Positions 1 through 64,000 of a stretch of 64,000 bases of DNA are shown here, piece after piece. Numbering within the stretch: position 1 is the first letter of the stretch; each line of letters starts with the position of its first letter. The stretch spans positions 62,148-126,147 of the forward strand of contig PMTF01000016.1 in NCBI GenBank assembly GCA_003167415.1. The letters run 5' to 3'. Under the pieces are notes generated by a model. That model was given only the letters and a program-made list of their open reading frames with translations, did no database searches and was not told the origin of the DNA. The stretch comes from Acidimicrobiaceae bacterium. GTDB taxonomy: Bacteria > Actinomycetota > Acidimicrobiia > Acidimicrobiales > RAAP-2. Both the position numbers and the translations under genes were made by a program.

Positions 1-582
1 TTGGACGGAACCAGTTGGGGTCCCCGCCGACGATGAATCGGCGGTGACCGAGGCGGTGAAGGTAACTCCTTGCCCGAAGACCGTCGGGGGCGACGGCGCC
101 GCGCTGATCGACGTTGTGGTGGTAGTTCCATTTACGGTTTGCACAATCGGATCGCTGAGGCTCGTCCCAGATGGCGCCCCCACTGCGAAGGCGGTGATCA
201 GGTGCGTCCCGCCCGACAAACTCGATGTCGTGAAGGACGCTGAACTCGACCCAGTGGGAACGCAGTCGCAGAAAGTACCGAAGTTCGGGCTGAGAACAGC
301 GATTGCGTTCATCGGCTCTAGACCGTCGAAGAAGATGACGTTACCGAATGTAATCGAGTCGACCGTCGCGGTAAAGGTGACGCCCTGGCCCAAGTTTGAA
401 GGGTTGGGATTTGAGCTCACCGTCGTCGGTACGCCATAGCCCGCCGCGGCTGCCGGAAGTGGCGAAATCGTCACCAAGGCAGCACATGCCAGGACAACGA
501 CGACCCACCCTGTAAAGAGACGCTTGAACCTCATGCCGACCCTGTCGCGTCGACCGGCTTTTCCATGGGGTTGGGTGGTCAT
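1..582 (-). CDS. Secreted Ig-like repeat protein, 5' part (runs off the left edge)
   Basis: An open frame of 194 codons runs from an ATG at 582 off the window edge without a stop, so only the N-terminus is present. The start is chosen because GAGGA lies about 6 nt upstream; a second in-frame Met is at 534. After a short basic leader comes a hydrophobic signal segment ending in a run of alanines (about residues 17-44), so the product is probably secreted. The mature part shows two copies of the pattern V-x-G-Q-G-V-T-F-T-A-x-V, separated by about 95 residues rich in Ser, Thr and Gly. This pattern is typical of bacterial Ig-like (Big_3/Big_5-type) beta-sandwich repeats in surface proteins. The repeat region probably continues outside the window. 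It is divergent from the LuxR-family gene and may be its target. Ligand unknown. Confidence 0.75.
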   Translation of the reverse strand, partial: MTTQPHGKAGRRDRVGMRFKRLFTGWVVVVLACAALVTISPLPAAAAGYGVPTTVSSNPNPSNLGQGVTFTATVDSITFGNVIFFDGLEPMNAIAVLSPNFGTFCDCVPTGSSSASFTTSSLSGGTHLITAFAVGAPSGTSLSDPIVQTVNGTTTTTSISAAPSPPTVFGQGVTFTASVTADSSSAGTPTGSVQ

Positions 583-708
583 AAAACGTCCTCGCTCTCG
601 GTCGCTTCTTGTGAACTATCGACACTCTCAACGCCGGCAATCGACAGCGCGACGACGGGTGGAGAGCGTGCTTTTGCAGATCATGCCAGGACAAACAGCC
701 TCTACACA

Positions 709-763
709 TGAGTAATTGTCCTACTCAGCCATGGCTCGCTACCTACTCACCCTGACATGAGTT
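709..763. promoter_or_regulatory. Four TGAGTA/TACTCA half-sites between divergent genes (putative operator)
   Basis: The 202-bp gap between the Ig-like gene and the LuxR-family gene contains TGAGTA (709-714), TACTCA (722-727), TACTCA (744-749) and TGAGTT (758-763). The first pair is a perfect inverted repeat with a 7-nt spacer and the second a near-perfect one with an 8-nt spacer in the opposite orientation. A -10-like TAAGGT follows at 773-778. The layout suits a dimeric regulator controlling both genes; that is inference. Confidence 0.5.
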
Positions 764-784
764 CGGGGGCACTAAGGTCGCGGC

Positions 785-3436
785 GTGGTACAGACCTGGC
801 CGATCATCGGGCGCGGCAAGGAGATCGCCTCCATTCTGGCTGACCTGCGGCGCGGGGTCGGCACCGTGGTCGTCGGAGAGGCCGGGGTCGGCAAGACCAT
901 GTTGGCCCGAGAGGTGCGTCGACGGCTGGACGCGGACGGCTGGCGCACCGATCTCGTGATGTGCAGCGCACGGCCGGGTTTCTCCTTGCCAACCCTCGCG
1001 CAGGCCGTCGCGGTCGAAGGTCCACAAGGTCTGCTCGCGGTGGGTCGGCGACCGCGCCTGCCCCGCTCCCCCAAGGCGACGGTGCTGCTGGTCGATGACG
1101 CGCATCTGCTCGATGAGGAGTCGGCAGAGTTGTTGTGGCGGATGGCAGGGGGTGGCGTGGTACTGGTGGTAGCCACGGTGCGTTTGGGAACGCGGGCTCC
1201 TGATCGGGTAGCCCGACTGTGGGCCGACGGAGCCTGCAGCCATCTCGCTCTTGCACCTTTGGTCGAGGGTGACGTCCGGGCGCTGTTGGAGCTTGTACTC
1301 GGCGGTGACGTAGAGGACCGTCTGCCTCGGTTGCTCGTCCGTCGAGCGGCGGGCAACGCGCTGTTGCTCCGGGAATTGGTGCGATCGGGGGTGGATTCCG
1401 GTGCGATCGTACACAGCCACGAGGTGTGGCGGCTAGCTGGTGAACTTCCCGTCGGTGCTGGGGCGGCTGACCTGATTCGCGGCAACCTCGCCGGGCTGGA
1501 CAGGAACGAACTGCGGGCAGTGCAGTTGTTGGCCATCGGCGAACCGTTGCGCTTGGAGGTCGCGGAGTCCATCATCGGCCACGGGTTGATGGAGGCTTTG
1601 GAGGACAAGAGGATTCTGGCGCTCGTTGACACGATGGACGGACCGGTTCTCACCCTCGGCCATCCGCTCTATGGCGAAGTGCTGCGGGCGGACATCGCGC
1701 CGCTGCGGCTGCGCCGCCTGCAAAGGGAGCTGATTAAGGCCGTCACGCTCGCCGAGGCGCCTATCGCACACGACGTGTTGCGGTCGGTGCTGTGGCGCGT
1801 CGAGCTCGGCGACGTACCCGACCCGGCCGATCTGCTCGCCGCAGCGCGCTTGGCCCGCTCGTTCAGTCATGCCATGGCAGAGCGCCTTGCTCGGGCTGCG
1901 TTGGCGAAGAGCCGGTCCGTCGATGCCGTGGTGCTGTTGGCCGAGATTCTCGTCATGCAGGGCCGAGTCGCCGAGGCAGACCGACTTTTCGACGAGCTGG
2001 CACCGGATTCGTTATCCGACGAGGAACGCCAGACGGTGACCTACGGACGAGCGCTGTGTCAGACGAGGCTTGGCGAGGTCAGCGAAGTCGCCGCGATGAT
2101 CACCGGGGCCGCGGTCGACAAGTCGGCGAACTCACTCCAGGTGCAAGCAATCTACGCGCAGGCGTTGATGCTTAATGGCCGTATCGACGAGGCGATGGTC
2201 ACCGCCCGGCCACTTTTCGATGACGAGTCGGCCGATCCGGTCACCCGCACGATCGCGGCGTGCTCGCTCATCGTCGGCGAGAGCGTCGTCGGCCGGGCAA
2301 GTGACAGTCACCGCGTGATGCGTGAGTCGCTGTCGTTGGCGGAGGCGGCGCGCGCGGTGCTTCCCTTTGGGCTCGGCACGGTGATGGTCGCTGCAACAAT
2401 TGGCCTTTCCCATGCGGGTCGAGTCGACGAGGCCGACCAGATCGGACACCAGATGTATGACCGGGCACTCGCCGAGGACGACGAATGGCTCCGGCCACGC
2501 GGCGCCTCGGGATTGGGCGTCACTGCCTTGATGCGCGGACAGGCCCGGACGGCGACCCGCTATTTCCGTATCGCCGTCGCTTCGCTGAACGAGCTCGACG
2601 GCCAGTACCTGTGTTATAACCTGTCCTTTCTGGCCCGCGGCGCTGCGCTCGCGGGTTTTCTCGACGAAGCACGCAGTGCCCTCCAGGCACCTTCGGAGGC
2701 GCCGCGCTTTCCGTTCTTCGAAGCCGAATGGGCGATCGCTGAGGCCGCGCTGCTGGCCGCCGAAGGCACCTTCGAGGAGGCCGCCGAGCAGGCACTGGTT
2801 GCAGCCCGACAGGCGGCGTCGCTTGGCGAATGGACGATCGTGGGCTTGGCCGCGCACGACGCCGCCCGCTACACCGCAACGCCGGAAGCGGCCGCCCTAG
2901 CCGTCATCGCAGCCGAGCGAGTCGATGGTCCGCTGCATCCCAATCTCGCGGACTACGCAACGGCTCGCGTGGCCGACGACCCGCGGTTGTTGACCATCGT
3001 GAGCGAGCGCTTTGAGGCGCTGGGGACGATCCTCTTTGCCGCCGAGGCCGCCTACGCCGCTGCCCGCGCCTGCCGGACTGGTGGCGATGGACGTGCCGCC
3101 GCGACAGCTACGGTGCGCGCCACCGCCCTGCATGCGCGATGTGAGAACGCATCCATCCCCTGGGTTGCAGGTTTCCAAGCCGACGAGATGCTTACCCGCC
3201 GCGAGCAACAGATCGCGCTTCTCGCGGCAGCAGGTAGTCGCGACAGCGCGATCGCCGTCGAACTCGCGATCTCCGTTCGCACGGTACAGAACCATCTCGC
3301 CCGCGTCTACCGTAAACTCGGCGTCGCCCGTCGCCACGATCTTCCCGGCGCCCTCGCCTTGACGACAGAGGATCGGTCAGGTCCGCGTCACGCCCGAACT
3401 CACCCGCCCCAGAATCCTCACCCCGGAATGAGTTGA
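785..3436 (+). CDS. LAL-type LuxR-family transcriptional regulator with N-terminal AAA ATPase
   Basis: 883 residues, the usual size of large ATP-binding LuxR (MalT/LAL) regulators. The N-terminus has a Walker A (GEAGVGKT, residues 31-38) and a Walker B (TVLLVDDAH, near residue 100). The middle is an Ala/Leu-rich helical region resembling TPR-type repeats, normally a ligand or partner sensor. The last 80 residues carry a LuxR helix-turn-helix starting near residue 801 (LTRREQQIALLAAAG, then SVRTVQNHLARVYRKLGV). The GTG start is supported by TAAGGT exactly 6 nt upstream, which suggests a leaderless transcript. It probably works as an ATP-dependent activator. The only divergent neighbour is the Ig-like surface protein, so control of that gene is the simplest hypothesis. 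Inducer unknown. Confidence 0.9.
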   Translation: MVQTWPIIGRGKEIASILADLRRGVGTVVVGEAGVGKTMLAREVRRRLDADGWRTDLVMCSARPGFSLPTLAQAVAVEGPQGLLAVGRRPRLPRSPKATVLLVDDAHLLDEESAELLWRMAGGGVVLVVATVRLGTRAPDRVARLWADGACSHLALAPLVEGDVRALLELVLGGDVEDRLPRLLVRRAAGNALLLRELVRSGVDSGAIVHSHEVWRLAGELPVGAGAADLIRGNLAGLDRNELRAVQLLAIGEPLRLEVAESIIGHGLMEALEDKRILALVDTMDGPVLTLGHPLYGEVLRADIAPLRLRRLQRELIKAVTLAEAPIAHDVLRSVLWRVELGDVPDPADLLAAARLARSFSHAMAERLARAALAKSRSVDAVVLLAEILVMQGRVAEADRLFDELAPDSLSDEERQTVTYGRALCQTRLGEVSEVAAMITGAAVDKSANSLQVQAIYAQALMLNGRIDEAMVTARPLFDDESADPVTRTIAACSLIVGESVVGRASDSHRVMRESLSLAEAARAVLPFGLGTVMVAATIGLSHAGRVDEADQIGHQMYDRALAEDDEWLRPRGASGLGVTALMRGQARTATRYFRIAVASLNELDGQYLCYNLSFLARGAALAGFLDEARSALQAPSEAPRFPFFEAEWAIAEAALLAAEGTFEEAAEQALVAARQAASLGEWTIVGLAAHDAARYTATPEAAALAVIAAERVDGPLHPNLADYATARVADDPRLLTIVSERFEALGTILFAAEAAYAAARACRTGGDGRAAATATVRATALHARCENASIPWVAGFQADEMLTRREQQIALLAAAGSRDSAIAVELAISVRTVQNHLARVYRKLGVARRHDLPGALALTTEDRSGPRHARTHPPQNPHPGMS

Positions 3437-3536
3437 CATCGAGAAGTAACCGAGCCGGTATCGAGTACTTCACGCACCGCTATGTAGCGCTGCTCAACCA
3501 TGGTCAACTAGATCAACATTGCGGCCTCCTCAAACC

Positions 3537-3687
3537 CTGGACGCGCGTCCAGAACCCGAGTGACAGCGTGTCAGTGTGGTGGATAAGGGTGCGACACACG
3601 TCCCGGAGCCACCGTGGCAGAGGTGGCGAGGTCGAGCCGGAAAGTGAGACGCAGGTCCCAGGTGCCAATGTGGGACACACGTCCCGA
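3537..3687. repeat. Cluster of short palindromes with a repeated GACACACGTCCCG core
   Basis: The 16-bp perfect palindrome at 3537-3552, TGACA-N3-TGTCA at 3561-3573, and two direct copies of GACACACGTCCCG (inside 3591-3606 and 3672-3687). The second copy extends to GGGAC-ACAC-GTCCC, a hairpin with a 4-nt loop; the first has one mismatch in the stem. The two copies are about 80 bp apart. No transposase or integrase is nearby. Confidence 0.55.
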
Positions 3688-3718
3688 ACTTTTACAAGAT
3701 TCTGCAGCATCACACCGT

Positions 3719-3759
3719 GGGCGCTGGGGGACTCGAACCCTCGACCTCAGCCGTGTGAA
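3719..3759 (-). pseudogene. 3'-half copy of tRNA-Val (anticodon loop to acceptor end)
   Basis: Read on the minus strand this matches the 3' half of the intact tRNA-Val at 5059-5132, from the anticodon loop to the 3' acceptor strand. The similarity stops at the anticodon loop; the D arm, 5' acceptor strand and 5' anticodon stem are missing. Of 41 positions, 35 agree; all six differences lie in the T stem, where three bases on each side are changed and four of five pairs still form. A half tRNA in the same orientation, on the 3' side of an intact tRNA, has the geometry of a distal attachment site left by an integrated element. Confidence 0.7.
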
Positions 3760-4152
3760 AGTGTTAAGAACCTTTTCACCAGACGACGCGACACGACGAC
3801 TTAGCACTTGACGAGGAACAATGACAACGCGAGACGACGTGAGAAAACTGCACGTGACGCGATTTGTGGAGCATTTTGTGGGGCAAGATGAATGCAGCCG
3901 TGGTGGGGCTGAGGGGTGATTTAATGAATTGATCTAGGCGACAGACCAGTCAGATCTCACGAACGCAATCGCTCGTCGGCGAAACTCCGTTGCGTATAAC
4001 GTTGGCATGGAATGAGTCTCTTACTCGGGCCCAATTTCAACAACCGTAAGGGTAACAAAACCCGGGACAGGTCAGGTGTACGACTCAGCAGCCACCGACC
4101 AGGTAGCGTTCGCTTCATGTGGCGCGAGCCACTATATAGAGGAGGCCTCACG

Positions 4153-4797
4153 ATGAGTACCACCGCTCGGACCCGTCCCACCAGCCCGCTCCACCGGTCG
4201 CTTCCATTCCGTGCGCTGCTCCTCGGCATCGCTGGCGTCTCAGTTCTCATGGCGGTCCCAGCGGTCGCCCAGGCGGCGACTCGCTCAGGAGTCACGATCC
4301 AGGGGCGTCACACCGTCGCAAGCGATCCGAGGGCGGCCAAGTCGTCAATCTGCGACAAGGTGAGCGCAGCATCCGTCTCGTCGATCATCGGCTACAAAGT
4401 TCCGCCCGCGACCGTCTACACGTTAAGCGTCAAGCCAACGAAGGAAAACTACGAGATCTCTGGGTCAAATACGACCTGCACCTACGGGGCGGAAACGAGC
4501 ATGGCCACGCTCCTCAAGGCTGTCACGCTTTCGTACGAAGTCATCTCGAAACCCATCACGACGTCCGAGATGCAGCAGTCGATCGCCAAGGTGAGCAAGA
4601 GCATCAAGTTCAAGTTCACTGCATACTCCGGTCTCGGCGTCCCTGGCTATTACTTCAAATTGACCGAGGCAGGTATCACGGGTCAGGGAATCACTGGGGT
4701 TGTTAGTGGCACCCATTACTTCGGGGCGAGCGTGGAGAACAAGAATGTGTCGAAGTCGACACTCGCTGCGCTCGCAAAGCTCGCCGAGAAACTTTGA
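4153..4797 (+). CDS. Secreted protein of unknown function
   Basis: 214 residues. The start at 4153 is preferred over the upstream in-frame ATG at 4012 because GAGGAGG lies just upstream and a signal peptide begins directly (hydrophobic core about residues 20-35, then an AQA-A type cleavage site). The mature chain has two cysteines (in ICDKVS and TCTYG) that could form a disulfide, and a region of alternating polar and hydrophobic residues with several Gly/Tyr. I do not recognise a family; a distant link to DUF3558-like secreted actinobacterial proteins is possible but unproven. It lies alone between the half tRNA and the intact tRNA-Val, so it may be cargo of a former mobile element. Confidence 0.7.
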   Translation: MSTTARTRPTSPLHRSLPFRALLLGIAGVSVLMAVPAVAQAATRSGVTIQGRHTVASDPRAAKSSICDKVSAASVSSIIGYKVPPATVYTLSVKPTKENYEISGSNTTCTYGAETSMATLLKAVTLSYEVISKPITTSEMQQSIAKVSKSIKFKFTAYSGLGVPGYYFKLTEAGITGQGITGVVSGTHYFGASVENKNVSKSTLAALAKLAEKL

Positions 4798-5058
4798 GTC
4801 ATTCGTTGGCTCGGCCAGTTCTTACCTAAGCCCATCATCGCTACGGATTGCGTTTCCCTTAACGAGGATGTGTTCGTGACGCACAAAACGACATGCTCTC
4901 GCCTCGTTGGCGATGTAATGACCGCGCAACGCATTGCGAAATCCTCCTTAACCCGAACGGAACTGTCAACCAATCAATCGAATGCCCTCGGCCTAGGATT
5001 CACAGGTTTGAGCGTCCGAGATGACCCGACACATCACGTTTGGTGGGCCGTACAGTGG

Positions 5059-5132
5059 TGGGCGCTACAGGACTCGAACCTGTGACCTCAGCCGTGTGAA
5101 GGCTGCGCTCTAACCAACTGAGCTAAGCGCCC
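5059..5132 (-). tRNA. tRNA-Val (anticodon CAC)
   Basis: A complete cloverleaf can be read: acceptor GGGCGCT pairs with AGCGCCC, D stem GCTC/GAGC, anticodon stem CAGCC/GGCTG with loop TTCACAC (CAC at the centre), and T arm ACAGG-TTCGAGT-CCTGT. The discriminator base is A. CCA does not appear to be encoded in full (the flank reads ACC). It decodes GUG. Its 3' end faces the island with the half-tRNA copy. Confidence 0.95.
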
Positions 5133-5192
5133 GGAACGTCAACCCTAGTTCGCACGGTCACCCGCTTTTCGACATCGTTGTAACCTTCGACC

Positions 5193-5843
5193 GTGCCAGA
5201 CAACGTTGATTCATCTTCCAAACGCTCGCGGTTCCAGCGTCGGGGACGAAGACCATCGGTGGTACCGCGCGAAGTTGTCTTTGGAATGGACCCAATTGAA
5301 CGCAAAGTAAGCCTCTTCGCCGTCGGCCTTGCAGTGATCATCTCGCTCATTTTCGGCATCAATTGGGTCCGGAAGGCAGCTTGGTCTAGTAGTCAGAAAT
5401 TCGTGAAAGGGAAAGCTTGTCCTCCGGCTTTTCCCAATCACGTCAAGGCATATTGTGCTTTAGTAAGTGCTCAGAGTCATTGGGCCACTCAATTCCTCTT
5501 CGTCTTCGTAATTGGACTGGTCATCCTGATCTTTGCACTTCGACGCAAAAGGGCGGGCGTCGCCTGTTTCGCTTGTTTCTTGGGTATCGCTCTGGGACTC
5601 TTCGGTGTTGTCTTCTTATTCTTGGGCGTGTGGCTCATCGTGCGGGCCTTTCGCCTGCAGCGCTACGGCGAAGCGTCGTGGAGTGGATCGAACAAAGTGG
5701 CTCGTGAGATGGCCCAAGCGAGGAAAGAGGGCCGTGATCCCGCGCCCAAGGCGTCGGCCAGCCCGACTCCCGCCCCGGGTCCGGTGGCGCCCCCCTCGGC
5801 GTCGAAGCGTTACACCCCGAAACAGAAACCGCGCAAGCGTTGA
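5193..5843 (+). CDS. Membrane protein of unknown function with basic proline-rich tail
   Basis: 216 residues. The first 40 are Arg/Ser-rich. Three hydrophobic segments follow (about residues 42-58, 98-112 and 121-150), with two cysteines in the loop after the first. The last 45 residues are rich in Pro, Ala, Lys and Arg, probably a disordered cytoplasmic tail. The GTG start has TAACCT exactly 6 nt upstream, a leaderless-type promoter. The next gene begins 3 nt after its stop, so the two form an operon with the PlsC-like acyltransferase. I do not recognise the family. Confidence 0.7.
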   Translation: MPDNVDSSSKRSRFQRRGRRPSVVPREVVFGMDPIERKVSLFAVGLAVIISLIFGINWVRKAAWSSSQKFVKGKACPPAFPNHVKAYCALVSAQSHWATQFLFVFVIGLVILIFALRRKRAGVACFACFLGIALGLFGVVFLFLGVWLIVRAFRLQRYGEASWSGSNKVAREMAQARKEGRDPAPKASASPTPAPGPVAPPSASKRYTPKQKPRKR

Positions 5844-5846
5844 ACC

Positions 5847-6584
5847 GTGCCAAACCTCGGTCTTGACTATTCCACCAAATGGGGCCGTTCTCCCGGGATT
5901 CGAGTCGTCCGCAATCTGATTCAAGAGACGTTCCTGGTTCCCTACACGCGTTATCTCTCCACGCTCGAGGTACGTGGTCTAGAGAAGATCCAAGGGGACG
6001 GTCCGTTCATCTTCACGGCGAACCACACGAGCAACATGGACACGCCACTGGTCATCGCCGCTCTGCCGGGCTCCATCCGTCGTCGTCTGGTGGTCGCCGC
6101 GGCCATGGACAACTTCTTCATGGACTCCGGTCGCGCCTTTCGAACCGTCCTCGTGTTCAACGCCATACCGATTGACCGACACAAGGTGAATCGGCGTAGC
6201 GCGCAGATCGCCTTCGATCTGGTGCAGGAGAATTGGAATCTGCTGATTTATCCGGAGGGCGGTCGTTCACCCGACGGTGATCTGCACGAGTTCAAGGGCG
6301 GCGCGGCCTACCTCGCCGAACGCTCCATGAAGCCCGTCATCCCGGTGTACATTCACGAGTCGGGCTGGCTCCAGGGTCCCAAGTACGCCAAGGCCGCCAA
6401 GTTCGCCTCCGCGCCCGACCGGCATCGTCATCACGTCATCGTGACCTTTGGCGACGCCATGCACGTCGAAGAAGGTGAGAACATTCGACGGTTCAACAAT
6501 CGGATCGTCGACGCCGTCGAGCAATTAGGGCGCGAAGTGAGCGGCGACGCCACCTACGGCGTCAAGCACGCCGAAGGACTTTAA
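5847..6584 (+). CDS. 1-acyl-glycerol-3-phosphate acyltransferase family protein (PlsC-like)
   Basis: 245 residues, a normal length for the PlsC superfamily, which transfers acyl groups to lysophosphatidate in phospholipid synthesis. The catalytic HX4D motif is seen as NHTSNMD (about residues 61-67) and the glycerol-phosphate binding block as YPEGGRS (about residues 134-140, a G for T change from the usual EGTRS). The GTG start follows the membrane protein stop by 3 nt, so they are cotranscribed. The stop overlaps by a few bases the stop of the convergent gatD. Substrate cannot be fixed from sequence. Confidence 0.88.
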   Translation: MPNLGLDYSTKWGRSPGIRVVRNLIQETFLVPYTRYLSTLEVRGLEKIQGDGPFIFTANHTSNMDTPLVIAALPGSIRRRLVVAAAMDNFFMDSGRAFRTVLVFNAIPIDRHKVNRRSAQIAFDLVQENWNLLIYPEGGRSPDGDLHEFKGGAAYLAERSMKPVIPVYIHESGWLQGPKYAKAAKFASAPDRHRHHVIVTFGDAMHVEEGENIRRFNNRIVDAVEQLGREVSGDATYGVKHAEGL

Positions 6585-7258
6585 GAGCTCAGTACTCGAC
6601 AGCGCTCTTGATAGAGCAGGTCGGCCGCGCTCGTTATCGGATCGAGCTCAGCGCCGACGACCGAGGCGAGGATCTCGTCGCAGAACCAGGGGTTCATCGC
6701 GAGCACCGGTCCGTGGGCGTAGGTCGCCCAAATATTCTTGGTGCGATAGCCGTCGAGCTTGGCGTCGTTGCCGCGTCCCTTCACCACCGTCCCCAGGGCG
6801 TTGACGCCGCCCGACAGCGTCGTTCGTCCCCCGTGATTCTCGAAGCCGACCAGTAGTTGGCCGTCGACGCGCGTCGCGAGTTCACCGACCGAGCGGCGCT
6901 CGCCGCGACTCGTCACGACGTCGACCAGGCCGAGTCCTTCGTACTCGTCGTCGCCCTCGACGCAGAACGTCAGGCCGAGAATCTGGAGACCGGCACAGAC
7001 CGCAACGACGTACGCGCCGTCACGTACGCGCGACCCGAACGACGACGTTCGAAGCAGATCCGCGGCCAATCGCTGGGGACCGTCCTCTCCCCCGCCGAGC
7101 AGATAGAGCGACGCGTCGGGGACGGTGTCGTTGAGTCCCACGCTGATCAACTCCACGTCGATGCCGCGGCGGCGAGCGCGCTCGTACACGGCGAGACCGT
7201 TGCCCCCATCGCCGTAGGTGCCGAGAAGCTCGGGGTAGAGAATGCAGATCGTCGTCAC
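6581..7258 (-). CDS. gatD: Lipid II isoglutaminyl synthase, glutamine amidotransferase subunit
   Basis: 225 residues of the CobB/CobQ-like class I amidotransferase fold. The nucleophilic Cys lies in VCAGLQILG and the catalytic His in YAHGPVL near residue 189. In the MurT/GatD complex this subunit hydrolyses glutamine and passes ammonia to MurT, which amidates the D-glutamate of lipid II to D-isoglutamine. The ATG overlaps the murT stop by 4 nt, so the two are translationally coupled, the arrangement seen in staphylococci, streptococci and actinobacteria. Confidence 0.93.
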   Translation of the reverse strand: MTTICILYPELLGTYGDGGNGLAVYERARRRGIDVELISVGLNDTVPDASLYLLGGGEDGPQRLAADLLRTSSFGSRVRDGAYVVAVCAGLQILGLTFCVEGDDEYEGLGLVDVVTSRGERRSVGELATRVDGQLLVGFENHGGRTTLSGGVNALGTVVKGRGNDAKLDGYRTKNIWATYAHGPVLAMNPWFCDEILASVVGAELDPITSAADLLYQERCRVLSS

Positions 7259-8472
7259 GGTACGGACCGCCCCAGCCAGTCGTTGAAGGCCGTGTAGTTC
7301 GCCAACACCGAGACGGTGTCCTTGGACGCCGGCATTGACGAGTCATCGTCAACCACGACGTAGTCGATCTGTCCGTAGTCGAGTCGGGTGGCGAGGTCGA
7401 GACGGCGATCGCCGAAGCAGTAGACGCGGTGTCCGCGCAGCAATTCAAAGGGCACATCGTAGAGCCACGACGGATCGTGGCCGTCGGCCACGCGCGCGTT
7501 GATGGCGACCCAGACGTCCGAGTCATCGTCGGGCAACGTCGCCAACATCGCCGCGAATCCGGAGGGATTCTTCGCCAACAAGAGTCGTAACGTGTGACCA
7601 TTCCAACGTCGAACGCTGAATCGTCCCACGACACTGTGGATCGCGTTGACGCGGCGCACCGCTTCGTCGAGGTCGATGTCAACACAGTGAAGCGCGGTCA
7701 GTGCCATCGTCGCGTTGGATCGGTTGAATTCACCGGGCATCGACAGTTCCAACGTCACGGTGGCGCCGTCAATCACCAGTTCGTCACCGAGGATCGCCGT
7801 GAGCGCTACCGGTTTGGCGAAGCCACAGGTGCAGTGCCATGAGTTGCCCACGTGACTGATGGCGAGCGTGCATTTGGGACACGAGAGAGCGTCGGCGATC
7901 CACGTCGTGGGCACGTCGCACCAGACGGCATTCGCGCGGACTTCGGCGGCGTAGACGACGAGCGGGTCGTTCGCGTTCGCGACCACCAACAGATTCGTGT
8001 CGTCGTGGACCTCAAGAGCTTTGCGCCACCGTTCGGCCAAATGTCGCACTTCGTTCGCGCGGTCCAACTGATCGCGCGACAGGTTCAACAAGACGACGAC
8101 GTGAGGACGCGTGGACGTCAGGGTGTCACCCAGCCACGCCTCGTCAACTTCGAGGGCCACGTGATCGTTCTTCGATTCCACGAGCGCCGCGACGTGACCC
8201 GCGGGCATGTTGGCGCCGGTCTCATTCGTGGTGACCGACCCTCCCCAACCCGCCACGACCATCGACGTGGTCGTCGTCTTTCCGTTGGTGCCGCTGACGA
8301 GGATGACGGTGCGTCCCCGGGTGAGCGACGTGACCAGGTCCGGTGCGATTTTCATGCCGACTCGGCCACCGATGACGGTGCCGGAACCCCGCCCGGTCAT
8401 GCGCGAGACCCGGTTCACGGTTCGAATGGCCACGGCGGCGACACGGTCTCGCAGAATCGTTGATTTGGCCAT
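7255..8472 (-). CDS. murT: Lipid II isoglutaminyl synthase, Mur ligase-like subunit
   Basis: 405 residues from the ATG at 8472. An upstream in-frame ATG at 8511 is rejected because it lies inside a stable hairpin. The ATP loop SGTNGKTTTT is seen near residue 60, and the Cys4 zinc ribbon that marks MurT among Mur ligases is present (CPKC, then CTCG about 16 residues later). The C-terminal domain is the DUF1727 type. It works with the overlapping gatD product to amidate lipid II at the inner face of the membrane. TAGCGT lies 7 nt upstream of the chosen start and no Shine-Dalgarno is seen, so the transcript may be leaderless. Confidence 0.92.
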   Translation of the reverse strand: MAKSTILRDRVAAVAIRTVNRVSRMTGRGSGTVIGGRVGMKIAPDLVTSLTRGRTVILVSGTNGKTTTTSMVVAGWGGSVTTNETGANMPAGHVAALVESKNDHVALEVDEAWLGDTLTSTRPHVVVLLNLSRDQLDRANEVRHLAERWRKALEVHDDTNLLVVANANDPLVVYAAEVRANAVWCDVPTTWIADALSCPKCTLAISHVGNSWHCTCGFAKPVALTAILGDELVIDGATVTLELSMPGEFNRSNATMALTALHCVDIDLDEAVRRVNAIHSVVGRFSVRRWNGHTLRLLLAKNPSGFAAMLATLPDDDSDVWVAINARVADGHDPSWLYDVPFELLRGHRVYCFGDRRLDLATRLDYGQIDYVVVDDDSSMPASKDTVSVLANYTAFNDWLGRSVP

Positions 8473-8502
8473 AGATATAACGCTAGGTCCCGAGAAACAC
8501 AA

Positions 8503-8531
8503 AAGGGCCAACCGGGGGGTGGTTGGCCCTT
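8503..8531 (-). terminator. Strong hairpin with T-rich 3' side, upstream of murT
   Basis: An 11-bp perfect stem (AAGGGCCAACC/GGTTGGCCCTT) with a 7-nt G-rich loop. On the minus strand it is followed by TTTTGTGTTT, like an intrinsic terminator, yet it sits just before murT and no minus-strand gene lies upstream. It could insulate murT from antisense transcription of the LysR gene or attenuate a longer murT leader. Confidence 0.6.
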
Positions 8532-8625
8532 CTGCAAAACCAGTGCTTCAACAATTCCTGGGAATTGGGGAAGTAGGCAGTAATAAGTATGACGTTCGAC
8601 TCCGTATCACACAACAGCATGTCGT

Positions 8626-8647
8626 AGATAGTTCCTATCTGTATAGT
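8626..8647 (+). promoter_or_regulatory. Promoter and palindromic operator of the LysR-type gene
   Basis: A perfect 15-bp dyad AGATAG-TTC-CTATCT (8626-8640) abuts a -10 hexamer TATAGT (8642-8647) that ends 6 nt before the GTG start. LysR proteins usually autoregulate through a dyad near their own promoter, so this is a likely self-operator. Confidence 0.55.
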
Positions 8648-8653
8648 CGATAT

Positions 8654-9580
8654 GTGGAGATACGCCAACTTGAGGCCCTCATTGGCATCGCCGACCACGG
8701 TTCGTTCTCCGGCGCGGCCGAAGTCCTCGGCACGGTCCAATCGAATATCTCAAATCGCATCGCTCATTTAGAAAAAGAACTCGGCACCGAATTAGTGAAT
8801 CGCTCCAACGGCCTGCTCACCGAATCGGGCGAGATCGTGGTCGATCGAGCTCGCCGGATCCTCGGAGAACTTCGTGGCATCGCCTCTGATGTATCCGAAC
8901 TGAACGCCGAGATACACGGCCAGGTCGTGCTCGGCATGATCGGGTCGGCCGGTCGCTGGATCGTGCCCCTGTTGCTCGAGGCGTTGAAGGAGAACTACCC
9001 CCACATCGCGCTGCACATCGTGGAGGGCACCAACTCCGTCATCGAACCGCAGTTGGTGAAGGGTCAACTCGACCTCGCCGTCCTGGCGTGGCCGATCTCC
9101 GCCCCGGAACTGAGTGGCGTCGATATCTTCCATGAGGACCTGGTCTTGATTGTCAACAAGGAGCACCCTTTGGCCACGCTCCCCGAGCCGCTCACCTTTT
9201 CGACGCTGGCCCAATACGAGATACTCCTCCCCTTCCGCGGAACCCCAATTCGCCGCGAGATCGACGAGGCCAGTCGTCTCCAGGGCGTCGAATTGAAGCC
9301 GTTGATCGAGCTCGACGGACTTCGGACTATCGCGTCACTCACTTTCGACGGGTACGGTCCGTCGATACTCCCGGCCACCATGTTGTCTCGACACCTGCGC
9401 GACAAATTCGTCGCTCGCCACATCGACAAGATCGCCAAGCGCCGAGTAATGTTGGCGACGCGACGCTTTGGTTTCCCCGCGGCGCCAGTGCGGGCGATTC
9501 ACTCACTAATCATCGACGTCGTGCGCCACGCGTCCAACGTGCCCGACGGCGTGTACCTAGGAAAAACAACAACTCAGTAG
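8654..9580 (+). CDS. LysR-family transcriptional regulator
   Basis: 308 residues. The frame is open far upstream, but the N-terminus typical of the family (M-E-I-R-Q-L-E-A-L) begins at the GTG at 8654, which has TATAGT 6 nt upstream. The winged helix-turn-helix covers residues 1-60 (FSGAAEVLGTVQSNISNRI), followed by a linker helix and the periplasmic-binding-like effector domain (about residues 88-295). It is divergent from murT-gatD and 9 nt upstream of the glycosylase gene; either could be a target. Effector unknown. Confidence 0.9.
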   Translation: MEIRQLEALIGIADHGSFSGAAEVLGTVQSNISNRIAHLEKELGTELVNRSNGLLTESGEIVVDRARRILGELRGIASDVSELNAEIHGQVVLGMIGSAGRWIVPLLLEALKENYPHIALHIVEGTNSVIEPQLVKGQLDLAVLAWPISAPELSGVDIFHEDLVLIVNKEHPLATLPEPLTFSTLAQYEILLPFRGTPIRREIDEASRLQGVELKPLIELDGLRTIASLTFDGYGPSILPATMLSRHLRDKFVARHIDKIAKRRVMLATRRFGFPAAPVRAIHSLIIDVVRHASNVPDGVYLGKTTTQ

Positions 9581-9589
9581 GGTGCGGGA

Positions 9590-10222
9590 GTGCCCAATCA
9601 GAAGCCCGAAGAAGTCGCCGAGTTCATCGCGACACGCGACCGGGCCTTCAGGCCGATCATCGCCCTCGCCGGACCGCCGCCGCTTCGTCGACGGGCCGCG
9701 GCCATCGACGTTCGCTTCCCCTCACTCGTGCGGTCGATCACCCATCAACTGTTGGCGACGAGTGCCGCGACCACGATTCACGGTCGGGTCGTTGACGCCT
9801 GCGGCGGTGTCGTCAACGTGCACACGATTATCGCCACCGGTCCCGAAAAGCTTCGCGGCGCCGGCCTGAATCGAACGAAAGCCCAGGCCATGGTCGACCT
9901 CGCCCATGAGGTACGTGACGCTCGCGTCAATTTGTCTCGTCACGGGCGAATGAGTGACGACGAGATCGTGCGCGACGTCGCGTCAGTACGCGGGATTGGT
10001 CCGTGGACCGCTCAGATGTATCTGATCAGCACGATGTCGCGTCCCGACGTCTGGCCGATCGGCGACTACGGCGTGCGCGTTGGCTGGTCACTGCTGCACG
10101 GACTCGATGAGACGATCAGCGAAAAAGAGTTGCTCGTCGCCGGAGAACGCTTCGAAGGCGCACGAACCTCGGTCGCCTGGTACTGCTGGGAGGCGGTTCA
10201 CTGGTCTAAGACGGCGAAGTAG
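9590..10222 (+). CDS. DNA-3-methyladenine glycosylase II-like HhH-GPD protein
   Basis: 210 residues, with the helix-hairpin-helix signature VRGIGPWTAQMYLI near residues 134-147 and the catalytic Asp downstream in PIGDYGVR (near residue 161). Members excise alkylated bases such as 3-methyladenine to start base excision repair. It lacks the extra N-terminal domain of E. coli AlkA, as do many short actinobacterial members. The GTG start has TAGGGT exactly 6 nt upstream, overlapping the LysR stop. Confidence 0.88.
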   Translation: MPNQKPEEVAEFIATRDRAFRPIIALAGPPPLRRRAAAIDVRFPSLVRSITHQLLATSAATTIHGRVVDACGGVVNVHTIIATGPEKLRGAGLNRTKAQAMVDLAHEVRDARVNLSRHGRMSDDEIVRDVASVRGIGPWTAQMYLISTMSRPDVWPIGDYGVRVGWSLLHGLDETISEKELLVAGERFEGARTSVAWYCWEAVHWSKTAK

Positions 10223-10231
10223 CCTCAAATA

Positions 10232-11629
10232 ATGCCTCTACTTGACCTCGCTGACTTCGAACGTGACGCCCTCGAAACGCTCGAAACCTTTGCCACAATT
10301 CCGTGCCTTTCACCGAGCTTCGACACTAAGTGGGTCCAACACGGGCACATCGATCGGGCAACCGAACTGCTCTCGGATTGGGCGCTCGCGCGAAGCTTCG
10401 CCGACTTTGACGTCGAGATTCATCACCTCGAAGACCGAACGCCGGTCCTAGTCGTCACCATCGCGGCCACCGCCCCGGGCGACGGTACGGCCGTGCTGTA
10501 CGGACACCTCGACAAGCAGCCGCCGCTCGGGAACTGGTCCGACGGTCTCGGGCCCTACGATCCGGTTCGCCGCGATGACCGGATCTACGCTCGCGGCGTC
10601 GGTGACGACGGCTACTCCACCTTCTCGGCGTTGCTCGCCGTGGAAGCGATGGAAGCCAACGACATCCCGCACAGTCGTTGCGTCGTCCTGATCGAGGCCA
10701 GCGAAGAGAGCGGTAGCCCGGACTTGGAGGCCTACCTCGATTATCTGAAGGACCACCTCGGCAAGGTCGAACTGATGATCTGTCTCGACTCGGGCGCACT
10801 GACCTACGACCGACTGTGGGTGACCACGTCACTGCGCGGCGTGGTGAACGTCGACCTGGAAATCGAAGTCTTGTCCCAGGGCCAGCACAGTGGATCGGCG
10901 AGCGGCGTCGTGCCATCGTCGTTTCGAATTCTTCGCGAACTGCTCGACCGCGTCGAAGACGCCACGACCGGCGAGGTTCTGGTTCCGCAGCTGACGGCCA
11001 AGATCCCGGACGTTGACGTTCGTGCCGCGTCGGAGCTGGCTGCGGAGTTTGGCGACATTATCGGGCGCGAACTCCCGACACTCGAGGGAGTGGAGTTGAT
11101 GGGCGCGAACGCTGAAGAGCGGATTCTTCGCCGAACGTGGTATCCCACGCTCTCGATCGTCGGCCTCGGCGGTGCGCCGTTGCCCGAGATCGCCGGCAAC
11201 GTCCTTCGGCCTTCGACGACGGCGAAGCTCTCATTTCGACTACCGCCGAGCGTTGACGCCGAAGCCGCGCGTGATGCTCTCATCCCGGTGCTGACCACGG
11301 ACGTACCGTCATCGGCTCGAGTCACGTTGAAGAACTGGGAGATCGGCAGCGGCTGGAACTCCCCTCCGTTGGCGCCGTGGCTCTCCGAGGCGCTGGACCT
11401 TGCCTCCAAAGAGGCATTCGGCCGCGCACCCGGTTTCACCGGCGAGGGTGGTTCGATTCCCTTCCTCGCCTCGTTGGGAAAGCGATATCCCGACGTGCAG
11501 TTCGTCGCCACCGGTGTCATGGGCCCGCAGTCCAACGCGCACGCCATTGACGAGTTTCTCGACCTACCCATGACGGTTGGCGTCACCAATTCGGTCATTA
11601 CCGTGTTGAGTGCGTACGCCAATCACTAG
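10232..11629 (+). CDS. M20-family metallopeptidase (dipeptidase-like)
   Basis: 465 residues, typical of the CNDP/ArgE-DapE branch of M20. The zinc ligands and general base are in place: His92 and Asp94 in YGHLDKQP, Asp125 in RGVGDDGYS, Glu158-Glu159 in ASEESGS, Asp in CLDSG and a late His in SNAHAIDE. A dimerisation lid domain lies in the middle third. It probably cleaves dipeptides or N-acyl amino acids in the cytosol. The start has TAGCCT exactly 6 nt upstream, formed partly from the stop of the preceding gene. Confidence 0.88.
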   Translation: MPLLDLADFERDALETLETFATIPCLSPSFDTKWVQHGHIDRATELLSDWALARSFADFDVEIHHLEDRTPVLVVTIAATAPGDGTAVLYGHLDKQPPLGNWSDGLGPYDPVRRDDRIYARGVGDDGYSTFSALLAVEAMEANDIPHSRCVVLIEASEESGSPDLEAYLDYLKDHLGKVELMICLDSGALTYDRLWVTTSLRGVVNVDLEIEVLSQGQHSGSASGVVPSSFRILRELLDRVEDATTGEVLVPQLTAKIPDVDVRAASELAAEFGDIIGRELPTLEGVELMGANAEERILRRTWYPTLSIVGLGGAPLPEIAGNVLRPSTTAKLSFRLPPSVDAEAARDALIPVLTTDVPSSARVTLKNWEIGSGWNSPPLAPWLSEALDLASKEAFGRAPGFTGEGGSIPFLASLGKRYPDVQFVATGVMGPQSNAHAIDEFLDLPMTVGVTNSVITVLSAYANH

Positions 11630-11638
11630 GAGCGAATT

Positions 11639-12241
11639 GTGAGCCAACAAGTTGATCTCTGGGTGGACCCGGCCTGTCCCTGGGCCTGGATCACGTCACG
11701 CTGGTTACTCGAAGCGGCGGCGGTTCGCGACCTCGACGTCCGTTTTCACGTCATGAGCCTGGCCGTACTGAACGAGAATCGCGAACTCTCACCGGAGTAC
11801 GCGGAGTGGTTGAAGACCGCCTACCGGCCGGTGCGGGTATTGATAGCCGCCGAAGAGCGTCACGGCAACGGCGTCGTCGAAGGGCTCTATTCGGCGATGG
11901 GTACACGCCGCCACGTTCGCCAGGAGAAGGACTGGGACGAGATCATCGCCAAGTCGCTCGCCGACGTCGGTCTCGAAGTCGATCTCATAGCGGCCGCGGA
12001 CGACGTGAACTTCGACGAGGCGCTGCGACGCAGTCACGCCGAAGGCATGGACCCCGTCGGTTACGACGTCGGTACACCGGTCATCCACGTGGACGACATC
12101 GCCTTTTTCGGACCGGTCGTCACGCCGGCTCCGAAGGGTGAGGCCGCGGGGAAACTTTACGACGGCGTCATGATGGTCGCGGGTACACCCGGCTTCTTTG
12201 AGATCAAGCGGGCTCGCATCGACGAACCTTCTTTCGAATGA
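11639..12241 (+). CDS. DsbA-fold oxidoreductase, Rv2466c-like, with monothiol CPWA site
   Basis: 200 residues that I recognise as a homologue of the mycobacterial Rv2466c mycothiol-dependent reductase: the stretches ITSRW, VRDLDVRFHVMSLA, NENRELS and DVGTPVIHVDDIAFFGP match that family. It has a thioredoxin core with a helical insertion. The active-site motif is Cys13-Pro-Trp-Ala16; as I recall it, Rv2466c has CPWC, so the resolving cysteine is absent. A one-cysteine enzyme would need a small thiol such as mycothiol to finish the cycle. The GTG start has AGGAG 6 nt upstream. It overlaps the dienelactone hydrolase start by 4 nt. Confidence 0.85.
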   Translation: MSQQVDLWVDPACPWAWITSRWLLEAAAVRDLDVRFHVMSLAVLNENRELSPEYAEWLKTAYRPVRVLIAAEERHGNGVVEGLYSAMGTRRHVRQEKDWDEIIAKSLADVGLEVDLIAAADDVNFDEALRRSHAEGMDPVGYDVGTPVIHVDDIAFFGPVVTPAPKGEAAGKLYDGVMMVAGTPGFFEIKRARIDEPSFE

Positions 12242-12933
12242 GCGAGCCGCCCGCGGGCTTTCCCGTGTACGCATCGGGAAAGACCGATGCGCCGCGGGCC
12301 GTGATCGTGGTCCAAGAGGCCTTCGGCGTGAACGACCACATTCGAAGCGTCGCGGACCGTTTCGCTGACGAGGGCTACCTCGCCGTGGCGCCGCAGCTCT
12401 TCCACCGCGACGGCTCGCCCGAAATCCCCTACGACGACTTCTCGTTGGCCATGCCTTTCATGGCGAACCTGACGATGCAAGGCATCACGAACGACCTCAA
12501 CGCCACGACGGACTTCCTCGCCACGCTGGGTTTTCGCGCGCCAAACATCGCTACCGTCGGATTCTGTATGGGTGGGACCGTGGCCTTCTTCGCCGCCACC
12601 CTCGGCACCGTCGGTGCGGCCGCGAGCTTTTACGGCGGCGGTGTGGCGACCAGCCGATTTGGCTTCCCGCCGTTGGTGGAACTCGCGGCTGACCTCAAGT
12701 GCCCGTGGCTCGGTCTCTACGGCGACCTCGACCAGAGCATCCCCGTCGAACAGGTCGAGGCGCTGCGAGCGGCGACGAACGCGGCATCGGTACCGACCGA
12801 AATCGTGCGCTACGCCGAGGGCCAACACGGCTTCCACTGCGACGCGCGGCCCGACTCCTTCAACGAAGCCGCCGCGTCGGACGCCCGCGCGCGGGCCCTG
12901 GCCTTCTTCGCCGAGCACCTTCGCGACAAGTAA
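12238..12933 (+). CDS. Dienelactone hydrolase family protein
   Basis: 231 residues, alpha/beta hydrolase of the DLH family. The nucleophile is Cys110 in GFCMGG, the acid is in YGDLDQSIP and the His in GQHGFHC, the classic Cys-Asp-His triad. Family members hydrolyse cyclic dienelactones or act on other small esters. The ATG overlaps the stop of the Rv2466c-like gene, so they are cotranscribed. It is convergent with the acyl-CoA dehydrogenase, whose stop is directly adjacent. Substrate unknown. Confidence 0.9.
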   Translation: MSEPPAGFPVYASGKTDAPRAVIVVQEAFGVNDHIRSVADRFADEGYLAVAPQLFHRDGSPEIPYDDFSLAMPFMANLTMQGITNDLNATTDFLATLGFRAPNIATVGFCMGGTVAFFAATLGTVGAAASFYGGGVATSRFGFPPLVELAADLKCPWLGLYGDLDQSIPVEQVEALRAATNAASVPTEIVRYAEGQHGFHCDARPDSFNEAAASDARARALAFFAEHLRDK

Positions 12934-14133
12934 TTAGCTGCGCGGAACGTCCTTCCACGAGACGTCCTTGTCGTTTCTCGGTTCGCCCGGCAATCCGAGG
13001 ACCCGTTCGCCGATGATGTTGCGCATCACTTCACTGGTGCCGCCCTCAATCGAATTCGCGCGCATGCGGATGAAGGCCTTGCGCATGTCGCCGCCGGTCA
13101 TCGCCGACTCGGTCGGGCGAATCAGTGGGTAGTTCGAACCGTAGAGCATGCCTTCGGTTCCCATCAGGTCCACGCAGAGTTCACTGGTCTTCTGGTTCTC
13201 CTCGGCAAAGGCCAACTTGGCCACCGAACCTTCGGGACCGGGCGTGCCGGCCTTACGCAGATCGCTCGCTCGCCAGTTCGTGAGACGGCCCACTTCGTTG
13301 CGCACCCAGGACTGCATGAGTTCACTTCGCACGGCCATCGCGTGGGCGTCCTGGCGACCGGTCCAGTGCTTCTTCCAGATCTTCACCGCTTCGCCGATTA
13401 GACCGGAGCCGCGAGGGGGCACCGTGCCGCCAATGGAGACACGCTCATTCATCAACGTGGTGATCGAGACGCCCCAGCCTTCGCCGACGCCACCGAGGCG
13501 CTGACTGTCGGGCACGCGCGCGTCGACGAAGAAGCACTCATTGAACTCGGCCTCTCCGGTCGCTTGATAGAGCGGACGAACTTCCACCCCGGGGGCACGC
13601 ATGTCGACGAGGAACGCGGTGATACCACGATGCTTGGGCACGTCGGGATTGGTGCGCGCGAGTATGAGTCCAAAGGCCGACTGGTGGGCCAACGTCGTCC
13701 ACACCTTTTGACCGTTCAAGAGCCACTCGTCACCGTCTTTTTCGGCGCGACAGGCGAGGCCGGCCACGTCGGATCCGGCACCGGGTTCGGAAAACAGCTG
13801 GCACCAGATCTCCTCACCCGTGAAGAGCGGGCGCAGGAATCGACTCTTCTGTTCCTGGGTGCCGTGCGTAACCACGGTCGGGGCGACCATGCCGTAGCCA
13901 ATGACGTTGCGGCCGAGCGCCGACGGCGCACCGGTCTTCGAGATCTTGCGCATCGCGTACAGCTGATCCGAGGGTGTGCCACCGAGTCCGCCCTCGCCGA
14001 GTGGAAAGTGCACCCAGGCGAGCCCTCGGTCGAACTGCTCGCCCAAGAACGTGACCGGCTCGGTCTCTTTTGGTGGGAATGACGTCACCAGGTCGTCAAT
14101 GAGTTCATCAATCTCGGCTTCACTGGTGGCCAT
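12934..14133 (-). CDS. Acyl-CoA dehydrogenase
   Basis: 399 residues from the ATG at 14133, chosen because GAGGAG lies about 5 nt upstream; a farther ATG at 14145 overlaps that site. FAD-binding signatures are seen (QLFSEPGAGSDVAGL, then W-T-T in VWTTLAHQ) and the C-terminal EGGTSEVMRNIIGERVLGLP. It oxidises acyl-CoA thioesters in beta-oxidation or a related catabolic route. The usual catalytic Glu cannot be placed with certainty. It stands alone on the minus strand. Confidence 0.92.
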   Translation of the reverse strand: MATSEAEIDELIDDLVTSFPPKETEPVTFLGEQFDRGLAWVHFPLGEGGLGGTPSDQLYAMRKISKTGAPSALGRNVIGYGMVAPTVVTHGTQEQKSRFLRPLFTGEEIWCQLFSEPGAGSDVAGLACRAEKDGDEWLLNGQKVWTTLAHQSAFGLILARTNPDVPKHRGITAFLVDMRAPGVEVRPLYQATGEAEFNECFFVDARVPDSQRLGGVGEGWGVSITTLMNERVSIGGTVPPRGSGLIGEAVKIWKKHWTGRQDAHAMAVRSELMQSWVRNEVGRLTNWRASDLRKAGTPGPEGSVAKLAFAEENQKTSELCVDLMGTEGMLYGSNYPLIRPTESAMTGGDMRKAFIRMRANSIEGGTSEVMRNIIGERVLGLPGEPRNDKDVSWKDVPRS

Positions 14134-14223
14134 GGCACTCCTCATCGATCGATCGACGTTCGAATACTAAAGAGTAACGCTCACGACGTCGGAGATCGTG
14201 CGACGGTCGGTTAGAAAGGTGAG

Positions 14224-14961
14224 GTGAAAACACCACGAATCTTGGCCACGTCCGGTGGCTACGTCGCCGGGCCGGTGCAGATGTCCTGGCGACTCGGCAC
14301 GATGCTTCTCGACGCCCTCACCTCGACCGACAAGGTCCGACCGCGCGTCTGTCTGGTGAATACCGCGATGGGCGACAACCTTGCGTACTACGCGATGGCC
14401 TACGAAGCGTTCAACGCGGCCGGCTGTCACGTGACCGAACTCAAGGTCTTCCCCCAACCTTCGGCCGACCCCGAAGAACGGCTCTGCGGCAGCGACCTCG
14501 TATGGGTGGGCGGCGGCTCGGTTGCGAACCTGCTCTCCCTCTGGCGACTCCACGGCGTCGACGGCGCGATGCGCAGCGCGTGGGAGCGGGGCGTGATCCT
14601 GGGTGGCGTGTCGGCCGGCAGCCTCTGCTGGCATCTCGGCGGCACGACCGATTCCTTCGGTCAGATCCTCCAACCGGTGACCAACGCTTTGGGATTCTTG
14701 CCCTACGCCAACGGGGTCCACTACGACGCCGAAACGCAGCGTCGTCCGCTGCTGCACCAACTGATGAAGAGCGGCGTTCTCTCGCCCCTCGCCTACGCCA
14801 CCGACGACACCGTGGGTATCTGGTACGAGGGCATTGAAGCCACGACCGTCGTTTCGGACGCGCCGGTTGACTCCCAGAACGGTCCGGCCGCGTACAAGGT
14901 CGAACTCGTTGACGGCGACGTCGTCGAGACGCGCGTTGGCGTCGGCGGTTCCTTCCAATGA
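14224..14961 (+). CDS. Peptidase S51 family protein (peptidase E / cyanophycinase-like)
   Basis: 245 residues. The nucleophile Ser130 lies in GGVSAGSLCW and the family motif VWVGGGSVANLL is near residues 93-104, both typical of S51 peptidases (dipeptidase E and relatives). These cleave Asp-X or related peptides. The start is a GTG with AAAGGTGAG just upstream. It is divergent from the acyl-CoA dehydrogenase. Length and absence of a signal peptide suggest a cytosolic enzyme. Confidence 0.85.
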   Translation: MKTPRILATSGGYVAGPVQMSWRLGTMLLDALTSTDKVRPRVCLVNTAMGDNLAYYAMAYEAFNAAGCHVTELKVFPQPSADPEERLCGSDLVWVGGGSVANLLSLWRLHGVDGAMRSAWERGVILGGVSAGSLCWHLGGTTDSFGQILQPVTNALGFLPYANGVHYDAETQRRPLLHQLMKSGVLSPLAYATDDTVGIWYEGIEATTVVSDAPVDSQNGPAAYKVELVDGDVVETRVGVGGSFQ

Positions 14962-15047
14962 CCGTTTTGATGGCCGATAGAATTGGACTCGCAACACTCG
15001 GCTTTTGAGTACTTCACGCGAGTGCGAACCAGGAGAGATGCACCGCA

Positions 15048-15689
15048 ATGATCATCGCCACCTCCACGATTACTCGAACCTTCGGGATTGTGGCCCCGAC
15101 GTTGACCATTTTGCAATGCCTGGCGCAGGCCAACCGCATCCGCACGACCGGCGCCCGGGGCGTCTCGCTGGCCACCTGGATTCTGTCGGCGTTCATGTCC
15201 CAGATCTGGTTTTGCTACGGCCTCATCTTTCACGTGACGGCCGAACTAGTGGCGAACCTTCCGGCGATCGTTGTGTCCTTAGTGGTGGCCTTCCTCGCCG
15301 CCCGGAGTCAGAACAAGATGGCGCGCAGCGTGATGGGCTACCTCTCGGCGACCGTGATCACGATCCTCGCCACCTACGTGGGATCGTTCCACGACCTGCG
15401 CTGGGTGTTGGCGACGGTGGCCGTGGGAAGTTCCATCATCATCTATATGCCGCAGCTGGCCTTGGTGATCCGACCGAAGGACCTGAGTGGCGTATCGATC
15501 ATCAGCTGGTGCCTCGCCTGTCTCACGTCCCTCGGATGGCTGGTCTACGGATTCTTGATCCACCAGCCGCCACTCGCAATTCCCAGTTTCGTGATGCTTC
15601 CGTCGGCGTTTACCATTTTCGTGCAAGCCTCACGACACCGAATCAACAACAATTCGCGCACCGGACTGCAGGCGCCACTGGTCGAGTAG
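15048..15689 (+). CDS. Two-repeat PQ-loop / SWEET-like membrane protein
   Basis: 213 residues and about seven hydrophobic segments. Two related units are seen: GVSLATWILSAFMSQIWFCY (residues 38-57) and GVSIISWCLACLTSLGWLVY (residues 148-167), each followed by a short G-hydrophobic loop, and a PQ dipeptide (YMPQLALVI) in the second half. This is the architecture of a duplicated PQ-loop protein such as eukaryotic SWEET sugar uniporters, whereas bacterial SemiSWEETs are usually one unit of about 90 residues. GGAGAG lies upstream of the ATG. Substrate unknown. Confidence 0.7.
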   Translation: MIIATSTITRTFGIVAPTLTILQCLAQANRIRTTGARGVSLATWILSAFMSQIWFCYGLIFHVTAELVANLPAIVVSLVVAFLAARSQNKMARSVMGYLSATVITILATYVGSFHDLRWVLATVAVGSSIIIYMPQLALVIRPKDLSGVSIISWCLACLTSLGWLVYGFLIHQPPLAIPSFVMLPSAFTIFVQASRHRINNNSRTGLQAPLVE

Positions 15690-15696
15690 ACGAAGC

Positions 15697-16362
15697 TCAG
15701 CGCGTCGGTTGCGGGAGCGCGGCGCGAACCGCGTCCATCCGTTTCGAAAGCGCCTCCGCCTTTTCGAGCGCGTCGGTCGAACCGCACTCGTGCAGCCAGT
15801 TCGCGAGCATCCGGTACCCGTCTTGGGTCAGCACGGACTCCGGATGGAACTGCACGCCTTCGAGGGGCAAGGTCCGGTGGCGCATGCCCATGATGAGACC
15901 GTGTGACCGGGCCGTCACATTGAATTCCGTGGGAAGGCCCTCGTCTTTGACGACCAGGGAGTGGTAGCGGCCGACCACCAGTGGATTGCTCACGCCGGCG
16001 AACACTCCCTGGCCCTCGTGGTCCACGAGACTTGAGCGGCCGTGGAGCAGTTCCGGCGCGCGGTCGATGGTCGCACCGAAGGCCTCGCCAAGCGCTTGAT
16101 GACCGAGACAGACCCCGAACATCGGAATCTGATGGTCGGCGCAGAATCGAATAATCTCGACGCAGTTGCCCGCGTCACGAGGGTGCCCCGGGCCCGGCGA
16201 CACCAGCACGCCGTCGGGCATCAGTTCCGCCACGCGCGCGGGCGTCACCTCGTCGTTGCGATGGACCGTCACTTCGGCACCCAACTCGGCCATGTACTGG
16301 ACGAGGTTGTAGACGAACGAGTCGTAGTTGTCGACCACGAGGATTGACGGTGCGATGCTCAT
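15697..16362 (-). CDS. trpG: Anthranilate/aminodeoxychorismate synthase glutamine amidotransferase subunit
   Basis: 221 residues. Class I amidotransferase motifs are complete: DNYDSFVYN at the N-terminus, nucleophile Cys in FGVCLGHQALGE, and the His-Glu pair in FHPESVLT. It supplies ammonia from glutamine to a chorismate-using subunit; the neighbour trpE makes anthranilate synthesis the likely role, but such subunits can also serve folate synthesis (pabA). It is divergent from trpE with only 40 bp between the start codons, and TAGAAT lies exactly 6 nt before the ATG, so its mRNA is probably leaderless. Confidence 0.92.
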   Translation of the reverse strand: MSIAPSILVVDNYDSFVYNLVQYMAELGAEVTVHRNDEVTPARVAELMPDGVLVSPGPGHPRDAGNCVEIIRFCADHQIPMFGVCLGHQALGEAFGATIDRAPELLHGRSSLVDHEGQGVFAGVSNPLVVGRYHSLVVKDEGLPTEFNVTARSHGLIMGMRHRTLPLEGVQFHPESVLTQDGYRMLANWLHECGSTDALEKAEALSKRMDAVRAALPQPTR

Positions 16363-16405
16363 TGAGAAATTCTAGGTCCGAGTCAGTAACTAACATTTCT
16401 CAATG
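16360..16405. promoter_or_regulatory. Symmetric divergent trpG/trpE promoter; inverted repeat includes both start codons
   Basis: The arms CATTGAGAAAT (16360-16370) and ATTTCTCAATG (16395-16405) are perfect 11-bp inverted repeats and contain both ATG codons. Between them are the two -10-like hexamers, TAGAAT for trpG (16374-16369, minus) and TAACAT for trpE (16391-16396), each followed by TTCTCA and the ATG. Both transcripts would be leaderless, leaving no room for a trp leader-peptide attenuator. A dimeric repressor on the dyad could shut both genes. Confidence 0.65.
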
Positions 16406-17914
16406 GAGCCGATTGACCTCACGTCGTTTCTCGGACTCGTCGAGCAGGGCTTCAACGTGGTACCGCTGTCGGAGACGCTTCAACTCGACCGCGAGACTCC
16501 CGTCTCGTTGTATCAGCGATTCGGCGCTCGAGCGATCTTTCTGCTCGAAAGCGCCGCCCTTGGCGAAGCCACCGGCCGCTACTCATTCATTGGACTCGAC
16601 CGCCGCTGGAGGGTGACGACGCACGAAGGAGCGACGGTGGTCCAGGGAACCAACGGTGGTGACTCGTCGCTGGCCCCGCTCGACGCGCTTCGGCACATCC
16701 TGGCCCGCTACCGGACGCACACGCCCCGAAACCTCCCCGATTTCTTCGGTGGCGCCGTCGGATTCGTGGCCTATGACTACGTGCGTCGACTCGAGCGCCT
16801 TCCGCGTGCGGCGGTGACCGACATGTGGCCCGACGTGGACTTTTCTTTCGCCGGAGCGGTCCTGATCTGTGATCACGTCCAACACTCGACCACCGCCGTG
16901 GTGAACGCCGTCATCGAAGATGGCGAGGATCCGAGCGCGGTGTACGAACGCGCCCGCGACCAACTCCACGCCATTATCGAGGTCTTGTTGGGCGTGGAAC
17001 CGCCCAGTGACCCCGCGACGGAACGCCTCGTCGCGACGGCGCCGAGCCAGCGTTCAGCGATTGACATTCGAACCATCGCCAAGGGCCTTTCCAATTTCAC
17101 CGGCGCCGCGTACGGCGAAGTCGTCGAACGGGCCCGCGAGCACGTGTTCGCCGGTGACGTCTTTCAGGTCGTCCCGAGTCAACAGTTCCAACGATCCAGT
17201 ACCGTGAATCCCCTCACGCTCTATCGGGTGCTGCGCGCACTGAATCCCTCTCCGTACATGTACCTGCTGGATTCCGGTGACATTCAGATCGTCGGTGCGT
17301 CGCCGGAGATGTTGATGCGCGTCCACGACGGACTCGTCAGTTATCGCCCGATCGCGGGCACGCGGGCCCGGGGCGTGAATGAGACCGAGGACCTCGAACT
17401 CGAGCAGGAGCTCCTGCACGACGAAAAGGAGATCGCCGAGCACGTCATGCTGGTCGACCTCGGCCGCAATGACGTGGGCCGCGTGGCGACGCCGGGGACG
17501 GTGCGCGTCGACCGGTTGGCCCACATCGAGCGCTACTCCCACCTCATGCACCTGGTCTCCCACGTCGAGGGCCGACTGAAGGAGGGCCTGGACGCCTTCG
17601 ACGCCTTCGACGCACTCTTTCCGGCGGGCACTCTGACCGGCGCGCCGAAGGTGCGCGCCATGGAACTGATCGATGAGTTCGAACCGGTCTTTCGCGGACC
17701 TTACGGCGGCGCCGTCGGCTACTTCTCTCTGTCGGGGAACGCCGACTTCGCGATCACCATCCGGACCTTGTCGTTACGCGGTGGCGTGGCGACGGTACAG
17801 GCCGGCGGCGGGGTCGTGGCCGACAGTCGGCCGGAGTTGGAGTACGAGGAATCGATCAACAAAGCTTCGGCTCCGCTCCTGGCCCTCGAGATCGCCGACC
17901 CGCTCTTCTCTTAG
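16403..17914 (+). CDS. trpE: Anthranilate synthase component I
   Basis: 503 residues. The tryptophan-feedback element is seen near residue 47 (LLESAALGEATGRYSFIG). The chorismate-binding domain carries VGASPEML, RPIAGTRARG, LVDLGRNDVGRV and FPAGTLTGAPKVRAMELI, all strongly conserved. It converts chorismate to anthranilate, the first step of tryptophan synthesis, using ammonia from the TrpG partner encoded divergently. TAACAT is 6 nt before the ATG. The stop is 3 nt from that of the convergent rsgA. Confidence 0.96.
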   Translation: MEPIDLTSFLGLVEQGFNVVPLSETLQLDRETPVSLYQRFGARAIFLLESAALGEATGRYSFIGLDRRWRVTTHEGATVVQGTNGGDSSLAPLDALRHILARYRTHTPRNLPDFFGGAVGFVAYDYVRRLERLPRAAVTDMWPDVDFSFAGAVLICDHVQHSTTAVVNAVIEDGEDPSAVYERARDQLHAIIEVLLGVEPPSDPATERLVATAPSQRSAIDIRTIAKGLSNFTGAAYGEVVERAREHVFAGDVFQVVPSQQFQRSSTVNPLTLYRVLRALNPSPYMYLLDSGDIQIVGASPEMLMRVHDGLVSYRPIAGTRARGVNETEDLELEQELLHDEKEIAEHVMLVDLGRNDVGRVATPGTVRVDRLAHIERYSHLMHLVSHVEGRLKEGLDAFDAFDALFPAGTLTGAPKVRAMELIDEFEPVFRGPYGGAVGYFSLSGNADFAITIRTLSLRGGVATVQAGGGVVADSRPELEYEESINKASAPLLALEIADPLFS

Positions 17915-17917
17915 TCG

Positions 17918-19039
17918 CTACTCGTCCTCGTCGTCGAAGGACGGCGCCGGCCTCGGCTTCGCGCCACGCCCCTTCTTTTTTCGCGACGAAACCTCTTGCT
18001 CACGGCTCAACTCTTGTTGGATCATCTCGTCGCGAATGGTGCGCCAACTCTCGAGACGACGGGGTGACAGTTCTCCACTCGCCACCGCCGCTTCGACGGC
18101 GCAGCCCTCGTCCCCGCTGTGCGCACAGTCCGAGAATCGACAGTTCTTAGCCAGGGCGGTGATGTCGGCGAAGGCGTCGTCGAGGCCCTGTTGACCGATG
18201 GTGAGGTCGAGCAGTCGGATTCCGGGGATGTCCAGTAACACTCCCCCGCTGGTGAGTCGGTACAGCCGTCGAGTCGTGGTGGCGTGACGACCTTCGCCGC
18301 TACGACTGACCGACGCGGTCAACTCGTTCGATCCCTCCAGGGCGTTGAGCAACGATGTCTTACCGGCCCCGGACGCCCCCAGCATGACCGCCGTCACACC
18401 TAGATGGAGTTGTGCTCGTAGCTCTTCGATGCCGTGACCGCTGGCCGAACTGGTCGTCATCACCTCGACGCCCGGGACGGTTTCCTCGGCCGCGGTGACG
18501 ATTGATTCCACGACGTCGGAGCCGTCGGATTTGGTGAGCACCACGATCGGCGTGGCGCCGCTGTCGAAGGCCATGACCGCCAGTCGCTCGAGCATGAGGA
18601 CGTTCAACTCTCGATCAATAGGCACCACCACGAGCACCACGTCGACGTTCGCGGCGAGCACCTGCACGTCGCCGGGTGTCGCGCCGGGACGTCGCAGTTC
18701 GGTCGTGCGAGGCGACACCGAGATCACGTAGCCGTCTCGAACGCTCACCCAGTCGCCCGCGACCGGACTGAGGTTCAGCGTGGTGGCGAATTGACTCGTC
18801 GACGTCGTCTCGTGACCGAACTGGTTGCACCAAATCACGTCGGCGGTCGTGCCGTGAACGATGCTGACGCGACCCGGATTCGAATCGGCCGAGAACTCGA
18901 CGCCAGAGCCGATGGCGAGTCCCAGGGTACGCAACACCCCCGCGACGATCTCGCTCAACGGAGTACTCGACGGCAGTGATTCCAAGTTGTCCCTATCGAC
19001 GGAAGACCGTGCGGTCTCGAGGTCAGTACAGTCCTCCAA
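17918..19039 (-). CDS. rsgA: Ribosome small subunit-dependent GTPase
   Basis: 373 residues. It has an OB-fold region followed by a circularly permuted GTPase: G4 (VVLTKSD) precedes G1 (GASGAGKTS) and G3 (DIPGIR), the hallmark of RsgA. The C-terminal zinc region shows CRFSDCAHSGDEGC. It assists late maturation of the 30S subunit. The C-terminus ends in a basic then acidic tail (RKKKGRGAKPRP, then DDEDE). The start is uncertain: the longest frame uses a TTG at 19039 with no clear ribosome-binding site, and the true start may lie up to about 40 codons in. Confidence 0.92.
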   Translation of the reverse strand: MEDCTDLETARSSVDRDNLESLPSSTPLSEIVAGVLRTLGLAIGSGVEFSADSNPGRVSIVHGTTADVIWCNQFGHETTSTSQFATTLNLSPVAGDWVSVRDGYVISVSPRTTELRRPGATPGDVQVLAANVDVVLVVVPIDRELNVLMLERLAVMAFDSGATPIVVLTKSDGSDVVESIVTAAEETVPGVEVMTTSSASGHGIEELRAQLHLGVTAVMLGASGAGKTSLLNALEGSNELTASVSRSGEGRHATTTRRLYRLTSGGVLLDIPGIRLLDLTIGQQGLDDAFADITALAKNCRFSDCAHSGDEGCAVEAAVASGELSPRRLESWRTIRDEMIQQELSREQEVSSRKKKGRGAKPRPAPSFDDEDE

Positions 19040-19119
19040 GGCTATTGGACGCCTCGCCGGTCGGTGAATCCCCGTGGACGGTTCCCGAAATCGACGGTGT
19101 TGGGTGGAATGATTTGACC

Positions 19120-19614
19120 ATGAGCAAAACCGGTTGGCCCACGTTCTGGCACCTGCACCCGGGGGTGCGGAAGCATGAAGAACTCTCCCTCGGCGAGCGC
19201 TCCGCCGACCGCATGCGCAACATCATGGGATCGTGGCCCTTCGTCTTCAGTTTCTTTGGAGTCATGATCCTCTGGGCGGCGGTGAACACTTACTTCCTCC
19301 AACGGGTGATTCACCACAAAGCATTCGACCCGTATCCCTACATCCTGCTGAACCTCTTTCTTTCGATGTTGGCGGGTGTGCAGGCGGCCGCACTCCTCAT
19401 TGCCGCCAAACGCACCGACTCGATCGCCTCCGAGATTGCCCTCCACACGGTAAAGAACACCGACGACATACGGACCCTGTTGGACGAGAACACGAACCTA
19501 ATCAAAGAAGTCAAGATCGCCACCGACCTGCTCGACGAGATTCATCGCCACGTGGCGGCCCTGAGCCCCCACGCCGGTCGGTTTCCGCCGGGCGGGTCAC
19601 CTCCTCCTCCGTAA
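19120..19614 (+). CDS. DUF1003 family membrane protein
   Basis: 164 residues from the ATG at 19120. DUF1003 features are present: RSADRMRNIMGSWPF, two transmembrane segments (about residues 40-60 and 80-98), FDPYPYILLNLFLSMLAGVQ, and a helical cytosolic tail. The tail ends in Gly/Pro. Function of the family is unknown. It is divergent from rsgA. No strong Shine-Dalgarno is visible. Confidence 0.85.
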   Translation: MSKTGWPTFWHLHPGVRKHEELSLGERSADRMRNIMGSWPFVFSFFGVMILWAAVNTYFLQRVIHHKAFDPYPYILLNLFLSMLAGVQAAALLIAAKRTDSIASEIALHTVKNTDDIRTLLDENTNLIKEVKIATDLLDEIHRHVAALSPHAGRFPPGGSPPPP

Positions 19615-19686
19615 CGGCGTTTCACGAAGACGGCGAGCGCCCGATGCGGCCGTGACGGGGTGATTCTCACGTGACAGGCTGGGGCC

Positions 19687-20460
19687 ATGAATGACGAACC
19701 CGTACACGTTGAACTCATCGGCACCACCTTGGTGGTCGCCATCAATCGTCCCGACGTTCGAAACGCCGTCAACGGTGCGGTCGCCGCGGCACTCGCCGAG
19801 GCGTTTCGCGCGTTCGAAGAGAACGACGACGCCAAGGTCGCGGTGTTAGCGGGCGACGGAGGAACCTTTTGCGCCGGGGCCGACCTGCGCGCCATGGGCA
19901 CGCGCGACGCCAACCGAGTGACCAGCGACGGTGATGGTCCGATGGGGCCAACGCTGATGACCTTACGCAAACCGGTCATCGCCGCGATCGACGGCTACGC
20001 CGTCGCCGGCGGAATGGAGCTCGCGCTGTGGTGCGATCTGCGAGTGATGGAAGAAGACGCCACACTGGGCGTGTTCTGTCGACGCTGGGGCGTCCCCCTG
20101 ATCGACGGCGGCACGGTCCGGCTGCCGAGAATCGTCGGCGTCGGTCGGGCCCTGGATCTGATCCTCACCGGTCGAGCGGTCGGCGCCACCGAGGCGCTCG
20201 CCATCGGCCTCGTGAATCGCGTCGTGGAACGTGGTCACGTCCGAACGGCCGCGCTGGACTTAGCCGAAGAGATCGCTTCGTTTCCCGAGGTGTGCATGCG
20301 AGAGGACCGGCTCTCGATGTACGAAGGACTCGGTCGACCCGAATCCGAGGCGATGGCGATTGAGTTCGCCCACGGCCAAACCTCGCTGCACGCCGACATG
20401 CGTGAACACGTGAGCCGCTTCGTGTCCGGCGAGGGGCGCCACGGCAGCTTCACCAAATGA
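19687..20460 (+). CDS. Crotonase-superfamily protein (enoyl-CoA hydratase-like)
   Basis: 257 residues. The oxyanion-hole regions are clear (FCAGADLRAM and AVAGGMELALWCD). The first catalytic Glu equivalent of rat hydratase (Glu144) is present in GGMELA, but the position of the second (Glu164, in QPE) reads VFC, and the G-A-G-G-T loop is IDGGT. The protein may therefore catalyse another crotonase reaction (isomerase, hydrolase or decarboxylase). It stands alone and ends at a strong hairpin shared with the convergent gene. Confidence 0.85.
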   Translation: MNDEPVHVELIGTTLVVAINRPDVRNAVNGAVAAALAEAFRAFEENDDAKVAVLAGDGGTFCAGADLRAMGTRDANRVTSDGDGPMGPTLMTLRKPVIAAIDGYAVAGGMELALWCDLRVMEEDATLGVFCRRWGVPLIDGGTVRLPRIVGVGRALDLILTGRAVGATEALAIGLVNRVVERGHVRTAALDLAEEIASFPEVCMREDRLSMYEGLGRPESEAMAIEFAHGQTSLHADMREHVSRFVSGEGRHGSFTK

Positions 20461-20464
20461 TCAA

Positions 20465-20507
20465 TGCCACTCGAGCCCGGTTGGAATGGTCCGGGACTCG
20501 AGTGGCA
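20465..20507. terminator. Bidirectional hairpin terminator
   Basis: TGCCACTCGAG-CCCGG pairs with CCGGG-A-CTCGAGTGGCA, a 16-bp stem with one bulged A and a 10-nt loop. It lies between the convergent crotonase and peptide-binding-protein genes. There is no long T tract, so termination may be factor assisted. Confidence 0.75.
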
Positions 20508-20544
20508 CGGTGATCGATATTACTAAGTGTGGCGAAGTAATTCT

Positions 20545-22386
20545 TTAGAAGTAGTAGTACTCCGGCATGAAGTTCAACAGCGGACTTCCGGTCCAACCGA
20601 TGGAGCTGTGCAAGGTCTTGATGGTCTCGGCCGTCGGCGCGCTCTCCGGTTCGTACAGGACCGGCAGGTTCTGCGCGGCGAAGGTGGCGTAGTCGGTCAA
20701 GTTCGACTTGCCGAAGTCCGTGCCCTTGATGAGCGTGGTCATCGTCGTGTTGGCGTAGTCACCAGGGTTGAAGCCACCCCCGACGGCGAACAGCGTCTCG
20801 CCCGTCGGGAAGTAGTTCGGAGCGAAGGTCCAACCGCCGCCCCACATGCAGAGCTGGAAGCCGGCGCCACTGGAGCAGTCGGCGACCACACTGTTGAAGG
20901 ACTCGGTCGAGGTCCCGACCTTGATGCCGACGAGGGCCCAGTCCGCGACCTCGGCGGTGATCTCTTGGGTCAACGACGGTGAGCCACTGGCGTAGACGAA
21001 GGTGAAGCTCAAGGTGTAGCCCTGGGTGATCCCGGCGCCGCACTGGCTCGATCCGGTACCCGGGTTCACACACGTCTGGACACCGCTCTCAATCTTCCAA
21101 CCGTGCGAGGACAGCAATTTCTTCGCCGTGATCAGGTTGAACGGATACGGGTTGGCGATCGGCGCGGAGTACTTGGTCGGCACCACGGCGGGCAGCGCCG
21201 TGTAGGACGGGAAGCCGTAACCCTTGTCGACGTTCTTGATAACCCCCGATTGGTCGGTCGCATCTTGCAGGGCCTGGCGGATGTAGAGCTGATTCACGGC
21301 CGCCACCTTCGGGTCCTTCTTGTTGAAGTTGAACGGCGCGTAGTTGAAGCCCCAGATGGTGCCCGTCGAGAGGTTGTACTTACTGGTCAAGTTGGCCCAG
21401 TTCGGTCCCACCTGGCCGGGCGAGGGCGCCGGTGAGGTGAGGACACCCGGGTCCACGAATCCGAGGTCGAGTTTGCCGGCCTGCAGGTCGTTCTCTTCGG
21501 CCTGGGTCGTGGTGTAGGCGATCTCCTTGACGAAGGCGACCTTGGCCTTCACCGGACCGGAGTACTTGTTGTTCGGCTGCAAGGTCAGGTTGCCCAGATT
21601 GTCAAAAGAGGTCAATCGCCACGGGCCGTCGTCACCGCTCTGCCAGAGGGCGTCGGTGTAGGAAGCGGTCTTGCTCGAAAGGCCGTTCAAGTAGTTGTAC
21701 ACGGCGGTGCAGGCCTTGTCGGTCGACTTCGCACCCCACAGGCCGGTCGCGCAACTCTGCTTCTGCGTGGGAGATGAAACGTCCCACTTGTCCGTGAACG
21801 GTGTGATCTGGTTGAGGTAGTTATTGGTGATCCACAGAGGGTTGACGGTCGTCTTGAAGTTAATCGTGACAGTCATGTCCTTGCCGGTGATGCTCGAGAC
21901 CTGGTCGGGGATACCGTAGCCGGGGTTGTAGCCCCAGAAGTCGGCCGGGAGCGCCTTGTACATGTTCAAGAAGAACATGACCGATTGGGCGTTGACGGTC
22001 TGGCCGTCGGCGAACTTCCAGCCCTTGAGCTTCATGGTGACGGTCTTGTCGTGGTTCGAGTACACCGGGTTGAAGGCCAGTGACAGCGACGGAACGAGCG
22101 AGACGCTACCGCCGACGCCGAACCAGTACATGGGCCGGAACATCTCGTCCTGGAACTGGTTGATGTTGTCGACCGAGCAGTACTGGCACGATTCGTAGGG
22201 GAAGATCCAGTTGGGGTTGGCTCCCGCGCCTTCGGCGAAGGTGAGGGTGCCCGAGACCTTGCCGTTGTTCGGGGGGCCGGCCGTTTTCGGCTTTCCTCCT
22301 CCGGACACCGCAACAATTACCACGATGATCAGGGCGACCACAACGAGGCCCGAGATGATTTGTATGAGACGCTTTTTATTGGTCAT
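20545..22386 (-). CDS. ABC transporter substrate-binding protein, family 5 (peptide/nickel type)
   Basis: 613 residues. An N-terminal hydrophobic anchor (about residues 8-28) follows a short basic segment; there is no lipobox Cys, so it is membrane anchored by a helix rather than lipidated. The body matches SBP_bac_5 (DppA/OppA-like), with the characteristic LKGWKFADGQTVNAQSVMFFLNM region. No permease or ATPase genes are adjacent, so it is an orphan binding protein. TAGAGT is exactly 6 nt before the ATG. Confidence 0.85.
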   Translation of the reverse strand: MTNKKRLIQIISGLVVVALIIVVIVAVSGGGKPKTAGPPNNGKVSGTLTFAEGAGANPNWIFPYESCQYCSVDNINQFQDEMFRPMYWFGVGGSVSLVPSLSLAFNPVYSNHDKTVTMKLKGWKFADGQTVNAQSVMFFLNMYKALPADFWGYNPGYGIPDQVSSITGKDMTVTINFKTTVNPLWITNNYLNQITPFTDKWDVSSPTQKQSCATGLWGAKSTDKACTAVYNYLNGLSSKTASYTDALWQSGDDGPWRLTSFDNLGNLTLQPNNKYSGPVKAKVAFVKEIAYTTTQAEENDLQAGKLDLGFVDPGVLTSPAPSPGQVGPNWANLTSKYNLSTGTIWGFNYAPFNFNKKDPKVAAVNQLYIRQALQDATDQSGVIKNVDKGYGFPSYTALPAVVPTKYSAPIANPYPFNLITAKKLLSSHGWKIESGVQTCVNPGTGSSQCGAGITQGYTLSFTFVYASGSPSLTQEITAEVADWALVGIKVGTSTESFNSVVADCSSGAGFQLCMWGGGWTFAPNYFPTGETLFAVGGGFNPGDYANTTMTTLIKGTDFGKSNLTDYATFAAQNLPVLYEPESAPTAETIKTLHSSIGWTGSPLLNFMPEYYYF

Positions 22387-22665
22387 ACGAACACTCTAAG
22401 TACGCCGTGATCACATCACTCATCAGGTGGTCACTTAAAGGACACTTCTCACCTATTTATAAGGTAAGGCCAACCAACACTCTGGAACGCAAAACGCCTA
22501 CGAAAGACCGTTTCTCCTCGGCTGAACGTCTCACGGCCGTCCTTCGTCACCTAATTGTCATTGGAGCCAACCAAGATTCGACGCTCATGGCTTGGATCAC
22601 GACGGACAGCTCAAATCCAGCACTGATGTCCCGCCGTCGACGAGAACGCGCTGTAAATTCACTGG

Positions 22666-23850
22666 GTGACTCGGCGTGCACTCCATTGGTTGGGACGCGG
22701 TGCACTCTTGTCGATTGCGCTCAGCGCATTGGTCATCGCGACATCCGCAACCCCCACGGCGGCCCACGACAATCCGGCGTTGTCGCCCACGACCACCACC
22801 ACTGTGCCGAGTGCGTGTGCCTCATCCAGCCCACCGACCACGACGACCACGACGACCACGACGACCACGACAACCGTTTCGTCAACCACGACAACCGTTT
22901 CGTCAACCACGACGACGACCACGACCACACCAACTTCGACTTCAACGACCACGGTGCCCACTTCCACGACAACGACCACGACGACGACCACGATTCCCAA
23001 GAAAACGGCGATCGCGTGGCCGGCGCGCGATAGTGCGGCCGTGGCGATTCCTCGACTCTGCGTGGCCGCCGCCTCGTCGTACCAACCACGTGTTCCAATC
23101 GCGAGTCTGACCAAGATGATGACGGTCTGGGTCGTCCTGCATCAGCTGCCCCTGACCTTTCAAGAGCGCGGACCCTGTCTCGTCGTCAATGCGCACGACG
23201 TCGCGCTGTACAACTACGACGTCGATTCCGGTCAGTCGAACGCGCGAATCGTGCTGGGCGAGAGGATCTGTGAAGGGACGTTGCTGCGCGGACTACTCGT
23301 GCACTCCGCCGGCGACTATTCACAGTTGCTCATGAGCATTATCGGTTGGAGTCCAACCACCTTCGTACGCGTAATGAATAAAGACGCGCGTGCGCTGGAC
23401 CTCGCGCGAACGCACTACGTCGATCTCACCGGCATTGCCCCCGCGGACCAGTCGACCGCCGAAGATCAGGCGACGCTCGCGGTCGACCTCATGACCGACG
23501 AACCGATCGTGGATCAAATCGTCGCCTTGACGCACGTGGCACTCCCCTACAACGGCGTCGTAATTTCTTACACGCCATTCATCGGGTTGGCCAACGTCGT
23601 CGGCATCAAGTCCGGTTTCACCAATCCCGCCGGCGGCTGTGACGTGATGGCCGTCAAGGTCACCATCGGCAACAACACGTTCTTGACCTACGCGGTCGTA
23701 CTCGGCGAACACGGGGGGAACGCGTTGGGGATCGCGGGCGACGACGCGTTAGCGCTCTCACGTTCTTTACGTCCGTCGATCAAACAGGTGAGGACCCCGT
23801 CGGGCGTGCAGTTGGAGTGGACCGGACCGGTCGCTGACGTAAAGGGTTGA
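22666..23850 (+). CDS. D-alanyl-D-alanine carboxypeptidase (peptidase S11) with Thr-rich linker
   Basis: 394 residues: signal peptide (about 1-33), a Thr/Ser/Pro linker (about 40-110) made mostly of Thr, then an S11 serine peptidase domain. The SxxK motif is SLTKMM and the KTG motif reads KSG. The middle SxN motif reads SAGD, so the usual Asn is replaced by Gly, which may alter activity. Such enzymes trim peptidoglycan stem peptides outside the membrane; the linker would span the wall. The GTG start has TAAATT exactly 6 nt upstream. It is convergent with metB. Confidence 0.85.
   Translation: MTRRALHWLGRGALLSIALSALVIATSATPTAAHDNPALSPTTTTTVPSACASSSPPTTTTTTTTTTTTTVSSTTTTVSSTTTTTTTTPTSTSTTTVPTSTTTTTTTTTIPKKTAIAWPARDSAAVAIPRLCVAAASSYQPRVPIASLTKMMTVWVVLHQLPLTFQERGPCLVVNAHDVALYNYDVDSGQSNARIVLGERICEGTLLRGLLVHSAGDYSQLLMSIIGWSPTTFVRVMNKDARALDLARTHYVDLTGIAPADQSTAEDQATLAVDLMTDEPIVDQIVALTHVALPYNGVVISYTPFIGLANVVGIKSGFTNPAGGCDVMAVKVTIGNNTFLTYAVVLGEHGGNALGIAGDDALALSRSLRPSIKQVRTPSGVQLEWTGPVADVKG
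22835..22990 (+). repeat. ACG/ACC codon repeats encoding the Thr linker
   Basis: Near-perfect repeats of ACGACC and related Thr codons, including two tandem copies of ACAACCGTTTCGTCAACCAC. The reading frame is kept throughout. The tract could change length by slippage in steps of whole codons. Confidence 0.8.
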
Positions 23851-23855
23851 CCGGT

Positions 23856-24983
23856 CTAGGACAACGCTTGTCGAAGGTCCTCGACTAGATCGTCGGCGTC
23901 TTCGATGCCGACACTTAATCGCACCAAGTTGTCCGGGATCTCCAACAACGATCCGCTAGTTGACATGTGGGTCATTTGCGCCGGCAATTCGATCAGACTC
24001 TCCACTCCGCCAAGGGACTCGGCCAGCGTGAAGACCTTGGTCTTCTCCACGAACGCCTTCGCGCTCGCGGCACCGCCGGCCACTTCGACACTCACCATGC
24101 CGCCGAATCCCCGCATTTGATCGAGGGCGACCTTGTGGTTCGGATGGGTCTCCAAACCCGGGTACCAGACTCGTTCGATCCTCTCGTGTTGCGAGAGCAT
24201 GTGAGCCACCTGGGCGGCGTTGGTCTGATGTCGGTCCATGCGAACGGCGAGCGTTCGGATCCCGCGCATGATCAGGTAGCAGTCCAAAGGACCGGGTATC
24301 GCTCCCACCGCGTACTGAAAGAACTTCAGGCGCGCCGCGAGTTCCGCATCATTCGTGACGAGCATCCCGCCGATGGCGTCGGAGTGTCCCCCGAGGTACT
24401 TCGTCGTCGAATGCATCACGACGTCGGCGCCGAGCGTGAGCGGCGTCTGCAGGTAGGGCGTGGCGAACGTGTTGTCGACCACGAGTTGCGCGTCGTGGCG
24501 ATGGGCCACGTCGGCCAGCGCCGCGATGTCGGCGATCCGTAGCCAGGGATTACTCGGTGTCTCGGCCCACACCAGCTTCGTGCCGTCGTGCCACGACGAC
24601 TCGACCGCATCAATGTCCGACAGGTCGACAACGTCGGTCTCGATCCCCCACGGGCCGAAGATTTTCGTCAACATTCGAAACGTGCCGCCGTAGGCGTCGG
24701 ACGACAGCATGACGCGGTCCCCCGGCGACAAGGTGCGAATCATTGAGTCAGTCGCCGCGAGACCCGAGGAGTAGGCGACCGCGAACTGCGCCTCTTCGAG
24801 GCTGGCCATGACCTCTTCGAGGGCCGCGCGCGTGGGATTGTCACCCCGTCCGTAGTCGGCGAACTTGATGACACCGACCGACTCCTGGGCGTAGGTCGAC
24901 GTGAGGTAGACCGGCACGTTGACCGCGCCGGTCTCTTGATCCGGCTCTTGTCCCACGTGGATGGCCCGAGTGGAGAAGTTCAC
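23856..24983 (-). CDS. metB: Cystathionine gamma-synthase/lyase (PLP-dependent)
   Basis: 375 residues. The start is a GTG at 24983 with AAAGGA upstream; the frame extends farther but that part only reads the preceding gene in another phase. The PLP lysine lies in STTKYLGGHSD, with other family motifs YSSGLAATDS and VWAETPSNPW. Members join O-acyl-homoserine to cysteine, or cleave cystathionine to cysteine. The start lies 14 nt downstream of the cbs stop, so in this operon the lyase direction (reverse transsulfuration) is likely; sequence alone does not separate the two. Confidence 0.93.
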   Translation of the reverse strand: MNFSTRAIHVGQEPDQETGAVNVPVYLTSTYAQESVGVIKFADYGRGDNPTRAALEEVMASLEEAQFAVAYSSGLAATDSMIRTLSPGDRVMLSSDAYGGTFRMLTKIFGPWGIETDVVDLSDIDAVESSWHDGTKLVWAETPSNPWLRIADIAALADVAHRHDAQLVVDNTFATPYLQTPLTLGADVVMHSTTKYLGGHSDAIGGMLVTNDAELAARLKFFQYAVGAIPGPLDCYLIMRGIRTLAVRMDRHQTNAAQVAHMLSQHERIERVWYPGLETHPNHKVALDQMRGFGGMVSVEVAGGAASAKAFVEKTKVFTLAESLGGVESLIELPAQMTHMSTSGSLLEIPDNLVRLSVGIEDADDLVEDLRQALS

Positions 24984-24997
24984 GACTGTCCTTTCAA

Positions 24998-26377
24998 CTA
25001 CGTGTCGGGTGCGTTGTTCGAGAGGAATCGAAGGACGTCCGAAGCTGTGATGACGCCGCGGGGCCGGCCGTCGGCGAGTACTAACAAGGCCGGGGTGGTG
25101 GCGAGACGTCGCGTCACGGATTCGAGCGGTTCCCCGACGCCGATCGTCTCGAGGATCGGTCCCATGACCGCTTCGATTGGTCGATCGAGCATCGTGGGAT
25201 CCTTGAAACCCAGCTCCATCAGGTCGAGCTCGATCGCCGTGCCCACGACTTCTTTCGCGGCGAGCGGCAACTCGTCGGTGACGGCGATGACCACTTGAGA
25301 GACCCCGCGCTCGCGCATGAGGTCGGTGACTTCGCGCACGCTCTTCTCGGTCGTCGCCAAGATGAGGTCCGTCGCGTTCGCCCCTTTGACGTCGAGGATG
25401 TCGCCGGCGGTGGGACCGGTCACCGTCGTCAGAAAGCCGTAGCCCCGCATCCAGTCGTCGTTGAATATCTTCGAGATATAGCCGCGCCCCGTATCGGGCA
25501 CCAGCACGACCACGCACGATCCCGCGGGAGCGGACTCGGCGACCCGCAACGCCGCGACGACCGCCGTCCCGCCCGATCCACCGATGAGCATCCCCTCTTC
25601 GTGAGTGACGCGTCGCGCCATTTCGAAGGCGTCAGCGTCGCTCACCGCGATCACTTCATCCACCAGGCTCGGGTCGTAGTTGGCCGGCCAGAAATCCTCG
25701 CCGACGCCCTCGGTCAGATACGGTCGGCCCTCGCCGCCGGAGTAGACCGACCCTTCGGGGTCGGCCGCGATGACGCGGATCGCGGGATTCTGCTCCTTGA
25801 GATATTTCGCGACGCCGCAGATGGTTCCGCCAGTTCCGGCGCCGGCCACGAAGTGCGTGACCGTACCGTCGGTGTCGCGCCAAATCTCGGGGCCGGTCGT
25901 CGTGTAGTGCGCGAAAGGGTTGGCGGGATTCGAATACTGATCGGGCCGAAACGCGCCGGGCGTCTCTCTGGTCAATCGTTCAGCGGTCGAGTAGTACGAG
26001 TCGGGGTCTTCGGGCGCCACCGCGGTCGGGCAGACGATCACTTCGGCGCCGTAGGCCTCGAGGAGTCGTACCTTTTCGGCGGCCATCTTGTCGCTCATGA
26101 CGAAGATGCACCGGTAGCCGCGTTGCGCCGCGACGATGGCCAAGCCGACGCCGGTATTCCCACTGGTGGGCTCGACGATGACGCCACCGGGCTTCAAAAG
26201 GCCGTCACGCTCGGCGGCGTCGATCATCGTGAGCGCCGGTCGGTCTTTCGAACTCCCACCGGGATTCATCGACTCCAGTTTCACCAGTACCTGAACGCCG
26301 TCGGGCGTGGCCAATCGATTGAAGCGTACGAGGGGCGTTTCGCCAATGAGGTCCAGCAAGGAGTTCGCCACGCGCAT
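24998..26377 (-). CDS. cbs: Cystathionine beta-synthase
   Basis: 459 residues. The PLP lysine is in PGGSSKDRPA, the phosphate-binding loop in TSGNTGVGLA and GAGTGGTICG. After about residue 325 come two CBS (Bateman) motifs, the adenosyl-ligand module that regulates the enzyme in several species. It condenses serine (or O-acetylserine) with homocysteine. TAGGGT is exactly 6 nt before the ATG. It forms an operon with metB. Confidence 0.94.
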   Translation of the reverse strand: MRVANSLLDLIGETPLVRFNRLATPDGVQVLVKLESMNPGGSSKDRPALTMIDAAERDGLLKPGGVIVEPTSGNTGVGLAIVAAQRGYRCIFVMSDKMAAEKVRLLEAYGAEVIVCPTAVAPEDPDSYYSTAERLTRETPGAFRPDQYSNPANPFAHYTTTGPEIWRDTDGTVTHFVAGAGTGGTICGVAKYLKEQNPAIRVIAADPEGSVYSGGEGRPYLTEGVGEDFWPANYDPSLVDEVIAVSDADAFEMARRVTHEEGMLIGGSGGTAVVAALRVAESAPAGSCVVVLVPDTGRGYISKIFNDDWMRGYGFLTTVTGPTAGDILDVKGANATDLILATTEKSVREVTDLMRERGVSQVVIAVTDELPLAAKEVVGTAIELDLMELGFKDPTMLDRPIEAVMGPILETIGVGEPLESVTRRLATTPALLVLADGRPRGVITASDVLRFLSNNAPDT

Positions 26378-26429
26378 GACTCCACCCTATTTGGGACCGC
26401 GACCGCTTCGGGGCGACCACAATCGGGCG

Positions 26430-27494
26430 TCAGTGGTCCGTCGCTCCAATGACCGAGCTCTCAGGTGCTTCGCTGGCGACTCGACGAACTCGCCATTCGA
26501 TGACGGCGATAGCGATCCAACCGATGGTAATGACGAGCCAGAACGTCAAGAATCGGTAGACCAGTACGACCGCCAGCGCGGGGGCCCGGTGGGCCCCGTA
26601 AGCGACGAGGATGACGGCCAAACTACCTTCGACGAGGCCGATGCCACCGGGAATCAGCGGCAGGGAGGCCACGATCTGGGCCACCCCGAAGGCGAGCAAC
26701 ACACCACTCCAAGGAATAGCTGCGTGCACCGCCCCGAAACAGCAGATCAGTATCAGAAAGTCAGCGAACCAGAGCGCGGTGGCCATGGACACGAGTTTCA
26801 TCACCTTCACCGTCGAAAGAGGTATCTCGCGCATCCGCGCCAGCGTGGACTCGATGCGGGCCATGACATCGTCTCGAGGGTGTCCGGTAAGGCGTTGGAT
26901 TAGTCGCGTGGCGAATCCCAGGAATCGAAGCAGTGAATCTCGACGAACTAACAGAGCTCCGGCGATGAGCACGACGAACAAACCAACGATGACCGTCCCG
27001 CGCGCCTCGACTCCCGCGTAACCCGTTAACGCCACGAGTACTCCGACGAGGAGTAGCAGTGACATGCCTATCGCTTGGGCAATCAAGATCGTCAGAATCG
27101 TCCAACCGGCGCTGGCACCGCTGACGCCGTGCCGTCGAAAGAATCGATACCGATAGGCGCTGGAGACGGCGGGCTCCCCGGGGACGGTGTAGGCGATGGC
27201 GTTATTGGCGAGTGAGACGAGGGTGAGCGAAGCTAAGGAGATCTCGCTGCCGCTCCACAGCAGAACTCTCTGTTGGAGGAATCCGTAACCCACGACGGAC
27301 AACACTTCGGCCACCACCGCCCCCGAGGCCCAGAGCACGTCAAGGTGGTCCACGTGATCGAGTGCGGCGACGAACTCACCACGCTTGTCCGCGAGCAACG
27401 AAAGAATCAATACGCCCACACCAACGCCGATCACGTAGCGGATGATCAGCCACGATGTTCGACGCGCTCGCGACGGTGTTGGTTCGTCGGTCAC
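26430..27494 (-). CDS. Lysylphosphatidylglycerol synthase TM-region / UPF0104 family membrane protein
   Basis: 354 residues with about eight transmembrane segments across the chain. The motif TVPGEPAVSSAYRYRFFRRHG and the late PGGIGLVEGSL segment are typical of the flippase-like half of MprF and of stand-alone UPF0104 proteins. These are thought to move lipids across the membrane. The aminoacyl-transferase half of MprF is absent. The GTG start has TAATGT exactly 6 nt upstream. The gene is divergent from the oxidoreductase. Confidence 0.83.
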   Translation of the reverse strand: MTDEPTPSRARRTSWLIIRYVIGVGVGVLILSLLADKRGEFVAALDHVDHLDVLWASGAVVAEVLSVVGYGFLQQRVLLWSGSEISLASLTLVSLANNAIAYTVPGEPAVSSAYRYRFFRRHGVSGASAGWTILTILIAQAIGMSLLLLVGVLVALTGYAGVEARGTVIVGLFVVLIAGALLVRRDSLLRFLGFATRLIQRLTGHPRDDVMARIESTLARMREIPLSTVKVMKLVSMATALWFADFLILICCFGAVHAAIPWSGVLLAFGVAQIVASLPLIPGGIGLVEGSLAVILVAYGAHRAPALAVVLVYRFLTFWLVITIGWIAIAVIEWRVRRVASEAPESSVIGATDH

Positions 27495-27599
27495 GAATTC
27501 ACATTACCGATGACGTCATAACGTCTTTGAACGCACCTGCGGCGAACGGTTCTCCGCACGACGCTCGCTGGCGCGAACCCTTGACCACTACGATTTGCC

Positions 27600-28739
27600 A
27601 TGGCCGAGAGCGATCCCGTCGCATTCACTCCCATCGACCGTCCGGTGCGTACGGCGATCATTGGGCTCGGGCGCGTCTTCGACCTCAACGTCCGCGCCTA
27701 CGTCGACAATCCCAAAGCCGAAATCGTGGCGATCGTCGATACCAATGAACTGCGCCGAACGCAACGCCAGATCGAATGGCCGGCGGCGAGGGCCCTGGCC
27801 TCGGTGGAAGAGTTGATCTCGAGCGACCTCGAGATCGATGCCGTGGAGTTGCTCCTCCCGACCACCCAAAACGAAGAGGTGGTGATGGCTTGCCTGGCCC
27901 AAGGTTGGCACGTCAATCTCCAAAAACCCTTCGCCAACGATCTGGCGAGCGCGTCGAGGATGGTACGGGCAGCGATTCAGCGTGATCTTCAGCTCCGGGT
28001 GATGGAGAACTATCTCTTCTATGAACCGCTGCTCAAATTGAAAGAGACCGTCGACTCCGGCGAACTCGGAGAGATCAGTGGGTACCACATGAAAATGGTC
28101 GCCAGCGGACGAGGCGGTTGGGAGGTGCCCGGCGATTCGTACGAGTGGCGATTCCAGCAAGCACGCGACGGTCGCGGTCCCCTCTTCTTCGACGACGGGT
28201 GGCACAAACTCTCCACCGCCCTTTGGCTGTTCGGACCGGTCAAGGAAGTGCGCGCCTGGATTGGCGTGACGGAAGTGATTCCCGGTATCGAGTTGGACGC
28301 GCCGACCACGGTGATCTGGGAACACGAAAGCGGCGTGCGCGGCGTGTGGGACGTCACGTTGGCCATCGACATGTACCTACGTTCCGATTACTACACCAAC
28401 GACGAGCGCTGGGAGGTCACCGGTCAACGAGGTTTCGCCCGGGTAAATCGCTGCACCGGTCGAGGAATCCAGGAGCCGAGTTTCGAGAAGTACCTCGACG
28501 GCGAGATGCGATCATTCCACGCTCTCGACGACGATTGGGCGAGCAGCTTTCGCGACTCGGGCCGCCATTGGATCGACGCGTTGCGGACGGGACGGGGTCC
28601 TCTTCTCTGGGGCGCCGAAGAAGCCCTCGACGTCCTTCGATTGGCACTCGCCGCGTACGAGAGCAACGCCAACGGCGGGATCGGTGTGAATCCGAAATCA
28701 CTCGATCTCGAGCGGGAACCAAATGCCACTCAGGCGTAA
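27600..28739 (+). CDS. Gfo/Idh/MocA family oxidoreductase
   Basis: 379 residues. N-terminal Rossmann fold with IIGLGRVFDLN (residues 19-29), the conserved Lys in LQKPFANDL (equivalent of EKP), and the C-terminal domain with DDGWHKLSTALWLFGP, the likely catalytic Asp/His region. Members oxidise sugars, inositols or related polyols with NAD(P). TACGAT lies 5 nt before the ATG. Substrate unknown. Confidence 0.87.
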   Translation: MAESDPVAFTPIDRPVRTAIIGLGRVFDLNVRAYVDNPKAEIVAIVDTNELRRTQRQIEWPAARALASVEELISSDLEIDAVELLLPTTQNEEVVMACLAQGWHVNLQKPFANDLASASRMVRAAIQRDLQLRVMENYLFYEPLLKLKETVDSGELGEISGYHMKMVASGRGGWEVPGDSYEWRFQQARDGRGPLFFDDGWHKLSTALWLFGPVKEVRAWIGVTEVIPGIELDAPTTVIWEHESGVRGVWDVTLAIDMYLRSDYYTNDERWEVTGQRGFARVNRCTGRGIQEPSFEKYLDGEMRSFHALDDDWASSFRDSGRHWIDALRTGRGPLLWGAEEALDVLRLALAAYESNANGGIGVNPKSLDLEREPNATQA

Positions 28740-28798
28740 CTGTCACAACCCACGGACGGCCACGCGGAGCAGTCAGTCGGCAACGAGTTCGTGAGCGA

Positions 28799-29569
28799 GT
28801 GGTAATCGAACTCGACGATGTCACGACGCGCTTGGCCGACGCCGGGTTCATCGCTGCTCGCGAAGAGGCGGAGGAACTCCTGGAGTGTTCAGAGGGCGAC
28901 GACCGCGTTCTTGCGTCCATGATCGAACGACGACTCCGTGGCGAACCACTCGCGTGGATCACTGGCTTCGCCATGTTCTGCGGATCGAAAATCCGAGTCG
29001 ATCGTGGCGTGTACGTACCGCGCTGGCAGAGCGAACCACTGGCCCGTCGTGCTGCCACGCGACTGCCGGCACAGGGAAGGGCCATCGATCTTTGTACGGG
29101 ATCCGGAGCAATCGCGAAGACTCTTCAACTCTCACGACCCGGCGCACGGATTGTCGCCTCGGATCTCGACGATCGGGCGGTGCACTGCGCTGGTTCAAAT
29201 GGCGTCGAGGTCTACGGCGGTGACCTCTTCGCACCACTTCCTCGTGATCTCGAGGGAACGGTCGACGTCGTCGTCGGGGTCGTGCCGTATGTTCCCACGC
29301 GAAGCTTGCGGCTGCTGCCGCGCGACACAATGGTCTTCGAATCAACGTTGTCCTATGACGGAGGCGAAGATGGAGTCCATATCCTTCGCCGCGTCGTGAG
29401 GGAAAGCGGCCGCTTTCTTCGACCCGGAGGCGCTCTTCTCATTGAACTGGGTGGCGACGAAGTTGAACTGCTCCAAGATGATTTGACCGGCCAACAATTC
29501 ACGGACGTCGAGACTCTGTTCGATGATGACGGTGACGTCCGAGGTCTCGAAGCCACGTTCAACAAGTAA
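28799..29569 (+). CDS. PrmC-like putative protein-glutamine N5-methyltransferase with altered NPPY motif
   Basis: 256 residues from a GTG at 28799, where homology begins. The layout is that of PrmC: a helical N-terminal domain, EPLAWITGFAMFCG and VYVPRWQSEPL, then the SAM-binding IDLCTGSGAIAK. It resembles the actinobacterial PrmC-related family (TIGR03704 type, which usually has NAPYVPT). Here the motif reads VVPYVPT, so the substrate-binding Asn is Val. A true PrmC is not in the window. Substrate unknown. Confidence 0.8.
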   Translation: MVIELDDVTTRLADAGFIAAREEAEELLECSEGDDRVLASMIERRLRGEPLAWITGFAMFCGSKIRVDRGVYVPRWQSEPLARRAATRLPAQGRAIDLCTGSGAIAKTLQLSRPGARIVASDLDDRAVHCAGSNGVEVYGGDLFAPLPRDLEGTVDVVVGVVPYVPTRSLRLLPRDTMVFESTLSYDGGEDGVHILRRVVRESGRFLRPGGALLIELGGDEVELLQDDLTGQQFTDVETLFDDDGDVRGLEATFNK

Positions 29570-29656
29570 CTGGACGGTCAAAAAATGGCGCGAATTGGAC
29601 GATGAAATGGGAGAATCTCATTATGCCTTTCGACGAAGTCAAAAATCATCTTTCGA

Positions 29657-30583
29657 ATGACTGAGATGCGCGGCGAATCCGATCACTCTCACGCTGTCTC
29701 TTCGACGAGTGACATTCGCTACGTGCTCGTCTCGCTTGTATTAATCAGCGCTTTTCTCGTCGGTGAGGTTGTCGCCGCGGTACTGGGACACTCACTGGTG
29801 CTGTTCGCCGACGCTGGTCATATGTCGACTGATGTCGCCGCACTCGCTCTCAGTGCGTGGGCCATTCGCCTCGCGAGACGTCCGGCCGAGGGCCGCTGGA
29901 CCTTCGGTCTCCAGAGGGCGGAGATCCTTTCGGCGGCGGCCAATGGAGTTGCACTGGTGGCGATCTCCCTGCTTATTGCCGTCGAAGCCATCGAGCGACT
30001 CATCAACCCGCATCGAGTGCACGGGGGTCTTGTTCTGGTCGTCGCTGGAGTTGGCGCTCTCATCAATGTCATCGCGGCGTGGGTGCTGTCCAAAGCCAAT
30101 CGTCGCAGCCTCAATCTGCGGGGCGCCTACGTGCACATCTTGACGGACCTCTACGCCTTCATCGGAACGGCGATCGCCGGGCTCGTCATTGTGCTCACCG
30201 GGTGGAACCGCGCGGACTCGATCGCGTCACTGGTGGTCGTGGTGCTCATGATTTACGCCGCTTGGGGATTACTACGAGACGCTGGTCGAATCTTGCTCCA
30301 AGCAGCGCCGGACAGTTTGGTCCTCGCCGACATCCGATCGCATCTCTGCGGCGTAACTCATGTTCTCGACGTTCACGATCTCCACGTGTGGACACTGACT
30401 TCAGGTTCACATACCGTATCGGCGCACGTCATTGTTGAAGATCACTGTTTCGATACCGGTCACGCCCCGCGGATACTTGACGCACTCCAGAGTTGCCTCA
30501 TCGAGCATTTCGACGTTGAGCACGCGACGTTCCAACTAGAGCCCGCTTCACACGTGAATCATGAAGGCAACCTGCACCCTTGA
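29657..30583 (+). CDS. Cation diffusion facilitator (CzcD/ZitB type)
   Basis: 308 residues with six transmembrane segments. The metal site is formed by FADAGHMSTD in helix 2 and VHILTDL in helix 5 (two HxxxD motifs), as in zinc-transporting members. A His-rich N-terminus (HSHAV) is short, and the C-terminal cytosolic domain (HDLHVWTLTSGSHTVSAHV) matches the family dimerisation domain. It exports Zn2+ or similar metals in exchange for protons. No regulator is adjacent. Confidence 0.93.
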   Translation: MTEMRGESDHSHAVSSTSDIRYVLVSLVLISAFLVGEVVAAVLGHSLVLFADAGHMSTDVAALALSAWAIRLARRPAEGRWTFGLQRAEILSAAANGVALVAISLLIAVEAIERLINPHRVHGGLVLVVAGVGALINVIAAWVLSKANRRSLNLRGAYVHILTDLYAFIGTAIAGLVIVLTGWNRADSIASLVVVVLMIYAAWGLLRDAGRILLQAAPDSLVLADIRSHLCGVTHVLDVHDLHVWTLTSGSHTVSAHVIVEDHCFDTGHAPRILDALQSCLIEHFDVEHATFQLEPASHVNHEGNLHP

Positions 30584-30754
30584 GTCGGTGCACGCGTGTG
30601 CCCCAGAGTGCGTGGTCGAGATTGCCACGAATTGATGAGTCCTCGCAAACGTGTCGTGGCCGACCATGGGGCAATACCGATACGGAGATCAATCTCGACA
30701 TTTGTGCCCTCGGCGAGAGATCCAGGGAGGTGTTTGCACCGTATAACTGACGTG

Positions 30755-31699
30755 ATGTCCAGTCATGGTGATCTCTCATTGATTCGCCCACGGGTGACTA
30801 GGAGTATTTCCCGACCGACTCCCCGTCAGCTGTCAACCGACGTCATGTGGCGTGTCCTTCGAATCTGCGGAAGCGTCTTGTTGATCTCGACCGGGATCAT
30901 TCATCTCGATCTTTACCTCACCGGATACCGGACAATTCCCACGATTGGATGGTTGTTCCTGTTGCAAGTCATTGCCGATTTCGTGTTGAGTGCGGCGCTG
31001 ATCGTGTCGGACCGCCGACTGGTGTCGGCGGCTGGAGCCGGGCTCGTGATGTCAACGCTGTTGGGGTATCTCCTGGCCCTGCGCATCAGCCTCTTTGGCT
31101 TTCGCGAGGTGCGCACCACCGCGGGCATCGTCGCCGGTGTCATCGAGATTGCCGGTTTCGCTCTGCTCGCCGCGTTCACGTTGCGTCCGTTCCCTCGCGA
31201 CGAGATTCCAACGTCACGGTTCCCGAAACGAATCGGGATCGTAAATCGAAGCGTGGCGTTGCGCGCGAGCCGGTGGGCAGTCGTGGTTCTCACGGTGCAG
31301 GCCGCCATCTCGCTGGGTCTGTTGTTGCCCAATCCGGGCGCGGCGTCGACGAAGACCGGCGGCCCGGCGGTCCTGATTAAGGTCGCTCAAGTTAAGGGAA
31401 TCTCGGTACTCGCCAACGCTCACGGCTACACGTTGTACTGGTTCGCGCCGGACTCGCCTACCGCGTCACGCTGTTACGGGACTTGCGCGGCGTACTGGCC
31501 TCCCCTGCTCGGCGTGCCCGCGGCCACGGGCGTGGCGGGGTCCTTCACCACGTTGCGGCGATCCGGAGGAGCGACGCAGGTCACCTACAACGGTCATCCT
31601 CTCTACACCTACGTCGGGGACTCCGCTCCGGGACAAGCGAGCGGCAACCGCATCTACCTGAACGGTGGCTGGTGGTACGAGATGAAGGCGTCGAGTTAG
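30755..31699 (+). CDS. Fusion of a four-helix membrane domain with a COG4315 (PF03640) secreted repeat
   Basis: 314 residues from the ATG at 30755, chosen because TATAAC lies 7 nt upstream; the frame continues farther without support. About four transmembrane segments cover residues 30-145, with a fifth near 170-185. The C-terminal part (about residues 205-312) has the COG4315 pattern: GYTLYWFAPDSPTASRC, then TCAAYWPPLL, then VTYNGHPLYTYVGD. The two cysteines in this part could form a disulfide. Function of PF03640 is unknown. It is convergent with a cluster that holds another COG4315 gene. Confidence 0.75.
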   Translation: MSSHGDLSLIRPRVTRSISRPTPRQLSTDVMWRVLRICGSVLLISTGIIHLDLYLTGYRTIPTIGWLFLLQVIADFVLSAALIVSDRRLVSAAGAGLVMSTLLGYLLALRISLFGFREVRTTAGIVAGVIEIAGFALLAAFTLRPFPRDEIPTSRFPKRIGIVNRSVALRASRWAVVVLTVQAAISLGLLLPNPGAASTKTGGPAVLIKVAQVKGISVLANAHGYTLYWFAPDSPTASRCYGTCAAYWPPLLGVPAATGVAGSFTTLRRSGGATQVTYNGHPLYTYVGDSAPGQASGNRIYLNGGWWYEMKASS

Positions 31700-31729
31700 T
31701 CGTACGTTCCGACGTCGCTCCGTTCGCCG

Positions 31730-32470
31730 TTACCACACGCCCGGGAGCAGCCTCCAGCGAACGTTCGCTCGATACGCCTGGTAGCCGCCACTGGAAACGA
31801 GCAGTCGCTCTTCGACGAGGGCTCGTCCGACGTTGCAGCCGCAAATGAACGTCACCACGAGGGCGTTCTGCACCGAAAGGCTTTGCAGGAGATAACCGAT
31901 TTGGAGAAAGAAGTAAGAGGCGTAGATCGGATGGCGGATGACGGAGTACGGTCCGCGTTGCTTCAAGCCGCGGTCGGCGGCGGCGAAGCCGAAGGAACGA
32001 CCCAGGGCCACGAATGACGCCACACAGATCACGAGGCCAATCATCTGGATGTCGAATCCGGCGACGACGCCCCAGTGCGGATGAGCACCGGTGGGCCGTA
32101 ACAACACGCCGCCGAAGGTGCCGCCGAAGGCGAGGAGCCAGTCGAGCGGTCGCTGACTCACCACGCGAGCCGGACGACGCACCAAGTAGGCGACGACGAC
32201 CCACATCTCTTCGGCGAAGAATACGGCGCCGATCAGGGAGTGCGTGCGTGAGTAATACTCGAAGCCCGCCCGGGCGAACAGCGCCGCACCGAACGCGGCG
32301 ACGAGATTCGCCGTGATGCGTACGGTCAAGACTGCTCGCGATGAACGATGTGGCGTCTCGCGCGCTACGCCCTTCGAAGAGAGTTCCTCGAGCTCGTTGA
32401 GCGCGGACTCGTGGCCGTCGGAACGCGACCGCGCGCGTTCTCGTTCACGGTACGTGTTCGGCGTCATCAA
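31730..32470 (-). CDS. Isoprenylcysteine carboxyl methyltransferase-like membrane protein
   Basis: 246 residues. After a basic, Ser-rich N-terminus come about four to five hydrophobic segments. The C-terminal half has GPYSVIRHPIYASYF and EERLL...GYQAYRANVRWRLLPG, the SAM-binding signature of the ICMT/PEMT family. These methylate lipids or lipidated cysteines; the bacterial substrate is unknown. It overlaps the upstream DoxX gene by 4 nt and is the last gene of the sigma-factor cluster. Confidence 0.82.
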   Translation of the reverse strand: MMTPNTYRERERARSRSDGHESALNELEELSSKGVARETPHRSSRAVLTVRITANLVAAFGAALFARAGFEYYSRTHSLIGAVFFAEEMWVVVAYLVRRPARVVSQRPLDWLLAFGGTFGGVLLRPTGAHPHWGVVAGFDIQMIGLVICVASFVALGRSFGFAAADRGLKQRGPYSVIRHPIYASYFFLQIGYLLQSLSVQNALVVTFICGCNVGRALVEERLLVSSGGYQAYRANVRWRLLPGVW

Positions 32471-32988
32471 CCGGTCGACAACATCGAACGACTGAATCGG
32501 CGCTCGATGAGCGCGTCGACACTCACTCGGCCGGGCCCGAGAAACACGATCACCAGGGCCATGACGGCGAGCGCCATGTTGAACTCGTATCCCGGCGTCA
32601 ATGTCTCCGAGTTGATCCCGTTCACCCAGGTGACGGTGATCATCGCCATCACCTGATCTCCGAACAGGGCCAGTCCGGCCAAACGCGAGCCCAGGCCGAA
32701 AACGAGAGCGATGGCGCCGGCGAATTCAATTATCCCGCCGAGAACGGCGAAGAATCCGCCCGGGTGCAGGTGCGCGGTGTTCGAGAAAAAGAGGGACGTT
32801 TGGTGGATCCCCGGACCGTTGAACGCTCCGAACAGTTTCCCGGCGCCGTAGTAGATGAAGATCCACGCGAGAGCGATGCGCACAGCAATGAGAGCGGCAT
32901 CGCTGGCGCGCGTCGTGGGACGGGTCGAGAAGACCATCGACAATAGGGCGCGAGCGCGTCGATTCGACTGGTGCAACACCGCCGACAT
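32467..32988 (-). CDS. DoxX family membrane protein
   Basis: 173 residues with four transmembrane segments and the DoxX-type start of the domain (IALAWIFIYYGAGKLFG) and middle (GGIIEFAGAIALVFGLGSRLAGLAL). DoxX proteins are linked to thiosulfate oxidation in archaea and to redox complexes in mycobacteria, but most are uncharacterised. Its start overlaps the hydroxylase stop by one base (TAATG) and its stop overlaps the ICMT-like start by 4 nt, so the three are translationally coupled. Confidence 0.85.
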   Translation of the reverse strand: MSAVLHQSNRRARALLSMVFSTRPTTRASDAALIAVRIALAWIFIYYGAGKLFGAFNGPGIHQTSLFFSNTAHLHPGGFFAVLGGIIEFAGAIALVFGLGSRLAGLALFGDQVMAMITVTWVNGINSETLTPGYEFNMALAVMALVIVFLGPGRVSVDALIERRFSRSMLSTG

Positions 32989-34115
32989 TAACGAGTTCCG
33001 CCGCGAGCGGTCTCGTGCAGCGATTCACGCGCTCCGACTTCCACGGGAGCGCTGGTTGAAGTGTCGTTGAAACTTCCGAACGCCGAGCGATCACCGACGT
33101 TTTCCTCGCGGACCTCGAGCGGTCGAAAGGGACCCAGGAGTTGCGCGACCAAGACCGAGAGGTGGCGCGCGCGTGCCGCGCTCTGCTCGACGGCGAGCGG
33201 CCGGCCCGGGAGACCGGTGTCGATGCGGATCGTCTCTTTCGTCGGGAACACCGCGCGGCCGGAGAGCTGGTCCCAGATGGTCAGAGCGAATCCGAGGTTG
33301 ACGTCCTGGCGTCCCTCGACCCGGTGGTGGATTCGGTGATAGTTCGGACTGCAAAAGATCCGATTCAAGGGACCGAAGCTGAGATTCGTATTGGAGTGCT
33401 CGAAGGCGACCACGGCGGCGTAGACGACCAACAGAGTGGTGGTCACCGCACCATTGGCGACGAGCACGATTCCCGGGATCAACGCGATGAGGTAGGACAC
33501 GTGAATCAAGGGATGGGTGCGAAAGACGGTGAGCACGCTCATGTCTTCTTGCGAGTGGTGCAGCTCATGGAATCGCCACAGCATTCGGACCCGGTGATTG
33601 GCCAGGTGTGCGGTCCAGTTGCACGCGTCCATGGCTACGAAGATGAGCGCAATGACGAGCCAACGAGGCAAAAACTCGAAACGCGGTACGACGATCCAGG
33701 GCAGTGAATGCCGGGCGACCTCGGCGAAGGAAAGCGAGAGCGCCACGACGAGGGGGACCACGAGGGTCGCGTTCAACACCGTGTACAAGACGTCCTGTCG
33801 ATACCCACGGGCGAAGAACGCCCTACGTTGCGCCGGTCGCAGTCGCTCCACCACCATGAACAGCAAGAGGATCCCCACCGTCACCGGTCCCACGACGACC
33901 ACGCGTTGATTCGTCATCGACGCGGCAAATCCGGAACCTCCCCAGCGACCTGACAGACCTATGGCCACCAGAACGATCGCCACCGCGACAATCGAGAGGG
34001 CGGGCAGGTAGATGCGCGACGAGATCGCGCGCCGGCGACTCTCCGCAGGGACGCGGGACTCAGATGGGCTCGCGGTATCGGGCGCACGGTTCGACGAGAT
34101 GATGACGGACGACAT
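32988..34115 (-). CDS. Sterol desaturase / fatty acid hydroxylase family protein
   Basis: 375 residues from the ATG at 34115, chosen because GAGGAGG lies 6 nt upstream. The diiron His motifs are clear: HLANH, HELHH and HRIHH in a C-terminal catalytic domain, with several transmembrane helices before and between. Members hydroxylate or desaturate lipids using O2 at the membrane. Its position in an ECF sigma cluster suggests envelope lipid modification under stress. Substrate unknown. Confidence 0.88.
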   Translation of the reverse strand: MSSVIISSNRAPDTASPSESRVPAESRRRAISSRIYLPALSIVAVAIVLVAIGLSGRWGGSGFAASMTNQRVVVVGPVTVGILLLFMVVERLRPAQRRAFFARGYRQDVLYTVLNATLVVPLVVALSLSFAEVARHSLPWIVVPRFEFLPRWLVIALIFVAMDACNWTAHLANHRVRMLWRFHELHHSQEDMSVLTVFRTHPLIHVSYLIALIPGIVLVANGAVTTTLLVVYAAVVAFEHSNTNLSFGPLNRIFCSPNYHRIHHRVEGRQDVNLGFALTIWDQLSGRAVFPTKETIRIDTGLPGRPLAVEQSAARARHLSVLVAQLLGPFRPLEVREENVGDRSAFGSFNDTSTSAPVEVGARESLHETARGGTR

Positions 34116-34143
34116 GCTGGCCTCCTCGTTCACAACCTAGATA

Positions 34144-34680
34144 TCAGAACCCGACGCCGCCACCACCGCCAGCGACGGTCGTCGTGGTCGTCGGCTTGCC
34201 CTTGGGCTTCACGGTCACGACGTCGGACCACTTGCCCCAGGTGTCGGTGACGTTGCCCTTCACCTGTCCCGGAGCTTTGTCCAGGGAGAAGTAGTAGAGC
34301 GCCTTGCCGCCGTACGTCACTTGCATTTTCCCGCCCACTCCCTTCACGGTTCCGAGCTTCGCGCCATTCACGCCTGAGCCGGCGGTCGCTTTCGTAGCGC
34401 CCTTGGGCAAGAAGACCCCGGCCCAGAACTTAAGGCACGTGCTCGTGCACTTGACGGAGCTGGACTTCAGGGTGTAGACGGTCCGGCCGCTCACCAGGAT
34501 GGTGCCGTACTTGGCGGTCTTGAGAGTCGAAATGACGACACTCTGCGCATGACTGTGCACCGCGCCCGATGCGCTCGACGCGCCGACCGTGAGGCCGAGG
34601 CCTCCGACGACGAGGAACGCGGCCGCGATGCGTCCCTTCAAGTTCGCGCGCGATACAAGGTCATTGGATGTCTGGGCCAT
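34144..34680 (-). CDS. Secreted COG4315 (PF03640) repeat protein
   Basis: 178 residues from the ATG at 34680, with AGGAG about 9 nt upstream and a signal peptide directly following (core about residues 17-38, AxA-type end). The mature part shows GRTVYTLKSSSVKCTSTC and QVTYGGKALYYFSLDKAPGQ, the PF03640 pattern, here as one pair of half-repeats with two cysteines. The C-terminus is Lys/Thr/Gly-rich (TTTTTVAGGGGG). Function unknown. It is separated from the anti-sigma gene by about 160 bp, so it may also have its own promoter. Confidence 0.82.
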   Translation of the reverse strand: MAQTSNDLVSRANLKGRIAAAFLVVGGLGLTVGASSASGAVHSHAQSVVISTLKTAKYGTILVSGRTVYTLKSSSVKCTSTCLKFWAGVFLPKGATKATAGSGVNGAKLGTVKGVGGKMQVTYGGKALYYFSLDKAPGQVKGNVTDTWGKWSDVVTVKPKGKPTTTTTVAGGGGGVGF

Positions 34681-34840
34681 GTCGTGTGACTCCTGATGTT
34701 TGGTTTCGAATGGAAAGGCTGGTGTGTGATCCGTGGAACACCGAATGTGAAATTCTGCACCCGGCGCCTTCACTGCTTCATTGCTATCCAGTAATACGAA
34801 CGATTGGTTCGAAGAGATCACTTCGATCTCATGGGGACGG

Positions 34841-35494
34841 TTAGGTCGCAAAGGTGGCCCGCGCGAGCACGGTACCGTGCGTATTCACGAGACGGGCGGA
34901 ACGAACCAGACTGCCCGGTGCTTTAATCGGAGCGATCCACGAACCGTAGCCGTGTGAGAGGGTGAACTTCCCGACGGTCTCTACTCGGCCATTGGCCAGT
35001 GTGACTTCACACCACACGAGGCCCGACAACTTTCCCGCGTCCACGTCCATGATCATCCACGAGGGGCTCCCGGATGAAATGGTCACGTGGCCCACCACTA
35101 TGCCGTCCGCCGTCAGGCGACTCGACGTCGGTCGCACCGTCGCCGAAGGGCTGGTCGCGCCGCCATGAGTCGTGAGCACCGCGTCAACACCGATGCCGAG
35201 CACCGCGACGAGTACCGCGGCCACGGCCAAGACACTGGCCCGGCGTCGTCGAACGGTCAGACGACGAGTGTCGCTCGCTCGGTACCGTTCAATGAGTCGC
35301 GTCTCGAAGCCCAAGGAGGGCTCGGCTTCGGGGGCGAGCCACAACATCGTGTCGACGACTCCGGCCAAGGATTCCAACTCCGCGTCACAGTGCGCGCAGG
35401 ACTCGAGGTGGTCGAGGACCCGTGACCGGCTTCGACCGGAAAGAGTGCCGAGGGCGAATTCGATCAGGTCGTCGCTGATGGCTTCACACTTCAT
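34841..35494 (-). CDS. Zinc-finger anti-sigma factor (RskA-like)
   Basis: 217 residues from the ATG at 35494, favoured by GGAGGA 5 nt upstream; an ATG at 35518 overlapping the sigma stop (ATGA) is the alternative. The N-terminus has the zinc anti-sigma motif HLESCAHC, followed by one transmembrane helix (about residues 92-110) and an extracytoplasmic RskA-type domain. It should hold the adjacent sigma factor inactive until a signal, perhaps sensed outside, triggers release. Confidence 0.9.
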   Translation of the reverse strand: MKCEAISDDLIEFALGTLSGRSRSRVLDHLESCAHCDAELESLAGVVDTMLWLAPEAEPSLGFETRLIERYRASDTRRLTVRRRRASVLAVAAVLVAVLGIGVDAVLTTHGGATSPSATVRPTSSRLTADGIVVGHVTISSGSPSWMIMDVDAGKLSGLVWCEVTLANGRVETVGKFTLSHGYGSWIAPIKAPGSLVRSARLVNTHGTVLARATFAT

Positions 35495-35514
35495 TGATTC
35501 CTCCGGTTGGCGAC

Positions 35515-36093
35515 TCATGGGGCCTCCGTGATCGCGGCGGCCTCGCGAAGCTTGGCCAAGCCCAATCGAATCCGACTCTTGGCGGTTCCCAGGGGAATCG
35601 CCTCCAGTGAGGCGACCTCGGAAGCCGTCCTTCCGTACATCACGGCGAGCACGATCGCTCGCCGTTGATCGTTGGGCAGTGCGGCGAGCGCGAAGCGTGC
35701 CTGCGTCATCGATTCCGACATCGACGCGGCGTCGTCGGGGGAACGATCATTGCTAACCAGTGAGAGGAACGTGCGATCCTCGGGAGCGGTCGGTATGGGT
35801 CGTCGAACTCGCACGGCATCAATGGCGAGATTGCGCGTGATCGTAAGCGTCCACGTAGCGACCGAACCGCGACGCGCGTCGTAGACCGCCGCGTGGCGCA
35901 GTACGCGTATGAAGGCCTCCTGGGCCACGTCTTCGGCCATACCGGGATCACCGACGATGCCGAGGGCCAATCCGAACAACCGTCGTTGATAGCGCCGGAC
36001 GAATGCTAGGACCGCCCGATCGTCACCGACCGCCACGCCCGACAGCAGGGCTTCGTCGGAAGCCTCGTCGTCGTAACTTCCGTGCGTTCTCAT
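35515..36093 (-). CDS. ECF sigma-70 family RNA polymerase sigma factor
   Basis: 192 residues. Region 2 covers about residues 30-95 (AEDVAQEAFIRVLRHA, then WTLTITRNLAIDAVR) and region 4 about 130-185 (ALPNDQRRAIVLAVMYGRTASEVAS, IPLGTAKSRIRLGLAKLR). The two are joined by a short Asp/Ser-rich linker. It heads the cluster of anti-sigma, COG4315, hydroxylase, DoxX and ICMT-like genes, all on the minus strand, and is probably their regulator. TACTAT is exactly 6 nt before the ATG, so transcription may be leaderless. Confidence 0.93.
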   Translation of the reverse strand: MRTHGSYDDEASDEALLSGVAVGDDRAVLAFVRRYQRRLFGLALGIVGDPGMAEDVAQEAFIRVLRHAAVYDARRGSVATWTLTITRNLAIDAVRVRRPIPTAPEDRTFLSLVSNDRSPDDAASMSESMTQARFALAALPNDQRRAIVLAVMYGRTASEVASLEAIPLGTAKSRIRLGLAKLREAAAITEAP

Positions 36094-36400
36094 CTCCAGA
36101 TAGTACGGCTGAGGTGCTAATTGAGATCAATCGCACACTCAATCTCGTCCGAAACCACTTCGATTCGGCTCTCGGCACAGTTGGCGCCACTCCAGTGATA
36201 CAAACGGGCCATCTTCTCGGATCGCCGCGACCGAGTGGGTCGCGCGTGGTGGTCGGCGGGCGAGAAACGAGTTGGGACGTACTCCGTCTTCAACAGTCCT
36301 GCTCCCCATTCCCAATGAATCGAGCAAGGGGCCAACAATGGTTAACGTTTTCTCTAGTGGTTCGTAACGCTGGACCAAGTGAAATCGGGGACCCATTTCG
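36094..36400. other. 307-bp divergent promoter region, no gene seen
   Basis: Between the sigma factor gene and the secreted hydrolase. The -10-like TACTAT for the sigma gene is at 36100-36105 on the minus strand. No ribosome-binding site supports any of the short frames here. Confidence 0.55.
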
Positions 36401-37540
36401 ATGGATATGAGTTGGTGCATCCGAACCACCGCCCGTCGACGTCGCAAGAGCACGGCCCAACGGGGCGCGATTACCATTCTGGCGACTCTCGTGGTGGGGT
36501 TCGTTCTGGCCGCTCCCTTCGGCGCCGACACCAGTCGGGCCACCGCCGCTCCCCTCTTCGGGGTTGGGATCACACGCTGCACGTTCGTTGATCACTCGCG
36601 CTCCGTGCTCAACTATGCGACGACGCCCTATCGCGTCTCATCATCGAGTCGCGTCCTGGTGACCGAAATTCGATATCCCACCCAGTTTCGCGCCGGAGGA
36701 CCGACCGAAAGTGTCGGCGCCGCGCCCGTGCCGCATAGCGGCGGTTACCCGATGGTCGTCTTCGCCCACGGTTATGACGTGACGCCCGATACGTACGCGG
36801 CCCTCTTGGACGCGTGGGTGCGAGCCGGATTCATTGTCGTTGCGCCAATCTTCCCGGACGAGAGCGCCTCCGCCGTCGCCGCGCAGCACGGCGCGAACAC
36901 GGAGAACGATCTCATCAACGAACCCGGCGATCTCGCCTTCGTCACCAGCGCCGTTCTTCGGGCGTCGACGACTGAAACGTCGAACTGCCCCGTCGCCTTC
37001 GGTCTGGTTGACCACTCGGAGATCGCGCTGGCCGGGCACTCCGACGGTGCCGAAGCGGTAGGTATGCTGGCCTACGATCACGGCCTCGACCCCCAAGGCG
37101 TTAACTACGCCAGCCTGCGAACGGGAATCGACTATCGCGCGGTGATGATTCTGTCCGGCGCCGAGGACACGTACCAGTCGTACGCCGCCGAGGCCAGTCG
37201 ACCGGACCTTCTGGTCGTGCAAAGCCGCGCGGACCAGTGCAATCCCATGGGCCACGGCCTGCTGCTGTACGACGCAATCCACCAACCGAACAAGTGGTTC
37301 CTCGAACTGCTCACGGCCCACCACCTCCCTCCATTCGACGATACGGACGCGGCGGCTTATGGCGTGGTGAGCGCCACGACAGTGCGCTTTCTCCAAATCT
37401 CACTCGAAGGGGTCACACCCTCGAGCAGCCTTACGGCACTGGGTAATCAGCGTCCCACGATCGCTCGGATGTACGTCGGTGCCAACGGACCTTCAATGAA
37501 GAACGTGGCGCCCGTGAAGCAGAGTTGCGGCCCTAACTAG
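36401..37540 (+). CDS. Secreted alpha/beta hydrolase (PAF-acetylhydrolase/chlorophyllase-like)
   Basis: 379 residues. A basic N-terminus and a hydrophobic segment (about residues 24-40) form a signal peptide ending in A-T-A-A. The oxyanion motif FAHGYD and the nucleophile elbow GHSDG (GxSxG) are present, with two or more Cys outside the core. The late His is probably in AHHLP. It should hydrolyse esters outside the cell. The start may be this ATG or one two codons later; no strong ribosome-binding site is seen. Confidence 0.8.
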   Translation: MDMSWCIRTTARRRRKSTAQRGAITILATLVVGFVLAAPFGADTSRATAAPLFGVGITRCTFVDHSRSVLNYATTPYRVSSSSRVLVTEIRYPTQFRAGGPTESVGAAPVPHSGGYPMVVFAHGYDVTPDTYAALLDAWVRAGFIVVAPIFPDESASAVAAQHGANTENDLINEPGDLAFVTSAVLRASTTETSNCPVAFGLVDHSEIALAGHSDGAEAVGMLAYDHGLDPQGVNYASLRTGIDYRAVMILSGAEDTYQSYAAEASRPDLLVVQSRADQCNPMGHGLLLYDAIHQPNKWFLELLTAHHLPPFDDTDAAAYGVVSATTVRFLQISLEGVTPSSSLTALGNQRPTIARMYVGANGPSMKNVAPVKQSCGPN

Positions 37541-37562
37541 AGATCGCGGCGATTCGGTCCGA

Positions 37563-38711
37563 CTAAGCGTCTCTTCTCACCATCCGCCACGCACCGAGCG
37601 CGGTCCAACCGACGAGCCAAGCCACCACGACGCAAATCGCTACGGTCAGGCTTTCCGGGACGAGCGTAGGCCCACCTGGACCACCACCGCCTCCACCCAA
37701 GCCGCGAGGGAGCGCCGAGGGTTCCAAGTGCGACATCGCAAGACCGACGAGGCCCCGCTGGGCGTTGATGAGGTGAGGAATCGCCACGCGCGAGAACAAC
37801 GGCGTAAGGATGACTTCGAGCACGATCATCAGAACGACCGGGACAGTTCTTTGACCCATCAGCGAAGCTAGGCCGAGTCCGACGATGAAGCCGATGGTCG
37901 CCTCAAGTTCGATCCACAACCCAGTCCTGATCATCAAGGCGTCCGACGGATACAAGAAAAGTTTCTTGTAGGCCGGGTAGTTCTGCTCGGCGACTTTTAC
38001 GGCCTCGGCTCTGAGGGTCGCGCGCGATATGTACTTGAACCCCGTCGTTCCGGGAGGAACAATGATTTTCCCATTGCCTTTGAGGAAGCACGGCACGCCA
38101 TTGGGCCCGTTGTAGGGAAGACCGCATATCGCTTCTTTGGGATGGCTTGCCGCCCAATGATTGAAGCCCGTGGCGCTCAGCCCCGAAGGTACCGTGACTC
38201 CCTGATAGTCAAGTTTGGTGGGAGCGGCGAAGACGCAGACGGCGCAGACAATCGTGAACCCCACCGCAACCAGCGGAACGATGATCGCCAGGCCCGCCGG
38301 GATGCGAGCGAAATACAGCGCGAGACGCGATCGGCCGGTGATCACGAGGTGTCGAAACATCCCATCGGTGAGATCGACTGATCCGGCGGTGCAGCCCAGC
38401 GTGGCCGCGACGATGAAGCCGAAAAAGAACATGATGCCGACGACCAGTGCCGTGAAGATGTCGTAGCCGCCGGCCGGACCGTAGGACTTGGGCGCCACGG
38501 CGTGAGCGACCAAACGAACGAGGAGAAATATCGTCGGTACCCCAATGTTGACGACGATCAACGCCGCCATCAGGCCCCGACGTTTGCGCAGCTCCATGAT
38601 CCTGGTCCTGATCATCGCGCCATTGGGAATCCACGAACCTCGGTTGTCGCGCGAGTCGGCGTTCGCTACGAGGGCGACGGCGGGCGCGGGACCATTCGCG
38701 ACGGACGTCAT
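37563..38711 (-). CDS. ABC-2 type transporter permease
   Basis: 382 residues from the ATG at 38711, which overlaps the ATPase stop (ATGA) and has AAAAGG upstream. About six transmembrane helices, the first two flanking RGLMAALIVVNIGVP and a long extracellular loop between helices 4 and 5 with Cys residues. A Gly-rich stretch lies near the C-terminus. It forms an exporter with the ATP-binding protein upstream. Cargo unknown. Confidence 0.83.
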   Translation of the reverse strand: MTSVANGPAPAVALVANADSRDNRGSWIPNGAMIRTRIMELRKRRGLMAALIVVNIGVPTIFLLVRLVAHAVAPKSYGPAGGYDIFTALVVGIMFFFGFIVAATLGCTAGSVDLTDGMFRHLVITGRSRLALYFARIPAGLAIIVPLVAVGFTIVCAVCVFAAPTKLDYQGVTVPSGLSATGFNHWAASHPKEAICGLPYNGPNGVPCFLKGNGKIIVPPGTTGFKYISRATLRAEAVKVAEQNYPAYKKLFLYPSDALMIRTGLWIELEATIGFIVGLGLASLMGQRTVPVVLMIVLEVILTPLFSRVAIPHLINAQRGLVGLAMSHLEPSALPRGLGGGGGGPGGPTLVPESLTVAICVVVAWLVGWTALGAWRMVRRDA

Positions 38712-39685
38712 ACCTTTTCCCCTAATCGACTCGTGACCTGCAAGAACCACGACTCCAGCGATACCTGCAGCTCCTCAAGGCGATAGACGGCGATCCCGTC
38801 TTCGACCAAGAGCCGGTTGATCTCGGCAATGGCGTCTTTCCCGGTACCCGACGGGAGGTGAATCGACAGTCCCGAAGCGTCGACGTCGATCTTCTCCCCG
38901 AAGGCGGTCGTGGCGAGCACCGTTCGGGCCCGCTCGGGGGACGAGCAACCGACGTGCACTTCCATGGCCGCGCCGGCGAGCAGTTCAGATATTGGACCCT
39001 GACGTATAACTTTGCCACGGTCCACGATGGCCACGGCGTCACAGGTTCGTTGAACCTCATCCAAGAGGTGCGAGGAGAGCATGACGGTGCGACCTTCGGC
39101 CACCAGCGAGAGGATCATGTCGCGCATCTCGTGCATGCCCGCCGGGTCCAGCCCGTTCATTGGTTCGTCCAGGATCAAGAGTTGTGGGTCGCCCAGCAGG
39201 CACGCGGCAACGCCCAGGCGCTGGCGCATGCCCATGGAGTACTTCGACACGCGGTCGTCGGCGCGGTGCATCATTCCAACGCGCTCCAACGACGAATCGA
39301 TGCGTCCTCTTGCTGCACGCTCGCGCGCGGCCGCCAATATCTCAAGATTCTGTCGACCGGATAAGTGGCCGTGAAAACGAGGTTCGTCGACGATGGCGCC
39401 GACGCGCGAGAGTGCGCGGTCACGATGACGAGGTACCGGAACGCCGAGCAGCGACATCGTGCCCGCATCGGCGTGAGTCAAACCAAGCAAAACACGTATC
39501 AGCGTCGTCTTGCCCGCGCCGTTGGGACCCAAGTACCCGAAGGCGCAACCTCGAGGAACGAGCAACTCCACGTCGTTGACCGCCGCCGTGTCCCCGAATC
39601 TCTTGGTCAAACCATGTGTCTCGACGGCCCAGCGGCTATCCCCGGAGTTCGGATTGGACCTCTCGTCCGTCGTCAGTGCACTCAT
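38708..39685 (-). CDS. ABC transporter ATP-binding protein
   Basis: 325 residues from the ATG at 39685, chosen for AGGAG about 8 nt upstream. Walker A is GPNGAGKTT, the signature is YSMGMRQRLG, Walker B is LLILDEPMNGLD and the switch His is in SSHLLDEV. The C-terminal 80 residues form the extra domain seen in ABC-2 exporters (CcmA/drug type). It pairs with the overlapping permease gene. Confidence 0.92.
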   Translation of the reverse strand: MSALTTDERSNPNSGDSRWAVETHGLTKRFGDTAAVNDVELLVPRGCAFGYLGPNGAGKTTLIRVLLGLTHADAGTMSLLGVPVPRHRDRALSRVGAIVDEPRFHGHLSGRQNLEILAAARERAARGRIDSSLERVGMMHRADDRVSKYSMGMRQRLGVAACLLGDPQLLILDEPMNGLDPAGMHEMRDMILSLVAEGRTVMLSSHLLDEVQRTCDAVAIVDRGKVIRQGPISELLAGAAMEVHVGCSSPERARTVLATTAFGEKIDVDASGLSIHLPSGTGKDAIAEINRLLVEDGIAVYRLEELQVSLESWFLQVTSRLGEKV

Positions 39686-39994
39686 CAGGTCAACTCCTAC
39701 TCCAGGTGTCGGACTACTGAAGTCAGGATAAATGAATAAGCAATTACCCGCCATAGGGGAAAACCCTTGTGAACCCCGAAGTCCGGTGAACACGCTTGGG
39801 ATTGAGCGCGTTGCAACTGAACGATCTCGGCTTCGCACCGTCGGCCGCCGCCGTCGATTCAGAAGGAACGAATTGATCACCGGTCCTTCGCCTCGCGACG
39901 TCGGTGCGAATCGCTATAGGTTGGCAATTACTCAGGCGCAAGATAGGGCCGGCGTTCGCAATTTCCCATGTGACGAGTGAAGTGGAGGCTTTCC
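39686..39994. other. 309-bp intergenic region, no gene seen
   Basis: Divergent promoters of the exporter operon and the large lipoprotein must lie here. I see no clear -35/-10 pair, hairpin or repeat. Confidence 0.5.
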
Positions 39995-42079
39995 TTGAAT
40001 CGACGTTCACACCGATTGACGTTCTGCCTTGCTTTGATTGTCGCCGCGGCGTTGGCCCTTAGCGCGTGTGTCCCGTCGGAAGGTTCATCGGTCATAAGGG
40101 CGTCCACCACTTCGACGCCGACGGACTCTGTCGAAGCGAGCTCGCTCTGTTCGTCGACTGCGAACTTCATCCAGCAGTCGATGGACGGGCGCATCACCGG
40201 ATGCTTCCGCGTCCCGGACAACGTGGGTCAGTCGTTGGTCGTCTCGTTGCAGGCGTATCTCGAGAACTCCGGCACGATTTCGAAAGGCCCGACGACCTCA
40301 TTGGCATCGTCACCTCACGGCAATCTCACATTGACTCTGTCATCGCCCGCCACTCGACCGGGCGCCACGGTAACCATCATCGGTCGATATACCTCGGGCT
40401 CGTTGGCCACGAAAAACTCCTTCGCCGATCTCTGCTGGGACGGTTGTCGAACGGGTCTCGTAGAACAAGGCGTTTCTCTGCACTGGACCGGGCCGCGGTC
40501 CTTTCGCGCTGCACTGACGGTCCCTTCGACGGCGTGGCTGGAGATTGACCGTGGTGGCGTGACCATTCAGCCGCTCGTCTCCGGTACCTACGACGTCGCG
40601 ATTGAGTGCGTGCAACTCACCTCGGGCTGTGCGCTCGGTCCGGCCGCAGCGCAGACGACCATCAAATTGGTGGCCCCCTCGCCACGGCGCTGCGTCAAAG
40701 GGCGACCGTGTGAGACGCTTCACCTCAGCGCGTCTCGCTCGGCGCCGGGTGACGAAGTCATCGTGCACGGTTGGGCCCCGCTGGAGTCCATTATCGGGCA
40801 ACCCTTTGGATTTGACCTTTCCATCGCCGGCTCTCACGCGAAGAGTTACCCCCCGTTCTCGTCGAGTCGGATCTCCAAGACCGACGGCTTCAGTGTCGCT
40901 CTCTCCCCCAAGATCCTCACGCTCACACCGGATAAAACCTGGGCGTCGCTTGGTCGACTGACCTCACTCTCGTCCAACTGGGCTGGTCCTTCGTCCATCA
41001 GTCCCGTACCAGCTTCATCAGAAATCGCTTGGTGCAGTTCCACGGGACCGGTACTCTCGATCGGGTCCACCTCCACGCCGCTCCGCACTTCGAGCGTGGC
41101 GACCACGCTGCGCGGGTCAGGCCTATCGCTCTTGCCCGGGGCCGCGTCGACGCCGCGGTGCGCAACGATCCTCGTCGATCCCGGGCACCACGCTTCGGTC
41201 TTCGTCGGCTTCGATGCCGCCATGGACGGCAGCATCCCACCCGTCTACATGGCCGGGCTATACACCAACAACGCCGGTGATTCTTGGCGGTGGGTACCCA
41301 CGCCGACCGGTTTCACCCCCCAAGACTTTTCGGGCTTCGAAACGAATGGAACGCAAGTCGTCGCCATCTACTTCGACGCCAATCAGAATGACGATGGCTT
41401 CGGTAGCCAATGGCCGTTGGGTTCCAATCACGGAGTCATCGAGACCGAGGTGACGAGCGACGGAGGCACGAGCTGGAAAACGTCAACGTTGAACTGTCCG
41501 AGCGTCGGACCCTGCGCCGCCTTCGGTCCGTACTATCTCGGCAACTGCGCCATGGACGGATCGAATCAGTCGATCATGTCGGGAGCCCCGGGTTCCGCCA
41601 CCGGACAGTGGGACAAGTGGTTCAACACGTCATGGGACAGCACGCTCAACGGTTGCTTCTCCCAACAGTTGGTCACCACTTCGGCGCATGGTCTGGTGTT
41701 GGTCGATCCTTCGTCACAGTTCGAACTGCTTCAGTCGTCGGATTCGGGTCAGACGTGGTCGAATCGAAGCATTCCACCGATTCCCGGTCAGACGAATCCA
41801 CTGCCCTTGGGTGACGTGTTGCTCCTCGCGCCTACCGGCGATCTGCTCGCGGAAGTTACGTCGCCTTCATCGACATACGACGAACTCTTTCGACTCGCTC
41901 CGGGATCAACATCGTGGTGTCAGGTACCGAACGTCTTTGACGCGACGAAAGGCGCCTGGTTCGTCGGCTCGGTTCGCGTCGACGGCCGCGACCTTCTGTG
42001 GAGCCAGGTTCGAAGCACCAACGGTGCGAATCCACCGTCGCAACTCCACGTGCTGGCTCTTTCCAAGATCAAGTGCTGA
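39995..42079 (+). CDS. Large lipoprotein with BNR/sialidase-like repeats
   Basis: 694 residues from a TTG at 39995, preferred because TGGAGG lies 6 nt upstream; an in-frame GTG at 39977 is the alternative. The signal peptide ends in a lipobox (LSAC), so the protein is lipidated and outside the membrane. The first half has Ser/Thr-rich beta-type domains with several Cys pairs. The second half carries repeated motifs such as TNNAGDSWRW, TSDGGTSWKT and SSDSGQTWSN, the Asp-box (BNR) pattern of beta-propellers. It might bind or cleave glycans, but no sialidase active site is evident. Confidence 0.78.
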   Translation: MNRRSHRLTFCLALIVAAALALSACVPSEGSSVIRASTTSTPTDSVEASSLCSSTANFIQQSMDGRITGCFRVPDNVGQSLVVSLQAYLENSGTISKGPTTSLASSPHGNLTLTLSSPATRPGATVTIIGRYTSGSLATKNSFADLCWDGCRTGLVEQGVSLHWTGPRSFRAALTVPSTAWLEIDRGGVTIQPLVSGTYDVAIECVQLTSGCALGPAAAQTTIKLVAPSPRRCVKGRPCETLHLSASRSAPGDEVIVHGWAPLESIIGQPFGFDLSIAGSHAKSYPPFSSSRISKTDGFSVALSPKILTLTPDKTWASLGRLTSLSSNWAGPSSISPVPASSEIAWCSSTGPVLSIGSTSTPLRTSSVATTLRGSGLSLLPGAASTPRCATILVDPGHHASVFVGFDAAMDGSIPPVYMAGLYTNNAGDSWRWVPTPTGFTPQDFSGFETNGTQVVAIYFDANQNDDGFGSQWPLGSNHGVIETEVTSDGGTSWKTSTLNCPSVGPCAAFGPYYLGNCAMDGSNQSIMSGAPGSATGQWDKWFNTSWDSTLNGCFSQQLVTTSAHGLVLVDPSSQFELLQSSDSGQTWSNRSIPPIPGQTNPLPLGDVLLLAPTGDLLAEVTSPSSTYDELFRLAPGSTSWCQVPNVFDATKGAWFVGSVRVDGRDLLWSQVRSTNGANPPSQLHVLALSKIKC

Positions 42080-42192
42080 AGAGTCACTGTCTCGTCACAG
42101 ATGTTTGAACGTTGCTCATTCTCCACACGTGACAGAAATTGGTCAATGGCTTCAACGACCGGGATGCAAGACTTGCCCCCGAGGGAGGTCCA

Positions 42193-42414
42193 GTGCTCAA
42201 TACCATCAGCGGTGCGGACTGGCTCCTCATTGATAGCGATGAGGAATGCGAGGTTCTGCGCCCGATTCGACGCGCCTCTCCTTCTGAGAGCGCGATCATC
42301 ATCGGTCCTTCGAATGACCGCAAGATGCGGCTCGCCAGGTTGGGCGAAGAAATAGTCTGCTTGATAAGTCGACTTTCGCCACTCGTCCCTCACGCTGGTC
42401 GCGTAACGACCTAA
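42193..42414 (+). CDS. Possible small protein upstream of the ammonium transporter
   Basis: 73 residues from a GTG with GGGAGG 5 nt upstream, a ribosome-binding site much like that of the next gene. The sequence is acidic at first (DSDEECE) then mixed; no family is recognised. The stop is 53 nt before the amt start. It could be a small protein cotranscribed with amt, or chance. The only support is the ribosome-binding site and the frame. Confidence 0.35.
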   Translation: MLNTISGADWLLIDSDEECEVLRPIRRASPSESAIIIGPSNDRKMRLARLGEEIVCLISRLSPLVPHAGRVTT

Positions 42415-42467
42415 TCTAATTTTTGACGTTCGAATCTGAACGACCGACAGCGTTGTTGGGAGGTCCT

Positions 42468-43769
42468 ATGCACGTGAACGCCGGTGATACCGCCTGGATG
42501 CTCGCGGCAACCGCGTTGGTCTTTTTCATGATGCCCGGACTGGCCTTCTTCTACGGAGGACTGGTCGACGAAAGGAACGTCCTCTCCACGATGGCCCAGT
42601 CCTTCGTCGCGATTGGGATCATCTCGGTGTTGTGGATCGTGATCGGTTACTCGCTGGTGTTCGGTCCCGACCACGCCGGGATCATTGGCGGCCTGCAGAA
42701 CTTCATGCTGCGCGGCGTCGGCAACACCCCCACGGCGTTCGCACCCAATATCCCTCCCTTATTGTTCATGGCGTTTCAGATGAAGTTCGCGGTCATCACG
42801 CCGGCCCTCATCGCCGGTGCCTTTATCGGACGAATGCGCTTTTCGGGATACCTCGCGTTCATTGGACTCTGGTCGCTCCTGGTGTACTGCCCCTTCGCTC
42901 ACTGGGTATGGGGCGGCGGCTTCTTGGGCGCGGGCGGTTTGCACGCCGTGGACTTTGCCGGAGGATCGGTCGTGCATGAGTTGGCGGGCGCCTCGGCTCT
43001 GGCCACCGCGATCTACCTCGGACGCCGCCACAAAGTCGACCGCCCTCACAACGTGCCCTTTGTCTTGCTCGGCGCGGGGATCCTCTGGTTCGGCTGGTTC
43101 GGATTTAACGCCGGCAGCGCCGGCAACGCCGGTTCGGTGGCCGTCGCCGCGCTCGTCAACACCCAGATCGGGGCCTGCGCGGGGATGTTGGCGTGGATGA
43201 CCATCGAATGGATCCAACGGCGCAAGCCGTCGGGCATCGGCATCGCCTCGGGTGCGGTGGCCGGATTGGCGGCCATCACGCCGGCGTCGGGTTACGTACC
43301 GACGTGGGCTTCGCTGGTGATCGGGGGCGCCGCTGGATTGCTTTGCTACCTGGCGGTGCGGCTCAAGGATCGACTTCGCTACGACGACGCACTGGACGTG
43401 GTGGGCGTGCACATGGTGGGTGGGTTCGTCGGTGTCGTGCTCACCGGGGTCTTCGCTAGCCTCGCCGTGAACGCCTTGGGTGCATCCGGTGGGATCGTGC
43501 AGTTCGGACGCGAGACGGTCCTCGCGCTCGCTGCACTGATATTCCCGTTCGTGATGACCTTCATCATCTTGTGGATTGTTGACAAGACCGTCGGGCTACG
43601 TGTGAGCATCGCGGACCAAGACGCCGGGCTCGATATGAGCGAGCACCACGAGGTCGGCTATGACTGGTTATCGCCGAGTTCAAAGGACCGTCAAGCGCCG
43701 ACGAATGGAGATGCGTCGGTTACGGAAACGTCTATGACGAATCACGACTCAACCCAAGGACCAATTTAG
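42468..43769 (+). CDS. amt: Ammonium transporter
   Basis: 433 residues from the ATG at 42468 (GGGAGG 5 nt upstream). Eleven transmembrane helices are expected. Family signatures are seen: MMPGLAFFYGG near the start, FAHWVWGGGFLGAGGLHAVDFAGGSVVHELAG (pore His in VVHE) and VVGVHMVGGFVGV (second pore His). It imports ammonium. No glnK/glnB gene lies next to it in this window. The C-terminal tail is longer and polar, the part that contacts PII proteins. Its last bases overlap the stop of the convergent GGDEF-EAL gene. Confidence 0.94.
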   Translation: MHVNAGDTAWMLAATALVFFMMPGLAFFYGGLVDERNVLSTMAQSFVAIGIISVLWIVIGYSLVFGPDHAGIIGGLQNFMLRGVGNTPTAFAPNIPPLLFMAFQMKFAVITPALIAGAFIGRMRFSGYLAFIGLWSLLVYCPFAHWVWGGGFLGAGGLHAVDFAGGSVVHELAGASALATAIYLGRRHKVDRPHNVPFVLLGAGILWFGWFGFNAGSAGNAGSVAVAALVNTQIGACAGMLAWMTIEWIQRRKPSGIGIASGAVAGLAAITPASGYVPTWASLVIGGAAGLLCYLAVRLKDRLRYDDALDVVGVHMVGGFVGVVLTGVFASLAVNALGASGGIVQFGRETVLALAALIFPFVMTFIILWIVDKTVGLRVSIADQDAGLDMSEHHEVGYDWLSPSSKDRQAPTNGDASVTETSMTNHDSTQGPI

Positions 43770-46700
43770 GTCGACGCGATCAAAGCCATTGGCGGCGCGG
43801 TGCTGCCGGGGCGCCGGAGCCTTTGGAAATCATCGGTCACGTCCGCCTTGGCCCGCGGTCGTCCGAAGAGATAACCCTGAATGAATTCACATCCGAGCTC
43901 GTCGAGCACGGAGCGCTGGGCTTCTTGCTCCACGCCTTCGGCGACGCAGGTAAAGCCCATGGCGTGGCTGAGGTCAACAACGCCGCGCACCACGGCCGAG
44001 CCTTCGACGTCGGCGGTCATGCGATCAATGAAGGACTTATCGACCTTGACGAAGTTGATCGGCAGGTCGGCGAGGTAGCTCAGTGACGAGTAGCCGGTGC
44101 CGAAATCATCGATCGCCAGTCGAACCCCGAGCGATCTGAGGGCGAGGAGTCGGGGAACGGTGACGCCAAGATTTTCCACCAGGGCACTCTCCGTCACTTC
44201 TAGAACGAGCCCGTCGGGCGAAAGACCCGATTCGTTCAGTGCTTGCGCCACGCTCTCGACCACTCGGGCATCTTGGAGCTGATGGGCCGAGAGGTTCACG
44301 CTGACATAAAAATCTTGGTCGACCACGCCGTTTTGTTTCCACTGCTGCGTCTGGCGAACCGCGGAGCGCAGCACTTGCTTTCCGAGCGGCACGATGAGCC
44401 CGGTGTCCTCGGCAACTTTGATGAACTCGATCGGAGCGAGGAGACCCCGGCTCGGATGATTCCAGCGCACCAGAGCTTCCGCCGCGATGAGTTGTCCGGA
44501 GTGCGTCTCGACGATTGGCTGATAGAAGACTTCGAACTGGTTGGCGTCGATGCCTTCTCGAATACCGACCTCAGTCTCTAATCGCCGCAACGCGTCTTCG
44601 TGCATCTTGGGTTGGTACATCTCGAAGCGCCCTTTGCCCTTTCGCTTCGCCACGTACATGGCGAGATCGGCGTCGCGCAAGAGATCGTCGGGCGTCTCCA
44701 GTGGTCGATTGGCGATGGCGATGCCGATGCTCGGTCGCATCGACACGTCATTGGTGAGGACGCGAAAGGTCGGATTCAGAGCGTCAATGATTCGCTCGGC
44801 GACCGCTTGAGCCGCCACGGGCATGAATCCCGCTTCGACCAGGACGGCGAACTCGTCCCCGCCAAACCGAGCGACCGTGTCACCGGGTCTGGTCGCGGAG
44901 CGGATTCGTTTTGCCACTTCAACTAACAGCTGATCGCCGGCCGGGTGGCCGAAACTATCGTTGACCGTTTTGAAGTCGTCGAGGTCCAAGAACAGGACCG
45001 CCACCGAGTTGCTTTCGCGGGCGCTTCGGTCCATGGCGTGGGAAAGCCGATCAAAAAACAGTGCCCGGTTCGCTAGGCCGGTGAGCGTGTCATGGAAGGC
45101 CTGATGGTTGAGCTCTTGTTCGAGTGCGTGACGCTCGGTCACGTCGCGACTATTCAGCACGATGGCGCATACGTCGGGCTCATCGAGGAGATTGGTGATG
45201 ACGACGTTGACAATTCGCCATTGACCATCGAGATGGGCCATTCGGAATTCGAATGCCGAGGTGCTGCCGAGCCCCCCGGAGAGGACCTTGGACAAATGGG
45301 CTTGAGCGATGGGCACGTCGTCCGGATGGACTACTTCATGGAGCGACTTGCCGACAAATTCGTACGGTGGTCGGCCCAAAATCTTCATGACCGCTTCGCT
45401 TTGATAGGTGATCCGAAGGTCGGTTCCGAGCAGCGTGATGAGGTCCGAGGAGTACTGCACCATCGCCCGGAATCTTCGTTCGTTTCGGGCTTCTTGGACC
45501 ACTCGAGCCAACTCGACGCGCTCGAGGGCCAAGAGCAGCTGCGCCACGATCCCGTCGAGGATTGCCCGAAGATCAACCGGAAGAGGTCGATCGTGGGCGA
45601 GAAGGATCCGCTCGCGAGAGACCGGGCGTTCCGTGGAAATGAGCTGCGTCCAAATCGTCGAGCGTGCCGTCGCCCCGACCGTTTTGCCCCCGGTCAGAAG
45701 AACCAGTCGTTCGTCGCTCCGGGCGTCGGGAGTGGTCACGTTCACGGCCGCCCCAACCAACTCGGGCCAGGTGGCCGCCTCGATAGTGACTCGTTGCGAT
45801 TCGGACCCGGTCACGATGCAGCCGATCACTCCGGCCGCACCAATTCCCATAACGGCGTCGACTCCGGCGCTCCACACGTCCGATCGTTCCGTCGCCGACA
45901 CGAGAAACTCCGAAAAGCCGCGCAACGTTTGTTGGCGGCGAGCATCGTTCGACTGAGTTCGTGCCAGACCAATAAGTCGGATCATCACTAAGACGAAAAC
46001 GAGCGCCGAGACGATCGCGAGAGTGCCGCCATTGGCCGGGACGCCGGCGACATCGCGATACACCAGTGCAATAGGAGCGACCATGGCGGACGCACTGAGT
46101 AATCCGAGCGTGACCGGTTTCAGATGGCGAGGTCGCCAGGGCCGTTGACGGGTGAGGTCGCGCATGGCCGGGTGCAGCGCCGCGGCGCCCCAGCACACGT
46201 AAAACAGCACCCAGCCCAGGTCGGTCGGCCCACCTACCTTCCATTGCCCGTGTAACTGGATCCAGCCGTAGATGCAATCGGCGCCCAAAACGCCGATCGC
46301 GCCGGCCACTAAGAGACGTAGGGACGCGCCGCGGGTACCGCCGCCGAACACCAGGCGAATCAGAACGCCGAGAAGCACTATGTCCCCCATGGGGTACGCA
46401 ACGGACGTCAACTTGACCAGCAACGTCATGTCGGCGTCGTGTATGTACGGCTGTACCAAGTAGATCCACGACAACACGCCCAGACCGGAAGTGACGATGA
46501 GCGCGTCCAAAGCCGCGCCGTCTTCGCCGTCACGAAGTCGACGCGATCGAACCATGAGTATCAATCCCGCGGCCAGGAAGGGGTACGTCGCCAGATAGAA
46601 AACGTCGGAGATTGACGGATATGGGTTGAGTTCATGCAGGAACTCGGTCAGCACGTCATACGTGATATCACCCAACGCGAACGTCGCAACACCGATCGCC

Positions 46701-46903
46701 ACGACCACCCACGCCGCTCGGTTCGTTGGTCGATTACCGACAATTCCGAAGACGATCGCCACCGCCGAGCCCAAACCGAGTAGTCCCCACAGATAGAGGT
46801 GGTAGTGAGGGAAGTCGAAGATAGCCACGACCAAGGGCACGTTGAGCGCGACGTACGTCCACGCCACGTACGGCCGTAGTCCTTCGGACAGACGATTCGT
46901 CAC
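43766..46903 (-). CDS. Membrane PAS-GGDEF-EAL cyclic di-GMP signalling protein
   Basis: 1045 residues. About nine or ten transmembrane helices fill residues 15-315. A GAF-like region (about 330-455) and a PAS domain (about 470-590) follow. The GGDEF domain has an intact RFGGDEF near residue 680, and the EAL domain has an intact AEALVRW near residue 808, with DDFGTGYSSLSYL and QGYLFGRP. Both activities (synthesis and hydrolysis of c-di-GMP) may be present; which dominates cannot be told. The GTG start has GGGAG about 7 nt upstream. Confidence 0.93.
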   Translation of the reverse strand: MTNRLSEGLRPYVAWTYVALNVPLVVAIFDFPHYHLYLWGLLGLGSAVAIVFGIVGNRPTNRAAWVVVAIGVATFALGDITYDVLTEFLHELNPYPSISDVFYLATYPFLAAGLILMVRSRRLRDGEDGAALDALIVTSGLGVLSWIYLVQPYIHDADMTLLVKLTSVAYPMGDIVLLGVLIRLVFGGGTRGASLRLLVAGAIGVLGADCIYGWIQLHGQWKVGGPTDLGWVLFYVCWGAAALHPAMRDLTRQRPWRPRHLKPVTLGLLSASAMVAPIALVYRDVAGVPANGGTLAIVSALVFVLVMIRLIGLARTQSNDARRQQTLRGFSEFLVSATERSDVWSAGVDAVMGIGAAGVIGCIVTGSESQRVTIEAATWPELVGAAVNVTTPDARSDERLVLLTGGKTVGATARSTIWTQLISTERPVSRERILLAHDRPLPVDLRAILDGIVAQLLLALERVELARVVQEARNERRFRAMVQYSSDLITLLGTDLRITYQSEAVMKILGRPPYEFVGKSLHEVVHPDDVPIAQAHLSKVLSGGLGSTSAFEFRMAHLDGQWRIVNVVITNLLDEPDVCAIVLNSRDVTERHALEQELNHQAFHDTLTGLANRALFFDRLSHAMDRSARESNSVAVLFLDLDDFKTVNDSFGHPAGDQLLVEVAKRIRSATRPGDTVARFGGDEFAVLVEAGFMPVAAQAVAERIIDALNPTFRVLTNDVSMRPSIGIAIANRPLETPDDLLRDADLAMYVAKRKGKGRFEMYQPKMHEDALRRLETEVGIREGIDANQFEVFYQPIVETHSGQLIAAEALVRWNHPSRGLLAPIEFIKVAEDTGLIVPLGKQVLRSAVRQTQQWKQNGVVDQDFYVSVNLSAHQLQDARVVESVAQALNESGLSPDGLVLEVTESALVENLGVTVPRLLALRSLGVRLAIDDFGTGYSSLSYLADLPINFVKVDKSFIDRMTADVEGSAVVRGVVDLSHAMGFTCVAEGVEQEAQRSVLDELGCEFIQGYLFGRPRAKADVTDDFQRLRRPGSTAPPMALIAST

Positions 46904-46944
46904 GAAACGCTCCCACCGTGGGTAAGGTGCAATGAAATCAGAAT

Positions 46945-46988
46945 GTCAGGCGACGCGAAAGCCCGTTCGGCAGTCACTGGCAAAGCTC
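46945..46988 (+). promoter_or_regulatory. Weak match to a c-di-GMP-I (GEMM) riboswitch core
   Basis: The stretch GGCGACGCGAAAGCCCG followed by CGGCAG and TGGCA recalls the GEMM-I core (GACGCAAAGCC, then GGCAGCC and UUGCC), but an extra G interrupts the core and the first stem with its GNRA loop is not evident. It precedes a small frame with a strong ribosome-binding site and lies beside a GGDEF-EAL gene. I consider it possible but unlikely. Confidence 0.15.
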
Positions 46989-47028
46989 TCACGTCTACCT
47001 AACTCGGTACTCATCGGGGAGGAACCCC

Positions 47029-47127
47029 ATGAATTGGAAGAGCGTCGCGTCACAAACACCTTTCGGTGAAATTTTCCCATGGCCTTCACTGAATTCTCGC
47101 TACTGCAGAGCAATTGCCGTGGCCTAG
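47029..47127 (+). CDS. Possible 32-residue small protein
   Basis: An ATG at 47029 has GGGGAGG 6 nt upstream, one of the strongest ribosome-binding sites in the window, inside a small GGGG/CCCC hairpin that could mask it. The product is 32 residues (MNWKSVASQTPFGEIF at its start), with two aromatic clusters and one Cys. No homologue is known to me. The next gene is convergent, so it would stand alone. Chance cannot be excluded. Confidence 0.3.
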   Translation: MNWKSVASQTPFGEIFPWPSLNSRYCRAIAVA

Positions 47128-47187
47128 CCGCAAGGACCTGATGAGGGATGCATTCGCGGTATCAGCGAGACGTCGCAATTACTCGAT

Positions 47188-48066
47188 TCACGACTCGGGA
47201 ATGTGATCTCGCCAAGAGTGACGGGGTTGGTAGCCAATAACTTCGCGAGCCCGGTCGATGGCGAGCAACGATTCAAACTCCCCAATGTCGCGAGTGAGCG
47301 ACACTCCGGGGAACACCTCAGCCAAGAGAGCCGCCGACGGTCGGTTCATGACCGTGTCCGCCGCCGCGATGATCAAGCCCGGACTTCCCGCGAGCGACTC
47401 TGCTGGCGCTGTGAGAGATAAGCGGCAGGCGGTCGCGACGTCGCGACCGTCTACGTAGCCCCACAAGTTCCACTTTCGAATGTGGGGATCGACCCACGTC
47501 GAAGGGAACGCTCGGTAGTCGTCAGGATCCATGATGTTGGAGAAGCGAAGGGCTACGAACGGCATCCCGGACCACTGCGCGATGTGCCCGGCGATAGTCT
47601 CGCTTGCGACCTTCGATAGCGCGTACGTCGAGGTCGGTACTGGGTAGTGATCTTCGTCTACCGGTGCGTACCGAGGAGGAAGACCATTCGTCTCAGTGAA
47701 CGGAAGTCCGAGTGTCGTCTCGCTGGAAGCCCACACCACACGGCTGAGGCCGCAATGCGCAGCCGCGTGAAAGACGTTGAAGTTCATGGTGATATTCGTG
47801 TTGAACGTGACCGCCGGAGTGCGGATCCCTGGCGCCGGAATGTTGGCGAGATGAATTACCGCATCGACGTCCTTCAGAACTTCGAGCGCTTGACCGTAAT
47901 CGGTGAGGTCCGCTCGCACACCACCGTTCTCGACCACTTCTCGCGACGACACAATGTCCGTCGCCACGACGTCGTAACCGTGTTCAAGGAGATCGCGCAC
48001 CACTGACCGCCCGGCCTTCCCACTGGCTCCCGTCACACATATGCGCTGCATTGTCGATTCAGCCAT
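47188..48066 (-). CDS. NAD-dependent epimerase/dehydratase family protein
   Basis: 292 residues from the ATG at 48066, with GGAGAGG about 8 nt upstream. The Rossmann motif GASGKAG and the YxxxK active-site motif (STYALSK) are present, with an Asp (DIVSS) at the end of strand 2 that favours NAD over NADP. Extended SDR family; members act on nucleotide sugars or similar. No sugar gene is adjacent. It is divergent from a small lipoprotein. Confidence 0.88.
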   Translation of the reverse strand: MAESTMQRICVTGASGKAGRSVVRDLLEHGYDVVATDIVSSREVVENGGVRADLTDYGQALEVLKDVDAVIHLANIPAPGIRTPAVTFNTNITMNFNVFHAAAHCGLSRVVWASSETTLGLPFTETNGLPPRYAPVDEDHYPVPTSTYALSKVASETIAGHIAQWSGMPFVALRFSNIMDPDDYRAFPSTWVDPHIRKWNLWGYVDGRDVATACRLSLTAPAESLAGSPGLIIAAADTVMNRPSAALLAEVFPGVSLTRDIGEFESLLAIDRAREVIGYQPRHSWRDHIPES

Positions 48067-48160
48067 GCCAGCCACCTCTCCACCAGTCGTCGCTGCGATA
48101 CGGACTTGCCGTATGAAGTCCTATCACTTTCGGAGCTATCCAAATGCTGACAGAGTGCCC

Positions 48161-48595
48161 ATGGGGCTTAATATTCCTCACGTGATCTCACGGCGCGGTG
48201 GCCTGGCACTCATGGCTTCGGGATTGGTTCTATCAGGCTGCGGGTCTGTTGGTGTTTCGACAGCTCGAGATTCAACCACATTCCGCACACCGACACAGGT
48301 CGCGAAGGAGTGGTTCAAGGCAATTGATTCCGACGAGGCTGGTGCCGCCCGCAAACTCTTTGAACCAAGCCAAGTTGATCAAATTGCGCGGATGAATGAA
48401 CCCGCGTCTGCCCAGTCGAAATTCACCAATATTCATTGTCAAGAGACGTCGGTCACCGACATGACGGCCAGCGTCCTCTGCACTTTTGTGGAATCGGCAT
48501 CATCGACCGAAGGAAACCCGGACACGTTCTGGAGCATCTCCTTCCATTTGAGCTCCAACGATGGGTGGCTCATTTCCAGTTACGGACAGGGCTGA
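48161..48595 (+). CDS. Small lipoprotein of unknown function
   Basis: 144 residues from the ATG at 48161; a GTG at 48182 is an alternative. A short signal peptide ends in the lipobox LSGC. The mature part has a helical WFKAIDSDEAGAARKLF segment and a following beta-rich half with two Cys, reminiscent of NTF2-like folds, but I do not claim the family. The base composition is lower in GC than its neighbours. Confidence 0.65.
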   Translation: MGLNIPHVISRRGGLALMASGLVLSGCGSVGVSTARDSTTFRTPTQVAKEWFKAIDSDEAGAARKLFEPSQVDQIARMNEPASAQSKFTNIHCQETSVTDMTASVLCTFVESASSTEGNPDTFWSISFHLSSNDGWLISSYGQG

Positions 48596-48657
48596 AAGTC
48601 TCACCTTCTACTCATCGCCGAACGCGCTTCTCGAGCAAAGCGGCGGCGCGACAGGAT

Positions 48658-49548
48658 CTATTGCCAATCTTGGACTGCTCGGCCGAGGGTCTCACTCACC
48701 TCCGTTCTAAGCAGCGCGGCTAGCGACGCCGCCGTAACCTCGCCGGAGCTGAGGAGATCGGTCGCGTGAAAGCAATCCCAGAAGCGGATCAGTCCGTTCT
48801 CACCGTCGGAGTCGAACATCTGGGCCGCGAGACGTTGCCATCGATACTGGTACCAGACGTAGTTCAGCGGACTCATCGGATCATCACCGCCCGTATAGTG
48901 GGCTTCGAGATCCTCTAGCGTGCTGTAACCCTCGGCGCGCATCCGAGCGCCAAGACGTGGACTCTGCGCTCCGACGATGGAGAGCACCTCAAGCGTGTTC
49001 AGACTTTCCGGCTGCCTGGTGGCGACGAACGCGTGCAGGGCCAGGTTGGCGAAGATCTCTCCTAACCAGAAAGTGGGCAACCGGAGGTCCCCGAGCGTTT
49101 CGAATGCGTGGCCGAGCTCATGGATCGTGACGAGGTCGAAGTACGGCTGCAGATCCAAGCCACCCGCGCCGTCAGGGTATGTCACAAGCAACCTCGTATA
49201 ACCGCGAGGCGACGCTTCGTGGAGGTCCTGTCCCATGGCGATCCAGAAGTCTCCACTTCCGGCGGGCATCACCACGATGCCGGGACGGATCTGACCATCG
49301 TCGTCGTTAAAGAACGGAAGCCCGTAGGGCTGCCGGCTCTCCCAATCCGCCTCGTCGGCGACGATGACGGCGATGTCGGGCTCGACGCCTGAAAACAGGC
49401 GACTGAAGTAGACGTAGGCGTCGGCGGCGATATCGGCCGCGGCGCGCGCGCGTAGCAGCGACCCCTCGCTGTAACGGACCTCGAACGGATAGCCGCCAAG
49501 GTGCGCCAGCCCTGATCCCATCGCCATCTGACAAAACCTAGCGGTCAT
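48658..49548 (-). CDS. Zincin-like putative metallopeptidase
   Basis: 296 residues. A single HELGH motif (HExxH) lies about residue 143, followed about 15 residues later by LGEIFANLALHAF, where a Glu could be the third zinc ligand (gluzincin pattern). No signal peptide is seen. The rest is helical with no recognised domain. Start choice is uncertain: Met at 49527 has TAGGTT about 7 nt upstream. Substrate unknown; a structural zincin without peptidase activity is also possible. Confidence 0.65.
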   Translation of the reverse strand: MTARFCQMAMGSGLAHLGGYPFEVRYSEGSLLRARAAADIAADAYVYFSRLFSGVEPDIAVIVADEADWESRQPYGLPFFNDDDGQIRPGIVVMPAGSGDFWIAMGQDLHEASPRGYTRLLVTYPDGAGGLDLQPYFDLVTIHELGHAFETLGDLRLPTFWLGEIFANLALHAFVATRQPESLNTLEVLSIVGAQSPRLGARMRAEGYSTLEDLEAHYTGGDDPMSPLNYVWYQYRWQRLAAQMFDSDGENGLIRFWDCFHATDLLSSGEVTAASLAALLRTEVSETLGRAVQDWQ

Positions 49549-49737
49549 CAAAAGTCCGGTTGGATCGCAACGTCAACGTGACGTGCACTGACCGCTGTTA
49601 TTGCGAGAGGCGGTTCCTTGGAGATTTACGAAGCGATGCCAATGTGATTGACGGATGACGGGAAACTGCTCTGGCGTCCGAGGCTTGAGACCAACGACAC
49701 GACTTTCGTCACGTTCGGAGTTTCGCGGCGACGGCGT

Positions 49738-50196
49738 TCAAGCGGCGAGTAGGGCGTCCAATTTGGTGAACGCCTCGGCCCAACCCTCCTCGCTGGGGGA
49801 CACGTAGTCCTCGCGGAGCCATTGTCGGATTTCGAGTCGCGTCCGTCCGTCGACCTCGTCGTAGAACTCGATTCGCATCCTCGTCTCGAACGGCTCGAAG
49901 CCACCCGGCAGATCGCCCGTGGTGCGCATGATGCCATCGAGCAACTCGCCGTCGACGACGTCGGTGAAGTCGATGCGGCCGTGAGTCCAAGTGCCGGGTT
50001 CGTCTGGAAAGTTCTCCGACCAACGCAGGTATCCGCCGGGGCGCAGGTCGACCTCGATCTCGTTCCGGGGCAGTGCGTTGCCGATCGGGCCCCACCACGC
50101 CGCGAAGTGGTCAGGGTCCGTGAACGCCTGGTAGACGCGCGCGCGTGGAGCGTCGACGATGCGCGTCAGGGCGAGCTGTGGGGTTGTCGTGGTGAT
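49738..50196 (-). CDS. SRPBCC (AHSA1-type) protein lacking a canonical start codon
   Basis: The SRPBCC fold is clear over about 150 residues: TRIVDAPRARVYQAFTD, FAAWWGP, GGYLRW, then WAEAFTKLDALL at the end. The frame directly follows the ArsR stop (TAA at 50200-50202) in the same phase. Between that stop and the domain there is no ATG, GTG or TTG; the natural start position holds ATC (50194-50196). Either ATC starts translation with coupling, the stop is read through to make an ArsR-SRPBCC fusion, or a sequencing error changed the start. ArsR/SRPBCC pairs are common neighbours. Ligand unknown. Confidence 0.8.
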   Translation of the reverse strand: MTTTTPQLALTRIVDAPRARVYQAFTDPDHFAAWWGPIGNALPRNEIEVDLRPGGYLRWSENFPDEPGTWTHGRIDFTDVVDGELLDGIMRTTGDLPGGFEPFETRMRIEFYDEVDGRTRLEIRQWLREDYVSPSEEGWAEAFTKLDALLAA

Positions 50197-50199
50197 GGC

Positions 50200-50580
50200 T
50201 TAGCTCTTGGTAGGGGTCTGGGATTCGGTTTCGGTCAGCGTCGGCTGCACTGAGGCGAGTCGAGCGAGGTGGTCGTCGAGCCGGTCGAATCTCTCGGCCC
50301 AGAGCCGCTCGTGCTGCGAGAGCCACGTCGCGGCGCTGGCGAGCGACGTCGGGGAGAGTTGCGCACTGCGCCACCGGCCTTGTTGGCTACGGGTGATGAT
50401 CGAAGCGCGCTCGAGTACCTTGAGGTGCCGGGAAATAGCCGGGAGGCTGATGGAGTAGGGAGCGGCGAGCTCCGTGACCGTCGCCTCACCAACGGCGAGT
50501 TGCTCGACGATGCCCCGGCGAGTGGCGTCGGCGAGCGCACCAAAGAGCAGATCAAGTTCCTCACTCGTCCGTTCCGGCAT
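50200..50580 (-). CDS. ArsR-family transcriptional regulator
   Basis: 126 residues from the ATG at 50580; a second ATG at 50592 is the alternative. The winged helix-turn-helix is clear (ALADATRRGIVEQL at the start, then LPAISRHLKVLERA). No metal-binding Cys pair is seen, so it is of the non-metal group often paired with SRPBCC proteins. The dyad TTAAC-N6-GTTAA over its own start region suggests autorepression. Confidence 0.9.
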   Translation of the reverse strand: MPERTSEELDLLFGALADATRRGIVEQLAVGEATVTELAAPYSISLPAISRHLKVLERASIITRSQQGRWRSAQLSPTSLASAATWLSQHERLWAERFDRLDDHLARLASVQPTLTETESQTPTKS

Positions 50581-50585
50581 AATAC

Positions 50586-50606
50586 TTAACATGATGGTTA
50601 ACTATA
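50586..50606 (-). promoter_or_regulatory. ArsR promoter and dyad operator
   Basis: TTAAC-N6-GTTAA (50586-50601), extending to an imperfect 7-bp arm, directly follows a -10-like TATAGT (minus strand, 50606-50601). The repressor bound here would cover the start of transcription. Confidence 0.55.
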
Positions 50607-50736
50607 GCACCGCTCGGTCCCGATGCAAGAATGGGCCTCGACTTTCGCGGCCGCGACACCTGCTCCCTTAACTAGAAATGGATCGAGTGCCCTACATGGA
50701 GTGTGCCGATGCAGAGCAGTGCCATTGTTGAACCGA

Positions 50737-53112
50737 TCACCCAGCCGCGATGCCGGAGTCGCGTTTCACCGCCGATTGCATTTGGTCCGCGATCGTCGCC
50801 GTGCTTTGAGCCATCTCGTTAAGAAGGAAGACGTCGAGATCAGCGCTGGTGAGCGGAAAGGCGACGAAGTTGCCTTGGATTACGTCGGCGCCGACAATGC
50901 TCAGCGCATCGTACGCTTGCGAAGACTCGATGCCCTCGGCGACGATCGTGAGGCCAAGGGCGCGTGCCATCTCGATCATGGAACGTATGAGGGAGATCGC
51001 TCGGCTGTCAGTGTCGAGGGCCAGGACGAAGGACTTGTCGATCTTAAGTTCGTCCACGGGCAGTTCGAGAAGCTGTGACATCGATGAATACCCGACTCCG
51101 AAGTCATCAATGGAGATCTTGACTCCTAATGATCGCAACCGCTCAAGACTTCTCTTCGCCAGAGCTGGGTCTTGGGTCAGGCATGACTCGGTGACCTCGA
51201 GGACTAACCGGTCCGCGGGAAGGTGGTACCACTCGAGCATGCGAGAGATCGAGTCGGGCAGCAGCGGGTCCATTAGGTCCCACTGCGAGATGTTCACGCT
51301 CATCTGGAGCGCGTGCCCGCTTCGATGAAGGCGGGCTAGTTCGTGGATGGCCAGGTCGAGCACCGTCCGGGTCAGCGGCATGATGAGACCAGCTCTCTCG
51401 GCGAGCGGTATGAATTCGTCCGGTTGCAGAAGCCCGAGCGTCGGATGCTGCCATCTCACGAGCGCCTCCACCCCGTACACGGTCCCGGTTAGCACGTGGC
51501 GAGTCGGTTGAAACTGCAGCGTCAGACGGCGACGTTCGATCGCGGTTCGCAGGTCGCTGATCATCGCCAGGCGTTCCTTGGTGTTGTAGTCGATGCCATC
51601 GCTGTAGACGTGCACGGCGTCGCGGCTGCGCTTCGCCTCGTACATGGCGACATCGGCGCTGCGAACAAGTTCAACGTGCGTCGTGCCGTGCTGGGGCCAG
51701 AAGGCGACCCCGATGCTCGCGCTCACGCGAACTTTGGTTCCGTCGAGCGACACCGGTTCAGCCAGTGCTCTCGACAGTTCATTGGCGATCGTGATCGGGT
51801 CAGATTCGGCCTCGATCACTAGAGTGCAGGCGAATTCGTCGCCCCCCGTGCGAGCCATCGGTCCTCGGTCACCGATTATCTTGGCGAAGCGTCGCCCGAT
51901 GATCTTCAAGAGCTCGTCGCCCTGCGCGTGACCCAACGAGTCGTTCACCTCTTTGAATCCGTCGAGGTCGACCAATACGACGGCGAGTTGTTCGTCCGGT
52001 CCAAGTGAGATGAGCTTCGACTCACCACCTTCTAAGAAGTCCCGACGATTGGACAGACCGGTGACGTGATCGGTCCGCGCATCGACGAAGTGCGAACTTC
52101 CGAGCTGGCGGACCTCACTCTGGGTCATGACCATGCGAACAACAACCAAGACCAGTGACCCGAGCGCCATGAACGTCGTCGCCTTGGAGGTCGTTCGGTG
52201 GACGGCGTTGGCGAGTATGGCAATCGACAAGGCCCCGAAGATGACGGGAATGAGGTTCAAACCCCAGGGGGAATCAACCCTCTCCCGAGACTCGCTTCGC
52301 CGGTCGACCCTCGGCCACGCCGCCATGGCCAGGCAAAACATCCCAATGGGGGTTGACGACGTGACCAAAGAGTGGACGAGGTGGGACATCGTCGCAGCCT
52401 GATTGAGTGCCACGAAGTCACCGAGACCGATCGAGACGAGTCCGATGAGGAGCCAAACGGTGGGCCGGTCGGGGCGGAAGTGACTCGGTATGAGTCCAGC
52501 GACCAGTAGGACCAGGAGGACGATCACCAGGATTGGATTGAAGATGTTCATCTCGGAGACCAACGGCCGGCCACCAACCTCGATGTACTGGTGGAACCAA
52601 TACGTTGATACGAAAGCGGCAAGTGCCAGGCCAGCGATAAGCCCGTCGAGACGAACGCTGATGGCTCGGGGGCCGAAAGACTGTTGCATGACGACGGCGA
52701 CAGCGACGGCGATGGCGCCGTAGGACAAGACCAGCACGACATTACGAGGTGTTGCGGTTGAGAACGGGTTCACGCCCGCGAGGCTCAGTAGCCGGAGAAC
52801 GAATGCGAAGTCAAAGAGCAGGATACCCAAACCCATGAGGAGCCAGGCACCATGGAGCGCTGAGGAGTTCCTCCGACGAGTCAGAATTGGAATGACCGGG
52901 ACCAGGAGGGCGAGGCACTCCCACCAGTTGAACAGCGATACCGAATCGATCGAGTAGGAATGGCGAACGGTGAGGAGCATCGTTACGTACGTGATCACGA
53001 CGACGACGGCCACCAATTCTAGAATGGACTGGAATCGATTGGACGACGCGCGTCGAAGGTATTGATGAACCTCCGCCGGTACAGCCACGTCGGGCGCTCC
53101 CGCGATTGTCAT
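50737..53112 (-). CDS. Membrane GGDEF-EAL cyclic di-GMP signalling protein
   Basis: 791 residues. About eight transmembrane helices occupy residues 30-325, then GGDEF (RTGGDEF near residue 425, intact) and EAL (VEALVRW near residue 549, intact, with DDFGVGYSSMSQL). No PAS domain is seen, unlike the larger protein at 43766-46903, with which it shares overall architecture. It may make or degrade c-di-GMP. No clear ribosome-binding site is seen before the ATG. Confidence 0.92.
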   Translation of the reverse strand: MTIAGAPDVAVPAEVHQYLRRASSNRFQSILELVAVVVVITYVTMLLTVRHSYSIDSVSLFNWWECLALLVPVIPILTRRRNSSALHGAWLLMGLGILLFDFAFVLRLLSLAGVNPFSTATPRNVVLVLSYGAIAVAVAVVMQQSFGPRAISVRLDGLIAGLALAAFVSTYWFHQYIEVGGRPLVSEMNIFNPILVIVLLVLLVAGLIPSHFRPDRPTVWLLIGLVSIGLGDFVALNQAATMSHLVHSLVTSSTPIGMFCLAMAAWPRVDRRSESRERVDSPWGLNLIPVIFGALSIAILANAVHRTTSKATTFMALGSLVLVVVRMVMTQSEVRQLGSSHFVDARTDHVTGLSNRRDFLEGGESKLISLGPDEQLAVVLVDLDGFKEVNDSLGHAQGDELLKIIGRRFAKIIGDRGPMARTGGDEFACTLVIEAESDPITIANELSRALAEPVSLDGTKVRVSASIGVAFWPQHGTTHVELVRSADVAMYEAKRSRDAVHVYSDGIDYNTKERLAMISDLRTAIERRRLTLQFQPTRHVLTGTVYGVEALVRWQHPTLGLLQPDEFIPLAERAGLIMPLTRTVLDLAIHELARLHRSGHALQMSVNISQWDLMDPLLPDSISRMLEWYHLPADRLVLEVTESCLTQDPALAKRSLERLRSLGVKISIDDFGVGYSSMSQLLELPVDELKIDKSFVLALDTDSRAISLIRSMIEMARALGLTIVAEGIESSQAYDALSIVGADVIQGNFVAFPLTSADLDVFLLNEMAQSTATIADQMQSAVKRDSGIAAG

Positions 53113-53986
53113 GATGAACTACTCGCGAGAGACTGTCGCGCACCGAGAATTTGAATAAAATGTGCGGACTTCACCGAGCCATCGTTTCTCGACGTGGTCA
53201 CCTTATTTGTAGTGTGTTCATCGACCACGGTTCATCCCTTCCTGCCCTTCGGAAAGCGGTGCGCACGCGAGGACCTATTTCGTGAACAGCACATGACATC
53301 CGCATTCAATGGCTAACTTCGTCGATCGAAGCCCGTACGGACGTGAATCGCTCCTCCATTGTCGTCGCAAATGTCCGTTGAATTGACAACCTCTTCACAA
53401 TTGCATCAAACTTTCTGCCGGTCGCAGTGAGTTCGCTCCTTGGAGAAGACGGATACTTCTTTGTAATTGCGTTGCGTCGTGCAACATCGAGGTCGTTGGA
53501 ATATATGTCACGGGAAAGCAGTCATTGACACGACCGGCGTACGCTGCACCCTCATCACGGAGCGCGTCAAACCCCGCCGTCGTGATGACTCCCCCAGCTC
53601 GCAGAGCTCTGGCACTCCGCCGGTTCTTCGGCGAGCGGGCGCCCGCGCGTTCGGCGCTCTCTCCCGTCGAAGCTCAGCATCCATGGACGTCGATCGACGC
53701 TTAGGAGCAACTCCGTCGGTGTGCGTTCGGGGCGAAAGTTCTGCCTAGGAGCCCGTCCGCGCAGTCGCAGCCGTATACCTTCACGGATCCACAACTGGTC
53801 GTCCCTTCATGAGGCGGGAAGACCACTCACGAAAAGTGACTTAAGCAACGATTCGTTGATTCTGGTCTCCTGATCAGAATATAGAATCAGTAATCCGTGA
53901 TGTGCTTGACATATCTAGCATTTGGGGTATATACTGCTCATGTACCGGAAACACCGCGCACGCACCCTTAGCCAAAGGAGTCCAAG
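53113..53986. other. 874-bp gap without a convincing gene
   Basis: Frames here are short, without ribosome-binding sites or recognisable families, and I call none. It contains the dyad ATTCTG-N10-CAGAAT (53859-53880) about 25 bp before the phasin promoter, and AT-rich tracts near 53150 and 53450. The length suggests a regulatory region or a small RNA, but nothing specific is visible. Confidence 0.5.
53906..53935 (+). promoter_or_regulatory. Consensus-like promoter of the phasin gene
   Basis: TTGACA (53906-53911), 18-nt spacer, TATACT (53930-53935). The segment GTGCTTGAC is shared with the promoter of the next gene, and AGCATTTGG in the spacer recurs upstream of phaC. The dyad at 53859-53880 lies just upstream. 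Confidence 0.7.
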
Positions 53987-54310
53987 ATGGACACCACCGC
54001 AAGCACCAAGAAGCAGTCCGAAAAGAAGTTCGACAACGAGAACGCCAAGGCACAAGAGTTGATCTTGGACGCAGTCAAGCAGTCCCAGGAAGCGACCCTG
54101 CAATTTGTGCAGACGTGGTCAGAAGGAGTCACCAAGCTGACGTCGAACCTCCCCGAGTTGCCGAAGCTGCCTGAATTCACCGCACTGCCCAAGGCCGACG
54201 AGGTGTCGGAACAGTTCTTCGGCTTTGCCCAGAAGCTCATGACCGCTCAGCAGGAGTTCGTCAAGAAGCTCATCGCCGTGCTGCCCAGCCAGGACGTCAC
54301 CGCAAAGTAA
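53987..54310 (+). CDS. Phasin-like PHA granule protein
   Basis: 107 residues, all helix-forming: Lys/Glu-rich N-terminus, then ILDAVKQSQEATLQFVQTW and FGFAQKLMTAQQEFVKKLI as two amphipathic helices separated by a Pro-rich linker (NLPELPKLPEF). The start has AAAGGAG about 8 nt upstream, the strongest ribosome-binding site of the locus, which fits an abundant granule-coating protein. The neighbouring PHA synthase has a similar N-terminal segment. A hairpin terminator follows the stop. Confidence 0.82.
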   Translation: MDTTASTKKQSEKKFDNENAKAQELILDAVKQSQEATLQFVQTWSEGVTKLTSNLPELPKLPEFTALPKADEVSEQFFGFAQKLMTAQQEFVKKLIAVLPSQDVTAK

Positions 54311-54318
54311 CGAATTCG

Positions 54319-54362
54319 TCGCTCCTCCCAGTTCCCTTCCCCCGGGGACCTGGGAGGAGCGA
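54319..54362 (+). terminator. Hairpin terminator after the phasin gene
   Basis: TCGCTCCTCCCAG pairs with CTGGGAGGAGCGA (13-bp stem) around a CG-rich loop that may pair further. It separates highly expressed phasin from the regulator and synthase genes. No long T tract. Confidence 0.75.
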
Positions 54363-54377
54363 CCATATCTCATGTGC

Positions 54378-54407
54378 TTGACGTCCAGAGCGCGTGACTT
54401 GTATAGA
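54378..54407 (+). promoter_or_regulatory. Promoter of the XRE-type regulator gene
   Basis: TTGACG (54378-54383), 18-nt spacer, TATAGA (54402-54407), with the same upstream GTGCTTGAC as the phasin promoter. Confidence 0.6.
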
Positions 54408-54452
54408 GTGCTCTCGCCCACGAATGCGTGAGACCGATATCAGAGGAGAGTC

Positions 54453-54839
54453 GTGGCCACCACCGACGAGACCGAGTCCACGACGCCAAACAATCCCCGA
54501 CAGATGCTGGGAGAGTTCATTCGTGTGCAGCGACAAATGGCCAACCTTTCACTTCGACAGCTCTCGGCGCTGACCGAAATCTCAAACCCGTATCTGAGCC
54601 AAGTCGAGCGGGGGCTTCACGAGCCCTCCATTCGGGTCCTCAAGTCGATCGCCAACGCGCTCAACGTGTCTTCCGAAATTCTGTTCGAGCAGGCCGGTCT
54701 CTTCACGAGCACTGAAGATCCGGGCAGCGAGGCGACCGAGGCCGCCATCCGCACAGATCGCCGCCTCAGCGAAGCCCAGCGCCACGCCTTGCTGGGCGTG
54801 TATCGCAGTTTTCTCGAGACCAGCGAGGAAGGGGATTGA
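54453..54839 (+). CDS. XRE-family regulator in the PHA locus
   Basis: 128 residues. The helix-turn-helix covers about residues 20-75 (SLRQLSALTEISNPYLSQVERG), typical of HTH_3. The C-terminal part is short and without a ligand domain, so sensing may be through an unseen partner or the polymer surface. The GTG start has GAGGAG upstream. Its place between phasin and synthase, and the shared promoter elements, suggest it controls these genes, as PhaR does in other lineages, though it is not of the PhaR family. Confidence 0.85.
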   Translation: MATTDETESTTPNNPRQMLGEFIRVQRQMANLSLRQLSALTEISNPYLSQVERGLHEPSIRVLKSIANALNVSSEILFEQAGLFTSTEDPGSEATEAAIRTDRRLSEAQRHALLGVYRSFLETSEEGD

Positions 54840-54913
54840 CGGTCCCCGCCGGAGCGGCTAAGTCCTCTTCGCGTCGCAGTGGCCAAAAGATCTCAAGAAA
54901 TGTCTCAATGCTG

Positions 54914-54941
54914 TGCATACCAAGCATTTGGTGTGTAAAGT
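54914..54941 (+). promoter_or_regulatory. Putative promoter of the PHA synthase gene
   Basis: A -10-like TAAAGT (54936-54941) with GTGCATACC and AGCATTTGG upstream; AGCATTTGG is also found in the phasin promoter. The -35 is weak. Confidence 0.4.
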
Positions 54942-54984
54942 CGGCGCCAGTGTCTGCGACCGATTCGAACTGAAGGGCCAAGCA

Positions 54985-56886
54985 ATGGCGAGTGACGAGG
55001 GCGATCCGATCGACGATGCAGCGACGCAGTTTCAACGTCAGTTGCTCGGCGCGATCGAGGCGACCCAGGTAGCCACATCATCGTTCGTGAACGCGTGGTT
55101 CCAGGGAGCGACCCAGGTAGCCACCGCCTTTGCCGACCTCACCCAGCCCGCCCCCGATGGCGCCCTCGAGCCCACCCAACTGATGGCGTTCATGAGTGAG
55201 TTGTTCGCCGCCCAGCAAGAGTTCATCACCGATCAAGTCACGCAAGCTGATCCGTTGTCGTTTTTGGGATCTCTCAAGGCGGCCCAAGCCGCGGCGTTCG
55301 CCAAGCCTGACGAGGTCGCCGCCGCGACCAGCCGCCTGGCGATCGGTCTCGACGCCGCGGTGCGAGCGATCATCGCGCGCGCCAACGGTGACGACGTGGC
55401 GTTGCCCGTGCGACCACACGACGGCGACAAGCGCTTCAACGATCGGGCCTTCACTGAGAACCCCATGTTCGCCGTGCTCGAGCAGCAGTACCTGCTCGGT
55501 TGTCAGTACTTCAACGAACTCCTCGACGCCGCCGAGCTCGAGGGGATCGAGGACGCCAAAGCCCGCTTCGCCACCAAGTTCGTCTTGGACGCCTTGGCTC
55601 CGACCAACACCCTCTACGGCAACCCGGCCGCGTTGCGCGAGGCGGTGGACACCGGCGGCGAGAGCCTGGTGCGCGGGGCGAAGAACATGCTCGAGGACCT
55701 GAGTAACAATGGTGGCTGGCCGAGCCAGGTCGACAGCACGGGCTTCGAGGTCGGCGTCAACCTCGCCGCGACACCCGGAGCCGTCGTTTTTCGCAACGAG
55801 CTCATCGAACTCATCGAGTACCAACCACAGACCGAGCAGATCTACGAAGTGCCCATGCTCTTCTGCCCGCCGTGGATCAACAAGTACTACATCATGGACT
55901 TGGCGCCGGGTAAGAGCCTGATCGAATGGGCGGTGGGCCACGGGCACCACTGCTTCGCGATCAGCTACCGGAACGCCGACGAAAGCATGCGCGACCTGGG
56001 CCTCGCGGAATACCTGCACCTGGGCCAGCGCGAGGCCGTGCGCGTGATCCGCGAGATCACCGGGTCGCGTCAGGTCAACACGGTCTCGCTCTGCCTGGGA
56101 GGGACGCTGAGCGCGATCGCCCTGGCGCGCGAGGCCGCGGCCGGCGAAGATTCGATCAGGTCGGCCACGTTTCTCAACACCAACACCGATTTCAGTGTCC
56201 CCGGGGCACTGGGTCTGTTCACCGACGAGTCCACGATCGCCGGGCTCGAAAAGCAGATGGCCCGCGACGGCTACCTCGAGGCTGAGTCCATGGCCCACGT
56301 GTTTGACCTCCTTCGGGCCAACGACCTCGTCTTCCAGTACGTCGGAAACAACTGGCTGCTCGGCAAGCAGCCCGCCGCCTTCGACTTGCTCGTCTGGAAC
56401 AACGACAGCACGCGAATGCCCGCGAAGATGCACTCGGAGTATCTGCGCTCGTGCTACCTGAACAACGAGTTCGCGCGCGGCACCTTCGTGATCGACGGGT
56501 TCACCCTGGACCCCAAAGCGGTGGACGTCGACACCTACGTCGTGGCGGCGATCAACGACCACATCGTCCCGTGGGTCTCGGGTTACAAGACCGCGCAGAT
56601 GTTCTCCGGTCCCAACCGCTTCGTCCTCTCGACCCAGGGCCACATCGCCGGTGTCGTTAATCCACCGAGCCTCAAGGCACAGCATTGGACCAACGACGAG
56701 CGGCCGACCGACCCCGAGCAGTGGAAGGACTCGGCGCAAATGGTCGACGCCACGTGGTGGATCGACTGGGCACAGTGGATCGGCACACGGGCCGGCGACC
56801 TCGTCGATTCACCCTGGGTCTTGGGCGCCGCTGATTACCCGCCCCTGGAGCCAGCTCCCGGCGACTACGTACGGGTGCGCGCGTGA
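54985..56886 (+). CDS. phaC: Polyhydroxyalkanoate synthase with phasin-like N-terminal extension
   Basis: 633 residues from the ATG at 54985, which lies downstream of the putative -10. The C-terminal two-thirds is a PHA synthase: nucleophile Cys370 in VSLCLGG, Asp525 in AINDHIVPW and His553 in TQGHIAG, with WNNDSTRMPAKMH typical of class I. The first about 90 residues do not belong to the usual synthase N-domain; QVATSSFVNAWFQGATQVA and FAAQQEFITDQV align with the adjacent phasin. It polymerises (R)-hydroxyacyl-CoA onto granules. The next gene overlaps its stop. Confidence 0.93.
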   Translation: MASDEGDPIDDAATQFQRQLLGAIEATQVATSSFVNAWFQGATQVATAFADLTQPAPDGALEPTQLMAFMSELFAAQQEFITDQVTQADPLSFLGSLKAAQAAAFAKPDEVAAATSRLAIGLDAAVRAIIARANGDDVALPVRPHDGDKRFNDRAFTENPMFAVLEQQYLLGCQYFNELLDAAELEGIEDAKARFATKFVLDALAPTNTLYGNPAALREAVDTGGESLVRGAKNMLEDLSNNGGWPSQVDSTGFEVGVNLAATPGAVVFRNELIELIEYQPQTEQIYEVPMLFCPPWINKYYIMDLAPGKSLIEWAVGHGHHCFAISYRNADESMRDLGLAEYLHLGQREAVRVIREITGSRQVNTVSLCLGGTLSAIALAREAAAGEDSIRSATFLNTNTDFSVPGALGLFTDESTIAGLEKQMARDGYLEAESMAHVFDLLRANDLVFQYVGNNWLLGKQPAAFDLLVWNNDSTRMPAKMHSEYLRSCYLNNEFARGTFVIDGFTLDPKAVDVDTYVVAAINDHIVPWVSGYKTAQMFSGPNRFVLSTQGHIAGVVNPPSLKAQHWTNDERPTDPEQWKDSAQMVDATWWIDWAQWIGTRAGDLVDSPWVLGAADYPPLEPAPGDYVRVRA

Positions 56887-57668
56887 GGGGTACTTCGACC
56901 TTGGTCGACACTCGAGTAATTGACGTCGGAGGGATCGCCGTCCACGTGCGGATCGAGGGTGAAGGCGAGCCAGTTCTCTTGTTGAGCGGCCTCCTCCAAC
57001 CTCTTGAGTGCTGGGACCCGTTCGTGACGTCCCTGGGCGAGCGACGTATCGTCCGCTTCGACGCCCCGGGCGTCGGCCGGAGCGCGACGCCGATGTTTCC
57101 ACCTTCAATGGTCTCACTCGCAACGATCGCCGCGGCGGTCTTGGACGCCGCGGAGATCGACGAGGCGGACGTGGTCGGTTTTTCTTTGGGTGGAGCGCTC
57201 GCCCAGCAGTTTGCGCACATGTCACCGACGAGAGTTCGCCGGCTGGTGCTGATCGCGACCTCGTGCGGACTCGGCTCGACTGCCGGGCGATGGGATTCGC
57301 CTGACGCCTGGACCGCACCAGCGACGGTCGCGACCACGGGCCGGTTGTCCTCGCTCGGGTGGCATTCGCTGGCCTTCGTGACGTGGTCGAGCGTCCCCTT
57401 TCTTGGAAGTCTCACGCAGCCCACCCTCGTTATCTGCGGTCGCGATGACGTAGTGGCGCCCCCGGCGAACAGCCGGGTGCTGGCCTCGCGCATCCCTCAC
57501 GCCCGGTTGGTCACTCTCGCGGCCGACCACGACATCCTTCAGTCGGAACGCGCAACCGAACTCGCGCACATCGTCGAGGATTTCTTGTGCCGTCTCGACT
57601 CCGACCCTGACATCGATCCCTTCTTGGGTCGACAGGCCCCGCGCACTTCTTCAACCACCAACACCTAG
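56883..57668 (+). CDS. Alpha/beta hydrolase, possible intracellular PHA depolymerase
   Basis: 261 residues. GFSLGG contains the nucleophile Ser, GRDDVV the acid and ADHD the His. The N-terminal LLLSGLLQPLECWDP and FDAPGVGRS resemble the intracellular PHA depolymerases of pseudomonads (PhaZ), but the same features occur in general esterases. The GTG start overlaps the phaC stop, so expression is coupled. The coupling favours a PHA role. Confidence 0.78.
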   Translation: MRGTSTLVDTRVIDVGGIAVHVRIEGEGEPVLLLSGLLQPLECWDPFVTSLGERRIVRFDAPGVGRSATPMFPPSMVSLATIAAAVLDAAEIDEADVVGFSLGGALAQQFAHMSPTRVRRLVLIATSCGLGSTAGRWDSPDAWTAPATVATTGRLSSLGWHSLAFVTWSSVPFLGSLTQPTLVICGRDDVVAPPANSRVLASRIPHARLVTLAADHDILQSERATELAHIVEDFLCRLDSDPDIDPFLGRQAPRTSSTTNT

Positions 57669-57680
57669 AAAGGCAATTCC

Positions 57681-58589
57681 ATGCAAGAACTACGTCTTGA
57701 CGGACGCGTCGCCGTCATCACCGGAGCAGGCGGCGGGCTGGGGCGATCACACGCCCTCGAGCTGGCGCGACGGGGCGCCTACGTGGTGGTGAACGACCTA
57801 GGCGGCGCGCTCGACGGCCAGGGCTCGTCGGCCTCGGCGGCCCAGCACGTGGCCGACGAGATTACGGCGCTGGGCGGCGTCGCGGTGGCCAATCACGACA
57901 GCGTGGCGACCCTCGAGGGAGGCGAAGCCATCGTCCAGACCGCGATCGACGCCTTCGGTCGGGTGGACGTGCTGATCAACAACGCCGGCATCCTGCGCGA
58001 CAAGGCGTTCCACAAAATGGACGCCGACTTGATCAACCAAGTGATCGACGTGCACTTGAAGGGCGCCTTCTTCGTCACCCAGCCGGCCTTTCGTCGCATG
58101 CGCGAGCAGCGCTACGGACGAATCGTTAGCACCAGCTCGGCGTCGGGGCTGTTCGGCAACTTCGGACAGGCCAACTACGGTGCGGCGAAGGCCGGCCTCG
58201 CCGGCTTGACTCGGGTCCTGGCCATCGAAGGGGCCGAACACGGTATCGCGGCCAACGCCATCGCCCCGATCGCGCGCACTCGCATGACCGAGGGCATCCT
58301 CGGTGAACTGTCGCCACGAGTCTCGCCCGGTTCGGTGAGCCCGCTCGTCGCCTACCTCGCCAGCGAGGAATGCTCGGTCAACGGCCACATTTATTCGGTG
58401 GCCGGCGGCCGTATCGCCCGGATCTTCATCGGCGAGACCGAAGGAATGGTGCTCTTGGAGAACAGCGCCGAAGCCATCCGCGCTCACATCGGCGCGATCG
58501 GTGAGGTCGTCACCACTAGTTTCCACGAGCCGTCGTCGCTCGACGCGGAGACCACGATCATCGCCAAGGCGCTCACCGACGCGGCCTAG
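57681..58589 (+). CDS. SDR oxidoreductase, MFE-2 type 3-hydroxyacyl-CoA dehydrogenase-like
   Basis: 302 residues, longer than a simple SDR. Cofactor motif TGAGGGLGRSH, NNAG in LINNAGILRD, and active-site Tyr/Lys in NYGAAKAG. The sequence is like the dehydrogenase part of peroxisomal multifunctional enzyme 2 and its bacterial relatives, which handle (3R)-hydroxyacyl-CoA. AAAGG precedes the ATG; the preceding hydrolase stop is 12 nt away. It could connect beta-oxidation intermediates to PHA precursors. Confidence 0.85.
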   Translation: MQELRLDGRVAVITGAGGGLGRSHALELARRGAYVVVNDLGGALDGQGSSASAAQHVADEITALGGVAVANHDSVATLEGGEAIVQTAIDAFGRVDVLINNAGILRDKAFHKMDADLINQVIDVHLKGAFFVTQPAFRRMREQRYGRIVSTSSASGLFGNFGQANYGAAKAGLAGLTRVLAIEGAEHGIAANAIAPIARTRMTEGILGELSPRVSPGSVSPLVAYLASEECSVNGHIYSVAGGRIARIFIGETEGMVLLENSAEAIRAHIGAIGEVVTTSFHEPSSLDAETTIIAKALTDAA

Positions 58590-58693
58590 GTGTTCGCCTC
58601 GCGACCTTCGCGATGGACGCAAGAGACATTGGTAGCGACACAACTCGTTGCTCGTCGGACGTTCCTTCACTAAGTTGGTGCAGGGGTGGCAAA

Positions 58694-59434
58694 ATGAGCG
58701 AGGCAAAAGTAGCTCTGGTGACCGGCGGAACCCGCGGCATCGGGCGCGCGATCACGTTGGACCTGGCCGAAAGCGGGGTTCACGTTGCGGCGGGTTATTT
58801 ATCAAATGGAGACGCGGCCCAAAAGCTGGTCGACGAAGCGCGTTCAAATGGCTGGTCGGTAAGCGTGCACCAGATGGACGTCAGCAGTCCCGAGGACTGC
58901 GTCCGCTTCGCCAACGAGGTGATCGAGGCCCAGGGCCAGGTTGATTACCTAATCAATAACGCCGGCATCAATGTCGATCGCACCGTTCGTCGGATGACGA
59001 TTGACGACTGGCACAGCGTCATGCGGGTCAACGTCTCCGGGTGTTTCTACATGATCAAGGCAGTCATCGAGCACATGGTGGAGCGAAAGTCGGGACGAAT
59101 CGTCAACATCAGTTCCATCATCGGTCAGACCGGCAACGTGGGCCAGGCCAACTACGCGACCTCCAAGTCCGGGCTGTTCGGCCTGACAATGTCGCTGGCC
59201 CAGGAACTCGCCGGCAAGGGCATCACCGTCAACGCGGTCGCCCCGGGATTCATCAGTACTGACATGCTGGCGTCGGTGCCTCAGAACGTCTTGGACGGGA
59301 TCGTCGCGCGTATTCCCGTCGGCCGGCTAGGCCATCCCGACGAGGTGGCGTACGCCGTGACCAATCTCCTCAGTGATCGGGCGGCTTACATCACGGGCGC
59401 GGTAATCCCGGTCAACGGTGGGCTGGACATGTAG
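58694..59434 (+). CDS. phaB: Acetoacetyl-CoA reductase
   Basis: 246 residues. The NADPH motif TGGTRGIGR, NNAG in LINNAGINVD, Ser in ISSIIGQTG and Tyr-Lys in NYATSKSG are complete. The FYMIKAVIEHM region and NVGQANYATSKSG match PhaB rather than the fatty-acid FabG, though the two are close. It makes (R)-3-hydroxybutyryl-CoA for PhaC. The ATG at 58694 is the start of homology; the frame upstream is non-coding. Confidence 0.88.
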   Translation: MSEAKVALVTGGTRGIGRAITLDLAESGVHVAAGYLSNGDAAQKLVDEARSNGWSVSVHQMDVSSPEDCVRFANEVIEAQGQVDYLINNAGINVDRTVRRMTIDDWHSVMRVNVSGCFYMIKAVIEHMVERKSGRIVNISSIIGQTGNVGQANYATSKSGLFGLTMSLAQELAGKGITVNAVAPGFISTDMLASVPQNVLDGIVARIPVGRLGHPDEVAYAVTNLLSDRAAYITGAVIPVNGGLDM

Positions 59435-59632
59435 TTTCGCACTCGGTGATCCACCCGACGATGCCGAGACCAACCATCAACGCTCATTCACGAGCACAAA
59501 AACGCAGCAGCCCTCGCTTTACCAGGGTTCGAGTGACGACAGCGTCGCTGCATCCTGTCTCGATTCTTGTCAGCGGTCGAAACTGAATTCAGTAGCGAGG
59601 TCCATTGGTCAGACCCGATCGGTCGCCAGGAG

Positions 59633-60742
59633 TTACGCGATGTCTTGCTGCTGGCGACGCCGTACGAGCTGAGACATCACTACCGCGATGATGAGTGCAC
59701 CGCCGTAAAAGACATCTTGCACCCACGTGTTTATGCCAAGAATTGCGAGACCAGTCACTCCCGTAATCAGAAAGTAGGCCGCCACCACCGCTCCCCAAGG
59801 ATTGAACCGGCCCGGCATGATCGTGGTCGCTCCCAAGTATGCGGCAGCAAATGCGGGCAGCAGGAACGAGGCTCCGGAGGACGGATCGGCCGAACCACTG
59901 GTCCCAGCATAAATTATTCCGGCCAGAGCGCCGAGGAAGCCGGAGGAAACGAGGGCACCGATCCGCAGTTTGCCGACACGGATGCCGCTTAATCTGGCCA
60001 CCTCTCTGCCCGTACCCACAAACAACAGTCGCTTGCCCACTGTCGTGTATTCGAACACGTAATGGATGACCGCGGCGATCATGAGAACGTAGTAAAACTC
60101 CAGCGGCACTCCGAGGAATCGGTCGATGATGACCACGTTTACCAGTCCAGTTGAGACCCCGCTGAATGTTTGGTCACCTGAAATCAAGAGCACTACTCCC
60201 AGCAGCAGGGTGCCCATACCCAAGGTAACGATGAAAGGATCAATCCGGAAAAATAACGACAGGAACCCGTTGATGAAACCGACGCTCACTCCCATGGCGA
60301 GGGCGCAGATAATGGCCAGCCATATTGGAATCCCCATGTGCGCGTTGAGCACACCGATCATCATCGCCGACAGAGTGAGTGTTCCAGCGATGGACAGATC
60401 GTAGTCACCCGCGCGCAGCGGAATGATGAGTCCGAGCGTCAGTACGACCAAGACGGCCTGCGACGCGAGAATCGTGGTGAGGTTTCCCGTCGTGAGGAAC
60501 GTTGACGGCTCGAGAAATCCGAAGATGACAATGACTATTAAGAGGGCGACCGGAACGCCGATCCGCTCGGCAACCTTGACGAACGGCGAGATCCGGCTCT
60601 TGGGTTGGACCCGTCCACGATCCATCACCGGGGGGTCCCCATTAACTAGCACCGTGGTCTTCGGTGAACCATTGACTCCCGCTACTACTTGATCTCCAGC
60701 GCCTGCGCCGTCATTTCGACTCATGACTATTTCACCCCTCAT
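59633..60742 (-). CDS. Sugar-type ABC transporter permease (RbsC-like)
   Basis: 369 residues from the ATG at 60742, which overlaps the ATPase stop (ATGA); an alternative ATG at 60724 has GAGGGG upstream. After a polar N-terminus there are about ten transmembrane helices, with the family pattern VVLTLGLIIPLRAGDYDLSI and the GMGTLLLGVVLLISG region. It forms the channel of a ribose/xylose/autoinducer-type importer. It is convergent with phaB. Confidence 0.9.
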   Translation of the reverse strand: MRGEIVMSRNDGAGAGDQVVAGVNGSPKTTVLVNGDPPVMDRGRVQPKSRISPFVKVAERIGVPVALLIVIVIFGFLEPSTFLTTGNLTTILASQAVLVVLTLGLIIPLRAGDYDLSIAGTLTLSAMMIGVLNAHMGIPIWLAIICALAMGVSVGFINGFLSLFFRIDPFIVTLGMGTLLLGVVLLISGDQTFSGVSTGLVNVVIIDRFLGVPLEFYYVLMIAAVIHYVFEYTTVGKRLLFVGTGREVARLSGIRVGKLRIGALVSSGFLGALAGIIYAGTSGSADPSSGASFLLPAFAAAYLGATTIMPGRFNPWGAVVAAYFLITGVTGLAILGINTWVQDVFYGGALIIAVVMSQLVRRRQQQDIA

Positions 60743-62310
60743 ACAACGTTGGACGCTGCAGCGCTGTAACAACGCTCAACGATTCGATCCTTGGTCAACT
60801 CTGAACGCGCTAGTTCGCTCACCACTCGCCCCCCGCCCATCACCAATACCCGGTCGCAGAGCTCGACCAGCTGATCGGGCTCGGAGCTAGCGCAAAGTAC
60901 GCTGATCCCGTCACGTATCGCCGCCGCCCGAATCTTCATCAAGATGTCCTGACGCGAACCGACGTCGACTCCGCGCGTCGGCTCATCAAGAAGGACTACT
61001 CGTGGATCAGAAGCGAGCCATTTCGCCATCAGCACTTTTTGCTGGTTCCCTCCGCTCAACTCGCTGACCTTTCGAAGAGGGTCTCTCGGTCGAACGTCAA
61101 AGTCCTCCATCAGACGCTCGGTAGTCCGCAGCATCTTCGAACGACTCAGGCCAAACTTATTACGGTGTTGAGAAAGCAATTGCAACGTCACATTGTCAAG
61201 AACCGACAGACTGAGCGAAAGACCTTGGTGCTGTCGGTCCGCCGGGATAAGCACAATGCCCGCGTCAATGGCTCGCGCCGGATGCATCGAGTCCAAAACG
61301 TATTCGGAATCGCCCACTCGCGCGACTCCCTGCTCCGCCAGCTTTGATCCGAAGATTAGGTTGGGAACGTCCTCGAAACCTGAACCCAGCAAGCCCGTTA
61401 GTCCGACAATTTCGCCCTCGAGAATGTGCAGGTCGACCCCGTTGACGAAGCCGCCGTGCAAATTTTCGACTTGAAGACCTATCTTTTTTGAGCTCGAGGT
61501 TGCTGTGCTCACGGCACCGCTTTGCAAAGTCCGACCAATGATCAACTCGACCAAGCCGTCGGTCGTCAAGTCCCTCGAGGGCAGATCGCCGACGACTCGT
61601 CCATCGCGGAGCACGGTCACGTGACTCGTGATTTGTAGCACTTCTTCGAGGTAATGCGAGACGAACAGCACACTTCTTCCCGTGGCAACGACATCGCGCA
61701 TCAGTTTGAATAAGTGTTCCTTGTCATTTTCGGGCAGATACGCCGTGGGCTCGTCGAGCACCAAGAGTCCTCCACGCATTTCTACCTCGCCTGGATCAGT
61801 CGTGACTCCTTCCAGCGCTCTCACGATGGCCAGCATGGCTTGCTGGGCGAGCGAAAGGCTGCCAACCTTTGCCATCAGATCGACGTGGCGCAACTGGAAT
61901 CTCTCGAACGTCAGGTTCACGCGTTCCTTCTCGCGCGACCAGTTGATCCACCGTTGACTCTTCGAGCTCAACTCGCGAATGAGGAAGTTCTCGAGCACCG
62001 TCAACTGCGGAATCAGTCCCAAATCTTGATGGACAAACGACATGCCGTATCCCTGAAAGGATGAACCGTTGAGCGGGAAGTTCACGGGTCGGACACCGAC
62101 GTCAATCACCGCGCCCGGCTCGGGCACGTGGTAGCCAGCGAGTACCTTGATCAGCGTAGATTTTCCCGATCCGTTCTGACCGACCAGACCGTGCACCTTT
62201 CCAGGCATGATTCGCATGGAAACGTCGTCCAGGGCTCGCGTGTCACCGAAGGCGACACTGAAGTTGTTCAGCGCAATGGACACGGATTGTTCAATGGTAG
62301 GAGGACACAT
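60739..62310 (-). CDS. Sugar-type ABC transporter ATP-binding protein, two domains (RbsA-like)
   Basis: 523 residues from the ATG at 62310, chosen for GGAG about 6 nt upstream. The first domain has Walker A GQNGSGKST and Walker B LLVLDEPTA with the degenerate signature LSLAQQAM; the second has the full signature LSGGNQQKV and LLDEPTRGVDV but, as usual in this group, no canonical Walker A. It overlaps the permease start. Confidence 0.92.
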   Translation of the reverse strand: MCPPTIEQSVSIALNNFSVAFGDTRALDDVSMRIMPGKVHGLVGQNGSGKSTLIKVLAGYHVPEPGAVIDVGVRPVNFPLNGSSFQGYGMSFVHQDLGLIPQLTVLENFLIRELSSKSQRWINWSREKERVNLTFERFQLRHVDLMAKVGSLSLAQQAMLAIVRALEGVTTDPGEVEMRGGLLVLDEPTAYLPENDKEHLFKLMRDVVATGRSVLFVSHYLEEVLQITSHVTVLRDGRVVGDLPSRDLTTDGLVELIIGRTLQSGAVSTATSSSKKIGLQVENLHGGFVNGVDLHILEGEIVGLTGLLGSGFEDVPNLIFGSKLAEQGVARVGDSEYVLDSMHPARAIDAGIVLIPADRQHQGLSLSLSVLDNVTLQLLSQHRNKFGLSRSKMLRTTERLMEDFDVRPRDPLRKVSELSGGNQQKVLMAKWLASDPRVVLLDEPTRGVDVGSRQDILMKIRAAAIRDGISVLCASSEPDQLVELCDRVLVMGGGRVVSELARSELTKDRIVERCYSAAASNVV

Positions 62311-62320
62311 TGCCACTCCG

Positions 62321-62363
62321 CACACTCACCCCACCGGAGGGAATCTCCGGTGGGGTGAGTGTG
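62321..62363 (-). terminator. Strong intra-operon hairpin between binding-protein and ATPase genes
   Basis: Perfect 19-bp inverted repeat (CACACTCACCCCACCGGAG / CTCCGGTGGGGTGAGTGTG) with a 5-nt loop, about 55 nt after the binding-protein stop and 10 nt before the ATPase start. It likely stabilises the upstream transcript or partly terminates it, so that binding protein is made in excess. Confidence 0.75.
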
Positions 62364-62418
62364 GCCGTCGAATGCAACCGGGGGCCACTTGCTTCAATGC
62401 AATACAGCAGGCTCACTT

Positions 62419-63579
62419 CTATAGTCCCCAGAGTTTGTAGTAACCACTCACCCCAGAAGATCCGTAACCCTTGCTGTTCACGGGAGGCGTTCCGGCGGTG
62501 TTCACGTTCTGAGTATCGAAGATGAGCAATGGTATGCCTTCATTCACTACCGGCGTCAGTCCGCTTGCGATGCGCATTTCGTTATCGATGATCGCCAGGC
62601 TCACCCATTCCAGGTCTTCGCCGACGTCCATCTGAACAATCTTGCCCTTTTCGGTCTGCATGTCGCCGAGTACGAACGGCGTGCCGTCGTAACTCACGAT
62701 GTGGACCTTGCCTACCTTGTTGGCGGTGGTGATAGCCGGGATGATGAACTGCGACTGGCTGTCATAGAGCGGCGAGATGTAGGTCAGGTTCGGGTGAGCT
62801 TGCAACTGGGCCTGCACTTGGGTCCCCGTCGTTGTCGCCCAGTCCGCGACCGGAACATTGATGGTGTAAACCTTGCAGTTCGGGCATACCAGCTTGAACT
62901 CCTTCTGCTCAGCTGCCAAGCCAAAGGAACTGGCAGCGACGTCGCTTGAACCGACGAGCAGTATCTGTCCCTTACCGTTGGAATGCACGGTCATCCAGTC
63001 GGCCTGCAACTTGGCTGTCTGCCCGTAAGGCGCATCCACCGTTCCGCTCAGAAGGGGATCGGCGGCTTGACCAAGCCCATAGGTATCCGAGGAGATCACT
63101 TTGATCCCGGCGGCCTTAGCCAGCTTGATCTGCGGCTCGAGGGTCTTGGGATCGATGCCCGACAGCAGGTCAATGACACTCACGTGCTCGCTGATCGCCT
63201 CGTTCATGCCAGTGGTCCATTGGGCCGGACTGCCACTGTTCTGAAAGTCGACGAACTTGAAGCCAATCTTCTTGGCCGCCGCAGCCATTCCATCTTCCAG
63301 AGTCTGAACGAATTGGTCACTGCTGTTCACCGGAATGCTGAAGATGATCTTGTTCTTCATGTCCTTCTTGGCGTTGAAGGACGGACCAGGCGCTTTGAAG
63401 GTTGGAATCGCGGTGTAATTGGCCAAGTGAGACTTGGCCAAGGCGATCCCCTTCGCCACTGATGAACCCGAGGCGCCGGCTGACGATGCAACCACGGCGC
63501 CCCCACCCAGCACCAACGCCACCGCCATCGTGGCTGCCGTTACTCGACGACCCTTTAAATTATTGTGCGTACTTCGCAT
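62419..63579 (-). CDS. Sugar-type ABC transporter substrate-binding protein (RbsB-like)
   Basis: 386 residues from the ATG at 63579. A signal peptide with a Gly/Ala-rich hydrophobic core precedes the mature protein; no lipobox Cys is seen. The body is a Peripla_BP_4 fold, with SIPVNSSDQFVQTLEDGM at the start, LLSGIDPKTLEPQIKLAKAAGIKVISSDTYG in the middle and a CPNC motif late. It delivers a sugar or related ligand to the ABC importer encoded downstream. Confidence 0.9.
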   Translation of the reverse strand: MRSTHNNLKGRRVTAATMAVALVLGGGAVVASSAGASGSSVAKGIALAKSHLANYTAIPTFKAPGPSFNAKKDMKNKIIFSIPVNSSDQFVQTLEDGMAAAAKKIGFKFVDFQNSGSPAQWTTGMNEAISEHVSVIDLLSGIDPKTLEPQIKLAKAAGIKVISSDTYGLGQAADPLLSGTVDAPYGQTAKLQADWMTVHSNGKGQILLVGSSDVAASSFGLAAEQKEFKLVCPNCKVYTINVPVADWATTTGTQVQAQLQAHPNLTYISPLYDSQSQFIIPAITTANKVGKVHIVSYDGTPFVLGDMQTEKGKIVQMDVGEDLEWVSLAIIDNEMRIASGLTPVVNEGIPLLIFDTQNVNTAGTPPVNSKGYGSSGVSGYYKLWGL

Positions 63580-63665
63580 GCTGAAACTCCATCCCCCCAC
63601 TTGGGGCTATTGACATTTATGTGTACCGATAAGAGACTTCGCTCTCCCTAACTCTTCGGACGCTG

Positions 63666-64000
63666 CTAGGCGTCGAGTTTTCCAATGATCTCCTTCCCGT
63701 ACGCTTCGATCGTTCCGTCTGGATCGTCGTGCATCAGATACAGTGCGAACTGGCCAACGCCAAGTTCTTTCAACTCAATGAGGCGTTGTCGGTGATTCTC
63801 AATTGGGCCTAGAAGGCAGAAGCGATCGATGATTTCGTCCGGAACAAACTCCGTGTCAGGGTTGCCCGCCTTGCCATGATGGCTGTAGTCGTATCCTTTT
63901 CGGCCCTTGATGTAGTCGGTGAGAGCCTGGGGAACCATGTTCGAATCGGAGCCGTAACGCTCCACTATGTCGGCCACGTGGTTCCCGACCATCCCGCCGA
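63666..64000 (-). CDS. Luciferase-like (LLM) flavin-dependent oxidoreductase, 3' end
   Basis: Only the last 111 codons are in the window; the frame runs off the right edge with no start seen. The end of the LLM barrel is recognisable (DRFCLLGPIENHRQRLIELKELGVGQFALYL), the region after strand 7 in F420- or FMN-dependent members. Cofactor cannot be told from this part. It lies upstream of the sugar-binding protein gene on the same strand with only about 85 nt between, so it may belong to the same operon. Confidence 0.8.
   Translation of the reverse strand, partial: GGMVGNHVADIVERYGSDSNMVPQALTDYIKGRKGYDYSHHGKAGNPDTEFVPDEIIDRFCLLGPIENHRQRLIELKELGVGQFALYLMHDDPDGTIEAYGKEIIGKLDA

Follow-up and report, generated by a model that had tools for sequence, protein, structure and literature searches.

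The open reading frame at 54985–56886 of the window, the 64,000-nt stretch of Acidimicrobiaceae DNA analysed here, almost certainly encodes a natural fusion, a PHA synthase of class I type that bears a phasin-like module at its N-terminal end. The 633 aa protein starts with ATG and is made up of the phasin-like module (residues 9–85, positions 55009–55239), an ordinary class I N-domain (residues 88–147, positions 55246–55425) which begins at ADPLSFLGSLKAAQ and is common to unfused relatives, and PhaC_N with the catalytic alpha/beta-hydrolase domain (55426–56883). The gene order from 53987 to 56886 is a free phasin-like gene (53987–54310, 107 aa, referred to as type-1), an XRE/Cro-type helix-turn-helix regulator (54453–54839) and then the synthase. 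All of the window features described are on the forward strand.

The phasin-like module and the synthase that carries it

The synthase assignment is based on several searches. The PhaC_N (PF07167) score of 203.3 bits exceeds the cut-off of 23.7. The best NCBIfam model is TIGR01838 (class I) with 577.9 bits, which is below its cut-off of 622.65; the class II and class III models give 474.2 and 100.8 bits. The best sequence matches among solved chains are PhaC proteins (5xav, 6k3c, 9knj, 5hz2 and 5t6o), and a fold search with the synthase also places solved PhaC chains at the top, 9knj first. Residues C370, D525 and H553, presumably the catalytic Cys, Asp and His, do not vary across 30 aligned sequences (the window and 29 of 80 related PhaC loci). 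The PhaC box of class I synthases is G-x-C-x-G-G; the motif at 56086–56103 reads S-L-C-L-G-G, with a Ser in place of the first Gly. The window synthase has PhaC_N, the catalytic domain, the invariant Cys/Asp/His and the ordinary N-domain in common with class I PhaC (Cupriavidus necator, Chromobacterium, Aeromonas caviae; full-length structure 9knj), but it differs from these by about 75 extra phasin-like residues at its front.

A sequence-only reading of this DNA had proposed that approximately the first 90 residues of the synthase align with the protein encoded at 53987–54310, and this is borne out. BLASTP of the free protein against synthase residues 1–150 gives 36.6 bits and an E-value of 8e-9 as a single comparison, with 24 of 80 positions identical (30%) and phasin positions 15–92 lying on synthase positions 9–81. 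The Smith-Waterman score is 93, which none of 5000 shuffles of either sequence reached (means 28–29, maxima 58 and 61), and the reversed control scores 29. When a profile of 74 free proteins is compared with a profile of the 11 fused modules, the probability is 97.8 with an E-value of 6.7e-13 (again a single comparison), and the reversed control yields a probability of 0.2 and an E-value of 0.25. A synthase-free profile, grown only from frames shorter than 330 residues and set against 153 frames of at least 560 residues, selects at E ≤ 10 only the 11 fused synthases, nine of them at E < 1e-4.

Free-only profiles match the window's own module weakly, with E-values of 0.024 to 0.16 over four rounds and 1.2 in another. 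L021, a near twin of the window synthase, is also weak when taken alone (E = 0.31–2.9 against the synthase-free profile). Since the direct pair and the orthologues nevertheless match, the window's module is, as judged from these alignments, a divergent member that is recognised through its neighbour and its orthologues. Within the module a 17 nt sequence, GCGACCCAGGTAGCCAC, is found twice, at 55060 and 55108 (55060–55124), encoding the peptides EATQVAT and GATQVAT, a possible internal duplication.

The module is an addition to the ordinary class I N-domain, which stays in place behind it. From 'ADP.SFLGSL...' onward the sequence is the ordinary N-domain present in fused and unfused synthases. 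With automatic start choice, the nearest unfused relatives (L010–L016) have about 87–101 residues ahead of PhaC_N and six fused synthases have 147–149. In the other five (L004–L007 and L017) the automatic start landed within the module, and earlier in-frame starts exist at 149 or more residues ahead of PhaC_N. When 70 unfused loci are aligned to the window synthase, 63 begin at residue 80 or later and 7 at residues 46–71. No significant match to the module was found in 74 unfused PhaC N-termini (the 70 loci of the collection and four plasmid-borne proteobacterial sequences). The best unfused scores, each of about 5.5 bits, are E = 0.078 with the free profile and E = 0.017 with the fused one; the latter comes from L140, a Cupriavidus plasmid synthase. 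The sequence-only reading had held the usual class I N-domain to be different, as these counts confirm, and the segment does not prove to be that N-domain along its whole length, which that reading had named as the outcome that would speak against it. An internal start that would give a PhaC of normal length is also unlikely, because Met67 and Met70 of the window are missing from the corresponding columns of 9 of 11 fused relatives.

It is thus highly improbable that the likeness is one of chance or composition between two helical segments, or that it is just the usual class I N-domain. The module sequence is helical and Ala/Gln-rich, and the weakness of the window's own module against free-only profiles could be taken in the same sense. 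Against this, the shuffles and the failure of the reversed controls speak against chance and composition as the source, the absence of a significant match in the unfused N-termini speaks against the normal N-domain, and the synthase-free profile picks out fused synthases only among the long frames.

Distribution, origin and selection

The segment is present in 11 synthases of the 81 PhaC loci compared (the 80 related loci and the window). In the window's family, 17 of 172 genomes have a PhaC, and 14 of these are fused, all within the window's genus, a group of soil and peat actinobacteria; ten of the 14 seem to be the same as loci L002–L009, L017 and L021. A free copy lies 0.7–1.3 kb upstream of the fused phaC in every one of the 14 genomes, and the copy of G076 (locus L009) is broken up over different frames. 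Unfused PhaC occur in three genomes of the family, G145 (also of the window's genus), G002 and G006, and are distant, at 38–40% identity. The fused named examples are Acidimicrobiaceae MAGs with isolate names that mostly refer to palsa, bog or fen.

In samples of 298 genomes from the order and 396 from the phylum, a search for further fusions gave, the window's genome aside, matches only in frames of less than 400 residues; these searches scored only the best 9–13 candidates per genome, so a weak fusion could be missed. Several frames were considered and rejected as fusions. Within the 396/1337-residue frame (L146) lies a free-size gene read in an overlapping frame, those of 205 and 257 residues are apparently the free genes of L029 and L031, and the 222-residue frame (L148) shows a free-size protein. 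The 275-residue frame (L128, over 1501–1713), from another family of the phylum, carries a phasin-like protein behind a long Ala/Lys/Gln repeat of the AAKEQ type and no synthase. Searches of open-licence papers brought up no natural phasin–PhaC fusion, as judged from titles and the beginnings of abstracts and from portions of PMC5658603, PMC10867992 and PMC9049629.

Of the 13 fused loci examined, 11 have two free phasin-like genes, type-1 and type-2, ahead of phaC; only the type-1 gene is present in the window and L021/L116. The type labels follow gene order, except that L114 and L115 were labelled by sequence. In a tree of the modules, 13 of 13 fused modules form one clade (support 100/95), and these together with 12 type-1 free phasins form a clade (99/97) apart from type-2, which disfavours the type-2 phasin as the source of the module. 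The type-1 proteins of the window and L021 join the fused clade (95/91) and not the other type-1 proteins. The tree is built on 77 columns with a midpoint root, so its finer branching is unsure; three domain rows shorter than 60 residues (the L009 type-1 fragment and two L012 fragments) are left out, and a further free member, L064, is outside the set. In the PhaC tree, which covers 11 of the 14 fused synthases (G081, G094 and G102 left out), all 11 form one clade (1.0); its sister group is made up of seven unfused synthases (0.976), and a further four unfused ones come next (0.999). Both trees fit a single gain of the module, and one duplication of a type-1 gene followed by one fusion would explain the two together.

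The module shows dN/dS of 0.11–0.25 in 7 of 7 pairs (the pairs share sequences), which argues that it has been kept by selection. For the pair L007–L017 the raw counts are 37 replacement and 30 synonymous changes in the module, yet dN/dS is 0.25. The catalytic part of the window–L116 pair has a dN/dS of 0.50, inflated by an assembly gap and a frame slip in L116, and for this reason only the N-terminal parts of that pair were used.

The free protein family and its locus

The free family is likely, although not certainly, a phasin family, as judged from gene position and profile matches. A member is found in 64 of the 81 PhaC loci. Phasin_2 (PF09361) is the phasin family most often matched, with 16 of 50 members at E ≤ 0.1 (a set chosen by eye from 73 listed rows), and the best match, L055, has 24.9 bits and lies at the cut-off of 24.9. 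Among known phasins the nearest counterparts are Phasin_2 proteins and, putatively, GA14 of Rhodococcus ruber; like these, the members are small, predicted helical and encoded near phaC. The window's free protein and module, however, match no phasin model at E ≤ 1 in the kind of profile search advised by the sequence-only reading; its naming of the neighbour as a phasin is probable for the family by locus and by borderline Phasin_2 matches, and not by a match of the window's own proteins.

Other searches gave no matches. No PF09361 match above cut-off occurs in 246 genomes of the phylum sample. Five proteobacterial Phasin_2 stretches compared with the free profile reach a probability of 0.8, less than the 2.6 of the reversed control. 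A fold search with the model of the free phasin-like protein finds no PDB match at E ≤ 10, and neither the PHROGs search nor a plasmid search with one free member (L055) gives a match. Free phasin-like proteins of other Acidimicrobiia (L026 5577–5885, L032 5347–5655 and L034 5582–5890) end in PVAKKS or PVTKKS tails, which resemble the lysine motifs that PhaM uses to attach granules to the nucleoid (PMC9049629, available part).

The free protein is predicted to have a long helix and, after a loop, a second one (H3–53 and H70–98), with a mean pLDDT of 69. The module is predicted to have helices at 9–52 and 63–88 with low confidence (pLDDT approximately 36–52); six of the 30 rows supplied for the synthase prediction bear the module. 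In the same model, confidence is good for the ordinary N-domain and for most of the catalytic domain. The structural comparison proposed earlier gives a similar predicted helix-loop-helix layout for the two proteins; the helices of the module are of low confidence. The amphipathicity of synthase helix 1 is clearly above shuffles (22 of 1000 as high), whereas synthase helix 2 (357 of 1000) and the phasin helices (58–114 of 1000) are not clearly above them.

The window's genome (96.6% complete) has one PhaC and, at E ≤ 1, one free phasin-like gene. The synthase gene is followed by an alpha/beta hydrolase (56883–57668) whose nearest model is a PHA depolymerase (TIGR02240, 121.8 bits, cut-off 250.6) and by an acetoacetyl-CoA reductase-like SDR, PhaB-like (58613–59434; TIGR01829, 290.8 bits, cut-off 302.1). 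Because these two genes follow phaC the region looks like a PHA locus, with both scores below the cut-offs of the nearest models. The hydrolase starts inside the phaC stop codon, and the 4-base overlap suggests translational coupling. The XRE-type regulator (HTH_3, 6e-13) matches no named model above cut-off, but tblastn finds a homologue in 62 of the 80 PhaC loci, so it seems to be a regulator widespread at PHA loci in Actinobacteria.

Possible roles of the fused module

The reading we prefer, with a probability of roughly 0.55, is that a duplicated phasin-like gene was fused to phaC and that the resulting synthase is self-anchoring and assembles together with the free phasin. A small phasin-like gene upstream of phaC would have been duplicated and one copy joined in frame to the start of phaC, in a single event, in an ancestor of the PHA-making members of one Acidimicrobiaceae genus. 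Such an in-frame fusion would account for the domain order of the synthase: a phasin-like module of two helices at the start, then the ordinary class I N-domain, then the catalytic domain. The module would then bind the nascent polyester surface, bundle with the free type-1 phasin, or both, which would hold the synthase on the granule and draw the coat protein to the site where polymer emerges. We infer, at slightly better than even odds, that the module tethers the synthase to the polymer, docks the free phasin through its helix pair, or both; pairing fits the presence of the free copy upstream in all fused genomes. More tentative is the idea of a self-coating synthase, in which the synthase's own phasin-like hairpin would form a pre-granule scaffold by bundling with the free type-1 phasin.

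The main alternative is that the free protein is chiefly an activator or subunit of the synthase, like PhaM or PhaE/PhaR, that the fusion makes the activator permanent and that polymer binding is secondary. It is the main one because PhaM of C. necator, which has phasin-like properties, directly binds and activates PhaC1 (PMC9049629, accessible text). The occurrence of the free family at most of the PhaC loci and its borderline match to Phasin_2 also favour this. On the other hand Phasin_2 is still the phasin family that the members match most often, and the free copy, which we take to be needless for a pure activator, is retained in all 14 fused genomes; we regard this explanation as unlikely, though a serious one. 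Less probable again is that the module chiefly helps the synthase to dimerise or to form larger assemblies and plays no part at the granule surface. N-terminal regions of class I PhaC are reported to be important for dimerisation (PMC10867992, in part) and the module is predicted helical, but it groups with a free protein still encoded next door, and the ordinary N-domain is also retained.

Known systems resemble the proposed self-anchoring synthase in part. PhaM is likewise a phasin-like protein that acts on the synthase (PMC9049629, partial text), but it is a separate 32 kDa DNA-binding protein, whereas the module of the window is covalently part of the synthase and lacks the PAKKA motif. 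The class III and class IV synthases are two-part enzymes. PhaR is the partner protein of the class IV synthase. A partner of the synthase is common to class III (PhaC–PhaE, the latter according to part of PMC9049629), class IV (PhaC–PhaR) and the system described here, but in the present case the catalytic protein comes closest to class I and has the partner fused to it.

What role the N-terminal part of PhaC plays is still called elusive (PMC10867992, portion available). Fused and unfused orthologues are both at hand for comparison, so the question can be tested by removal of the module or by its transfer to an unfused synthase. The fusion also provides a ready-made template for controlling granule size or for protein display on polyester beads. 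If the synthase is self-coating, synthesis and coat assembly would be coupled from the first chain, a mode of granule nucleation distinct from PhaM-type scaffolds. A coat-type protein seems to have become joined to a PHA synthase once in evolution and to have been kept under selection, and the module may serve these bacteria as a built-in granule anchor.
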